Assembly: GCF_000001735.4 (NCBI RefSeq)
Contig: NC_003076.8
Coordinates: 6,262,001 to 6,326,000, forward strand
Length of the DNA: 64,000 nucleotides
Direction: 5' to 3'
Source of the DNA: Arabidopsis thaliana
Lineage: Eukaryota; Streptophyta; Magnoliopsida; Brassicales; Brassicaceae
Shown here: positions 1-64,000 of the stretch, piece by piece
How positions within the stretch are numbered: the first letter of the stretch is position 1
Layout of the letters: each line of letters opens with the position of its first letter
Translations under genes and position numbers: made by a program
Notes under the pieces: generated by a model
What the model was told of the DNA's origin: nothing
What the model saw: only the letters and a program-made list of their open reading frames with translations
The model's database searches: none

Positions 1-1172
1 TTCTGCTTGCCAGGCATTGGTATGCTTAAAGCTCCATTTAGTATGGCTGAATGACTTTGAGTCTCTATCTTTGCCCTGTCTCAAGATCATGTACTTGGAA
101 GACGTTGTATTTCCTAGCGATGCGGCTGCAGAGACGCTAATCTCGTGCTCTCCGGTTCTTGAAGATTTAAAACTAAGCCTCCATAGAGATGATGTTGTAG
201 TTGTTCTACGTGTCTACTCACAGTCACTAAAGAGCTTCACTCTAAAACGGGCGGTTCCTGTTTATGCTATAAACGGTGCACATACAGTGTTGGTCGATAC
301 TCCGAGGCTTGTGTATATGAGTCTCATAGATTACCAATTCAAAAGCTTCAAGATAATCAGCATGAGTGACTATGTCAAGGTTGATCTTGATGTCGACTTT
401 GAACTGATGCGTGATGAATTATCGGAAAGAAATATTGTCTATGATCTTCTCAACAATTTTTCAGGTGTTAGAAATATGACCATCTCGTGGACAACTCTTA
501 AGGTATGTAAAGTAAAACTGTTTACAAGCTCTAAAATTTCACTTTATCATTCTTTTTCTCACTTTCATGTTCTGTTTACTCTTCTTTTTGCTCGCAGTTT
601 ATCCATAGATTCCATGACATGAACCCACTACCCAAATTTCGTGACTTGACCCGTTTGCGTGCAACTATGTCCTCAGACGCCTCTCTGGAAGTGTTGCGAA
701 TCGTTCTTGAGAGCTGCCCGAAGCTGAAACACTTTCACTTCACCTTGGTAATGATCTGCAAGTTTCTTACCTAAGAAATGTTTTTTAATCTACTCATTTC
801 TGGTTTGGATATGTTGCTTTGTATTTGCAGGAATTGGTTAATGATTTTCCAGAGGCAGTAATAACTGGATTCTCGAGAGTGTTACCTCGTTGTTTGGTAT
901 TTTCCCTTGAATCCGTTGAAATGGAAAGCCCGATCACGGAGAAAGCAACGGAACTGAAACTGGTAAGATACTTTCTGGAGAACTCAGCAACACTCAAGAA
1001 GCTTGTTCTACTTCTGAATCATGAGTCTACTGGAGAGAAACACGAGCCTGGTGTCTTGAAACAACTCATTGAATCTCCAAGACGCTCTAGTTTGTGTCAA
1101 TTTGAAGTTCTTGCAGTGCCTCCAAATCCGGAACCGTGGTGGATTTATGTAAAACCCCAGAGGTTTCTTTAG
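1..1172 (+). CDS. F-box/FBD-family protein, 3' part only (5' end outside window)
   Basis: C-terminal part of an F-box/LRR/FBD protein, a large plant family of likely SCF ubiquitin-ligase substrate adaptors. The F-box lies left of the window. The open frame enters at base 2. Exons read as 2-502, 598-747 and 831-1172, both introns phase 0 with GT-AG borders. Exon 1 encodes leucine-rich repeat-like sequence and exon 3 the FBD domain (SPITEKATELKLVRYFLEN). Exon layout and sequence closely match the next gene, so the two are tandem duplicates. The usual family ending (SSLCQLVIL then stop) is changed to SSLCQFEVL plus about 18 extra residues (AVPPNPEPWWIY...), so the 3' end was altered after duplication. 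I recall this locus as At5g18770. Substrate unknown. Confidence 0.85.
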
Positions 1173-2609
1173 TGCTATCGCTGATGAAATTCTCATACCT
1201 TCCTTTATGTTACTCTATTTTTATTACGTCTATGTTGTAACCTACATCAAAGTTGCATTTGACAAAGGAAGGGGACGGTCTAGTCCAAAAGTTTGCCACT
1301 AGGTTCCACTACCTCATGTCGTTCGTTTGAATCACCATCTTGTGCAAGTAGCTTGAATCCATTCTTTTACATCCGCTTGGAATTTGTAAAACTACTCTGG
1401 AAGAGTTTTTGGTATTTTGTAATGCCTTGGGTCTTTTGAAAGTCTAAAAATGTGGGATATGTTTTCGGAGATTTGTGATATTGTTAAAGGGATATTTTGA
1501 CAGTCTCTAAATCTTCATGGAAAAAGGGCAAGTGAAGAGGGTATACTTGATGCTTCTCTTCGGAAAGGCAACATATTTGGCACAGTCGATTAATCTGAAT
1601 TCCTCTTGAATTGATTGTTCTTTGGTAAGGTTGGTAATTTCCATACTGAGTTCTACAAAGAAACAGAGTCTACATTAGACGGAGGATCATGAGTAAGATA
1701 ACCAATAACACTAGTTCAAAAGCGTGATCACGGAGAAAGCAACTGAACTGAAACTGGTTAGATACTTTCTGGGGAAGTCAACAACACTCGAGAAGCTCGT
1801 TTTACGTCTGAATGATGAGTCTTCTGGAAAGAAACACAAGCCTGGTGTCTTGAAACAACTCTCTGAATCTCCAAGACGCTCTAGTTTGTGTCAATTTATC
1901 ATTCTTTGATTTGATGCACTCAGTTTACAGCTTTTATTATAAAAAGCGTTATGTTTTTTTATTCACCTCTTTTGGTTTGAATTCTAAACCCCAAACATAA
2001 ATGAAATCAACATTTAAAAAATTATTTTATGGTTGATTGTTAATTTTTCTTTAGAATATCAATTTTTATACATGATATGATATACTGTACTAGATATATT
2101 GATTTATAGTTTATCCTTTTTAAATACCTCACTAAATTAAAAAAAAAAAATCATTTGCATAATTCAAAGTCCAATACTTTCATTTTGTTTCCTCTTTTTC
2201 TTTTGTCTATTTAATTATTGTTTTTTACGCAACCCCACCACTACCAGATCTTTAAAAGGCACACGACACGATCAAGAAATAAGACTTTAGGACCAACCGG
2301 AGTTAAACGTAGTCAACCGCAGACGATTCAGAGGAGAGTTTCATTTCCGCCGGAATATTTCAACTCCGGTAAGTTAAATTTTCACCTTACTCTACGGCCC
2401 TCCGGTCACTGAACCATGTTTGCGTTTCCACTTCATCTTTTGTTGATCATATATATATAAAGTCAATATTTTGGTGTAAACGATCGAGACAAAGATCTCT
2501 CAAGCATGCTTATTTCAGTCAGAGGCCAATTTTTGAGAAACTAACGTTTGCAAATTGTGAAATTCGTTTAATCTGGTCATTTGTATTTCAGTCTTGATAC
2601 AAAAAAGCT
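1173..2609. other. Spacer between tandem F-box genes; leader of the second
   Basis: Apart from the FBD fragment at 1726-1909 there is no gene. The stretch 1173-1720 resembles no coding sequence I recognise. A likely 5' UTR of the downstream F-box gene ends at 2368 with donor CTCCG/GTAAGT, and an acceptor TATTTCAG at 2591 lies 18 bases before its ATG. This suggests a leader intron 2369-2591 (inferred from splice signals only). Confidence 0.45.
1726..1909 (+). pseudogene. Detached duplicate of an FBD-domain C-terminus
   Basis: About 61 codons repeat the last-exon sequence of the two neighbouring F-box/FBD genes (ITEKATELKLVRYFL ... SPRRSSLCQFIIL, stop at 1907-1909). No F-box, LRR exons or obvious acceptor precede it. 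The copy starts inside the FBD exon. It keeps the canonical FBD ending that the upstream gene has lost, so it may be that gene's original 3' end displaced by a rearrangement, or a partial third copy. It could also be used as an alternative last exon, but I see no clear splice acceptor. Confidence 0.7.
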
Positions 2610-4097
2610 ATGCAAGGACGAGTTAGGGGAAGTGGGGAAGACAGGATAAGCATATTACCTGAACCATTGCTATGTCATATACTTAGCTTTCTTAGGACTA
2701 AAGATTCTGTTAGGACAAGTGTTCTGTCTTCTAGATGGAGAGATCTCTGGCTATGGGTTCCTAGATTAGACTTGGACAAATCCGACTTCTCTGATGACAA
2801 TCCATCTGCCAGTTTCGTCGATAAGTTTCTGAATTTTCGAGGTGAATCTTACTTGCGTGGATTCAAGTTAAACACTGACCACGATGTCTATGACATTTCT
2901 ACACTCGACGCCTGTCTGATGAGACTTGATAAGTGTAAGATTCAGCATTTTGAAATCGAGAATTGTTTTGGCTTTTGTATCCTCCTGATGCCTTTGATAA
3001 TTCCAATGTGTCACACTTTGGTAAGCTTGAAACTCAGTTTCGTAATTCTGAGTAAATTCGGGTCTCTTTCTTTACCCTGTCTCGAGATAATGCACTTTGA
3101 AAAGGTTATATTTCCCAGTGACAAGTCTGCAGAGGTGCTAATTGCATGCTCTCCGGTTCTTAGAGATTTGAGAATAAGCCAGAGTGGAGATGATGCTGTT
3201 GAAGTTTTACGCGTCTGCTCTGCCTCACTGAAGAGCTTCACTCTGAAACGGACGGATCATGATTATGTTGGAAATGGTGAATATACAGTTGTGATCGATA
3301 CTCCGAGACTTGAGTATCTGAATCTCAAAGATTATCAATGCCAAGGCTTCAAGATAGTCAGTATGAGTGAATATGTCAGGGTTCATGTTGATGTCGTATT
3401 TGAAGTGATAGGTGGTACTGTATTGTCGAAAAGAAATATCATTTGTGATTTTCTATCCTGTGTCTCAAACGTCAGATATATGACCATCTCAAGGAGGAGT
3501 CTTGAGGTATATATACTAAGTACTAACACACACTGATCCGTAAACTTTTCCCTGAGAATATTTACTTAATTTACTTTACCTTGCAGTTCATCTATCGTCA
3601 CCTGGAATTGAAGCCACGATTCAAATTTCATGACTTGGCTCGTTTGCGTGCTACTATGTTCTCAAACTCCTCTCCGGAAATGTTGCCAGTCATTCTTGAG
3701 ACATGCCCGAATCTGAAACACCTCACCTTGGTGATTCGTTGCTTTGACTCTACAACTTCTTACAAAGATTATTTTCTATGTGGTACACTCATCTTGGTTT
3801 TGGGATTTGCAGGAATTGGTTCATGATTCTCTAGTGACGGAGGGGACAAGTGGACTTTTGACTGTGCTGCCTCGTTGTTTGATATCATCCCTTGCATCTG
3901 TCGATATCGAAAGCCCAATCACGGATAAAGCAACGGAACTGAAACTGGTTAGCTACTTGTTGGAGAACTCGACAACTCTGAAGAAGCTTGTTCTACGTTT
4001 GAATCAGTCTTGTAGAGATAAATATGAGCCAGGTCTCTTGAAACAAGTCTTACAATCTCCAAGGTGCTCTAGTTTGTGTCAATTAGTCATTCTCTGA
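2610..4097 (+). CDS. F-box/RNI-like protein with FBD domain
   Basis: Exons 2610-3506, 3587-3730 and 3813-4097, all phase 0, give 441 residues. An N-terminal F-box at about residues 10-55 (DRISILPEPLLCHILSFL, then SSRWRDLW) would bind the SKP1 subunit of an SCF ubiquitin ligase. Leucine-rich repeat-like sequence follows at about 120-300, and a C-terminal FBD domain at about 350-441 ends in SSLCQLVIL. This is the complete version of the architecture seen in the truncated gene upstream. The ATG is the first in frame after a likely leader-intron acceptor at 2591. Length fits the family and what I recall for At5g18780. Substrate and biological role cannot be told from sequence. Confidence 0.92.
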
Positions 4098-4323
4098 CAG
4101 AACGTTGTTGATGCAGTACACATAGTTGATCTTGATTTATGATACAGCCTGAGTAATGAATGTCTTTCTTTTTAAGAATGCTCAAACTGAAACTTACAAA
4201 GTCTAAACCTCAACTTAACTTGAGAAGTTATTTGATTGATAAAGAAGTAACTACAACTAGTTGCAGAGAGCTTGATCTGAGGTCTTGGAATGTAATGAGA
4301 CACAGAAAAGAATCGAGTATCCG

Positions 4324-4500
4324 TCACTTCATCTTCTGCTCAGTGAAGAGGACATGACGGTTGACTCGAGGATCGTACTTACGGAACTCGAGCTTCTCAA
4401 GAAGTCCCTTGGTACTCTTCCTCTTGACATAGAAGAAACCAGTTCCAGCAGCTGAGACAAGACGGATGAACATGAACGTCTTCTTCCTCTTGTCCCCCAT
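4324..4500 (-). CDS. Mitochondrial-type 50S ribosomal protein bL33
   Basis: A 58-residue single-exon frame starting MGDKRKKTFMFIRLVSAAGT and ending HVLFTEQKMK. The short basic protein with the TGFFYVKRK core is typical of bL33 of bacterial-type large ribosomal subunits. Plastid rpl33 is plastid-encoded in Arabidopsis, so a nuclear copy without a plastid transit peptide is best read as the mitoribosomal bL33 (inference from family knowledge). The zinc-binding cysteines of some bL33 proteins are absent, giving the Cys-free form. A leader intron probably lies upstream at 4513-4866. The gene is divergent from the complex I subunit gene at 5304 and shares its promoter. I recall it as At5g18790, with a near-identical copy on chromosome 3. 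Confidence 0.9.
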   Translation of the reverse strand: MGDKRKKTFMFIRLVSAAGTGFFYVKRKSTKGLLEKLEFRKYDPRVNRHVLFTEQKMK

Positions 4501-4512
4501 TTTCTCACTTGA

Positions 4513-4866
4513 CTACACCATAGAGAGGAGATCATTAACGATCAAATCTCAGTTCAATATGTGCATCAAGCGACATAAAAACCTAGACAAACTAAAGACC
4601 AAAGTGCAATCACGAAACTTTTCTTTTTAGATTTTGAAAGCAGAGAACTGAGAACATTAGGAACATTACCATTCGAAAGATTACAGAAAATAAACAAAAA
4701 GATGCAAAAACGTAATCCTAGATCATTCAATCCAAAATGGGCAAAAAAACTTGCGCTAATAACAAAATGAAACATTAGAATTCACCGAAATGCAACTTCA
4801 ACAAGAAAAAATACTCACAGATGCTCAAACACAGAGCTGAAAGCATCAGAAACTAAAGAAACTTAC
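4513..4866 (-). other. Likely 5' UTR intron of the bL33 gene
   Basis: On the minus strand a strong donor (CATCG/GTAAGT, first intron base 4866) and an acceptor (TGGTGTAG, last base 4513) bracket AT-rich sequence. The putative first exon upstream (about 4867-4925) contains no ATG, so the main start at 4500 would be the first one. Leader introns are common in plant ribosomal protein genes. Inferred from splice signals only. Confidence 0.5.
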
Positions 4867-4981
4867 CGATGGCAAAAGGCGACAACACGGTGGTGATACG
4901 GCGGCGGAGATGAAACGGGAATGAGACCAAGGAAGTAGGAACACTGTCATTAAAAAGAGACAAGACACTAAATTTTCATTC

Positions 4982-5006
4982 GGCCCATTAAATCTGAATA
5001 GGCCCA
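4982..5006. promoter_or_regulatory. Paired site II elements in a bidirectional promoter
   Basis: Two copies of GGCCCA (minus strand TGGGCC) at 4982-4987 and 5001-5006. TGGGCY site II motifs bind TCP-type factors and are enriched in promoters of cytosolic and organellar ribosomal protein and mitochondrial respiratory genes. The pair lies between divergently transcribed bL33 and NDUA8-like genes, which fits shared control of mitochondrial biogenesis. Confidence 0.6.
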
Positions 5007-5303
5007 ATATTCTTTTAGCTACTCTCACCTGGTTTTGTTGTTCTCTTTTCTCTCTCTCTTTTCTCTCTCTCTTTTCTATTTCCGTCGGACTCAGTGGAGA
5101 AGAAGAAGAAGATCCAAATCGATCCGTTGAAAAGGTACGACGATGTTCGTTCTCTGCTCTCTCAGTCTTTATCTTCCTGTCAGCTTCTCTTAGTTTAGAT
5201 TCATGGATTTCGATTCCGATTTTTTGGGGGATTGCGTTAGATTGGATTAATTTTAGTTTCTCCATTTCGGATTCTGGTTTAGGAATTTCGAATTTGCTGT
5301 GCG

Positions 5304-6393
5304 ATGTCGAGTGCGGTGGACGCTACGGGAAACCCGATCCCTACTTCGGCGGTTTTAACGGCGTCAGCGAAGCATATAGGTATGAGGTGTATGCCGGAGA
5401 ATGTTGCGTTCCTCAAATGCAAGAAGAATGATCCAAACCCAGAGAAGTGTCTCGACAAAGGTCGTGACGTCACTCGCTGCGTGCTTGGCTTGTACGTATC
5501 TTTAGCTCATTATATTTTCCTTCTACTTTGCAAGTTTAGTAGTTTTGGCTTTGGTTTTGGTTAGGAAGCCTCGAGTATCAAATGGTTGATTTAGGATTCT
5601 AATCATAGAGTGTAAGCCTGGGATTCAGAAATGAGACCTGAATGAAGAAACGATTGGGTCTCTGGATTTCAAGAAATTAGGAACTGTAGGGACTTTGATC
5701 ACTTCTTTTGTGCTAAACTAAGTGAGCCAAAGTATCTGACTATAGCTGTGACAATATCGTGGAATCATCTTAGCAATGGGCATGAGACCATAAAAAAAGC
5801 ACACTTAAGTAGTTATGGAAGTCATAGGTTGAGCTTAGATCAGCCATCAAATCGTTTTTCATTGAGCTCTGGTTTTGTATATGCTTTAGAGTTCAGACTG
5901 TATTTCATGGAGGAACTATCTATTACACTCAGACATATTACAATCTTTGTAGAAATTGGGTTGTTTCATATATCCTTGCTCTCAGATGTTGGCCAAGTAG
6001 AAACAGTTTCATACCACAACTTCTCATGGTTTTTTCCTCAACTTATAAGCCATTAAGAAGCCATTTGCTTCCCTAAAAATGTTGGTCTAAGACTTAGTTG
6101 GATGTGCAGAAGTTGTTTAGTATGATGTAATCCTCTAATAATATCAATATAAGAAGACTTTCAGCATCATCGAGATCGTAGATTAATAATGTTGGGTCCA
6201 CATGCAGATATTATGTTATTTCTTCGGTAAAGCATTAAATTTGTTGTATGAATTATGCAGGCTGAAGGATCTTCACCAGAAGTGCCAAAAGGAGATGGAT
6301 GATTATGTTGGGTGTATGTATTACTACACAAACGAGTTTGATCTGTGTAGGAAAGAGCAAGAAGCCTTCGAGAAAGTGTGTCCCTTGAAATGA
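5304..6393 (+). CDS. Complex I subunit NDUA8-like protein (CHCH, multiple CX9C)
   Basis: Exons 5304-5491 and 6261-6393 give 106 residues. Eight cysteines at 29, 39, 49, 59, 71, 81, 92 and 103 are spaced CX9C, CX9C, CX9C, then CX9C, CX10C, CX10C. This is the double CHCH pattern of NDUFA8 (PGIV), an intermembrane-space accessory subunit of mitochondrial NADH dehydrogenase oxidised by the MIA40 pathway. General annotation calls it Cox19-like CHCH, but eight cysteines fit NDUFA8 better than COX19, which has four. There is no cleavable presequence, as expected for MIA40 substrates. The 769-base intron is unusually long for the window. It shares a site II promoter with the divergent bL33 gene. I recall it as At5g18800. 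Confidence 0.88.
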
Positions 6394-7005
6394 GAATCAC
6401 AAGTTCTTGTCATGTTTTGATTTGTATCTCATAATAAAGCAAAATGTTCATTTTTGAATGAGCTTTACTCTCTCCATCTCTTGTTTGTTGTCATCCCATT
6501 TATTTCCTCTCAGATGCTTTCGTAGTGAGTTCCAAAGACAACTAAATGACTCAGTTTTATTGTTCGATGGTTCACTAATCAGCACAGAATGGAACAATTG
6601 TTTTTATCTGCTTATATTCTACCATACTTGACAGTATACTAGTAATTTTGTGACTAAAAACTGTTAGAGAACCATATCCAACAGCTAGGATGTCTTGCTA
6701 TGATCTTGTGGTTATGCTTGTGGATATTGGTGAAACATTGAAGGTTTGTTACAAAACAGAGAATGGAACTTAAGTTGGGTTATCTAAAATGAAACAAACA
6801 AACAAAACAAAAAGAGCAAAAATATTTATAGTAAAACTTCAGATTCCTCTTATGTTTCACTAAGGAAGTTGCCTACTTCAAAGCCAAAATAGTATTATAG
6901 AAAGCCATTCCTTCTTCTTATTTATCAACGACTGCAACAAAACACCATTCATCATCAGTCATCACAGATGTTAATAGAGATAGAGTTGGATGTGAGTGAA
7001 TCAAA
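6394..7005. other. Convergent 3' region, no gene seen
   Basis: Holds the 3' UTR of the NDUA8-like gene (AATAAAG near 6432) and the 3' UTR of the minus-strand SCL28 gene. No ORF, RNA gene or repeat that I can support. Confidence 0.4.
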
Positions 7006-7080
7006 CTAAATGTCAATGGCGCTAGCTCTAGTCCTTGATCTAGAGAGGCATTTAGATTAAATAACAATGCAGCTATTTAT

Positions 7081-9158
7081 TTACCTTAAGGATCGAGAAC
7101 GGGACCTTGACAGACATCGAGACCTGATTGGAGTAAGCACCCTCTCCTCTCTAGGACTTCTACAGTTTCTAGACTTGTATTCCCTCTCATTTCGAGGCAA
7201 AGGAGAACGTGAAATAGATCTTGACCTTCTTCGAGGAGAGTACAAATCATCCTCTCTTACTTTACTATGCCTGTGCTTGTGCCAGTGAAAAAGAAGAAGA
7301 TTAAAACGGCTTTTACATACTGAGACAATTAATTTTGTTCTAAACATACAATACAAGAAGAATGAAAACGTATTACTAATGTTCTTCAAATGGCTTTTGT
7401 TCCTTCTCACGCTATAACTGAGAAAAGTTGTTTCTTTATCTAATGACTACCTTCAACACATTTTCTGGAAGATACATTTATAACTTGAAAGATCTCTTCT
7501 CTCCAACTTTTCTGGAGCAAAACGCTCCAAAATCTCTCATTTCTCCGAGTTTATGGAACAAAACCTATCTTTAATCTTGTGAAATTTCTCTACTGTCCAC
7601 AACATTGAATGGCTCTATTTCTCCAAATACCATTCTTTCTTTGGCCACTATAAGTCTATTCATTCATTATTTGACCGGATGACAAAATGGCATACGCAAA
7701 ACAAAACACAAGTCAAGCTCAATTCAGTACAGATAGTACCTACAAAACTCTCTTGCTAAAGTTATAGATAACTTGTTGACCAAGTGGTATTCAAGCTCTA
7801 GCTTACCAAAGCTGGTGAAGATGACATTTGGTGAAATAAGTCTTCAGGTTCAGATTTTAGGAAAAACAGACACCCTAATAAACATTTTTTCTACAAGACT
7901 TATCAACCTAGACGTGTCCAATTTGTGCCTTGTCATTGTATTATCCACACACAACTGACAGACAATCTAAGTGACTAGGAACCAGTGCCGTTTGCATTCA
8001 CATGAGCGAGTTCCAAGAATAAATAAAGAGCCTTATGAAACAGAGAGTCATCATACACTATTATAACAAATGCCTAATAGATATAGATGAGAATCAAACC
8101 TTGACTCTCGCCTTGGAGGCGAACGCGAACGTGAATGAGCTGATGACAAGAAAGGACATAGTTAGTAAACATCACAGGGTACATAGGTATTGTTCTAACC
8201 ATACACTGCAGTTGTCCTGAGACATATCAAAAATGTTAAAAGCAAACCAAAAAGCTACTTACAACGATATCTGCGCCTTGGTGATCTGTGTGAAGTCCTC
8301 TTGTAGTCCCCGTGTCGACCACTATATTAAACGAAATAGGATTTGGAAGTAACTAAGATAATTACTTACAAAACATTTACATTCATATAAAAATATGATA
8401 CAAACACAAGAAAACGGACTCTTCACCTTGTACCGTTAGTAGTACGCATTTCTTGTGGAGTTTTCCGGTTCTCCTCAGCGAAAACAATGGCTATCTCACG
8501 CCCACCAATAACTTTGTGATTCATTCGTTTCATTGCCTCAGCTGCATCTTCAGCATAACGATACTTAACAAATCCAAACCCTCTCGGCTCCCTAAACCAC
8601 AAAATAATATCACATTAAAGTTAAGAGTTCCTACTCAACAAACAACTACTTGAACTGACACCAAAAGTTACCAATCAAATTAGTCAAGAATCCATACACA
8701 TTGACAATGTGACATTGTTAAGAGAAATAACCAGTAAGCTAAAGCTAAGCTAGGAAATAGCTAAAAGCATCTGATTATAAAAGACAAAGCTTGACATATA
8801 CCCAGTATAATAATTCCTAGGCAGGTATATGTCCTTGAGTGGACCAAACCGTTCAAACGAATCCCTAAGATCGTTCGGCCTGAAAAACAAGAAAACATTC
8901 CAAAACTCGTGTCAATTAATCAACATTAGAGAACTTGTGATGTCCTTGATGGAATCTGAACAGTAGAGAAGGACGGAGAGACCTAGCATCGAGAGGGAGA
9001 TTACGGATAAGCAAACCAGAAGGACCAGAGGATTCGTGATCACGAGAAGACGGACGTTCGCGGAGGCGATTATCGTCGTAGCCTTTCCGTTCGCGAGGTG
9101 GTGACCTGTCACGAGGACGGGGACTATAGCTTCTGCTCCGGCTTCTCGCTCTAGCCAT
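7081..9158 (-). CDS. SCL28: SC35-like SR splicing factor SCL28
   Basis: Minus-strand exons 9158-8983, 8879-8802, 8591-8427, 8321-8263, 8139-8100 and 7270-7081 give 235 residues. A short N-terminal RS-rich extension (MARARSRSRSYSPRPRDR, residues 1-46) precedes one RRM at about 48-125 with RNP2 (LLIRNL) and RNP1 (RGFGFVKY). A C-terminal RS domain follows (RSHSRSRSPPRRES and later RS/SR repeats). N-terminal RS extension plus single RRM is the SCL subfamily architecture; the protein should act in nuclear pre-mRNA splice-site choice. SCL28 has been reported as a cell-cycle (G2/M) splicing regulator. The stop lies inside a good donor (TTAAG/GTAAAT), so an alternative last exon at 7039-7006 is possible. 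Divergent from CPN60A2. I recall it as At5g18810. Confidence 0.9.
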
Positions 9159-9223
9159 CGAAGATTTCTCTTCCTTAGGTCTTCTTCTCAAACAAATCCA
9201 ATCTTCGGAGCAATTGAATAGCA

Positions 9224-9236
9224 AAACCCTAACCCT
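9224..9236 (-). promoter_or_regulatory. Telo-box in the SCL28 leader
   Basis: AAACCCTAACCCT on the plus strand (AGGGTTAGGGTTT on the SCL28 sense strand), about 65 bases upstream of the SCL28 ATG. Telo-boxes are enriched near start sites of plant genes expressed in dividing cells, often with site II motifs, two of which occur at 9363-9391. Confidence 0.5.
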
Positions 9237-9362
9237 GTCGGAAAACGAGTTAGAGAGTGAATTTTGGAGGGAGAGAGGAAGAAATCGACGACTGTGAAAG
9301 TTTTTCAAAACACAACACTTGCCGGAAGCTGGCTACGGTCTGACTTTGTTTGTTAATTCTTA

Positions 9363-9391
9363 TGGGCTTTCAAATTTGCAAACTATGGGCT
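9363..9391. promoter_or_regulatory. Two site II motifs between SCL28 and CPN60A2
   Basis: TGGGCT at 9363-9368 and 9386-9391, followed by TATATAAAT at 9392-9400, about 150 bases upstream of the CPN60A2 ATG. The TATA-like box is oriented for the plus-strand gene. The roughly 390-base gap between the two start codons implies a shared promoter. Confidence 0.45.
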
Positions 9392-9548
9392 TATATAAAT
9401 CAAAGCTTTAAAGGCTTTGTGTCAAAGTTGTTGACAAAAAAAAAGAAAAAACTCGTACCTTGACTCGTCCGGTTCCAAAAACTCGGTCACCCAAAAATAA
9501 AAATCAAAACCCTTCGATAAACCTCCCGGAGGAGAGGAGACACCCGAA

Positions 9549-12153
9549 ATGTTCGCCGTATCACCGTCGTCATTCTCGCCGACAACCATTTCTCCGGTGA
9601 GTTACAATTCTTCTTCTCGCCTCAATTTCTTTCCCCATAATCTTCACGTTCTCTCGCTCTTGCCTCTTGTAGCGCCGTAGTGGACAGAGGAACGAACCTC
9701 GAAAATTCTCGGTGGTGAGAGCTGGAGCTAAGAGAATACTATACGGTAAAGATAGCAGAGAGAAACTCCAAGCCGGAATCGATAAGTTAGCTGATGCTGT
9801 TTCCATCACCTTAGGCCCTAGAGGTTAGTGAATTAGATTTCGATTTTGGCTACGATTTGAAGTTTTTTTCCGGGCAGAATCTGATTATGAGCAAACCAAC
9901 CCTTCTCTGGGATTTCGAATTGATTTTTTTTCAATGTGGAAACCACGACGCAGGGCGTAATGTAGTGCTTGCTGAAAAAGATACAATCAAAGTGATTAAC
10001 GATGGTGTCACCATTGCTAAATCTATTGAGCTTCCTGACACTATTGAGAACGCTGGAGCAACATTAATCCAAGAGGTTATTCATATTCATGGTGGCTAAA
10101 TGATTCCCCTTCTTTTCCCCATTGTTAGTTCATTCTTTGAGCTCTAAATGGTATCAATTAGTTATCTGAACCTTGCGAGTTTCTATCTTGTGTAGGTTGC
10201 GATTAAAATGAACGAATCAGCGGGTGACGGGACAACCACTGCAATCATTTTGGCTAGAGAAATGATCAAAGCTGGTTCTTTGGCTATTGCTTTTGGAGCT
10301 AATGCTGTTTCTGTGAAGAATGGAATGAATAAGACTGTTAAAGAGTTGGTCAGGGTGTTGCAGATGAAAAGTATTCCTGTTCAAGGGAAGAATGATATTA
10401 AAGGTTACTTTATACTTATTACTAAATAATTATGATCCAACTCCTGTCTTAATTTTGAAATAATAGGGATTTTTTGTGTTCTGTAGCTGTGGCTTCAATC
10501 TCTGCTGGTAACGATGAATTTGTGGGGAATTTGATTGCTGAGACTGTGGAAAAGATTGGCCCTGATGGTGTCATCTCCATTGAATCATCTTCCACTTCAG
10601 AAACGTCTGTTATAGTTGAGGAAGGAATGAAGGTTAGTTTCAAACTTAAGTTGGATGTTTTAAAGGCTTCACAATGGCAGTTTCACACTTACCATTGTTA
10701 ACATTATCAAACCATTGAGTTTCTGTGATTCATGAGGAAATTTCTTTTGTACAGTTTGACAAGGGCTATATGTCGCCTCATTTCATCACAAATCAGGAGA
10801 AATCTACGGTGGAATTCGACAAAGCTAAAATTCTTGTGACGGATCAGAAAATCACTTCAGCCAAAGAATTAGTTCCGTTACTGGAGAAAACCTCACAACT
10901 GAGTGTTCCGCTCCTTATAATTGCAGAAGATATCTCTGCGGAAGTGCTTGAGATACTGGTGGTGAACAAGAAGCAAGGTTTGATCAATGTCGCAGTTGTG
11001 AAATGTCCAGGAATGTTGGATGGGAAAAAGGCTTTGCTACAAGACATTGCACTCATGACAGGTTTTTCTCAATCATTTGTACTTTCCAAGTAAATTTTTA
11101 CTGAAAATTTTCAGGTGATAACATGACAAATCATATACACAGGAGCTGATTATCTTTCCGGAGATTTAGGCATGTCGCTCATGGGTGCAACTTCAGATCA
11201 GCTGGGTGTTTCTCGTAGAGTAGTAATTACAGCTAATTCAACAACTATAGTCGCAGACGCTTCTACTAAACCAGAGATTCAGGCAAGAATTGCTCAGATG
11301 AAGAAGGATCTAGCTGAGACAGATAATTCATATCTTTCAAAAAAAATAGCAGAGAGAATTGCTAAGCTCACAGGAGGCGTGGCTGTAATAAAGGTCCGAT
11401 TTTACAATAACCCATTCTTTGTTTATAATATGCTGCGACAACTTGGGCTTTCATCAGAACATAATTTCTACCTAAGTAAGAATAAAAAATACTGTTTCAG
11501 CTCTTGATATTTCTTTTGAGTCCTATATATCAGCTTAACCCTGTCTCAATATAGGTTGGAGGCCACACTGAAACAGAACTTGAGGACAGAAAACTAAGAA
11601 TAGAGGACGCGAAGAATGCTACATTTGCAGCCATGAGAGAAGGTATAGTTCCAGGTGGTGGTGCTACTTATATCCATCTTTTAGATGAGATACCGAGAAT
11701 CAAGAAGAATCTAATGGAAGATTCATACGAACAAATAGGTGCAGATATTGTAGCAATGGTATGAAAACGTAATGACAAAACAAAACATGTTTTCTTAACC
11801 ATACTGGATTCGTAAAGTAACCTTTTAAGAGTGAAAAATCACTTTAATTTTTTTGTTTGCAGGCACTCACTGCACCTGCAATGGCCATAGCAACCAATGC
11901 TGGGGTTGATGGATCAGTTGTGGTGCAGAAAACCAGAGAACTCGAATGGAGAAGTGGTTACAACGCAATGTCTGGAAAGTATGAGGATCTTCTAAACGCT
12001 GGAATCGCAGATCCTTGTCGGGTTTCAAGATTCGCCCTTCAAAACGCAGTTTCCGTTGCCGGCATTATTCTCACAACTCAAGCAGTACTCGTGGAGAAGA
12101 TCAAGCAACCTAAACCTGCTGTTCCTCAAGTTCCTGGCATACCCACATCATAA
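9549..12153 (+). CDS. CPN60A2: Chloroplast chaperonin 60 subunit alpha 2
   Basis: Nine exons (9549-9596, 9673-9823, 9954-10075, 10196-10403, 10487-10632, 10755-11061, 11143-11393, 11555-11758, 11863-12153) give 575 residues. A Ser/Pro/Arg-rich plastid transit peptide at about 1-45 ends near VVRAGAKRI. The GroEL fold follows: equatorial start ([17 protein letters not shown]), ATP-binding GDGTTT at 117-122, apical domain encoded largely by exon 6, and a second equatorial stretch with VPGGGATY. Group I chaperonins form 7-mer rings that fold stromal proteins. The start is the first ATG after the TATA-like box and gives a plausible transit peptide. The GGM-rich tail of bacterial GroEL is absent. 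I recall this as At5g18820, an embryo-lethal locus (EMB3007), distinct from the main alpha subunit. Confidence 0.92.
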
Positions 12154-14064
12154 CCAACCACCACCAAAGGTAACAAAGAAGCACAAAAACCAAACTCTCT
12201 ACTGCAGATTTTGTCAGAATCTAAACCTTTGCTCACAAAGTGGTGTTTAATCTTGTTGTGTTTTAACTAAACATTAGAATCTGTGATGCAATGGTATGTG
12301 CAGAGTGAAAGAAAAAAAAGATTGTTGGAATCATTGTTGCTTATTGTGTTAGCTAAGCTAGTAGTTAGCCTCAAATTTCGGAGAAAGCAAGAAAATGCCT
12401 TGTAATGCAAGATTCTTACGCTGTAAGCCCTAGTTGAATGTGTATACGGACATCTTTTATATTATTTTCTTTTGTCAGTTTTGTGCTTAGAAAGCGTCAT
12501 CAAGTCTCAATTATTATGCAATTTCATCTTATTAAACTTTTGTAGCCTATGTGGTTATGTCGAGACGTATTTGGAGTAATTCAATACATTAAGAATAAGC
12601 TCTCAATCGACAATCAGTAGTTTTTATCTCCAATTGAATTACAGAGATCGAACTCGGGTTCTTAATCTTACCAGACCCTTGTGTTTTTCCTCGGTTTCAT
12701 ATGTGGGTTAATGTTTAAATTGTTCATGGTGTCATCATTTATTTTTGGGCCCGGACTGGCCCATCCGAAAAGTGGGCTAATCTCCAATTTTCATAGCACA
12801 TATTCTTAATACCAATCATTAACCATGTCATATTTCTGTCTGCGAAAACAAAACAAAATAAAGCACAAAAGGGTATATAGTAACTTAGTAAGCACATGGT
12901 GGATGAGACACGTGTCTATTTTCTGGTGGTGAATGGCTTGGAATGAGAAGACCAAAATTCCACCACCGTTATTATTGGAGAAAAAAAAAAAGCGAGAGAG
13001 AGAGAGCACTTGGGGTCGCTCACGTCCCAAGTAACACTGAACCGACGTCGTATTCGATAATGATTGATGAACCGTTGATTTCCTCAAACTCACGTAGCTT
13101 ACACGCGAACCTCCCTTCAACCAATCATGTGCTGCCATCATTTAGCGCGTGTCTCTCACGTCCCGACACTTCCTCCTACATAGCTCAACACCTCCTCCTT
13201 GGCCACTTTTTGTTTCTTTTTTCTTTTGCTAATTATAAAGTAGGGACTCCCAAATATAAACCTATAGGCTAATTATATAACCAAGTGTCCCAAATATTGT
13301 CTCCCAAAATTTTTTTCTGTAGTTAGGGTTTTTAATTCTAAGAATTTTCTTTTGAATTCTGTTTATTATGCAACAAAAGAACGTTTCTATATTACAATTT
13401 TTTCAAGCAATCTACTTCTGGTTAATGTAAAACATAAATACACCTTTTTGGATATTATATAACAAGATGTAATAAGTTGAACCATATGCAATAACCATTC
13501 CAAAACGAGTCGATTGTGCTATCAATTATCAAACTACTTTTAGTTGTGTTAAGTTGTCATCTGTCAGAATATTTCACATCGTAAATCAAAAAATGATTTT
13601 AACATTTTCATTATGCAAAGATAATGGATCTTTCAGGATTTTTATCAATTAATTTTGAATTAAAACATTCTTTTAAAAAAAAAAAATAGTATTAGTGCTA
13701 TTTGTGAAATGATGAATTTTCGGATTTTTGTCTTTTGCCGCAAAGAATTTTTGAATTATATAAGTTAGGCAAGAAAAAAAAAGAATATGTGAATAAACTA
13801 TTAAAGCACGATTAACTAATCATGATTGTGTTTATTAGTTCAACGAGTTCTCTGTTGATTGAGTCATTCCACAGATAAAAAAAAAATGTAGACTATTTTA
13901 GATAATTTATTTTATTTAGTTCCATAAAATAACTCAAGAAATAAAAAGTTTTGAGATGTCAAAAAAAAAAAGTAATGTAAAAATGCATTATTCGGAGATG
14001 TTGATGACTTTGTGCAAAATTACCTAAAACCTTCAACCAAAATCACCAACTTCCTCAACAACCG
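12154..14064. other. CPN60A2 3' UTR and SPL7 upstream region
   Basis: No convincing gene. The segment 12900-13230 is less AT-rich than the rest and dense in ACGT cores. It includes a 12-bp palindromic G-box at 12906-12917 and two copies of CTCACGTCCC at 13019-13028 and 13155-13164, followed by a TATA-like TTATAAAG near 13235. The remainder to the SPL7 leader is AT-rich with homopolymer runs. Confidence 0.4.
12906..12917. promoter_or_regulatory. Palindromic G-box/ABRE-like site
   Basis: AGACACGTGTCT is a perfect 12-bp palindrome around CACGTG, the core bound by plant bZIP and bHLH factors. It lies about 750 bases after the CPN60A2 stop and 1.2 kb before the SPL7 ATG, so its target is unclear. 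Confidence 0.4.
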
Positions 14065-14088
14065 ATGGACCTTTCAATATTTCTCTGA
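14065..14088 (+). CDS. Possible 8-codon upstream ORF in the SPL7 leader
   Basis: ATG at 14065 opens a frame MDLSIFL followed by TGA (14086-14088), ending 27 bases before the SPL7 start. If transcription starts upstream of 14065, ribosomes meet this ATG first. Its context (ACCGATGG) is favourable, with G at +4. Neither the transcription start nor translation can be shown from sequence alone. Confidence 0.3.
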   Translation: MDLSIFL

Positions 14089-14115
14089 ATTTTATCAGAA
14101 ATTGAAGACTCTCAG

Positions 14116-17100
14116 ATGTCTTCTCTGTCGCAATCGCCACCACCGCCGGAGATGGATATCCAACCCCCGGCATTGGTTAACGATGATCCTTCCACTTATT
14201 CCTCCGCTTTATGGGATTGGGGAGATCTCCTTGACTTCGCCGCAGACGAACGCCTTCTCGTCGATCAAATTCATTTCCCTCCCGTTCTCTCTCCTCCTCT
14301 ACCGCCTCTGATTCCGACGCAAACTCCGGCGGAATCTGAATTAGATCCTTCTCCGGAAGAATCGGGTTCTGGTTCGGATCGGGTTAGGAAGCGAGACCCG
14401 AGGTTGATTTGTTCCAATTTCATTGAAGGTATGCTTCCTTGTTCGTGTCCTGAGCTTGATCAGAAATTGGAAGACGCCGAGCTTCCGAAGAAGAAACGGG
14501 TTCGCGGCGGGTCGGGCGTGGCTCGATGTCAGGTTCCGGATTGTGAAGCGGATATTAGCGAGCTCAAAGGGTACCATAAGAGGCATAGGGTTTGTCTCCG
14601 TTGCGCTACCGCCAGCTTTGTTGTGCTTGATGGAGAGAATAAGAGATACTGTCAACAGTGTGGAAAGTATGTTACTTTTCTTGGCTTTGAGAATAAGAAT
14701 TGGATTTGATAGGTGAATCCAGCGGGAACTGTCTTAGTTAACCTCCTATGCATCCTCCTGGGATTTTTGTGTGTGTTTGACTTAGGTGTTGTTCAGATTT
14801 GATTTGCAGCACAAAATGATCGAAGATCGGGATGGGTTTCTGTTGTCTGTTTGATTGGGATAGAGACTTTGAATCTATTGTTAAGAAATTGGATAACTTT
14901 GGGAGAGACTGTTGATCAGTTTGAATGATCCCACGGAATTTACTTAGTCTCTTTGTTGAGCATAAGCTGAGCTTAACTTCTGTTTAGCAGTATTATTGTT
15001 TGTATTAATTCTTTCAATCTATGCTGTTATCCATCATTATAGTGAGTAGTACTATCTGGCAGGTTTCATTTGCTCCCGGACTTTGATGAAGGAAAACGCA
15101 GCTGTCGGAGAAAGCTAGAGCGTCACAACAACAGACGGAAAAGGAAACCTGTAGATAAAGGAGGTGTTGCTGCAGAACAACAGCAAGTGCTTTCACAGAA
15201 TGATAACAGCGTCATTGATGTTGAGGATGGAAAAGGTATAAGTGAACTGCGCAAATCTCAAATCATATCACCATGTGGTTTCTTTGTTTTAGTTGTTTGC
15301 TTTGCATATTTTGCTAGTTACCAACGTTTAGAGTTCTCTTGGAAATTCAAGCTGATTCGATTGTCAATGCTATCATTTTGAAGCAGATATCACATGCTCT
15401 AGTGACCAGAGAGCTGAAGAAGAGCCTTCATTGATTTTTGAAGATCGGCATATTACCACTCAGGGTTCTGTACCTTTTACCCGAAGCATCAACGCAGACA
15501 ACTTTGTCTCTGTTACAGGTTCGGGTGAAGCTCAACCAGATGAAGGAATGAATGACACAAAATTTGAACGTTCACCTTCTAATGGCGACAACAAAAGTGC
15601 TTACTCAACTGTGGTGAGTTTCTCTTCAGCCTCTAACATCAAAAACATCGGTGCACTTAATGAACTAATTTCCCATTTCATTGCAGTGTCCAACTGGTCG
15701 GATCTCTTTTAAGCTCTACGATTGGAATCCAGCGGAGTTCCCACGGAGACTACGTCATCAAGTATTCTCAAGAATTATATATTACAGTTTAGTGTTCAAA
15801 GACTATGTTTACCTTCTCAGAATCTCAAAGAACTAATATCTTGCGATTAATTTGAATTTGCAGATATTTCAATGGTTGGCCAACATGCCTGTTGAGCTGG
15901 AGGGCTATATCCGCCCAGGATGTACAATTTTGACTGTCTTTATAGCAATGCCAGAGATTATGTGGGCGAAGGTACATCCTGTTATCTTTTACTCATCATT
16001 TTCATGTTCATGATGCCGCGACACAACATAAGAAATTGTTTATTTTCAGTAGGTTGTAGTCTCGAGATATGCTCTATTTCTCTATGCACCTTACCCTCTT
16101 AAGTACCATATACACATTAAAGCTCTTACGTTTTTGTGTGACCTGAAGTTCTTTTGTTACTAAAAATTGTCCATTATTTGGAAGCTTTTGCCCTGGAGGG
16201 AGAAAATGCAAACTTAGTATCTCTTCCCGTGAACTCTCTTTTGACTTTGCACTGTAATAAACTTTTCCAATTTGTTCCTGTAAACAGTTATCTAAAGATC
16301 CTGTGGCATATCTGGATGAATTTATTCTTAAACCTGGAAAGATGCTGTTTGGAAGAGGCTCGATGACTGTCTATTTGAACAACATGATTTTCCGTCTTAT
16401 TAAAGGCAAGTTGGTGTGCTTTACTTGTTTTCTCTGGATTTTTTCACTCTATCATATTGGATAACCATAATGTCGTGAGCTATTAATGTGAACTAATACT
16501 TATTTGTCTTGGTTTTGACAGGTGGAACAACTTTAAAGAGAGTCGATGTAAAATTAGAGTCGCCGAAACTTCAGTTTGTGTATCCTACATGTTTTGAAGC
16601 TGGAAAACCAATTGAACTCGTTGTATGTGGACAAAACCTTCTGCAACCTAAATGCCGGTATTAATGTCAACCCTTTTTTTGAGCTATGCTTCAGACATCT
16701 CTCGCATTTCTAGTTCTGTCTTATTTCTCATATGAGGAAGCTGATATTGCAAGAACTTTCAAAATGTTGCATTTCGATTACTACCCATCATTTGTTGGTT
16801 TGATTTTTATCACTTGTGATTACTAAACTGTTCCATATACGAAAGAAAAACATGCTGCTTACAGATAATGGTTTCATTGTAGGTTTCTCGTGTCTTTTTC
16901 TGGGAAGTACTTGCCACATAACTATTCTGTTGTACCTGCACCGGACCAGGATGGGAAGCGTTCTTGTAATAACAAGTTCTACAAGATCAATATTGTGAAT
17001 TCTGACCCTAGTCTCTTTGGCCCTGCCTTTGTCGAGGTACCCATTTGTTTGATGATATACAGTTTAGAAGTAGCTCATTTCAATACGATCCTCATCTAAT

Positions 17101-18227
17101 CCTTTTGTAGGTTGAAAATGAATCTGGCCTATCAAATTTCATACCTCTAATTATTGGAGATGCAGCTGTTTGTTCCGAAATGAAACTAATAGAGCAGAAG
17201 TTCAATGCTACACTCTTTCCAGAGGGACAAGAAGTTACTGCTTGCTCTTCTTTGACTTGCTGTTGCAGGGATTTTGGGGAGAGACAGAGCACCTTTAGTG
17301 GCCTCTTGTTAGATATTGCATGGTCGGTGAAGGTACCCTCTGCAGAACGCACTGAGCAACCTGTGAACCGATGTCAGATAAAAAGATACAACAGAGTGTT
17401 GAATTATCTGATACAGAATAACTCAGCGTCGATCTTAGGAAACGTACTGCACAATTTGGAAACTTTGGTGAAGAAAATGGAGCCAGACAGTCTTGTTCAC
17501 TGTACCTGTGACTGCGACGTGAGGCTTCTACATGAAAATATGGATTTGGCGAGTGATATTCACAGAAAGCATCAAAGCCCTATAGAGTCAAAGGTGAATC
17601 CTCCTTCGTCAGGTTGCTGTTGTGTGAGTAGTCAGAAGGACATACCATCAAGAATATTAAACTTCAATAAGGTTTTTCACTATTATCTGACTTCCCCTAT
17701 TTTCCTGTTTGATCTATACTGGACTCTGCCCACAATCTATACTTGTCTTGCACATTTGGTTTCTTGCTCCACTCCTGAGTGCTGAACACTAACTTTTGTG
17801 TGTTTATGGTATATTTGGCACATTGTGACAATATTACAGGAGTCTGCGCACAATATTGTGTCTGTTTCTTGGTTTATTTGCATAGTTTCTGTTATTTAAT
17901 GTTTGCCATTTATTATGTTTACAGGATCCTGAAGCAGGATTAGATTGTAAAGAGAGAATACAGGCAGACTGTTCACCAGATAGCGGCGGAAAAGAGACTG
18001 ATCCTCTGTTAAACAAAGAGGTTGTCATGAACGTAAATGACATAGGAGACTGGCCAAGGAAGTCGTGTATAAAAACGCACTCAGCTTTAGCATTCAGGTC
18101 CCGTCAAACTATGTTCTTAATCGCTACGTTCGCTGTCTGTTTTGCTGTCTGTGCGGTTCTCTACCATCCAAACAAGGTCACACAGCTTGCAGTGGCAATC
18201 CGAATGAGATTGGTACACAAAATTTGA
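14116..18227 (+). CDS. SPL7: SQUAMOSA promoter-binding-like protein 7, copper-response regulator
   Basis: Ten exons (14116-14666, 15063-15235, 15387-15613, 15687-15761, 15864-15971, 16288-16405, 16522-16657, 16883-17036, 17111-17671, 17925-18227) give 801 residues. The SBP DNA-binding domain spans about 138-213. Its first zinc site is C138, C143, C160, C163, where most SBP proteins have His last. Its second is C179, C182, H186, C198, followed by a basic nuclear-localisation stretch KRSCRRKLERH...RRKRK. A hydrophobic segment near 765-785 (FLIATFAVCFAVCAVLY) is a probable membrane anchor. SPL7 activates copper-deficiency genes through GTAC motifs. Intron 6 has a GC donor (AAAG/GCAAGT), required to keep the frame. 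A competing upstream acceptor exists before the last exon. I recall this as At5g18830. Confidence 0.95.
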
Positions 18228-20845
18228 ATATAAGTTCAACGGCAGAGACTCTCATTAACGTGTGTGCATCAAAAAGCTCGAAGAGAGCTGTAAGAGTGTT
18301 CAACAGAGCTCAGCCACAACAGCTTCTCAGAGAGTTTCCCTTCAGAAAGAGACAGGATATGATCAGATGAGGTCTTGCTCTTTCTGTGTGTTCTTCTTCC
18401 CAATTTCTATAAGACCGGTGATGCTGCAACTGTAATAACAAGAAATGCTCAGATCAGTGATTAATTATCTCTAGTCGAATAGTGTTTTATGTATATTAGG
18501 GTTTACTTTTGCTCACTGTAACCTGTTTTTTCTTTGTTTCTTGGTCTAAGAAATGATTCTTGAACAAATCCTAATCGTAACTTTATGCAATTTTCTACTT
18601 CAAGCAATGTCTTGGCTCTTGAGATCTCTCTAAACTCTGTTTGGTCACCTCTATTATCAAATGTTATCTTTGACTTTTCTTATTATTATTGTCAGTCCAA
18701 TAGATTAACTAGTACTCAAGTAGCATAATAATTTGAGATGGTTTTATTCTTTTCTTCTCTTTTTGAAGTACAACTGTATTAAGATGCATGTTGGATTGAG
18801 AAATCGGCACTGAGATTGATTGCAACATAGAAGGCAAATGGGTAGAAAAAGACAAAGAAGATGAGATTTGAAAACAACGAAGAGACACACATATAAGGAA
18901 ATGCGTCAGTTCTGAGTCATATATTTTGGTAAACGACAACATTCTAACATTTTATTTATTTGCTTTAGATGTATTCACCTTTCTTTAAACGTATCAAACG
19001 CTAGCTTTAACGTGCTAATTTAAACATAGACTAATCTATTTTGCCTTTAAAAGTTTGCTCAAACTTAGAAGCATTTCTCTTTAACAAAAGAAAACTATTA
19101 GAGATTACTTGGACGTATGCAAGATACAATCTCAATTCTCACCGAAAAAGTTTGTACAAGTTCATTTCACTTTTGCAGTCATTAGTTAGGTTAGTATTTT
19201 TCTTTAAATATATGCATGCTACGCGTGGTTGCTGCGTTTGTTCAACAGCTAACGTAGAGAATTAAATTGCATTTTTTTTTCATTTTTTTGTCGTAGAGAA
19301 ATTGCATTTTAATTACGTCTCATTACCTTTGACAAAAAAAAAAAAAAATACGTCTTGGAGATACTTTTTATAGATTCATTTCAGTTTGTCAATTAGTTAT
19401 TATGTTATTATAAATAAAAAAATGTAATAACACCCTTTTTTCCTCAAATGTAATAACACCTTATATTTTTCAGAAGAGAAAAATATAATGCTGAACTCAT
19501 CATTATACCCGCACACCAAAATGAGTGATGTCATGCGTTCAAACATATGATTTGGTACATCAAAATAATGTCCGACCGTACGTGTACATATAATATTGGA
19601 AAATTTAGAACTTGCGCCAAACAACACATCACATGATTCATTGAACAAAATGATATGCACATGACTCAAATGAGTTGTACGATAGCCTAAAATCACTGTT
19701 TTAAAAATACGCAAAACGGTTATATCGATTTCGTTTGTAATTACAGAAGGAAAAAAAATCATCTTGGAAATGTGCTTTAATTAACGGAAGGTACAGTTTA
19801 GTTCATGTTTATTAATTTGATGATCTAGAAGTAAGATAACCCGTCGGATTAGAAAAGTCCATGCATGAAATCCTACCAACGGCATGAACATAACGCATCC
19901 ACAAATATCTTTAAAGACGAATTTTGATACGATTTTGCCTTTGTTCAGAACAATTTAGAGGTTAGTAGTGACAGTAGTTAGATATTACAGTATACAAAAT
20001 TACGTAATAAATCATAAAAAGAAACCAATAAACATGTACAAACAAATCTAGTATATAAGTACATGTGGACCCAAAAAAAGCAAGCAAATGTGGACAAAAT
20101 ATTGCTGAAGCTCGTACATGGGTACATGATCGCAATCACTATGGCTAGTTTGGAAAATACCCACATGGTAAGATATCAACATGAAATCCGAAATCAGTTT
20201 CAAAACAATTTTTATAGATTTATTGTCAGTGCCGGCTGAGATGGTAAGGCAGGTGCGACAGCCGTATAGTACTTTAGTGACGAGTAAAAATTAAAGTTTG
20301 TAACCCTTCCAAAAAGGTATTAAGAAAATTGTATGATCAATTCGATCTTTAAAATAACATGTTTTCCATTTCATGAATATCAAGACTTATAAACTTTTGT
20401 TGTTTTATATAAGTTGATACAATTGTTTTAATTTTATGTAAAATAATAATGAATTACTTAAACGTGAAAAACAACTTCATATGTTTTGTTCGATGTATAC
20501 AGTTACAAATTACATTGAATCTCACAAGAAAGGAAAGTCGTAGTATTATGAGATTACATTACTTGAAAGATTAGATATAAATAGTAATAGTAATGTAAAA
20601 GAACAAGGAAAAACTTATTAGGTAGTAAAAAAGAAGAGAATGAAGTGGAGATGACTAACTCTAGGGGTAAACATCAGAGCCAAGTCAGTGAGAGCTTCAT
20701 CACAGTCCCCACATGAGAACTATTTTTGTCAGTATTAATCTCAATCATTATCGCATTTAATATTTCATTAATCTATTTTGCCGTCGAAGGACAAATATTG
20801 TAAAAATCTTCGTCCCATGTCGAGACTTTACATACATCTATTACC
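18228..20845. other. Spacer SPL7 to sugar transporter, no gene seen
   Basis: SPL7 3' UTR at first, then AT-rich spacer with poly-T and poly-A runs (19270-19350). A short GC-richer patch at 20228-20285 (GTGCCGGCTGAG and following) stands out and may be a transposon relic, but I cannot assign it. Small ORFs here have no recognisable similarity. Confidence 0.4.
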
Positions 20846-20853
20846 TATAAATA
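20846..20853 (+). promoter_or_regulatory. TATA box of the ERD6-like gene
   Basis: TATAAATA preceded by ACC and followed by CCTAATTCACG, about 100 bases upstream of the ATG at 20954. A CT-rich initiator and leader (TCTCTTTCTCTCTC) follows at the expected distance. Confidence 0.55.
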
Positions 20854-20953
20854 CCTAATTCACGAACCAAAGTACTCTTCACATCTATCTCTTTCTCTCT
20901 CTTTCCTTGCAAATTTTCAGCTCTCAAAGAGTTAAGAGTTAGAGAGAGAGAGG

Positions 20954-23900
20954 ATGGCCATTAGGGAAATCAAAGATGTAGAGAGGGGTGAAATAGTGAA
21001 TAAGGTAGAAGATCTTGGGAAACCATTTTTGACTCATGAAGATGATGAAAAAGAGAGTGAGAATAATGAATCATATTTGATGGTTCTCTTCAGTACTTTT
21101 GTTGCTGTCTGTGGCTCCTTTGAGTTTGGCTCTTGTGTAAGTTTTTGCCTATAGCGAGAACACTCTCTTTCAATCCGAAGTTTCCTTTATAGTTGCCAGC
21201 CTCTGTCTTAATTAATTCACCAAACTATTTTCTCAGATTTTCTTTTGTAATTATTTGTTAAAGGTTGGATACTCAGCGCCTACTCAGTCATCTATAAGAC
21301 AAGATCTCAATCTCTCCCTTGCAGAGGTTTGTGTCTATACTTCTGGCTGAACCAGAGTTTCTTTCCTGAACTCTTTTATCAACTAGGATTTTTCAAAATT
21401 TTAAACTTACAATATTTTAACTTCCGGGGAAATCACAAAACCGCGGTCCAAAAAATGGAAGGAAACAAAAAAAAAATGTACGGTACTCCGGCGTGTTTGG
21501 TTCATAAATTCATGTAATTAGACTTGCAAATAATATTGCTTTGTCGAAATTTTGGACATCTAGCTAATATTTGTGATTTTCGGTAACTAATACGAAAGAA
21601 ACATAGTTATACTCTTGCAAAATGATACTAATGGACAAACATTGTAGGTTGTCTAAATTACATCTTTAGCTACAGCAAAAAATTTACACATAGCTAGCTA
21701 TCTTTTTACCTATTTAGTTAATATGGCTGTGCTATATGGACCAATTTTATTCAACTAATCCCATTTAACTATATATATTTTTACTACAAATTTACAGTAT
21801 ATAGGAGATCATTTTTGTGTGTTGTGTGAAAAATGCAGTTCTCCATGTTTGGATCCATCTTAACTATCGGTGCAATGCTTGGTGCTGTTATGAGTGGGAA
21901 AATTTCAGATTTCTCCGGCCGAAAAGGGGTAAATATATCTTGCCAATCCTTGTAAACTTAAGGGGCCAATAATACAACTAAAAAATAAAAAGCAATGCTT
22001 ATATATGTCAAAACTCATTTCAGGCAATGAGGACATCAGCTTGCTTCTGCATTACAGGTTGGCTCGCTGTCTTCTTCACCAAGGTAACACAGAAACTTAT
22101 TTTCAATTATTTTGCAACACCGAAACTACATATGCTGAAATTAGTATAGATTTTGATCTTAATATGATGTTAAAATGTGGTGCAGGGGGCATTGTTACTT
22201 GATGTAGGAAGGTTCTTTACAGGATATGGAATTGGAGTTTTTTCTTATGTGGTAATTTACTCTCTTTTTCACCAAGTAAATCTTACATAATAACTCTAGA
22301 AGTCAACATTTTATGTAGTAGTCAAAGATAAAGCAGTGTGATTCTAATTCTACTGGTTTTGGCAAATTATTTTGATATTTATGAACCAATGTTTATAAAA
22401 CTCTCAGTCTCCAAAGTAACTGAATGCAACAAATCAGGTCCCTGTGTACATTGCTGAGATATCTCCCAAGAATCTCCGAGGTGGACTCACAACACTGAAC
22501 CAACTCATGATTGTGATCGGCTCATCGGTTTCTTTCTTGATCGGATCTCTCATTTCTTGGAAAACTCTTGCCCTAACCGGTAAATTTCTCTCTGTTTCTA
22601 TGTTACTCTTTATAGAAATTCCCTTTGAAAACTGATCAAAATATGTTTTTTGTCTTCAAAGGACTTGCTCCCTGCATTGTTTTGCTCTTTGGCTTGTGCT
22701 TCATACCCGAATCTCCTCGATGGCTGGTAATTTTCTATCTGATTCATGATTTTTATCGATCTTTTTTAAATATAAGTATCCAAAACATGATCTAAATATT
22801 TCATTCTCTTGCAGGCAAAAGCAGGCCATGAGAAAGAGTTTCGCGTAGCCCTGCAAAAGCTGCGAGGAAAAGATGCAGATATCACAAATGAAGCAGACGG
22901 TATTCAAGTCTCGATTCAAGCTCTAGAGATTCTTCCAAAAGCAAGAATCCAAGACCTTGTGTCCAAGAAATATGGTCGATCTGTCATCGTAAGTTTAACT
23001 AAGAAGTCAAAAACATAATTTATCAATCTTTTGTATATATTTGATTCATTAAACTCATGTGTGATCGAATGTTCTTCAGATTGGTGTTTCCCTGATGGTA
23101 TTCCAACAGTTTGTTGGAATCAATGGGATCGGATTCTACGCAAGTGAAACGTTTGTAAAAGCCGGTATATAAGATAGACCTCGATATCTTTTCTTGTATC
23201 AGAACCAAGTAAAGTTAGATTCTAACATATGTGTTTAAAACACTTGCAGGATTTACCTCTGGGAAACTAGGAACAATCGCTATCGCTTGTGTTCAGGTGG
23301 AGAAACGTTTTCGCTTCACTCGATAACTCTATGATGATCTGTACTCTTATTAGTGTTTAAACAGATTGATTCCTTTTTAACAGGTGCCAATAACTGTTCT
23401 TGGAACAATCTTGATAGATAAATCTGGACGAAGGCCACTAATTATGGTAAAATCTTTGAGTCTACGAAATGCGCTTTCGAGTCAAAAGTTTCAATTTTAT
23501 AACATGTACAAATGTTGCTGCAGATTTCAGCTGGTGGTATCTTCTTGGGATGCATACTCACAGGCACATCTTTCTTACTCAAGGTCCGTATCATTAACCC
23601 TAGCTCAACCCTGTTTTCACTTTGAAATCGATTAATCTGTGCGTTAAAGTCAAGTTGTCACATCAAATTATTATATTTTGGATTCAGGGACAGAGCTTGT
23701 TGCTTGAATGGGTCCCTTCCTTAGCCGTTGGAGGTGTACTTGTAAGTAAAACTTAGTTGGTTCTTACTTTTTACCAAAAACAGAACTCAATATATTGTCT
23801 GAGCTGAGGTATGTTTCTTGTGTAATACTATAAATAATCTCTCTTCTTCACTATTTTAGATCTATGTAGCTGCTTTCTCCATCGGAATGGGACCTGTTCC

Positions 23901-24399
23901 TTGGGTGATAATGTCTGAGGTATGTTTCCTTGTGTAGAAAGCAACCTTATTTTGAAACAGATTTGTTACTTTTGTAGCAAGTAAATTTGTTTAAAAACAG
24001 AGTCAATGCTTTTAGAAGAGTATACTGAACTGGTGCTCTGTTTTTGGGGATGAAACAAACACAGATATTTCCGATAAACGTAAAGGGAATCGCAGGAAGC
24101 TTAGTGGTACTAGTGAATTGGTCTGGTGCTTGGGCTGTTTCTTACACTTTCAACTTCCTCATGAGCTGGAGCTCTCCAGGTAAACACTCTTTAAGGGCTT
24201 GTTTGGGGAGAACAGCGTGTAATAACCGCAAGAAAACCACGTTCCAGAAACGCTTAATTGAGTTTTTATTTGTGTAGGTACATTCTATTTGTACTCGGCT
24301 TTTGCAGCTGCGACGATAATATTTGTGGCGAAGATGGTGCCAGAGACGAAAGGGAAGACACTGGAAGAGATCCAAGCTTGTATTCGAAGAGAAACATAA
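20954..24399 (+). CDS. ERD6-like 16 monosaccharide transporter (MFS)
   Basis: Sixteen exons give 482 residues: 20954-21136, 21264-21326, 21839-21928, 22024-22083, 22186-22251, 22438-22579, 22662-22726, 22815-22988, 23080-23164, 23250-23296, 23384-23446, 23524-23583, 23688-23741, 23860-23919, 24065-24179 and 24278-24399. Sugar-porter signatures are present: DFSGRKG after TM2, PESPRWL after TM6, [12 protein letters not shown] in TM7, DKSGRRPL between TM8 and TM9, and [12 protein letters not shown] after TM12. An acidic N-terminus of about 40 residues precedes TM1. ERD6-like proteins mostly act at the tonoplast as sugar facilitators; the exact substrate here is not visible. Many tiny exons are typical of this subfamily. 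I recall it as At5g18840. Confidence 0.93.
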
Positions 24400-24895
24400 G
24401 AAGAAAGATACAATCAATGTTATGGGAATGTTATCAAATGAAAAGACTCGAACTATTCCCGTTGGTGAGCTCAAAGTGGAGTAGAGTAAAAATTATCGCC
24501 GGGAGATAACGTTGAAAGTCCGATGATGAGGCATAAGGGTTTTGCATGAATGTTATGAGAATAGGTTTACTTTTATGTATTTGTTCACGTTTTAAGTTTT
24601 CATCAAATAGGTTTTTGATTGGTATACAGTATGTGGAATATTAATAGAATGGAGTGGCAGATTTCATATTCAATCATTCTACATGCTTTCAATCAAACCA
24701 AGTCCGTGAGATCAATACATCAAAACCCTCTAGATGCTCTAGAGGCTCCTTGAATTACCATAATACTCCTATCTTCTCGAATGTTAGTTATGTTGATGAC
24801 GTGGCGCAATTTCTATTTATATTAATTTGTTTTTTTTTTGGAATTTGAGTTTTTTCTGTGTTCTCTGGATTGGGATCACTGGAAGAAGATTATCA
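24400..24895. other. 3' UTR of the transporter and promoter of the next gene
   Basis: A short head-to-tail spacer. TTTATATTAATT near 24815 could serve as a weak TATA. No further gene. Confidence 0.35.
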
Positions 24896-25272
24896 ATGGC
24901 GTCTCCATCATCGTCACCGACAACAAGAATCTGGTTCCGTACAGTGATCTTAATCGCTTTAATGGTGGTTCTCTTCTACGTTGGCCGTCCTCTCTACTGG
25001 AAGATCTCTGCCACAATCCACGACATCCGCCACAACAAACAATCCGTCAGAGAAGGTAAAACACACACACACACACACTCTATCTCTCGATGGATTTCTT
25101 GAAATTTCCCGATGAGTTTTTTTTGGATATAGGTATTTCTCAGATCGTACACGAAGCGCAGAGATCAGTGGGATGGTATCACGACGAATCGGATTCAGGG
25201 TTCCGAGAAGGTCACAACAAGAAATCGGGAATCGCCGTCTCTCGGAGGCTTCTTTTCGCCGGAGATCAGTGA
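24896..25272 (+). CDS. Small single-span membrane protein of unknown function
   Basis: Exons 24896-25055 and 25133-25272 give 99 residues. A short Ser/Pro N-terminus (MASPSSSPTTRIWFR) is followed by one hydrophobic segment at about 16-32 (VILIALMVVLFYVG) and a hydrophilic tail rich in His, Gly and Ser ending RRLLFAGDQ. This looks like a signal-anchor protein with the charged tail on one side of the membrane. I do not recognise a family. The single phase-1 intron has clean GT-AG borders, and the ATG is the first in the probable transcript. I recall the locus as At5g18850, annotated as unknown protein. Confidence 0.75.
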
Positions 25273-28200
25273 GAAATTTTCTCCGATCCAAATTTTCGAA
25301 ATATCAAGTTCTGATGGAGTCTCTTGTTATAAATTATATATTTCATGTTTTTAGGTCAACAATTAGCGTATCGTTTTGTGATGATAATGTTAAATCGGTT
25401 AAACAAGTTATGGATTTTGTTTGGCATATAGACTTTTGTAGATTTGTGAGCTTTTTGCTATTGAGTTGAGATTTACTCATTTAGTTTGTTCTTTGCTTCT
25501 TTTGATGTTTTTCTTTTCTTAAGTGAATGTGATCAAATTGATTTGAGCGTTGTTGTTTTGATCAATTTTCATCAAACCACTGTCTTATGAGCAGCTGTTC
25601 TGTCGAATTAGAAACAAAGAGTAAATTTGTTTCAAATAATGTATGTTGCAAACTGACAAAGCGGAAGAACTCATTTACTAGTATTGTAATCCACCAAAAA
25701 AATGAAATGGAGAATGAAAAACTGTTTTTATCAAAATCAATAAAATAATAATGGAAAAACTAGTGTATGAAATCCATCATTGCGGGCTAGATCTTATCCA
25801 ATGATGAAAGCAAAAAATAAATAAAAAATTAAGTAATATACTAATATGTATGCAAAAGGATAGATGTGTACAACTTTTGTCTTGGTGGAGACAAATCTGA
25901 GCTGTTTAGTGATATAAGACGTAATAGACTTTGGTAATCAAGTATTTCTTTCCATTAAACAACTTAGGTCAAGCAAAAAATAAAGAGTCTTTTTTCATAC
26001 ACTTACTATCATTATGGGCCAAAACTCAAGTGGGTTTTGACCAAACTGAATCATCAAACTCCAATAAAACCCATAAAACAAAGCACGTTACCTTTTGGTG
26101 CACGCCAATATTCTTTTTTTATCAAGTTTGTATCTTCGATATGTTGATTTACTATTTTAATTACATCCTGAATTGATATGTTTGCAGTAGCGAAGGTCGA
26201 TAATATGATTTTCGAATATTATCCCTATTTGTAGTCGAGAGTGTGTACATCTAGTTACAGAATGTAACCATCCGTTCTTGCAGTTTTAAATATGATTCCG
26301 AAATCAGAACAGATGTCAGATCAAGCAAGATATTAATTCACCCTTTTTATTTCAGCTCCCACCTTTAGTTTCTAGTGATGCGAAGCATGCATAGCTAATG
26401 TGGCCAACTCCGCATTTTCTATACATATATATTTCAGTAATAAATTATGATGAAAGACTCAAAGAGATAATGTAGGGACCTCCATTCGACCTAGAAACTA
26501 GTATTTTTCGGGCTTAATTCTGCTTTTTTCAGCTTATTTCGATCTACATAGTTACGTAGTAAGATTTAAGAATAATGCAAATGAAATCTTTTTCCGTTTT
26601 AATAGATTACTACATGATATATTGTCTCAAACGTAATGTGGAAATATCGGAAATTTTCGTATGAATGACACAAATATATCGTTTGTCCTCTTATATAAGG
26701 GAAAACTACCTCCTTTTAGGACAAACTCCTTCATTGGCACATCTCTGGCAAATTGGCAATTCCAAAAGAATCATAAAGTTTAGATCTTCCGAGTTTGACT
26801 TCTCAGCTTCTCGCTTTTTCTTTTCTTTTCTTTGTTGCGACTTATCTTCTTCATTTGCTTATAAAAGTCGAATCTTCTTATTCATCATTACATTGTTACA
26901 CGCTATGAATATTTTATGGTTTTATGCTATGCATATTTAAATGTATCACGCGATATATGAGAGTATAGTTTAGTAATAGTTAATATCATCGATGTATTAT
27001 TATCCAAATTGTATACTACATGTTGATATATATATATCAATAAGCTAATGGTTGGCATGCCTAGATTTAATTTATGTTTAAGTCTTCTATTTATGTAGTC
27101 CATACATATTATTAATTTGTAATGTGAATCCTTCACCATTTCACATTCGAAAAAATAAATATCATCACATAAGACAACGACTTTCACTGCTTTATTATTA
27201 AAAAAGACCGAAAATAAAATTAGAAGAAACGGGTCACAGAAAATCATAATTTTACCGATCGATTTTATTAGACAAATGTATTAAAAAGGACAGCTAATTA
27301 ATACAACATTGGACATGTCATCCGCCATCGGTGGACTTCCAACAATAACCGATCACGTCACATGGTATTGTCGTCGTGTTTTCCACGTGATTATTGAAGC
27401 CAACACTCTCTTCTTTTGGTAAACCTGTTGGAGAAAATCAAGTCAAACAAAAAATATGTCGTAGAGAACCTTTTAAATTAAAGATACACACACATACACA
27501 CCCATAAGAGCATCTTCATTAGATAAAAATTGATAAATGTCTTTAGTATTAATAAGTAATAAAAATTAAAAACACTTCTTTTATTATGTATCTAAAATGT
27601 CTCCAGAAAAACACAAATTTCAGTTTAAAAACACTTATTATTTTGTTATTATCATTTTTATTACTATTATATTTAGAGACACTCACAAACAAATAATCAC
27701 TAATGTAGATGGTCTAACACTTTCGTGATTACACATTTCTCGAAACATTTCTTGTTTTCTCTCGTTATTTAAATCTAATTAAAAATTTGTATTAATCACA
27801 AGTTGTGATTGTTTATTACTACTCTCTTTGATGACGGATCCGAATCTTTTTCTCGTTTGACTTGGGAAATAATATTTAGAAGAAAATGTGATCAGAAGTT
27901 GGAAAATATAAACTAAAACACTACAAATATTATTTTGACAGCATTCGTCTTGTTTTAGTTGTAAATGAAATCACGGTCGAATAAGAAATATAATACAAAC
28001 ATGTTTCCCACGTAAAAGATAAGATATCTATATTCGTGCACACATATGTTTCGAACTACCTTGAAAAACATGCTCCCATTTTCTTCTATTATTTGCTATA
28101 AAAGCTAACTAAAGTGATGGACGTATTAACTAATTCATTATAAAAATTAGCAAAGAAAACACTAATTCATTATAGTTTAGTCGTTGAATGGTTAGTTTGT

Positions 28201-29022
28201 AGGTACATAAATTCATGTAATTCCAACTATCTTATCCATAAACAAGAATTACTTAGATGATGTCGCTAATGACGTGATTTAACCCAAAAAAGAAAAGAAA
28301 AAACGTTATGCACGTATTATAATGAACAATTATTGAGAAGCAAAAAGAATATGGACCGGAATATTAAAAGAAGTAGTAAGAAAAATAAAAACCTCACTAG
28401 TCACAATAAAAAAAAAGTAGGGAACGTTCAAGACACATTCGAAGGAAGTTGACTTCAAGTTTTTCCGTATATTTCATTTTATATACCTAATTTAGATGTC
28501 ATTTTTTCTTTTTTTTTTATTATCGATTCTGGTCCCTAGTCGCCAACCATTTCTCTTTTTTCTTTTTTTCGTCTCTCTCTGCATCTGCACGTCTGTTTTA
28601 TCTTTTCTTGATCTTTGTTTTCCTGTAAACTTATCACAGAACTATTTATGTAAGCCAAGAGATTTTTAAGTTTTTAAGCTGCTCATAACAGAAAGTTCTG
28701 AAGAACAAGAAGACGTTGAAAAAAGAAAAAGAAATCTTATATTTTGCTATATTGGCTTTTTGTCTAATTTGTAAGGCTTTGATGTAACAGTCTCTCTCTC
28801 TCCTTTGAGCTGATTCGTCACTTGTCCATAAACAAAGGAACCCACCTTCCTCATTCTTCTTACCTATTCCTTCTCTTTGGTTTGGACATTTGATTCTAGT
28901 TTATGTAATGGTTTCTTGATCTGATTTTTCTGGGTCTCTTGCCATTTGGTGAAACAGATCTTGGGTTTTGTTTCAGATTCAGACAGGAAAATAATCACCA
29001 ATCTTTCTGACATCTTCTTAAG
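25273..29022. other. AT-rich spacer before NSH3, with one MITE
   Basis: About 3.7 kb with no coding gene that I can support. Contains a short inverted-repeat element at 27508-27714. The last 500 bases carry pyrimidine-rich tracts and are probably the NSH3 promoter and leader; GTTTCAG/ATTCAGACAGG near 28975 looks like a leader-intron acceptor. Confidence 0.4.
27508..27714. mobile_element. MITE with TAA target duplication (PIF/Harbinger-like)
   Basis: A 207-bp AT-rich element. Its left end GAGCATCTTCATTAG and the reverse complement of its right end GACCATCTACATTAG match at 13 of 15 bases. It is flanked by TAA at 27505-27507 and 27715-27717. A 3-bp TAA/TTA duplication is the hallmark of PIF/Harbinger (Tourist-type) elements. 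No coding capacity. A second element with similar ends is at about 40188-40436. Confidence 0.6.
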
Positions 29023-32000
29023 ATGTTGACGAGCCCTACTTTGAAGAGTTTATGGTTCTTGTTCACTATTCTTGGACTCTTAGGACAAAACCTCCCTTGT
29101 GTTCTGTCTAGTTCACACCGTATTCTAGTGGATACAGATGTCGACACAGACGATTTATTCGCTATACTCTACCTCCTGAAACTCAACAAATCAGAATTTG
29201 ATCTAGTCGTAAGCTCACTACTACTTTTTCTACAATCCACACTCTAATTCTTCAACTTTGTTTTAATGCTCTGTTTTTGAAACAGGGGATTACACTGAGT
29301 GCAAATGCATGGACAAACGCAGGACACGCCGTGAATCAAGTGTATGATTTATTGCACATGATGGATCGTGACGATATCCCCGTTGGTGTCGGCGGCGAAG
29401 GTGGGATTAGCGACGACGGTACTATTCACTCTGACGTCGGTGGTTATTTTCCCATCATCGAACAGGTTTCTTCTTATATATTCTTCTTATTTGTTTTCTT
29501 GAATAAGTTTTGATATTAGTTTGGTTTTGAAAATGTAAAAAAAAATTGGTGTGCTTAGGGGATGACAACAACAGGGGAATGTAGATACAGACAAGCCATT
29601 CCTAAAGGTCTTGGAGGCCTTCTCGACATAGACTCCAATTATGGATTTCGTAAACAGTTTCTTCCTCAGGTATTTATTAAATTTTGACTTATGTATACGT
29701 AAAACAGAAAATTTTGACTTATCGTAGTAACAACTATATACTTACTATAATCGCGTCGGTTATCTAAAGAAGTATAATAGCTTCATTTTATATCATATAG
29801 ATCGCATGATCCCATCGCACCAACTAAGCTACTTTTAATTGCAACCACCATTTAGAATCCTTTATACATTGTGGAGGGTTTTGTGTAGACAGACATTTGT
29901 GTTGGTATCTCTTCGGCTCCACGTGTCGTGAGAAATTAGAATCATTGTAATGGTGGGATTCCAATTGAAGTAGCTGACTTTGTACATCCAAACACTTGTC
30001 GGCAACTTATAAGATTCCGATATATAGTAGTGAGACATATAATTGGAGCTTTAGGATTGGTCTTGTCGTGATATTCCATATACAAAAAACATAAAAATAA
30101 TAATTGGATTCTCTGAACATCTTTATCTAGCCTTTATCCAGTTTTTATTTTTGTTTTTTAAATGTTATCACAATTTCTTAAAACTTTTCAAATAATTTGA
30201 ACGTCTAAGATTAAGAATCTGTTTTTTTTTATATAAAAATAATATAAATCCGTGTTAGTTCAAAATTAAAAAAACAAATAACAAAAAAAAGAGCAAAAAT
30301 GCTTAAAATATCGGTATAGTAGCGAAGAATCGATTTAGTTTGTGATGTTTTTATATATTTCACAAGTGTAATTTTATATCGAATTAAATATTTAAAAGAC
30401 GGGTTTTGACTTCTTGTGGTTGGTTATGTTTTTGTGGGAAAACAGGGGAACAGAAGATACACTCCTCTCCAACAACCAACGGCACAAAAAGTGATCGTCG
30501 ACAAAATTTCCGAAGGTCCAACCACCGTAATCCTTCTCGGATCCCACACCAATTTTGCACTCTTCTTGATGTCAAATCCTCACTTGAAACACAACATCCA
30601 ACACATCTACATCATGGGCGGTGGTGTCCGATCACAAAACCCCACCGGCTGTTGTCCGGCGAACTCCACGGTGGCGGAATGTCAACCACGACAGTGCGGG
30701 AACCGTGGAAACTTGTTCACAGATTATACAAGTAATCCTTACTCTGAATTCAACATCTTCGCTGATCCTTTCGCTGCTTACCAGGTTCATTCTCCTACTC
30801 TTTTATCTTCTCTCAACTCTCAAGGATTTGTTTGGTTTATAAACTATCTTTTTTTTAAGTCTAAATAATGTTTTATAAAAATAAATATGACATTTGTCTT
30901 AGGTCTTTCAAAACAAGACATGACATGTGTTTTATTACAGGTGTTTCATTCAGGTGTTCCAGTGACTCTGGTTCCTCTAGATGCAACCAACACTATTCCG
31001 ATCAACCAGAAGTTCTTTGAGACATTCGAGAATAATTACCAGAGAACATACGAAGCTCAATACGTTTTCTTATCTCTGAAAATCGCCAGAGACACTTGGT
31101 TCGACGATGAATTCTACAAGGTAACTTTTATGAATCCATTTCCCCAAACTTAAAATAAATCAAGAATGTTTCTTTTCTTTTTTGATTTTTTTTGGTGATA
31201 TTCTTCAGAGCTACTTCATGTGGGATTCTTTCACGGCTGGTGTTGCAGTCTCAATCATGAGAAACTCTGCTAATAAGAACAACAAAAATGGTGAGAACGA
31301 TTTCGCGGAGATGGAGTATATGAACATAACCGTTGTTACTTCAAACAAACCTTATGGAAGATCAGATGGCTCAAATCCATTCTTTGATAATAGAAGAACT
31401 CCAAAATTTAACCTAGCCCTTGGAGGAGTTCACAGTGGTCATGTTCAGACGGGTTTGCGAGATCCAACTTGCTTACCGAAAAGCGGAATAGGAAGAGGAA
31501 AGTGTAAGGTTTGTGTTTCCTTCATATACCATATTCTTTTTGTAATCTGATTTGGTTTTGTTTCAGAGTAAACAATACAATTTTAACCTCTATTAATTAG
31601 GATGGTTACACACAAGAGATCTCTGGTTCTGATTCTGTTCGTGTTCTTGTTGCGACACGAGCTAAACCCAACATAAACATCAAAAGTAAACTTGACAGAG
31701 AATTCTATGTTGATTTCCTGGAAGTAAGTTTTCATATTCTCAGACAAATGACAAATCTAAGCTGAAAAAAGTTACATATCAAACGTTTTATTTGTTTGTT
31801 TGATATAACGGAGTTGTTTACATAATGAACAGGTTTTGAATAGACCTGAAGAAACAGGGAGATTTAACTTTTCATCTCAGTTTCCATACTACAAAGAAGA
31901 ATTGTTTAGACCAGATCTTAGCAAAACACGTCCCGGAAAGCCTGTTGTTTTCGATATGGACATGAGCGCCGGAGATTTCCTCTCTCTCTTCTACCTCCTC

Positions 32001-33581
32001 AAAGTTCCGGTGGATAAAATCGATTTGAAGGTATGATTTTACAGAGATCTAGCTAATCCGTGTTGCAAAACTATTGTGTAACAAATAACTCAGATTGCAA
32101 CGGTTGCTTATTGCACAAGTAACTAGGCTTGCTACACAAGTAACTAGGTGAATATGCTGTTTTCTTCAATATCCTAACACCCCCTCTCTCTTGACTCGCA
32201 AGGCTATTATTGTGAGCCCAACCGGTTGGGCTAATGCAGCAACAATAGACGTGGTCTATGATCTGCTTCATATGATGGGTCGGGACGATATTCCAGTGGG
32301 CTTGGGAGACATGTTGGCATTGAACCAATCCGACCCGATTTTTCCACCGGTTGGAGGTTGCAAGTACGTCAAGGCTATTCCACGAGGCTGTGGCGGATTT
32401 CTGGATTCCGACACTCTCTACGGTCTTGCTCGTGACCTTCCGAGAAGCCCTCGCAGGTATGTTTGTGTATATGAGTAATGTGAAAATATCTTAAGAATAT
32501 GTTATATTTATACAATGCTATGATACGATCAGTTTAAGCAATATATATCTACATTTTGATGCAGATACACTGCAGAGAATTCAGTGACACATGGAGCTCC
32601 CAGGGACACTGATAGGCCTGAACTCCGACAACCTCTGGCTATTGAAGTTTGGCAAAATCTGACCAAATCTGGTAATGGAGTGTCTAAGATCACTGTACTA
32701 ACCAATGGACCGTTAACTAACTTAGCCAAGATTATCTCATCAGATAAAAAATCATCCTCACTAATCAAGGCAAGAACAATCTGACAATATATTTGATAAA
32801 TTCAATTAAGATCCTAGACTTAATAGATGGCTTCTGTTGTAAATTGCAGGAAGTTTACATCGTGGGTGGACATATAAACCGTGAGAAATCAGACAAAGGG
32901 AACATTTTCACGATTCCTTCAAATGCATATGCTGAATTCAATATGTTTCTTGATCCTTTAGCAGCTAAGACCGTTCTTGAATCCGCTCTAAACATCACAC
33001 TCGTCCCTCTAGCAACACAACACAAGTTGAGTTCTTTCCAAACAATGCTTGATAGACTCTATTCCTCGACGAAAACACCAGAAGCTCGGTTTGTGAAACG
33101 GTTGCTTGTAAGATTGCAAGCTCTTCATCAGAAACACAGGAGATACACGCACATCGTAAAGCTTCCTTTCTCATTATGTTTCATCTTAAGACTAATATGA
33201 TTTTTGCCTTGATTTAAAAACACGCAAAAGCAAAAAAAACAATCAAGAACCTCGTCTGGTTTTCAAACTCACCCTAAATTGTTGGTACAGGACATGTTCT
33301 TAGGGGAAGTTCTTGGAGCAGTTCTTTTGGGAGGCGATGACGCTTCACTGAAGCCGAAAATGAGAGCCGAGCACATAAAAGTGATCGCGGAAGGGGATGA
33401 ATCGAGAGATGGTAAGATATTGATCGATAAACTGCGCGGCAAACAAATAAAGATACTCGAAAGAGTAGACCTAATAAGCATCTCTGAGAGTTTTGCTTCT
33501 AGACTCGATGATAAGAAACAATCTGCAGTAATAGGAAGCTTTGAAGAACAAAAGAAGATATGGAGCACACCACCAAGCTGA
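29023..33581 (+). CDS. NSH3: Secreted nucleoside hydrolase 3 (two-domain)
   Basis: Twelve exons (29023-29208, 29286-29465, 29559-29669, 30446-30784, 30941-31120, 31209-31508, 31601-31723, 31833-32030, 32203-32456, 32565-32769, 32850-33155, 33291-33581) give 890 residues. A signal peptide at about 1-29 is followed by two tandem inosine/uridine-preferring nucleoside hydrolase domains. Domain 1 (about 33-470) has the canonical metal motif DTDVDTDD at 37-44 and [12 protein letters not shown] near 256-267. Domain 2 (about 505-880) has the degenerate DMDMSAGD at 514-521. NSH3 is reported to hydrolyse extracellular inosine and adenosine for purine salvage in the apoplast. A Cys-rich loop (C228, C229, C238, C243) fits secretion. 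Intron 10 has a GC donor (CAAG/GCAAGA). Its tandem copy follows at 36.4 kb. I recall it as At5g18860. Confidence 0.95.
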
Positions 33582-36385
33582 CTGTTCAATAATATGATTA
33601 TATTATGTAAAATAATTACCAGATTATTTTATATTCATTTCTGTTTCATTTGACTGTTTTCTTATAGTTATCCTTTTTCGTAGGATGATCATTTTCTATT
33701 CATTTGTGTTTTTTTTACTGTTTTCTTTTCACAATTTCTATCCAATTTTTAAGGCGACAAGCCAAATTGTATTACGTGTTTGATGACGGACTACATGATT
33801 AGTTCTAAATTAAAAAAAAATAAAAAAAAAATATCAACAAAATAAAATTATATAACCATATTATAATATTTTTTTGTCTGATAAAGATATCTTATATAAT
33901 AAGATAAGGTTTTTTTCTAACTTTTCCTCCTATTGCGACATTTGACACTCTGTTTAGGTGACATTTGTCGTCCTTAATAGTAATTTGGTTTCTTTAAATT
34001 TATTTGAATTCATTATTTTAATAGCTTATGACAAACATTTAATTCCAAAAAATTATGCTATCCTATTGGTACATTTGACATGTACTTTAAACTGAAATTT
34101 TAATTATTATCTACATAATGTCAAATAACTTATTTACAATTTGCTGATTTTAATTATTTAATTTCTTAAAGACTCTTTTCTGATCATTTAGAATAAAAAT
34201 AAAGATTAGTTTATTTTACTATAACCTAATATAACCCATACTCCAGCAATATAATTTACAGGAATTATTGGATTTAGTATAATAAGGTGTTGGTAAATGA
34301 GTTTCTAACTTCTCTGGCAGCAAATTAAATTATAATTAAGAAATAGTAACATGCACTAATTAAGAAATAGTAACGTGCAAATGATTTTTTTTCCCTGGAA
34401 TTAATTACCCAAATAAAACCCACAAATGAATTTACTACTACAATATATGTAACGTCAAATAATCCAATTAATGCATTAGGCACAACAATAACCATAATTA
34501 ATCCAATTTATTCAAAACATTAAATACAATTAATTCACAAAAAAGTAAGCTAAATCTGCTTCTATATATATTGAAGTTCTTCTTTTCTTTTCACTAAAGA
34601 GTCATACCCATATGAGAAGCTAAAACAAGCTATTGTTAGAAAAATTGGTGTTCAATATACTTTTTTAATTGATTTTTTTTTATTTTCTCTCTTTATTTTA
34701 TTCTATCCTCCACTTAAAAAAAATGGTGTTCCAAGTTAGTTTGTTTGTAGTTTTCTATGCTCTTCGAGTTATGTTTAATTGGTGGTAATGTTGAAGTATA
34801 ATTTGAGGATTGTCCAACAATAAAAATAATATAAAAATGAGATGAGAGATGCTATTTCTCATATAACAATTGTCAAAACAATAACTTCCATGTCAAGCTT
34901 TGTTATTATATTGTCTTACAATTAGTTTGAATAAAAGTCAAAAATAACAACAAAGTGAAACATTGAAGTTAGTCATATAGTTGAAATGATTCTTTTATAA
35001 TCTGTTCAATTTATAGAAGGCAATCGTGACAAAGTTCTGGAAAACAAACATTAGAAAAACTATCAGAACCAAAATATAAACAAATGGAGAAAGTATAAAG
35101 GTTGCAAGAGTACCCCTAATATGTTTCCTTTTAACATTACCAAAATTTCCAAGAGCACAAAAACTGATTAATCGTCACCAAAAATTGATAAACATCGAAT
35201 GGATACTTCTTGAAAACTTCTCATTATTTGATTTTGAAGACTTCAAAAATTAAAATATATGTTTCTTATAGTTGGCAAGACGAACCTATAGATGAGGCTG
35301 TTAAACCGTCAAAACTGTCGAAAAGTTGAAGTCGAATTACAATCGACTAATATACGGTTAGAAGTAGCCTAAAACACAACAGTTTTTACGAACATTTGGC
35401 TTTTGATTTGAGTGAGAAAGACTTAAAAACTCGCACAACCGAAAAACTTGCTTGAGTGTTGTTGGTGGTGGGGCGAATCATGAAACGTCAAAAACATCTA
35501 CATCAAATTTTGGCCAAAATTTTACGAGTGTAAAAGAAATATATTTTCAACTAAACATGACAAACTCAACCACATAGATTATGCTAGAAGTACAAGAGCC
35601 AAAGCATCTCTGTTTCAAATCCGATGAATAAAGGCAATAAAACGGAACTCAATGCATGACTAGAATTAAAATTGGCAAGATGAGGAACAAAACCTCTCAA
35701 ACTAAAAGCAAAAGAACAAGTATTAGTGAGAGGCTCCGATCAACAGTCGAATAAAATACCACGATCAAATGTTTCAAAAAAATAGAACAAAAGAGACTTA
35801 AAAGAAAAAAAATGTTACTATGTGGAATCATTCAAGTATTTTTTTTCTAAAAATTTAATAATTTGATTTAATTCAGAATTTTAATTTTTGTGAACAGAAA
35901 CATTTTCTTATTAAGAAAAATAATACAAATTGTTCAATAGGTTTTTTATCAGAATGTTGGATTTTTTAATTAGTACAATCATGCATTAATTTGAGATATA
36001 TATCTAAGTAGGTGATATAATATGTGTATAGTAAAGTCTAATTTTAAAAAATGACAAAAAGTTGTCAATTGTGTAAATGCATACAACTATCGTCACTTTT
36101 GTCTTGGCTTATTAAAAAAACAAAAAAAAAAACATGTTAAAACAATTTATTTTGAAAAATCATTTCATTCTATTTTTAAAAATAGACTTAAGTTATTCTC
36201 ACGCATCGGGTGGGTCGTCTTCTAGTATAATCATATTATTAAGATTAGTTACTTCAAAAGCGTGAAGTTATTAAGATTAGTTACCTCTTTTTGTCCGTGT
36301 CTTATGTAGACAGATCATGTGTTTTGTTTTAAATTCAGACAAGAAACAGAATTCTCTTAGTTTCTTCTTCTTCTTCTTCCTCGTG
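33582..36385. other. Spacer between NSH3 and its tandem copy
   Basis: AT-rich, no gene. Features: a 22-bp tandem duplication (AATTAAGAAATAGTAAC) at about 34335-34376; a degenerate Helitron-like terminus ending TCTTCTAGT near 36226; and a direct repeat ATTAAGATTAGTTAC just before the copy's leader (36237-36285). Around 36317-36385 the leader sequence resembles that of NSH3. Confidence 0.4.
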
Positions 36386-38441
36386 ATGTTGAGTCCACGA
36401 AGGTTCATTCTAGTCGTCACCATTCTTGGACTCTTAGGTCATAACCTCACACATGTTCTGAATAGCCCACACCGTATTCTCTTGGACACAGATGTCGACA
36501 CAGACGATTTCATCGCTCTCTTGTACCTCTTGAAGCTCAACAAAACAGAATTCGATCTAGTCGTGAGCCTTAGCACATTACTTATCCAACATCCACACTT
36601 TGTTCTTCAACTTTTCTTTAACTTCGGTTTCGTTATGCTCTGTTTTTTGAAACAGGGGATCACATTAAGTGCCAATTCTTGGACAAACGCAGGACATGGA
36701 GTGAATCATATATACGACATTCTTTACATGATGGGTCGTGACGATATCACCGTTGGTGTTGGAGGAGAAGGTGGGATTCTCGAAGATGGTACTATTCTTC
36801 CTGACGTCGGTGATTATCTTCCGATCATCGAACAGGTTCTTCTTCATTCTCTCAGCTTCTGACATATACAATTGGTTTTGCTTCAGGTGAGGATTTTGAA
36901 CATGCTCATTTTTTGAAACTACAATAAATGATTTGTGGTGTTCACCTTGGTAACAGTATGTCCAATATGAATGAAATATACAAAAAGTTATAAGAAAATA
37001 TGAAGAGAAATAAAACATAGAAGAAGAATTAAGAACAGAGTAAAAAATCGATTGGTAATAAATAGAGAATGTTGAATAGTTTTTTTCACTTTTTAAAAGC
37101 TTATATGCATACTTATTCCTTTTCTCTCTACTCTTATGATGATATCTAGGGATGTTAAAGACTAAAGACAAAAAAGGGATCAAACTAAAGTGATCAGAAA
37201 ATACTTAACTGAAACAGAATTGTTTATAACTACAACGGTATCGTCATTTTTCGTAGCAAACAACCGAAACTAAATCTAACTAAAATAGTGCATACAATCG
37301 AATTGACCCAAAACATAAACCAATGCTTTAAAAAAAAAAAAAAGTTAGATCTAATTATAGTGGAAGAATTTATTACATATAGTTATTTTCACTTTTAAAA
37401 TTTTGTTTTTGATTTCAGGGGATGACAACAGCAGGAGGATGCAGATACAGACAATCCATTCCAAAAGGTCGTATACAAAAGATTGACTCCAATTATGGAT
37501 TTCGTAAACATTTTCTTCCTCAGGTATCTTATTTTCAACTATTATCAAGAGGAATTTATCACACACAAAAATAAATGAAATTTTTATCAAAATCAATTAA
37601 GTCTAGAGGTCTCTTTTATTTAGTTTCTTTAAAAATTGTTTAGTTAGGCCACACATTGGTGGAGACAAAACAAGTGTTGATCTTCAGACATATTTCTATG
37701 TCAAAGATGTTTGTTAGTCCAGTGGTTCATCCTATGTTTTGCCATTTTCATCAAAAAAATGATCAATAAGTAGAATATGATATGTCAACAAATAAATTTA
37801 CGTAAGCAAAATTTGTAGATAAAAACATCAAAAAAAATGTTTTTCTGATTAGTTCTCTTTTGGTGGGAAAACAGGGGAACCGAAGATACACTCCTCTCGA
37901 GCAACCAACGGCACAAAAAGTAATCGTCGACAAAGTTTCTGAAGGTCCAATCAGCATCTTCGTGATCGGTTCTCACACCAATCTAGCTCTCTTCATGATG
38001 TCAAATCCTCACCTCAAACATAACATCCAACACATTTACGTTATGGGTGGTAGTGTACGCTGTCAAAACCCTAACGGATTCTGCGGAAACTTGTTCACAG
38101 ATTATACAAGTAATCCTTACGCTGAATTCAACATCTTCACCGATCCTTTTGCTGCTTACCAGGTGTTAAGATCAATCAAAGATATTATAGTGATGTGTTT
38201 TGGTTTCTTTAATGTTGTTTAATAGTTATGTGTTATGTGTTCATTACAGGTTTTTCATTCAGGTGTTCCGATTACTATGGTTCCTTTAGATGCAACCAAT
38301 ACAATACCAATTAACAAAAAGTTCTTTGAGACATTCGAGAAGAATCAAAGAACATACGAAGCTCAATACATTTTCTCGTCTCTGAAAATCATCAGAGACA
38401 CTTTGTTACCCGGAAATTTTTTTTTTTTTTTTTGGTTTTAA
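36386..38441 (+). CDS. NSH4: Left half of a disrupted NSH3 paralogue (first hydrolase domain, truncated)
   Basis: Exons 36386-36562, 36656-36835, 37419-37523, 37875-38162 and 38250-38441 match NSH3 exons 1-5. Signal peptide (about 1-25), DTDVDTDD metal motif at 34-41 and [12 protein letters not shown] are intact. In exon 5 the frame runs into a LINE: after RDTLLPGNF it reads poly-T-encoded Phe residues and stops at 38439-38441, giving about 313 residues. The part of domain 1 after the insertion, including the late conserved Asp (in [11 protein letters not shown]3 D338), is on the far side of the LINE. So this half should lack a complete active site. An earlier in-frame ATG at 36317 lies in sequence homologous to the NSH3 leader and is less likely. 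Exon 3 is two codons shorter than in NSH3. I recall it as At5g18870. Confidence 0.8.
38405..38419 (+). repeat. Left target-site duplication of the LINE
   Basis: GTTACCCGGAAATTT, identical to 39479-39493. It lies within exon 5 of the NSH paralogue directly before the LINE poly-T (its poly-A read from the other strand). Confidence 0.85.
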
Positions 38442-39478
38442 TGTTAAGATTTATACCAAAGAAGAGTTCCAAACTTACAACCGAACTACACAAAATAAAA
38501 CCCAATAACACAGGAACAGACAGACAAGAATAGATTACACTGGATAAGAAAATCTAGAGAAGTAAAACTGAAGAAGAGAAGGGGAGCGCAAGTCAGCCGA
38601 GGGAAAAGACAAAAGACGATTCCGCATAGTCCGATCAATTGCCAAACGGAGAGAGGAGGCCGAGGATGAGATGGAGGTGAAGATCCGAGCGTTGCGTTCT
38701 TTCCAAACATGGTAGACTGCCGATTGGAGGAGAAGCTTGAGGATGGTGGTGGAATGAGATCGGAGAGGCAATTGTAGAATCCAGGACGAAGCAGCAGGCA
38801 GCCCAAAAGGAGGAGATGGCCGAAACTTCGAAGCAAAGAACTCCCAAATTGCCAAAGAGAAGGAGCACTCAAAGAAGAGATGTGCATGAGTTTCATCCCC
38901 ATTTGAGCAAAGAACCCAAGAGGAGGGAATATTCATGCCCCAACCTCTCAGTCGATCTCTCGTGGGCAGCCTTTCAAGAAAACTCATCCAAGTGATAAGA
39001 GAGAACCGAGGGATGTACTCTTTAAACCAAACAACTTTTGCCCATGGAACAGTGGGTGAGTGAACCCGAATCTGTTCCCAAGTGTCACGAGAAGAGAAAG
39101 AAGGTAGATACGAACCTGCAGCGTTACGCCATAGGAAAGAGTCTTGTCCCCTACTTTCATGAGGCACAGGGGCCATCGTAAGAGCAGCCAAGAAAAGCTG
39201 CGAATTATCAGATCTTGCAGCTGGCAAGAACCAATCCCCATTTCTTGAAGCTTCAACTACGCGAGCATCTTGCCTTATACGAAGTTGTCGAGGACCAGCC
39301 GCTCCAAGAAAAGTTAAAAGCTGTCCAAAATCCGTCCAGGCATCATACCAGAAAGAGGCGGATTCACCATTACCCATATCACACCTCATGAACTCCACAA
39401 TGGAAGGTTTCAGCTGAATCATACTCTTGATAGTCTTAGAGAGCCTATTTGAAACCTCCAGCATCCAATAGCTCTTTC
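38417..39478 (-). mobile_element. 5'-truncated LINE (L1-type) insertion in an NSH exon
   Basis: About 1.06 kb between 15-bp target-site duplications. A run of 17 T at 38417-38433 is the poly-A tail of a minus-strand element. The interior is an open frame for the C-terminal part of a LINE ORF2, and the 5' end breaks off in mid-frame at 39478. Poly-A, a long target duplication and 5' truncation are signatures of target-primed reverse transcription. The perfect duplication and intact residual ORF point to a recent insertion. Confidence 0.88.
38535..39464 (-). CDS. LINE ORF2 C-terminal remnant with zf-RVT domain
   Basis: A 309-codon open frame. The frame stays open up to the truncated 5' end (KSYW precedes the first Met), so the Met is internal and not a true start. 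Residues of about 110-205 match the reverse-transcriptase zinc-binding (zf-RVT) region of plant LINEs: FSSRDTWEQIR, then WFKEYIPRFSLITWMSFLERLP, then C and H residues in WVLCSNGDETHAHLFFECSF. The polymerase core and endonuclease are missing, so it cannot be autonomous. I recall this as At5g18880, annotated as reverse-transcriptase-related. Confidence 0.8.
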   Translation of the reverse strand: MLEVSNRLSKTIKSMIQLKPSIVEFMRCDMGNGESASFWYDAWTDFGQLLTFLGAAGPRQLRIRQDARVVEASRNGDWFLPAARSDNSQLFLAALTMAPVPHESRGQDSFLWRNAAGSYLPSFSSRDTWEQIRVHSPTVPWAKVVWFKEYIPRFSLITWMSFLERLPTRDRLRGWGMNIPSSWVLCSNGDETHAHLFFECSFSLAIWEFFASKFRPSPPFGLPAASSWILQLPLRSHSTTILKLLLQSAVYHVWKERNARIFTSISSSASSLRLAIDRTMRNRLLSFPSADLRSPSLLQFYFSRFSYPV

Positions 39479-39493
39479 GTTACCCGGAAATTT
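39479..39493 (+). repeat. Right target-site duplication of the LINE
   Basis: GTTACCCGGAAATTT. NSH exon 5 resumes here with TTTCTATACG and ends at a normal donor (GTACGT) at 39501. Confidence 0.85.
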
Positions 39494-39603
39494 CTATACG
39501 GTACGTAACACTTTTGTTACTCATTTTTGTTTTCTTTAGAATCCATCAAGATGTTTGAAAAACGTTGTCTAAAAGTTATCAAGTTGATTTGAATTGTTTC
39601 CAG

Positions 39604-42088
39604 CACTTCTTTATGTGGGATTCTTTCACAGCTGGTGTTGCAGTTTCGATCATGAGAAACTCTGCTAGTAGTAATAAGAACAACAATAAAGGTCAGAATG
39701 ATTTCGCGGAGATGGAGTATATGAACATAACCGTTGTTACTTCAAACGAACCTTATGGATTATTCGACAGTTCAAATCCATTCTTTTATAAAAGAAGAAC
39801 TCCAAAGTTTAACCTAACCCTTGGAGGAGTTCACAGTGGCCATGTTCAGAGGGGTTTGCGCGACCCAATCTGCATATCGACTAGCGGAAAAGGAAACTGC
39901 AGGGTAACACATGTTTTTCCCTAATCTTGTTTCAGTTTTAGAGTACACAATGCAATTACATTCTCTTTTATTTATTCTCATATTAGGATGGTTACACAAA
40001 AGAGACCTCCGGACCTGATTCAGTTCGTGTACTTGTCGCAACACGAGCTAAACCGAGCAAGAACTTGAATAGTGAACTGGATAGAGAATTTTATGATCAT
40101 TTTTTGGAAGTAAGTTTTAATGTTCTCATGAGGACAATATGTCTGCCCTAGAAAAATATGACAGATCAAATGTTTCTTTTATGTTAATAGCATCTCCATC
40201 AGTGAGATTTCTTCTTGGTTTCTCAAAAAAATTTTTTTTAGTATTTTAATAAATATTAGTTATATAATTAAATTTTAATTAAAAAAAAATATTTTGATCA
40301 AATAAACAAGTGTCTTTACGAGTTTTTTTGGAGTTTTTCATTGAAAAACTCTCTTCGCTCTCTTTTTTACTTTTTGATTATATTTCATTTTTATATTAGA
40401 TAGTTTCTCAATAAAAAATCATTGACGAAGATGATCTTATATAATGAACAGGTTTTGAATAGGCCTGAAGAAACGGGGAGGTTTCACTTTTCAACTCAGT
40501 TTCTGTATTACAGAGAAGAATTGTTCATAGCAGAACTTAATAACTCACGGCTGGGAGGAAAGCCTGTTGTTTTCGATATGGACATGAGCGCCGGAGATTT
40601 CCTCTCTCTCTTTTATCTCCTTAAAGTTCCAGTGGAAATCATAGATTTGAAGGTATTGTTTTGAAGGGGTTCAAACCATTTCTTGCTCCATAAGTTACTA
40701 GGTGAAAAAGTAACCCTAATAAAAATGGACATAATTATTGCTTTTTACACAAGTAACACTTCAGCTCTCTCATCATTCTGAATTCTCCAGGCGGTTATCG
40801 TGAGCCCAACCGGTTGGGCTAATACAGCGACAATTGATGTGGTCTACGATCTGCTGCATATGATGGGACGCGATGACATTCCGGTCGGTTTAGGAGATAT
40901 GTTCGCCATTAACCAATCTGAACCGGTTTTTCCATCTGCTGGTGACTGCAAGTACGCCAAAGCGGTTCCACAAGGTTGTGGCGGTTTTCTTGATTCCGAC
41001 ACTCTCTATGGCCTTGCTCGTGACCTCCCAAGAAGCCCTCGCAGGTATGAGAACTCAGTGGCACATGGAGCTCCGAGCGACACTGATCGGCCTGAACTCC
41101 GACAACCTCTGGCCCTTGAAGTTTGGCAAAATCTGACCAAATCTGTTGATGAAGTGTCTAAGATCACCGTACTAACCAATGGACCATTAACTAGCTTAGC
41201 CAAAATCATCTCATCAGATAAAAACTCATCCTCAATAATCAAGGTATAAGAGCTTTCTGTTATTTTTTCTAATAAATTTCATCAAGATCCGATATTAATT
41301 AAGATGGCTTCTGACGTAAATTGCAGGAAGTTTACATCGTGGGTGGACATATAAGCCGTGGAAAATCAGACAAAGGGAACATATTCACAGTTCCTTCGAA
41401 TTCCTACGCTGAATTCAATATGTTTCTTGATCCTTTAGCAGCTAAGACTGTTCTTGAATCCGGTCTAAACATCACACTCATCCCTCTAGCAACCCAACGC
41501 GAGTTTTCTTTCCAAGCAATGCTTAATAGACTCTATTCCTCGACGAAAACACCCGAAGCTCGGTTTGTGAAACGGCTGCTTACAAGATTGCAAGCTCTTC
41601 ATCAGAAACAGAGGAGATACATGCACATGGTAAAGCCTACTCTTGTCATTCTGTTTCATCGTAAGACTAATATGATTTTGGCCTTGATTGTTTTCAAACA
41701 CGCGAAGACAGAAAAACATTCAAGACCCTCGGCTAGTTTTCAAACTAACCCTACATTGTTGTTACAGGACATGTTCTTAGGGGAAATTCTTGGAGCAATT
41801 TTCTTGGGAGGAGATCACGCTTTATTGAAGCCGAAAATGCGAACTGAGTACATAAAAGTGATCGCTGAAGGAGATGAATCGAAAGATGGCCACATATTGA
41901 TTGACAAACTGCGCGGAAAACAAATAAAGATACTCGAAAGAGTGGATTTGAGAGGCTGCTATGAGAGTTTTGCTTCTAGACTCGATGATAAGAAACAATC
42001 TGCAGTCATAGGAAGCTTTGAAGAACAAAGGATGAAATGGAACACACCACCAAGTTACAAACCTATAACCGCTCGAATATTTCACTGA
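39604..42088 (+). CDS. NSH5: Right half of the disrupted NSH3 paralogue (end of domain 1 plus domain 2)
   Basis: Exons 39604-39903, 39987-40109, 40452-40652, 40791-41243, 41327-41629 and 41768-42088 match NSH3 exons 6-12, in one open frame of 566 codons. There is no signal peptide and no natural start; Met codons early in the first exon (FMWDSF, or the next at SIMRNS) could serve as starts. Domain 2 is complete with the degenerate DMDMSAGD motif, NGPLTSLA and [15 protein letters not shown]3 exons 9 and 10 are fused here because the intron is lost. The C-terminus is 10 residues longer than NSH3 (SYKPITARIFH). Intron 40110-40451 contains a MITE. Without a signal peptide any product would be cytosolic, unlike NSH3. 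I recall it as At5g18890. Confidence 0.8.
40188..40436. mobile_element. MITE in an intron of the right NSH half
   Basis: About 249 bp with imperfect terminal inverted repeats (TAGCATCTCCATCAGTG versus GATCATCTTCGTCAATG, 12 of 17) and TTA on both sides (40185-40187, 40437-40439). The corresponding NSH3 intron is 109 bp and this one 342 bp; the difference is close to the element length. Ends resemble the MITE at 27508-27714. Confidence 0.5.
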
Positions 42089-42408
42089 ACTTATGGTACA
42101 AAGCTCTTTTCCAGAGACGTTTATCAACGACAATAATACTCCACCAGAAGAAAAAGAGTGATATGTTAAATGGCAAGACATGCTACTGGATTGACAATAC
42201 CAAGAAACACACATATTATATAACCTATTAAGTATTTGACTGAATCTATGTGTTTACATTATATTCTTTTCAGGAACAGTATAGTTTTACAGAACTCCCC
42301 TTAGAACAAATTTCATCAACGACAACAACTCTAAGAGAAACTCGGAAAAAAACAGAAAACTTTGAGAGTAAAGGCACATAATAAGACAAAGAAGAGGTAA
42401 AATAAAGT
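42089..42408. other. Convergent 3' ends of NSH copy and P4H4
   Basis: A 320-base gap between convergent genes, probably both 3' UTRs. Nothing else seen. Confidence 0.4.
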
Positions 42409-44166
42409 CTAGCAAGCCTTACAGCTTCGCCTGCAATAGCCAGGAAGCTCTGTAGTTCCAACCATGTACTCTGGATTCTTTGTGCATTCCCCAAGAACTG
42501 CCCATCTCTCACAGCTCTCGTTCATATCCGTGCAGTTTCCGCTTGGTGTCACGATCCTATCAAATGAGTCTACGTGGATCCACTTGGTTGCCGACCATTT
42601 CTCTCCTTCTATCACAGGACATCCACCGTGAAGGCTCAATGGGTCCGGGATTGCGTCTGGGTGGAGGTTGAAGAACAACAAAGCATCCCCTTTCCTTGGT
42701 TTCACTGATACCCATACAGCCACAGAAGATATTGAGTTTCAATAATAATAATCCATACATTATTGTTATCGGTTTTGTTTCTCACCAGCAATTCCTCTCT
42801 TGGCACAATCAGAAAGGTCTTCTTTATTTTCAGATAGTACTCGGCGAGAAGGTATCTGTAAAATCAGATCTTTATAAGAGAAAATGACCCAAGAGTGATC
42901 TTGTGGGGAAATGCTAAGCAAAAACTCATTGATAGCACTAACCTCTGCATCAGGGAATACAGTTTCTCCACCTTTCGTCACATTGGATAGATACATAAGA
43001 ATTGTTGCCATGCGATGTCCACCACGGACAATGTTGACTTTGTCATGAAAGTAATCAAAGTGAGCATCGTATTTTTGGCCGTGCTCGTATCTCAATACCT
43101 GAATGTCTTCCCCGTTTTCTGTCACCACGAAAAGTAAAGGACTTAATGAAGACTATCTTCTGAAATCTTTCAAGAATCCAACATATTGAGCTTGTATTAT
43201 TTTTCAATAATCTTAGTTGTGACCTTGTAAGAAATTCAGAGTGTATAGTACCTTTTGGAAGAAATGTCCAAGTGGAGATCTTATCTTCTATACCAGAAAC
43301 AATGGGATCCTGTAATTCACCAAAGAAAACTTCAGGTGATAGAGTAACAACAGATCATGGTAATCACAAAAATGACACAACATTAACAGATCTGAGTCCA
43401 GAAAACTTCATAATTTGATTCCCATTCACACACAAAAACTTAATTTGTTAGCTAAGTAACAATCTAACATAATCATCAGATCCATTATTCAAAGGATAAA
43501 TGTCACATATTGCTTAAGGGGCATAAGCTGGTTTAGAGCTGTAATCCACCACACATCAAAATCTGTCATTTGCAGAGCTAAGAAACACGATCCAGTTCCT
43601 ACTTCGAATTAGGGATCTAACTCTACCAGCGAAATAAGGAATTAGGGAAGCAAACAAAGGAAAAATCGAACCTTTCCTTTGGAGATAAAGGTGCCAGAGC
43701 TGGTTCGAACCTCGCTGAATTTGCTCTCTCCACTATCATTATCAGCAACAGCAGATCTCTTCAGGCTCGCTTTTGCCTTTTCAATAGTCAATACATCGAA
43801 ATTTAGAGTCTTTAGCAGAGAAAACAAAATAAAGTTTCCAAATTTAAGCTCAAAACCGAAGATGAATTGAAAACTCACAAGGGAGACCATATGATCACAT
43901 TCCAATTCCGTGAGAAACCCTTCATACACAAACGCCCTGAACACAAGTAAAAAAAAAAAACGAATTTTTCAAAATTGTTAACATTCAAAGTTTTGAAATT
44001 TCCCAAAATCACTTTAGGGGTTTTGAGGAAACCTGGGTTTCGATGAAACCTGCTTGACTTTGGAAGGATTGACGAAGACGCTAGAAGAACTGATCAGAGA
44101 AGTGGAAGATTGAAGCAGGACGGAGAAGATAGCGAAGAACGAAATCAATAATCCACGTCGAGCCAT
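42409..44166 (-). CDS. P4H4: Prolyl 4-hydroxylase 4, ER/Golgi type with ShK tail
   Basis: Minus-strand exons 44166-44033, 43936-43879, 43776-43672, 43309-43252, 43118-42943, 42855-42786 and 42704-42409 give 298 residues. An N-terminal signal anchor at about 5-22 (GLLISFFAIFSVLLQ) makes it a type II membrane protein. The 2-oxoglutarate/Fe(II) dioxygenase core has the iron triad H138, D140 (HFD) and H226 (LHGG), and the 2-oxoglutarate Lys K236 (GEKWSATKW). A C-terminal ShK-type domain at about 256-298 has six cysteines ending CRRSCKAC. Such enzymes hydroxylate prolines of extensins and arabinogalactan proteins before glycosylation. All key residues are present. I recall it as At5g18900. Confidence 0.94.
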
Positions 44167-44993
44167 CGATACCGCTTGGATCTAGATGTACAAGGAAAGG
44201 AGATCGGAAGAGAGTAAAAGTTTAATTATTTTTTTCCGGGAAAATAAAAGATGAGAGAGCTTTTCTCGGGAAAGTGTTCAACGGTGATGACAACTTTAAG
44301 CTCTACCTAACGATATAACGACAAAACGCATACGTCGCTTGCGTTTCGGTTCTTTCAGAACTTTGGCTCCGAACCGAATCGAACCGAACCGGCTCCTTCT
44401 TAATTAGCAGCTCTTTTAAGAAAATTTTACAGAAATTGTTTAAAGTGGAAACATTTGAAAAAGGATTATCTGAGAAATTTTGAAATGGCAGAATTTATTA
44501 TATGTTTGTATTTTTTTTTCTTTTAGGTTTTATGAAACATTGTAATTTTTGGAGTTGAATTTTGATTTTTTTATATACTTTTTGTTATTTGGAGTAGAGT
44601 GGATCGAATAATTGTTGATACAAATATAGTAAAACGGTCTACGAATACCATAAAAATTCAGGATATCTGATCCGCGTCTATCCCTAAATAGTAGGTGAAT
44701 ACGAAACGAATAACAAAATTCATACTGTGAAAATAACAAAACGATAGTTTTAAGTCAAATATGGGGAAAAAGGAAAGAACACAACGTCATGATCATGATC
44801 AAATACATACACCATGGTACAATATATGTTAAGGCAATATTGAACTTTTTCAGTCCTTTTCTCTACTAACTTAATATCCAATCCTGATCGGATTCATCTC
44901 CAATCCTCAGCAGTCATACAAACTCTATAGTGAACAAATATATGGACTCAATGAAATGTTTGTCTTGCATTTAGCAAGTAGGACATTTCAGAA
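44167..44993. other. P4H4 promoter and 3' flank of the kinase gene
   Basis: AT-rich. A cluster of short ACCGAA repeats (GAACCGAATCGAACCGAACC) at about 44371-44390 lies 205-225 bases upstream of the P4H4 ATG, in its promoter. No gene. Confidence 0.4.
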
Positions 44994-47224
44994 TTAATCC
45001 TTAGATGTTCCGAGAACGGTCTCCATGTGTCGATTAATATCGTTTAAATATCTTGTCGAGTTGTATTCTTCGTTATCCAATAGTTCTTCAGAGTAAGTCC
45101 TCTGGAGTTTGGAGTTTTCTCGCTCTCTTAGCTTATCTAAGCTGCACTTGTCTCCCCTCAGAATCTCCACAACCTGTATATGTGACCAAATTAATCACCT
45201 GTATATGTAACTTGATGATGGAATTGAATATTTTGATATGCTTGCCTGGCTCATCTGAGGCCGGTTCATGGAGGTTTGATGTATACACAAGGAAGCTATG
45301 AAGACAAGACGGTCCAACTCTTCTACGTCGTAGTCATCTTCCAGAATCGGATCAACAAGTTGTTTGATCTTGTTCTCTTTGATCAATGGCTTAGCCTACA
45401 AAGACATAGATATGTTAGGGATTTCACAATGAAAAAAACAGATCAATTAGTTTTAAACCTTCTAGGATTTTGAAGAAAGTACGAGATAAGGATTCTATCT
45501 AGCTATGGTTGAAGAGGTAGCCACATCACATACCCACATGACAATGCTATGTTGTGAGCTGTCGAGGGCTTGTCTACCGGTAATGAGCTCGAGAAGCAGG
45601 ACACCATAAGCATATACGTCTGTTTTCTCGTCTACTATCCCATGCATGAAAAACTCTGGCGGAAGGTAACTGATCGATGAACACATAAGAGATTATGTAA
45701 GATAGATATATATAAAACACATGATATTTGTGAATCAGTGTGTATGATCTTTAACAAAGAGAGAGATTCCAAACCCGAATGTTCCTTCAACTTTTGATAC
45801 AGTATGGTGAGTCCATTGGTCTGGTAGCCATTTCGCTAGCCCGAAATCCGATATCTATAGTCAACATTTGTTCGAAAAAAATCAATAAATTACTTCAAAA
45901 TAAATCTTTTTTCATAATAATAACTTCAAAAGACAATAAACTAGGGTATGAAGATCTTAGGTTTTTCTTAGTAATAATTACCTGAGCCTCAAAGTTCTGA
46001 GTGAGAAGAATGTTAGAAGCTTTAATGTCTTTATGAATGATTCTTCTCTGACAACCTTCATGGAGATAGTAGAGTCCCTCTGCTGTTCCCATCGCCACTT
46101 TGTATCTCATGCTCCAATTCAGTTTCTCCTTCGCCTCTACAAAATGGTACAAGGATATTTGTTTGGTTTTTGATCCAAATCATAGTTTGAGATGACATTG
46201 AAAACATCAAACAAAAGAGAATTATATATCACCGTAGAGCAAAGAAGCAAGGCTTCCATTAGGAGATAGCTCAAGAACAAGATGCATTCCTCCTTCAACA
46301 CAATAACCAATAAGCTTAGCAATGTTTGGATGATCTACATGAACAATGATCCCTAGTTCGGACAGATAATCCATCGTCATCTCTTCTGCAGAACCTCTAG
46401 TCAACTTCTTTATCGCTACTATCTGCCCATCTGCCATTTGTCCCTTATACACCTCCGCATATCCTCCTTCTCCGATCAGATTTTCTGCCATAATATCCAC
46501 ATGTTTTCATGTTACATCACTGCATAAAATAGTATTTATCTATTGAAAATGTATAACAAGGGTTCTTTAGAGGTTTCCGGACCACGGCTGTAGTCATTTG
46601 TCGCGGTCTGAATATCTCGGAGAGAGAAGTTCCTCCAGGAGGGTTTGAAATAGAACAAGTGATCAGTGTCAAGAGCAGGTATAACGGGAACCATGTTGTC
46701 CCTTATGCGTTTGCTCTTCCGTCTGGTCAGTTTCGGAACTCCTTTGAGAGGTGTGAACGTGTTGAATGGCATTGCGGATGATCCTTTCTTAAGCAAACGG
46801 AAGAAACCTCTTCTCCAGTGACCGTTGTTGGGACCTCCAGACGAATGATGATGATGGTGATGGTGATGAGTTTCTGATGAGTCTGACGTGCTCACCACGG
46901 AAGATGAAGTTTCGGCTTCTATGCTCCTTAATAATTCATCGTCTGATTCCGATTTGATGGGGCAGAATGTTTTTACTTCTTCATCTCGACAGAATGATGA
47001 TAAATCTGTTGCACAGAAAACGAAATTCATGCCAAGGACAAGGACAAGGACAATCTCAAGTCAATGAGATCTTTATAAAACCTAATTAATGATGATGCAG
47101 TTTTTAATAAATTACCATGAGAAGAGAAAGAATCAGAGAAGCCGGCTCGAGATCGTCTTGTAGAAGGAGTTAATTGTTTTCCACGATTGTCAACGTCTAC
47201 ATCGCTGAGTTTGTATATTTCCAT
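44994..47224 (-). CDS. Receptor-like cytoplasmic kinase, class VI
   Basis: Minus-strand exons 47224-47116, 47005-46583, 46484-46233, 46136-45982, 45854-45775, 45669-45534, 45395-45246 and 45173-44994 give 494 residues from the [10 protein letters not shown] start. A Ser-rich N-terminal region with eight consecutive His (about 83-90) precedes the kinase domain. Kinase motifs: glycine loop [11 protein letters not shown] (182-192), VAIKK with K203, alpha-C E220, catalytic loop H296-K297-D298 (HKD in place of HRD), DFG at 316-318 and PPEFFMHG. All are consistent with an active Ser/Thr kinase. There is no signal peptide or membrane segment. Class VI RLCKs include ROP-GTPase-interacting kinases. 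The last intron has a GC donor (CCAG/GCAAGC). The start is uncertain because an upstream ATG exists at 47396. I recall the locus as At5g18910. Confidence 0.88.
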
Positions 47225-47321
47225 ATGAGATGACTTGTGAGACACGGTACATAATCATATACAAATCTTGTAGATGTTTCTGAAACAAACAGTATATCTT
47301 GTAGAAAAGATGAAAGAAAAT

Positions 47322-47396
47322 TTACCAGGACGGAGACGAAGAAGACGACGTCGTGGAAGAGATAGTTTGTGACGATGAGTCTCGAAGGCCTTCCAT
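47322..47396 (-). other. Upstream ATG frame in the kinase leader
   Basis: A 24-codon frame starting MEGLRDSSSQTISSTTSS and ending at TAA. A good donor (CCTG/GTAAAT) overlaps its end. None of the three nearby acceptors I tried joins it in frame to MEIYK. It is therefore either an upstream ORF or an N-terminal exon used through a splice I did not identify. Confidence 0.35.
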
Positions 47397-47469
47397 GGAT
47401 TGGAGACAAGAAATGAGACAAAAAAGGGAAAGAGAGAGAAAGAGAGAAGAGATCAAAGACTAAGGAAAG

Positions 47470-48094
47470 AGAGAGAGAAAGTAACCATGATCATTGGTTT
47501 TCTCTTACACCACCTCATCTTCTCTTCTTGTTATTAACTGAAAATCCGCCTCTTCTCTCTTTCTTAATCTTAGACGAAAGAAATATCCATTTTTGCATTT
47601 CAGACAGAAAATCGCCAGAGAATATTCTCCATAATTTGATCAAATGTTTTAAAATCCTAAATTTAGAATACTAACAGACTAATGTCTTTTTAGTTGTCAA
47701 ATTGGAACAAAAATTTAAATCACCATTTTGCAACAAAAACAATGACATTTTCTTTGATATTCAAGAAAACAAAAATTGTTTGTTTGGTAGTTTATTCTCT
47801 ATTGATTGTGATAGCTCCCACGTTGGTGGGTAACGCCACGTGTCACAGTGACCCGACAAAGGTTAGTGGAGCTGAAGTCATTTGAGACAACAATCTTTGT
47901 CTTTTGTTCAACTTCTACTCTTGGACTTATCTACATGTTGACCACTTATGCATGAGACTGAAAGCTTCTTCTTATACCAACTAAACGGGCCTGGGCTTTA
48001 GGTTAAAAAACTTTAAAAGCCCAAAAGAATAAAATAACTTTCCGATTTCTGAATCTTCTTCTTCTCTGCTGAAGAAACTAAATTTCGCAGTGAA
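47470..48094. promoter_or_regulatory. Divergent promoter: kinase (-) and CX9C gene (+)
   Basis: Two inverted site II motifs, TGGGCT at 47992-47997 and AGCCCA at 48018-48023, lie 70-105 bases before the CX9C gene ATG, as expected for a mitochondrial protein gene. A G-box CACGTG lies at 47837-47842. CT/GA-rich leader sequence of the kinase gene is at 47400-47480. Confidence 0.5.
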
Positions 48095-48623
48095 ATGGAG
48101 AAAGTGACGGAGAATCCCAATTCCGAGACGCAACCTTCTCCTCCTCCTCCGCCGAATCATCAAATGGATGCAGACGACGATGACGAGAATGTGAAACAGC
48201 TCAAGGAGTGTTCTTCTCTCTATTTATCTTTACAGGTTTGTGTTTCTCATCTCTTTGATTTCCCCAAATCAAATTCCTTAAATCATTGATTTCGATTTTG
48301 TTTGTCTCCGATTTTGTAGGATTGTCTTGTTGATAGTAATAGGGACTGGAAATCTTGCCAAAAACGTACGTCACTCTCTCTATCTCTATCTCAATTTGTA
48401 AATTCTGAAATCTGAGGGTTTTAGTTTAGAGCTCAGGGGTTTAGGGTTTGTACCTAATCGAACGAAACTGGGATTATTGTTAATATGTGTGAGGAATTGT
48501 TGGCTGATTGATAAAAGAACTGATGGATTCGGACAAAATGTTGATAAGAGTTTGTTGTTTGTTATGTGTTACAAAGATGTTCAAGCTTTGAAGGAATGTC
48601 ATGAAAGGAGAATGAAGAAATGA
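48095..48623 (+). CDS. Twin CX9C (CHCH) mitochondrial protein, COA4/CMC3-like
   Basis: Exons 48095-48235, 48320-48365 and 48577-48623 give 77 residues. A Pro- and Asp-rich N-terminus (about 1-32) precedes a coiled-coil-helix-coiled-coil-helix fold with C39-C49 and C60-C70, both CX9C. The spacing plus DWKSCQ and LKECHERR resemble COA4/CMC3-type intermembrane-space proteins that help cytochrome c oxidase assembly. General annotation says Cox19-like, and the distinction from other twin CX9C families is an inference. Import would use MIA40. The last exon is only 15 codons and its acceptor (GTTACAAAG) is atypical but keeps the frame. I recall the locus as At5g18920. Confidence 0.8.
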
Positions 48624-50171
48624 TAGAGATTAAGAAAAGCCAATACTTGATTAGTTACTGCTTATAGAGGAACCATATAAGTATGACATTTTTGTCGTCT
48701 TGCAAAATTGATTAATAAAACGGTGTCTTGTGATTGTGTTCTTGTTGGGGGGATTGCAAAATTTACAAGCTTTCATTCAATGTAATCTTGGTTTTATTTT
48801 GTTGCTATTTGATTTTGGTTCATTGCATAGAATCTTTCTCTTTACTCTTAAGACTTCTCTTTCTGACACTTATTTCGGATAAGACAATAGTGATGGTGTT
48901 TTGAGACAGTTTGATTTGTTTTCTTCGTGGTAGAATTTGGCTCTGCTTTATAATGAGATCTTGAACGTTTGACTCCTTTGCGAAGAACCTTTGTACATCA
49001 CTCTTCCAGAAACTATATAAGAAGAGCAAAACAAGCTCGTTAAAAGATTTGATTTTTGATTTATTTACTTGGGATGAACTGAGATAAGTCATGTTTTTGG
49101 CTAAGGTTTACTTTTTAGCCAATTATTCTCACGTGCAAACTGGATTTTGATATGTTGCGGTGGGAAAACTTACATGCGCGATTATTAAAAGTAAATCACA
49201 TATTAATACTTTTAATTGGTCAGCCACAAAAAGTGTAACCTTACTTTTTTTGCCTTATGAGTTTTAGATTCATTGGATTTTAATTTTTTTAGTATGTAGT
49301 AATAGATTTTAAAATTTATTCATTCTTTGACTTCTTATGGTTAAATGTCAAACACACACATGGAGAAAAAAAAGCATTTGCCTAAAAAAAGAGCATGAGC
49401 CGCCAAGTCCTTAATATTATCCAAGTTTTTAGGGTCACAGTTTCAAGTTATGCATAATTTTAAAATTTTATTTCATTCTTGATTGTTCTATGCTTGATCT
49501 TGTTCAGTGTAGTAGTAGTAGTAGTAGATGTGATGGAGACTAGCAACAAAATGATACGACACTAAATACTACAAATGTGTAAAGGTAAAAGATGATGGAA
49601 GGTTTGCTAACTATAATTTTAACGGATTTTAAACTTGAAATACAAGTGTCGTCGACCGGCAATATTATTGTGGTGCTAATTCTGACTTGAGATATGTTTG
49701 GTAACGACAAAACATATCGAACAGTAGCTAAGGATCTTTTGAAATTGTTTTACAATATTTTTCACATCATAATTAGTTTACTTTTAAGGTGAATGAATTT
49801 GTAACCATATAAAGTAAGAACGATTAAAACCGTATATCAACAGTCTGATATATAGATTTAAGATAATTTAAATCGAAAATATAAAAAACAAACATAAGAA
49901 GAAATAAAAGAAAGACAAAAAAAAAACAGACCAAACCATTTTTACCATCCCCCACTAAAATTCTACAACACTGAACCTCAAAAATGCTTAGGCGTGACAT
50001 TGCCACAAGTGCAAAGTGGGGTGCATGATCATATGTTCCCACTTAATATCCTCCTTAAACCCAAGTCAACCAATCATTTCCCTCCACGTCATTACCTGTT
50101 TCTTTTTTCTCCTTTAAGCTAATTGAAACCTAATTAAAACATTTTCTCCTTTTTTACTCCTCCGGCGAAGC
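48624..50171. other. Spacer between CX9C gene and BUD2
   Basis: Convergent 3' regions and AT-rich sequence. A (TAG)n microsatellite (AGTAGTAGTAGTAGTAG) lies at about 49511-49527. Small ORFs at 48820-49092 and 49824-50042 (minus) show no family features. Nothing else supported. Confidence 0.4.
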
Positions 50172-51215
50172 CTATTTCCGACGAGGCGTGAAGGACTGAT
50201 AAACGACGGTTCCGGAGCCTGGAAACTCATCCATAAGACGGCTCCGACACTTAAGATCAAGCTTCTTAGCTAACACACGCTCCACGCGCTTAGTCACCTC
50301 GTGGTTGTAATCTTCGCCGCCGTAAGTGGTGGCGATCGAGACGTCACTTGGACGGAAAACATCAATGGCCCGGCTTAACACCTCAGAGATATCTTCGTGA
50401 CCGTTGTCGTAGAGAGACAAACCACACTCGAAGCTCGCGTAGCTAAAACCGTCTTCAGGCGTTACGTGGATAGTTGAGTAACGGTCACCGTCGACGCCGT
50501 TCATCGAGTAACCGCAAGGATCAAACGCGAAATCGCATATATAAGCGTTTGCGTTTATGTTATCGATACCACTGAGCCGCGTCATCTCTTTCCCGGCGGA
50601 ATCGCTGTTGTTTTTCTCGTCACCTTTCCGTTTAAAGAAGCTTCGAGCGTTGACTCGGTCCAGCTCCGTCATACATACTTCGACTACGACGACATGTTCG
50701 TCGGATTCCACGTCAGCGCTTGCGGTGAACACGTGCCAAGCACGTGATGGGTTATTAGAAGGCGTCATAACAGAGGCTTTGCGGTAACAGAGAGATTTTG
50801 GGAGGCTTTCTTCGACGACGATGACTTCGTCTTTGAAGCTTGTGTAAGGGAAAGGCTGAGCTTTAGGGAAGATGAAGCTGCCACGCGAGTAGCGACACGC
50901 GCGTAACGTGAGGCCGAGGTTACGTGCGAGATGGATCAACGGTCGGATTGATTTGAGGAGTTGCGTGGTTCCACATGTTTTGATGATGATTTTGGTTGGG
51001 TATACAAAGAGGCTTGACTCTGAGAGAACGTAAGCGTCGAAGCTACGATTCGCTACGGCGGAGACCACTGTGCACTGCACTTCGTTTAAGACTTGGTCTA
51101 AAGATTCGAAGTCTATTAGACGGAGTCCCATAGGGTTTTTGGTGATTGGTTTGTCATCGTCGAAGAACCGAAGTTCGAGTCTTTTCTCGAAACCCTCGAA
51201 CCCAGACACTGCCAT
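50172..51215 (-). CDS. BUD2: S-adenosylmethionine decarboxylase 4 (BUD2)
   Basis: An intronless 347-residue frame. The proenzyme cleaves itself at E66-S67 in YVLSESSLFV, making the pyruvoyl cofactor from S67. The conserved Cys (C81 in TCGTT) and the GYSMNG and STIHVTPE segments with the processing Ser and His are present. The enzyme decarboxylates S-adenosylmethionine to supply aminopropyl groups for spermidine, spermine and thermospermine. bud2 mutants are reported as bushy with altered auxin/cytokinin balance. The PEST-like insert typical of plant SAMDC is largely replaced by a different loop (KRKGDEKNNSDSAGKEMTR, about 199-217). The leader from the TATA box to the ATG has no upstream ATG, unlike the uORF-controlled SAMDC1-3. 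I recall it as At5g18930. Confidence 0.95.
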   Translation of the reverse strand: MAVSGFEGFEKRLELRFFDDDKPITKNPMGLRLIDFESLDQVLNEVQCTVVSAVANRSFDAYVLSESSLFVYPTKIIIKTCGTTQLLKSIRPLIHLARNLGLTLRACRYSRGSFIFPKAQPFPYTSFKDEVIVVEESLPKSLCYRKASVMTPSNNPSRAWHVFTASADVESDEHVVVVEVCMTELDRVNARSFFKRKGDEKNNSDSAGKEMTRLSGIDNINANAYICDFAFDPCGYSMNGVDGDRYSTIHVTPEDGFSYASFECGLSLYDNGHEDISEVLSRAIDVFRPSDVSIATTYGGEDYNHEVTKRVERVLAKKLDLKCRSRLMDEFPGSGTVVYQSFTPRRK

Positions 51216-51346
51216 TGCAAAGATCAGAAGAAGATGTTATGAAACAGAACAGAGGAAGTTGCAAGAAGAACACGGCAAAGGAAATGTGTTTGTGTGTGAG
51301 TAGAGAGAGAAGAGAGAGGTAGTGGTGATTAGTGGGAGAGAAGTGG

Positions 51347-51354
51347 TATTTATA
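51347..51354 (-). promoter_or_regulatory. TATA box of BUD2
   Basis: TATAAATA on the minus strand, about 130 bases upstream of the ATG, followed by a CT-rich leader. Confidence 0.6.
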
Positions 51355-52269
51355 GGAGAGGGTTTGGAGGATAGAGAAGAAGGAGCATGCGGGTTAAGAG
51401 ACCAAGAATCATGATTGTAGGCATAATGAACGAGAAAGATGATGAGAGTTTGTGTTTTGTTTTGTATGTATGCGTGTATGTATCTGTGTATGTGAGAGAT
51501 CTAGTTAGTGTGCGTCTGATTCTGTTCTGTATTCTTGTGTTGTTCTGTAATGAGAAGGAGTTTCATGGGTGGTTAAGCGCATGCAAATTTGGATGTTTTT
51601 TTCTATTACTTTTTATAATCAAATCTTTCTTGCAGGTGATATGTTAGTTCGATTTGATAATATCGCAGAAATGCAAAATCATGAACAACAAAAAATGTAG
51701 GATTGACGCCTTAATAATAAAACATGGTTTAACTCCTTTGACTATTATTTATTTTAAGAACTATGAAATTGTGCAAAGTATTTATTTCGGATCATTCTAC
51801 TTACTGAATTAAGATATGTTTTTTTCATAAGATTTTCTTTTAAATCTTAAACTCAAAATAGCTAATTTTGAAGAATATTGTTTACATAAATTATATAAAA
51901 CGGTTCGGTACGAACTTTTCGTTCCAAATTGTCTCACCATAATATGGATTAGTTAATGTGAATTTTGGATTCCATATAATTATGTTATCAGTAAAATTAT
52001 ATACATATAATAATCTCAAAGACATTAGTCATTCCAAATGTTAGCCATAAAATGTCTCGCTTCAAAAGCTACCAATCATATTCCTAAAAGACTGGTGACA
52101 CTAATTGATGGCATTACCTTTTTTAGTGGTGTTTATGCCATCCAAAAATTTCAAGGGGAGGGGTATTTTTCCTTATATATTGTAGTAGTTGGTTTTGAAG
52201 CTGATAAAGCATATAATTAAGATAATTGGTTTAATAGTTATGTGAAATGTATATCTTTTGACTATCTTT

Positions 52270-52746
52270 AGGCTCTCGTACAAAAACTATCGCAGGATCG
52301 ACACTAGAAGTGGAAAGGCTTGTTTAGGCTATGCTATCAACTAGGACTTCAGGATATATTATTCCATGGAGTTTATTTAAAATGTAAAACATTAACTAAA
52401 AGCTTGTGTACAAGAACAAACAAATTGACAGATACGAAATTCTTGAAGAAAGAATTTCAAAGAGTTAAATCTACTTTCACAAGTAGAAGAAACGATTTGG
52501 TTGATCGAATGAACTTGTCAATATATATCTCAATGTAATACCATATTCTTTGTTATTCCATGGATGCCAATATTTGTGTTACAAAGCTTATAATGGAAGG
52601 TTCAAAAATGTTTTGGCACACGAAATACAACACATAAACAAATAGTACCGATAGACCTTAACTTACCGATTAATTAAGCAAAAAAAAAAAAAAAAAAACT
52701 GAAAAAAGAAACCGTGTTTACAATTCGGTTACGAGGCTCTCGTACA
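52270..52746. repeat. 13-bp direct repeat flanking a poly-A-containing segment
   Basis: AGGCTCTCGTACA occurs at 52270-52282 and 52734-52746. Between them is a segment with 19 consecutive A at 52680-52698. It could be a target-site duplication of a small inserted element, although the poly-A is 35 bases from the right repeat instead of adjacent to it. Confidence 0.35.
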
Positions 52747-55700
52747 TTGGTTCCAATCACCCGTTATGTATCACTCATCATGCCAAAACAAAGTACACAT
52801 GACACATCTTTACGTAGCCCATATTAAATAATATATCTGATTAGCCACACACACACATACTATATCGTGGACAAGACACAAAAGATCTTGAAAGGGCAAT
52901 GGAACAAGTGTCTGCAAGAATCATCAATTTTAGTGGCTTGTGTGTCAAACAATCGCTAATGCACATAAAACTTTAAATTATTTTCTTCGTATATATGCAC
53001 GTATATGTTAATATCTAATTTCATTTTCAAAAGACATAATTAGACGCAGCATTTTTTCTCTACTTGTTCTCTTTTTGTCTACTTGTTGGTGACCATAACT
53101 TGTATCTTGTAAAAATGGGTTTTGTTTTTGTTCATCGGCTTTCTCCCTTTCTTGATATAGATTTTAAGGTTTAATTACTCTGTCTCATTGTAGTGTTCCC
53201 TCTTTTTTTCTTGGTTGATTTTTAAAAGTTTGTGTTAACAACAAAATAAATATTATTTAAACCCTCAAATCATTTAAAATATATTCAAGTTGTAAATAGA
53301 ATCATGGTATATTTCCAATTTTCGCACCCGACAATAAGACGAAAATTTGGAATTGAATACTATAATACATAACGAGAAGAATTAATAATTGGTTGTAGCA
53401 GGAAGCTCCTTTTTTTTTGTTGGAAAGAGAAATGATAAATCGTGTGCTAATTTGAAGATGATTTTGTTGGGGGCTAACTTTAGAGAGAGAGACCTTATTA
53501 AAGTTTGAATCATAAGTAGACTCCATTTTGTTGCCTTAATAAGAATCATTCACCATTTACCCTCAATACATTTGACCACAACTAGTTTGGTCATATCCAG
53601 AAAGTGATCGAGACTGCTAAAACTTAATAAATAAATTAAAGTTGAAACTCAACATATATAATCTTACACAGTTTAGTGATCATCAAAAGAGAAAATGGGC
53701 ATAGCTATACATTGAGAGGATAACATTTAATCGAGACGGACTAGTACTTACCAATTGTCGCTAGTCCACCGTCCGTCAACACACTTCTTGGTATGTTCTA
53801 TACATATTTTGATTATCTTCTCTTTGAATTATCATTTTTTTCGGAATTTCTGTTAATAATAATAGTATACCAATATATAATTTATTTATCATATTTACTG
53901 GTTTTATTTTTTGATTTGAATGCGATTTGTAATCAAATGTATAATTATTATTAAATAAATTCATGTTAAAAAATCATTAATCATCGGCTTCAGTTTTTTC
54001 AGTGTTACGGATATAGAAAATAAATATATTACACTAAAATATGGTACACAGTTAATTCGATTAGTTACTTCGGAGTGGCCTTCAACCATATGAAAACAGT
54101 TTATCAAAATTGAACACTTATAATTAATTTTCCACTACCAATGAAAACCATGGTCACTGCAGCATCATACATTAACCATACGCCATCTAATTAATTATTG
54201 TAAACCGTAATATAAAAGTAAATAATATATACTCTTGCTGTTGTTGTCGTCAAATATACTGTATAGTCTTGTTAGGAAATCGAGATCAAGTAAGATTATG
54301 CTTAAAGTCAACTTATCCATCCAGTAAATCTATGGAGCTACTCACAAAAAATATCATTGCAACTGCATATATAATCCCTTTTTACCAAACTCCAGAATTT
54401 ACTCTTGTATTGCTGAGTTTCTCTAGTACATAGATATTTGTTAATATAACCGTCTCTTTGTTTTTGTTTTTATAGCTAAATTGATTGATATCAAATCAAG
54501 ATTACGTACAAATCAGTATACGTACGTAACATGTAAATTGTTTTTCTTTGATAAAGAAGATAAGCCTTCTTTTTTTCCTGTAAGTTGACATCAACAAATG
54601 TGTTGATTAATTTAGAGCTTGTGGTTCAATTATCGTATGTTTGTTTATTTAACTGAGAGCAAAAAATTGAAGTAAATCGACAAATGGTAGTACGTGGCTA
54701 CGGGACAAAAAAAACACATGTTGTTAGATCTCTAATTAAAAAAAATTATCGAGCGGGAAATTACGAAATAAAAGACGATCAGGCGTGGCAACTTGATAAT
54801 TATATATTTTTCCTTTTCAATTTTAATTAGGACTGAGTGAAATGAATGCTTCGTTACGTGATACCAAAAGTGCGCTTCCAACATCATTTCTATTCTCCAT
54901 GCAGTGTTATGTCTAATTCTCAGTTCCGGCATTATCATTATCCATTTTTATTTCATAATTCGATTACATATATATATATATATATAATCTGTCAAAAAAT
55001 TATCATTATAATCTGTATACATGTGAGTACATTACAAGCAAAAGTATAACCGACTCGTTGTTGATTTGTAACTTGTAAGCAAATTTAGGCGTTGAGCTTA
55101 TTTACCCGTTTTAATATAACCCAAAAAGAGAGAGGGATATATTCGGTTAAGGCATGAATCCGTCGAATTGAGCAACCGATACCCTTAAGATCAATGTTTC
55201 CATTTAATTTGTTAGACTAAATTAATTATGACGATTATAACATAGTCACCAATATACTGTTAGTCCATAGGTGAAAGGGTTTGGGACCAGATAGTCTGTC
55301 AATTACTAAAAAGGAAAAATAATCGATTGATCTAATGCTTAAAATTTCTTCCTCATTACTATAGATAGTAGTATTCTTAGCTTTTAATTTAAGCTAGTTT
55401 TTTTATAGAAAAACTTATCACACTATATAATATAAAACTAAACGAACGATTGATTCTTGTAATTTAGATTTTAAAGTTGTACAAAACGATGTGCAATCTG
55501 TGTTGATATGACTTATTATGTAAAAATCATAGATAATGAATGACGTTTATTAGATTTATATTTTAAAAAATAACAACTCTAAGGTCTATTTGTACTTAGT
55601 TTGACGATTAATAAATCAAATACTTATAAATTAATCTTAGGTAATTTTTCTTATTACTACAAAAAGAAGTATTTTTACCATTCTTAACCTATGGTTGACA

Positions 55701-57277
55701 GTATAAAAAAAACACTGCAATTATTTTCAATATCCCAATAAGACTCTTTCTATTCAATGAAGTTTTATCCATGCCTGGTTGTGATGTAATATTACTATTA
55801 ACCAAATCCTTGGGACTAGATAGCTTCTCGCTAGAAAACAATCTCTTATCCTTTTGTATTTTTACCACGAACTCATTGATATGTAGTTGTAATAGCATGT
55901 ACAAAATCAATCTCTAAGATTAAAAGCTTTAACAATTAAAAATGATTTAACATATTATCTACAAATCTACTTTTTTTTACATATTATTATTATCTACAAA
56001 TCTATTTACATATTCATCATAAATTTGCTTAGCTAGTGTTTGTGCGTGCTATTTTATTATACCGTTATTCTATAATTCTACAATTCATGTGACTTACCAG
56101 TCGTCACAATAAGATATTTAGTTTCCATCTATCTTGAAATATATAAGAAAGCCAGCGGATAAATATTTGTACAATATGTATATTTTTGAAAGATTAGAAT
56201 TACAGATATGTATAGGAGTAGCCTCTAAACTGAACCAAACAAAATTGAGAAATTAAACTAAATAAAACATACCCAAGTAAAGTTTAGTTTACTTTGGGTT
56301 AGAGACAACTTTCAGTCAAATTGATCAGACCAAAGCAAAGATGAAGAAACCAAAATAGTGTGGACTAATCTGAATAAAATAGTAACAAACTACAAGCTAA
56401 CTATTTTTACTTTGGAGGGAATATAAACATCAAATACATAATACCTTCAATAAAAAATAAGTTTATGGTTAAGATTTTGTCAAAATGGGTAAATGATAAA
56501 TCTAAAAAGACAAAAAAAGAGGAAAGGTTTACTGGTAGGAGAGCAGTAAGCATTATGACCACAATCCCACAAATAGAGAGCTGCACGCGCACCCACAATC
56601 TTCTCTCTCACTTGTCTCTTCCATCACTCCTACACCCACACATCCTTATTTATTAATCAAACAAATAATTAATTAGTTAGTTTACAATTTTATATACCAA
56701 AAAAGGAGAATATCCCACACCCATATCTTAGTTAGACAATAAACGAAATTTGAATTCCATAAGATTAGACATATCACTTTCACCACTTATCCCAATTAGT
56801 TATGTAACATGGAACCATCGATATAGTGGATCACTCCAAGCGTGCATATCTCATCTTCATGACAATTTTTATTTGGAATAATTCATTACTAAGTTTCTAG
56901 GATTGTCCAAAAGTACTTCCGAACAAAGACCATTTAACTAACTTGTAAACGAGACCCAATTATATAAAAATTTACCTTTTAACATTAAACATATCTTTAT
57001 TAATATTTTGAAGTACATTTTAAAGAATTTAATTGGATCGGTTTTTATTTGATTTTGATCCAAAATTGAGTGTGTTAAAACTTGCTTAATTTATACAAAA
57101 GCAGAAGATACTTATCATAAATTAATGATAGTCTGAAAACAGCTTAAAGTGTAATATTTAAATTTTTTTCATTAAGTTTTAATTATTTATATTGGGAATT
57201 TTAAAATTGACTCAAATTATATATGTTTTAAACAAAAGTTTTTTTTTTTTTAAAAGAACAAAATGATGTTTAGTTAT

Positions 57278-57793
57278 CACGAGACGAGTTTTTATGGTGG
57301 AGTATGTTTAGATAAGACAAGTTTATATGATCAAATGGGTGTGGATGAGACGGATTTTAGGGGAGTAGTTTGGATGGGACGAGTTTGAATCGATATGAAT
57401 ATAAAACATCCCAATAAAAATCAATATTATATTATCAAAATAAGTGTTAATCTTCTTTAACACATCTAAATGTATAATTGTAATACAAAACTACTAAATT
57501 ACATATGTTCTACAGGTTTAAATCTAAAAATAGCGAAAACTTAAATTATATAATTGTAATACAAAAAGTTGTGAATAAAAAATAAAATATTATCATGTAG
57601 TATATCACATATCAAATCCTAGAAATTTTTTTTTATTAATATCGTAAATTTACGACTCACTAAAAATCGTACAGAACCTTATCGAAAATTATTAATCAAC
57701 ACAACCAACAACAAACAGTATACACAACAAATTATTCATTTTATAAAAAACAAAAATATATAAAATAACTAATCCGCGGTATAATTTTCTAGT
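57278..57793. repeat. Degenerate ~30-bp repeats and Helitron-like end
   Basis: Four diverged copies of GAT(G/A)(G/A)GAC(G/A)(A/G)(G/A)TTT start near 57278, 57311, 57344 and 57373. About 400 bases later CCGCGG is followed closely by TTTTCTAGT (to 57793). A GC hairpin region before a terminal CTAGT is a feature of Arabidopsis Helitron 3' ends. The copy is decayed and the 5' end is not found. Confidence 0.3.
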
Positions 57794-60700
57794 AGTTGTT
57801 CAATATGTAAAACCTAAATTCGGTGATAGTGGTGAGTAAAAAAAATAGCTTTCTACGTAAGTAGTTTACATTTTTTATTTTTATTTTGGTTTAATTAAGT
57901 AGCTTACTTTATTCTAGCATCAAAGGTTTATGGTTGTCTTGGGTAAACCCATCATGTTAGCTTTTAAAAATGAGCTAGTGAAAGTCCTTGAAGCAATGGA
58001 TTTAAACTTCCGAAGACATTGTATCATACATGGCTCTAAAAGGTCAACCACACATAGTTGTACCACGTGACTCAATTAAACCTTACATACCCTATTATAA
58101 TATAATTAAACAAAGTCTACGATTTCTCTTTAAAAAATGTCTGCGACACTAAAAAAGCAATTCTCCACAAAATCTATCTTCTTTTCTTCTCCCTTTTAAA
58201 GCCGCGTGCCGAATTTTATCTGTTAGGTATTCTATCATCCTCCTTAATGTCTTAACTCCAGTTAAGTCGAATAGAAACTATTAAAGGAAAAAAAAAAAAG
58301 AAGATTGTTTTGTTTATCTCTAACCTTAATATATATCCAATGAATTCGACTACCCGATAGTTCGTGATATAATCAGCTTTCTTAAACAAAATAACTCTCT
58401 CCATCTCGAAGATCTTTTTGGCGATGAAGACCTATATAATCAAAATTTTCTTCTATCATTGTACTTACGTGTTTAACCTTTAAACATTTTTTTTTACACG
58501 TTGTTAGTAATGTTTTCGCAAAAGATTTAGAAAGTTAGCAAGACATAGTACTATCGCCTGGATACGAGTCGACTTCTCAATATGTATGTTGTGGAGCCAG
58601 CAATTTGGATGAAACCGCCGACGTGGAAAAGGGTCACACACAGAAGTGTGAGAATCTTGCAGCATCATTGGAAGTGCGCCCTGAATCGAGGGCAAAAGAG
58701 GAAAGTTAGGTCCCACAAACTAACAAGTCTGATTTCTTAAGACAGTGACATGTGAACAAGGTGGCCCTACATAAGTCACTCCTCTGGGTGACAACTACGC
58801 TTATGTTTGGTACGTTTGTTTTTTTCAGTATTGTATTTTCTTTATGGTCATTAAGATAAAGAAATGTAGCTAGTTGATTGATGAAAAACTATTGAAGCAA
58901 ACTTTGTCTTCTTTATATTTTCAGACTACAAAGATATCGTAAACATTAACCCTTTTAACCCCAAAGAAATTGTAAAACATAGAATTCGAGTTTCTGAAGC
59001 TCTTCCGCGGAAGCCAAGGAAAAAAAAAAATTGTGAATTGGTTTGTATATGGTCATTTTACCAACACGGGGCAAAATTCAGTTCGAACGTTGTTCAAGGC
59101 GGATTTAAGTCACATCAAATCATAAGGTCTCTTTTTCCTCTTGTGAAATTCATCTTGTGTTTTCTTAATCTGATGTTACTTTACCAATCTGAAAAAAACA
59201 AAAGAAAAAAGGATGAACATTTTGTAGTGCGGGCTTCAATCCTGTTCAAATAAATATTTAATTTATACAATAATCAGAAGTAAATTCTGATCGTTTAGCA
59301 TGATTGTTAATAAAATTTAAACTATAGTATAATACGTACTCTTTAATCATCTACATGCATTTATGTAAGTGTAACATAGCTTTGCTTACAAGATAAGAGC
59401 TACAAAACATTAACAAGTTACTAAAAATAACAATGATTCAAACCGTCAAATATGAGAAATACTATAGTTTATTAGAAAATAATCCGACGCATATATTTCT
59501 ATCTAACATTTTCACTATATAAGAAAAAATGTATGATAAAATTAAGTTCTCTAATTTAAATATTTATAAGTAGATGGAGCATAAAATAAAATGGGAGTAG
59601 GGGAAAATGAGACTAATGAGGATAAATTGAGTGCTACTGTATCATGCGCACACAAGTTTATATCCAAAAATAATTAACGAAAGCGGCCCACTTCCTTCAC
59701 ACACACCATATGTTAATTCATCACTATCTCATGTTGTCTTCCTAATAATCTTTCTCATTATCATTTTTTTTGCTTATAAATAACTATGTTTTTTTTATCT
59801 AACAGAATATAGATATTGCGACCATATATCTTTATTTCTTTTCATCAGATATCATGACCAGCCGGGATATATATATATATTTTGATACATGGCCGCTAAA
59901 CCAAACTTTGAAATTACACCAAAAAAAATAAAAAATAAATCGCTCAGACACTAATATAACTTCAATCGATTCCACCTAACTTTTTTTTCAAAGAGTCTTC
60001 TTGCGGTAAGTACATTAATCTTCAAGGAAGATGAAGAAAGAGAAGCGCATGTGGAGAAAAGGAGACGACGCGTATAAGATTAAGATGTGCCTCGACCTCG
60101 AGCCCAAAAACAAAATCTATAATCAATATCGACACTCGATAGTGTTATTGCTATTTCTATATATAATAATACGATGAGTTATATTATTCTTATGAGGTTG
60201 TTTGGTACATATGAGGCAATTTATTATTCGATGCAAATCATTCCCCGTGCCTCTTATGCTGTGTTTTTCTTTATAATAAACATCAGAATAATTATTTTGA
60301 AATTTGATTATGTTGAGAATTTTAAACAATAATAAGAAGAAGAGGAAAGAATCTGATGGACCCTTGTGGTTTCTCCACGCAAGAATCATACCATTGAAAG
60401 GGCTAAATACATGCATGCATTATAACTTTCGACTCCTGGACCAACATTTGCTTCATTATTCAAGTCCGTAAAATTCAAACGATTAGACTTTGTTTTGCTA
60501 ATGAAGTTTCTAGGACCACCAATTATTTGATCTGAAATCAGTAAAACAAATTAAACATATAATAACTACAACCATTATATAATATGAATATTTAAAAAAA
60601 TTCTGATCCATAAAACTACCTTAAGTTAGGTTTTTTAAAATATAAATGCAGCTATGCCGATAATAATTAACAAAGTAGTCAAGTACGTATCGTCATCTCT

Positions 60701-61966
60701 TGAGCATAGTATTGTTTATCTAAAGTTGAACAGTTTCCACAATAATGAGACGTGCTGGCGTAAGCATGCGTCATCTCTTTGTCATATTGTGCAAATCCAA
60801 CAAGACATTATTATATGTGACACTTATGTAATGGAGAGACTTTCAAGAGATTTGGTTCAGTCTATCTTATTTCCTCTTCTATTTAATACTTTTTAATAAG
60901 ATAGCTGATGATGAGAGAAGGGTGAGGCATGGAGGCCATCATGTTCCCTCTTCCCCAAACCCTTTGTCCTCTTCAAAAGGTATCTGATTCTCTCTTTAAA
61001 AAAAAATGTACAAAACTGTACATTAGATTCATTTTACCTCACACACTATTGCTTCTATAGCTTCTTCAATAATTTACTTTCAAAAACTTTTTCAAGTGAA
61101 TATAGTTAATTTGAAATGGGTTTTGTCAAACAATTAGCATGGTGTGCCAAAAAGAAAATCCACTTTGAATTTCGCATTGAGGTGTGCTCTAAACGGCAGG
61201 ATTATGGACATCTTGGAACTCTTAAATTATGTTTATGTATATATATGATGCACTAACTAATAATCAGTTAATTAACAACTAGTCAATTATTTTTTGCTTA
61301 AAAATAATCTGAATCCGTTGCCGCATATAATTAGAGTATAAGCCTAGCTATGCATGTATCATAATTACTTATTTTGTGCAATGTTATAGAATATTCATCT
61401 AAGTTTTGGCTTGTGGGCTCATTCATTTGCTTATAAATACTGTCCCCTACTTCTTTATATGTTTTTTCTAACTAATAAATATATAGTTGATGATTATACA
61501 TCCTACTACGCCCTAATAACGACAATCAAAAATATCATGTGAATATATGGACTCAAACTTGAGTTTGAAGGAACGCTAATAGAAGTAATCGCTAAATAAA
61601 CTTTTTTTTTGTATATATATTAATTAACGATCTCTTACCTCATATGAGTTTTTAGTTTTTGATATATTATACACTATTATTTTACAAGGTATAAACTTCT
61701 TCATGTTTATTTTCTCAGATCTCTGAAGACTTTGGGACATATAATTTGCGGATATATTTATTTTATTTTATTTTAAGAGCAATAAGGAATTTTCGGAAGA
61801 GGTGAAGGAGGAATTTATATGCTGATGATGATGTTGCTGGGGATATGAGGAGTTTGATAGTGAAGGGGCACATTGATATGACAGTGTCTCCAAATCAAAA
61901 GCCCTAACTCCTATGCAATAAACACATATGTTTGGGTTTTAGGGTTTCACTTTTTAACTCTCTAAG

Positions 61967-61983
61967 GTAGACAAATCATAACC
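61967..61983 (+). repeat. Left 17-bp target-site duplication
   Basis: GTAGACAAATCATAACC, identical to 63195-63211. Confidence 0.8.
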
Positions 61984-63194
61984 TTATCAACTATCTAAGG
62001 TAGACACATCAATGAAACCATCCTCTCTCTCATCAACTATCGCATTTCTCTTGTTCGCACTAATTTCAGCCGCTTCTTGCCGTTTTCTTCGTCGGAGACC
62101 AGTGGCCGGTGGCTTCCGTAGCATTGGAACTGGTCTCTTTGTCCTTGTAGTTTATGCTTTGTTTTGTAGTAGTAGAGATCTCGTCCTTGATTCAGTTAGT
62201 TTTGGATAGATGTGAGTAAGTGCTTGGTTGATTCTGCAGATCTATTGGCCCTCGTTTGGAGAATTTTTCGGTTTGTTTCAAGGGATGACTTTTGTTTCGT
62301 TGAGGTTGCGGTAAGAGCGGTTAGATCTGTTGATCTTTTTCCGTTTAAGTGGTTAGCGTGGTATCTTTGCCGTTGTTGGTTTATGGTGGTGGGTTCTCGT
62401 TGAGTTGGTGCCCGAACCTTGCCTTTCCCTCCGTCTCTTGTCTCCTTGCTTCAGCCATCAATTCCCATTTGGATTGCCCCATTTCTTTTCAGAGGTTTCG
62501 TTATGTTTTTGTTGTGATAGTCTTCTTTGTTGGCAGTCGGTCTCTCCTCCTTAGTGTAGTTTGTTGTGGTTGTTAGCTTTCTCCTACCTTTGTGGTGTTC
62601 TCTCACGATGAAGGTTCTCGGAGGCTAGGCTTCTCTCCTTGTCCTGCTTCAGATCTTTTCTGATAGCTTTTTGAAGACTTCTATTTAGATGTAATTAGAC
62701 GCCTCAGTCATCACCGTCGCACCCGGAGGCTTGTTCGAGTTTATTCCAGTTTGGTTGGCTTGCTGGGTTATGAAGTTCTTGGTTCTGGTTTCGAGAGATT
62801 GGCTCTCTTTATGATAGGAGGTGGCAGATTTTTTTTCGGGGTGGCCGTGGGCAGCCGAAGTAAGTCTCTTCGCAAGTGCTTCTGAGGAGGAGGTCTTATT
62901 TGCCGCTTGTAGCTATTGTTTTCTTTGGTTTTTAGTCTTGTTGTCTCTGTTTATGTATTTGGGTTCGTTCTCTTACGCTTTAGGGTCCAATTTTTGCTGC
63001 TTTGTGTTTTAGTTTCTTTTGTTTCCCTTTCATAGGGCTATGCTTCCGGAGATATCTTCGTTTTCCTCCGGCTTTATCTCTGAGAACTTTAATTTCGTTC
63101 GTCGGCTTTGCTTCCATTGTTTGGGCATCGTGTAATTCCCTGGTTCCACATCAAGTTTATCAATCAAATTTCAGTTTGAGTGACAAAAAAAAAA
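61984..63194 (+). mobile_element. Poly-A retroelement insertion (non-LTR, non-autonomous)
   Basis: A 1.2-kb segment, visibly richer in G, C and T runs than its surroundings, ending in a run of 10 A directly before the right target duplication. The 17-bp duplication and the 3' poly-A mean insertion by target-primed reverse transcription. No ORF2-like protein is encoded; ORFs of 60-75 codons are overlapping and motif-free. So it is either a non-autonomous LINE derivative mobilised in trans or a reverse-transcribed non-coding RNA. At its 5' junction (61994-62011) an extra near-copy of the flanking TCTAAGGTAGACA sequence is present. Confidence 0.75.
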
Positions 63195-63211
63195 GTAGAC
63201 AAATCATAACC
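63195..63211 (+). repeat. Right 17-bp target-site duplication
   Basis: GTAGACAAATCATAACC directly after the poly-A tail. Confidence 0.8.
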
Positions 63212-63398
63212 ATATAGTCTTAAGCAATATAGGGAACTTGTAGACATATATATCCACTATATGTATTGTCTTTTTTTGTTCTAGAGGGAAAAATAATTAG
63301 GTTTATTGTAACGGTTTAGAGAGGGAAAAAAAGAAGAAGGTTAACGGTTTGGTATACGAGAAAAGAAGGTCTTATATTTTCGTAATGACACATATAGT

Positions 63399-63414
63399 TG
63401 GGCCTTGTTGGGCC
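63399..63414 (+). promoter_or_regulatory. Tandem site II motifs upstream of the Mo25-like gene
   Basis: TGGGCC at 63399-63404 and 63409-63414, about 560 bases before the ATG at 63972. The distance suggests a leader intron or a long leader. Confidence 0.4.
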
Positions 63415-63862
63415 AACACTGAATTGAATAAAAGATAGATATACACGTTGCGTCCATACTGGATCTCTAGCTTAAAGCGAACAAAACAACACTGCTTTTA
63501 ACAAGATTAATTCTATTTTTTGGTCCATAAGAGGTAATGAGTTGAGTTTCCCCAAATTATGAATTTTTGGTAATACAAACAGTTAATTTTTTTTGTCATT
63601 CCCCAAATTTGTACTATCCTAAATATTACAACAGGATAACATATATCTATAATCCTCTTGGACTAAAAATTTCACAATTGATTTAGATATGATTAGAAGT
63701 TGGGAACTACAGTTATAAAGTTTGTTTGCTTGCATAAACTTTTAAAGTTAATGGTATTTATCCATTTTTCGTTTGGTCAAAATTTGTCACAAAATCGTAA
63801 TTAGAAAAAACAATAATGTGCCTATGATTTGACGATCTGCTTGAACAAGAGGAAGCGAAAGG

Positions 63863-63948
63863 ATGTGTTACCCTTTCTCTTGTTTTCGTATAGCTATTGA
63901 ATGAGTTTCATCCGATCCACGATTCCGTCTCTGAGCTCAGAATCATAA
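63863..63948 (+). other. Two overlapping upstream ATG frames before the Mo25-like start
   Basis: A 13-residue frame (63863-63904, starting MCYPFSCF) and a 15-residue frame (63901-63948, starting MSFIRSTI) overlap at ATGA. Both end before the main ATG at 63972. They matter only if the transcript includes them unspliced. Confidence 0.3.
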
Positions 63949-63971
63949 AAGCGGAATCCGAATCTGATCTC

Positions 63972-64000
63972 ATGTCTTTCTCATTCTTCAAGCCCTCTAG
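63972..64000 (+). CDS. Mo25-like protein, first codons only
   Basis: The window ends after MSFSFFKPSR. Mo25/CAB39 family proteins begin with a short sequence of this type before the PKTP motif. Its position after BUD2 agrees with my recollection of At5g18940 as an Mo25 family gene. Mo25 is a helical-repeat scaffold for STE20-type kinases in the MOR/Hippo-like pathway. Only ten residues are visible, so identity rests on position and the N-terminus. Confidence 0.6.

Follow-up and report, generated by a model that had tools for sequence, protein, structure and literature searches.

A probable NSH3-type tandem duplicate split in exon 5 by an antisense LINE fragment in Arabidopsis thaliana

Our analysis showed that the 64-kb window under study (C5:6262001-6326000, the whole stretch of 64,000 nucleotides, within a searched genome of 119,662,809 bases in 7 contigs) carries an intact NSH3 gene and, downstream of it, two NSH3-like coding pieces with a LINE fragment between them. 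The anatomy of the locus, its reading frames, the target-site duplication, the identity of the LINE and the residue positions are all read directly from one reference assembly. The intact paralogue lies at 29023..33581 on the + strand, where a splice-site exon model gives 12 coding exons with an open translation of 890 aa containing two PF01156 stretches (Pfam, E 5.1e-79). We take this gene to correspond to At5g18860, and the sequence beyond it to be annotated as three genes (a hydrolase, a reverse-transcriptase-related gene and another hydrolase), the 5’ and 3’ hydrolase pieces being presumably those named NSH4 and NSH5, respectively.

The 5’ piece (36386..38419, + strand) consists of exons 1-4 (36386-36562, 36656-36835, 37419-37523 and 37875-38162) and 170 nt of exon 5 (38250-38419); its N-terminus is hydrophobic, as judged by eye, and its Asp fingerprint is DTDVDTDD. 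The 3’ piece (39494..42088, + strand) begins beyond the insert with the last 7 nt of exon 5 (39494-39500) and continues through six more exons (39604-39903, 39987-40109, 40452-40652, 40791-41243, 41327-41629 and 41768-42088), which encode the end of domain 1 and domain 2 and keep, according to the exon models and alignment, the frame seen in NSH3. The exon at 40791-41243 is equivalent to NSH3 exons 9 and 10 fused, giving the copy 11 exons against 12 in NSH3. All introns of the split copy are GT-AG with intact splice sites, and translation of the exon models revealed no stops or frameshifts in either coding piece apart from the LINE. Joining the flanks at the empty site yields, in the exon model, one stop-free frame of 875 residues, in which exon 5 measures 177 nt versus 180 nt in NSH3, with the one missing codon located elsewhere in the exon than at the break.

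The insert itself (38420..39478, minus strand) is 1,059 bp long and is flanked by the perfect 15-mer GTTACCCGGAAATTT, the left and right copies of which (38405..38419 and 39479..39493, located by sequence match) are identical at 15/15 positions; in a scan of the window this pair was the sole identical run of at least 12 bases at an offset of 1,074. On the + strand the insert opens with 14 T, corresponding to 14 A on the element’s sense strand, so that a 14-nt A tail at the 3’ end of the element adjoins the left duplication copy. The insert carries the C-terminal end of a LINE ORF2 (38535..39479, minus strand), a 314-codon open frame with a zf-RVT domain (PF13966, E 1.7e-23), which is probably what has been annotated as the reverse-transcriptase-related gene. 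Apart from the duplication, the ends of the insert carry no direct repeat and no long terminal repeats, and Pfam found zf-RVT alone in the 314-codon frame, with no reverse transcriptase or endonuclease domain, as expected of a 5’-truncated copy. Judged by this coding content, the insert is a dead LINE-derived copy, a truncated 3’ end and not an autonomous LINE. Target-site duplications made by LINE insertion through target-primed reverse transcription vary in length between about 7 and 20 bp, and the insert shows the features of that process, namely a 15-bp duplication, an A-rich 3’ end beside one of its copies, and 5’ truncation. Two weak internal repeat pairs, of 27 and 19 nt, are also listed at the insert.

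When the LINE frame was used as a protein query, 126 matches were scored in the genome (of 469 candidates, own locus included), among which the best near-full-frame matches had 47% and 46% identity and partial matches ran higher (56% over 160 residues, 70% over 74). A DNA search with the insert gave four non-self matches, all beginning at insert position 1 to 4, the best among the best-scored candidates having 76% identity over about 320 bp. Neither search, both genome-wide, found a close source LINE among the best-scored candidates. At the same time, the 3’ terminus of the insert including the T run aligned in all three of the other genomic copies fetched (L042, 97.5% of 40 bp; L043, 76% of 323 bp; L044, 90% of 42 bp), which speaks for the tail being the element’s true 3’ end, and some LINE relatives in the genome have open frames of more than 1,200 codons. 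The insert is like plant L1-type LINEs in its zf-RVT domain, A tail, 5’ truncation and target-site duplication, and differs from them in keeping only the last 314 ORF2 codons and in its best near-full-frame match reaching 47% aa; we take its L1-type relatives to be those named as ATLINE families.

Much of the initial annotation of this stretch is borne out by these data. It had placed a 1.06-kb minus-strand LINE remnant with poly-A and a perfect 15-bp target duplication inside exon 5, just as seen here. Its match of the upstream exons to NSH3 exons 1-5 holds as well, except that the homology extends past 38405 to 38419, the duplicated 15 bp being themselves coding sequence, and the downstream part does run, in order and in frame, from the rest of exon 5 to exon 12, with the correction that a single exon of the copy stands for NSH3 exons 9 and 10. 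Its main proposal, that NSH4 and NSH5 are halves of one NSH3-type gene, agrees with the end-to-end alignment of the joined 875-residue frame to NSH3, and the alignment it had suggested, of each half to NSH3, gave 77% aa identity over 306 codons for the 5’ piece and 82.5% over 555 codons for the 3’ piece.

Taken as a whole, the split copy is 80.6% identical to NSH3 in protein over 862 aligned codons with 41 gap codons, the gaps being whole-codon by construction, since the alignment was done on proteins; lasting frameshifts are excluded by the open joined frame. The copy shares with NSH3, a secreted two-domain purine nucleoside hydrolase, its exon order and PF01156 domains, and differs in being cut in exon 5, in lacking 17 exon-4-coded residues and in having 10 extra residues at the end. 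An ancestral two-domain NSH3-type state is seen in the open joined frame, the NSH3 exon order and the presence of one PF01156 stretch per piece when Pfam is run on the pieces separately. Between copy and NSH3, dS is 0.395, dN 0.105 and dN/dS 0.265 overall, with dN/dS of 0.278 (bootstrap 0.20-0.40) for the 5’ piece and 0.254 (0.19-0.35) for the 3’ piece, values that are pairwise, cover both branches and do not separate out the period after the insertion. They show that selection has acted on the NSH3/copy pair through most of its history. There was no clear signal of recent gene conversion between the two, the longest identical coding run (56 nt) being reached in 126 of 2,000 shuffles.

A six-frame search of the genome for PF01156 gave 14 exon-level matches, six on C5 (all in the window’s NSH3 cluster), five on C2 and three on C1, so that by this search the family would comprise NSH3, the split copy and two other loci. 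We provisionally take the C1 and C2 matches to be URH2 and URH1, respectively. Both URH1/NSH1 and URH2/NSH2, which we assume to be of single-domain type, belong to the PF01156 family too but sit on other chromosomes, outside the NSH3 cluster. In published papers, URH1/NSH1 is At2g36310, URH2/NSH2 is At1g05620 and At5g18860 is called NSH3. A search for relatives with one 151-aa exon in bacterial, archaeal and viral contigs gave 74 and 5 pattern matches, none of them confirmed, a result that has no bearing on plant orthologues.

The insertion falls within the first hydrolase domain. The 5’ frame (38226-38441) runs on into the LINE tail, reading 22 nt of the insert (38420..38441, + strand) before it closes with a stop codon, predicting a product of 313 aa that ends in a phenylalanine run due to the insert’s T run. 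By Pfam, the 5’ piece covers positions 1-209 of the 297 in the PF01156 profile, and domain 2 in the 3’ piece covers positions 1-293 of 297. In group I hydrolases, according to a review, two Asp of the DxDxxxDD motif and one about 230 residues downstream bind the Ca ion (PMC8910321), a rule to be read with the limit that NSH3 is called IAG-type (PMC4688390). Alignment with two bacterial hydrolases places the domain 1 fingerprint at residues 34-41, in the 5’ piece, and the third calcium-ligand Asp at joined residue 315, in exon 6, eight codons after the break at codon 307, these assignments being conserved positions relative to two proteins, of which the Vibrio one itself departs from the fingerprint, and not taken from a structure. 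The distance from fingerprint to third Asp is here about 280 residues, owing to extra loops in NSH3-type domains. Thus, in the 5’ piece the DxDxxxDD motif is parted from its third Asp, which lies past the insert, and the 3’ piece has neither the N-terminus nor the domain 1 fingerprint and its domain 2 fingerprint is degenerate (DMDMSAGD, one Asp short, in the 3’ piece and in NSH3 alike). Neither piece appears to hold the full canonical site on one polypeptide, and both would have lost function.

We consider it very likely that the locus is one NSH3-type tandem duplicate, split in exon 5 by an antisense LINE, with both pieces now broken. The order and frame of the exons, the intact splice sites, the duplication, the A tail and a break in mid-domain all argue for one gene split by a LINE; with two genes they would have to be coincidences. 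By this account, a tandem duplicate of the secreted NSH3 would have persisted intact and under selection through most of its existence, until a LINE RNA entered exon 5 in antisense orientation by target-primed reverse transcription. The + strand would have been nicked after ...GGAAATTT, and its T-ending 3’ end would have primed on the poly-A tail, with reverse transcription halting early to give the 5’ truncation and leaving the 15-bp duplication behind. The gene would thereby have been cut inside its first hydrolase domain.

It is unlikely, though likelier than the other alternatives, that the pieces are still in use, either each as a working shortened protein or as one in-frame protein made by splicing exon 4 to exon 6. 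Exon 5 is 1,251 nt with the LINE and 177 nt without it, a multiple of three, and its skipping keeps an open frame of 816 aa; neither piece carries a disabling change other than the LINE, and the 3’ piece has in-frame ATGs near its start, beginning with one at 39613. Skipping exon 5 would cost domain 1 59 residues, however, and as separate proteins the 5’ piece would be without its third Asp and the 3’ piece would depend on a domain 2 whose DMDMSAGD is one Asp short. The published activity data, too, speak against use of the pieces. A 2015 paper, which cites Jung 2011, states that inosine in the apoplast is converted to hypoxanthine by NSH3 alone, and that apoplastic inosine cleavage was gone in nsh3-1 and in both ent3:nsh3 lines (PMC4688390). 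If NSH3 is the only enzyme cleaving inosine in the apoplast, the split neighbour adds no detected activity there, the assay being silent on intracellular activity. In a 2011 paper, At5g18860 is the only gene apart from URH1 and URH2 to be counted as a putative functional hydrolase gene (PMC3147060), which suggests that specialists had already left both pieces aside.

The pieces could also be two truncated NSH3 duplicates that came to be adjacent by chance, with a LINE later inserted between them. Tandem duplication is evident at the locus, which is presumably annotated as three genes; yet the junction of the pieces falls inside a single exon and keeps a single codon frame, both pieces carry the same 15 bp where they are broken, and together they add up to NSH3 exactly once, with no overlap or gap. 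We rejected this origin on the anatomy and regard it as highly improbable. The least credible suggestion, an artefact of assembly or cloning with the LINE absent from the plant, could appeal to the locus being known here from a single assembly and was rejected on anatomy as well, the clean duplication, the tail and the family-typical 3’ end being marks of a real insertion and AT5G18880 being treated as a gene in other groups’ tables, presumably from the same reference.

Stops were sought in the LINE frame and in the coding pieces and none were found, which allows the age of the insertion to be bounded on a model of neutral decay in which a mutation rate of 7e-9 and the indel ratios are assumed. 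Over the settings tried, the 95% upper bound is 3.5-11.1 My for the LINE frame alone. Provided that the coding pieces have drifted neutrally from the insertion onwards, it is 1.5-4.1 My when estimated from those pieces and 1.1-2.9 My when they are combined with the LINE frame; pieces free of stops and frameshifts would also be expected under continued constraint on them. The 15/15 identity of the duplication adds little to the dating. We infer an insertion age of at most a few million years. The initial annotation had called the LINE recent, which is plausible; no close source element was found, so that its age is bounded only. The copy arose by a duplication (dS about 0.4) that long precedes these bounds and that, we assume, predates the split from A. 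lyrata; A. lyrata should therefore carry the copy, probably unbroken.

The pieces have left few traces in the literature. Our search of the main texts of mostly openly available papers found no paper with At5g18870 or At5g18890, and no title on the NSH3-copy locus among work on LINE disruption or split genes. The names NSH4 and NSH5 turned up papers whose titles concern durum wheat and silver nanoparticles. NSH4 is missing from the main texts of PMC4688390, PMC10746138, PMC10652772 and PMC8027947, and NSH5 from those of the first three. AT5G18880 occurs in four papers and has been carried into Brassica gene lists, two of the papers using it as a best-hit label and one table pairing it with a ‘DNA polymerase’ annotation.

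LINE-disrupted tandem duplicates are an already known type of event. If our reading is right, the gene models that we take to be annotated here, two for hydrolases and one for a reverse transcriptase, would have to give way to one disrupted gene and a LINE fragment, and studies treating either piece as a separate enzyme would need rereading. The split neighbour would also offer a simple reason why NSH3 alone explains apoplastic inosine cleavage in the plants assayed. It is conceivable, if somewhat short of probable, that the LINE is young enough to be polymorphic in A. thaliana and that some accessions keep an intact second secreted NSH3-type hydrolase. In that case, reference plants would be naturally null at the copy, the redundancy of NSH3 would depend on the accession, and what has been concluded about purine breakdown outside the cell from nsh3 mutants of the reference background would not apply to the whole species. 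The value of the finding would thus lie in a gene-model correction and in a route to natural variation in extracellular purine breakdown.

Comparison of NSH3 (At5g18860) with its tandem paralogue, which is split in exon 5 by a LINE insertion and is referred to here as the copy, showed that NSH3 intron 9 (32457-32564) is missing from the copy when 41040-41060 is set against 32450-32590. The first bases of this intron in NSH3, GTATG, have apparently been retained as coding sequence in the copy and the reading frame is maintained with two codons fewer than in NSH3, so the difference between the two genes, not polarised as to direction, resembles the outcome of an imprecise deletion more than that of an intron loss through cDNA. 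NSH3 intron 10 (32770-32849) has a GC donor (AAG|gcaaga), whereas the corresponding donor in the copy (41244) is GT.

Within the coding sequence, a 17-residue, cysteine-containing stretch encoded by NSH3 exon 4 is missing in frame from the copy (30446-30784 versus 37875-38162). In the second hydrolase domain of both NSH3 (31833-32030) and the copy (40452-40652), DMDMSAGD replaces the DxDxxxDD Asp fingerprint of nucleoside hydrolases. This leaves the fingerprint one Asp short in both paralogues; domain 2 may be non-catalytic, despite being the part better conserved between them (dN/dS 0.216).

The LINE ORF2 frame of the insert (38535-39479) probably corresponds to the gene labelled AT5G18880. 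In two mapping papers (PMC4299151, PMC10855766), Brassica genes are given AT5G18880 as best hit, with a 'DNA polymerase' annotation alongside it in a table of the former. Such Brassica genes are probably LINE-derived gene models.
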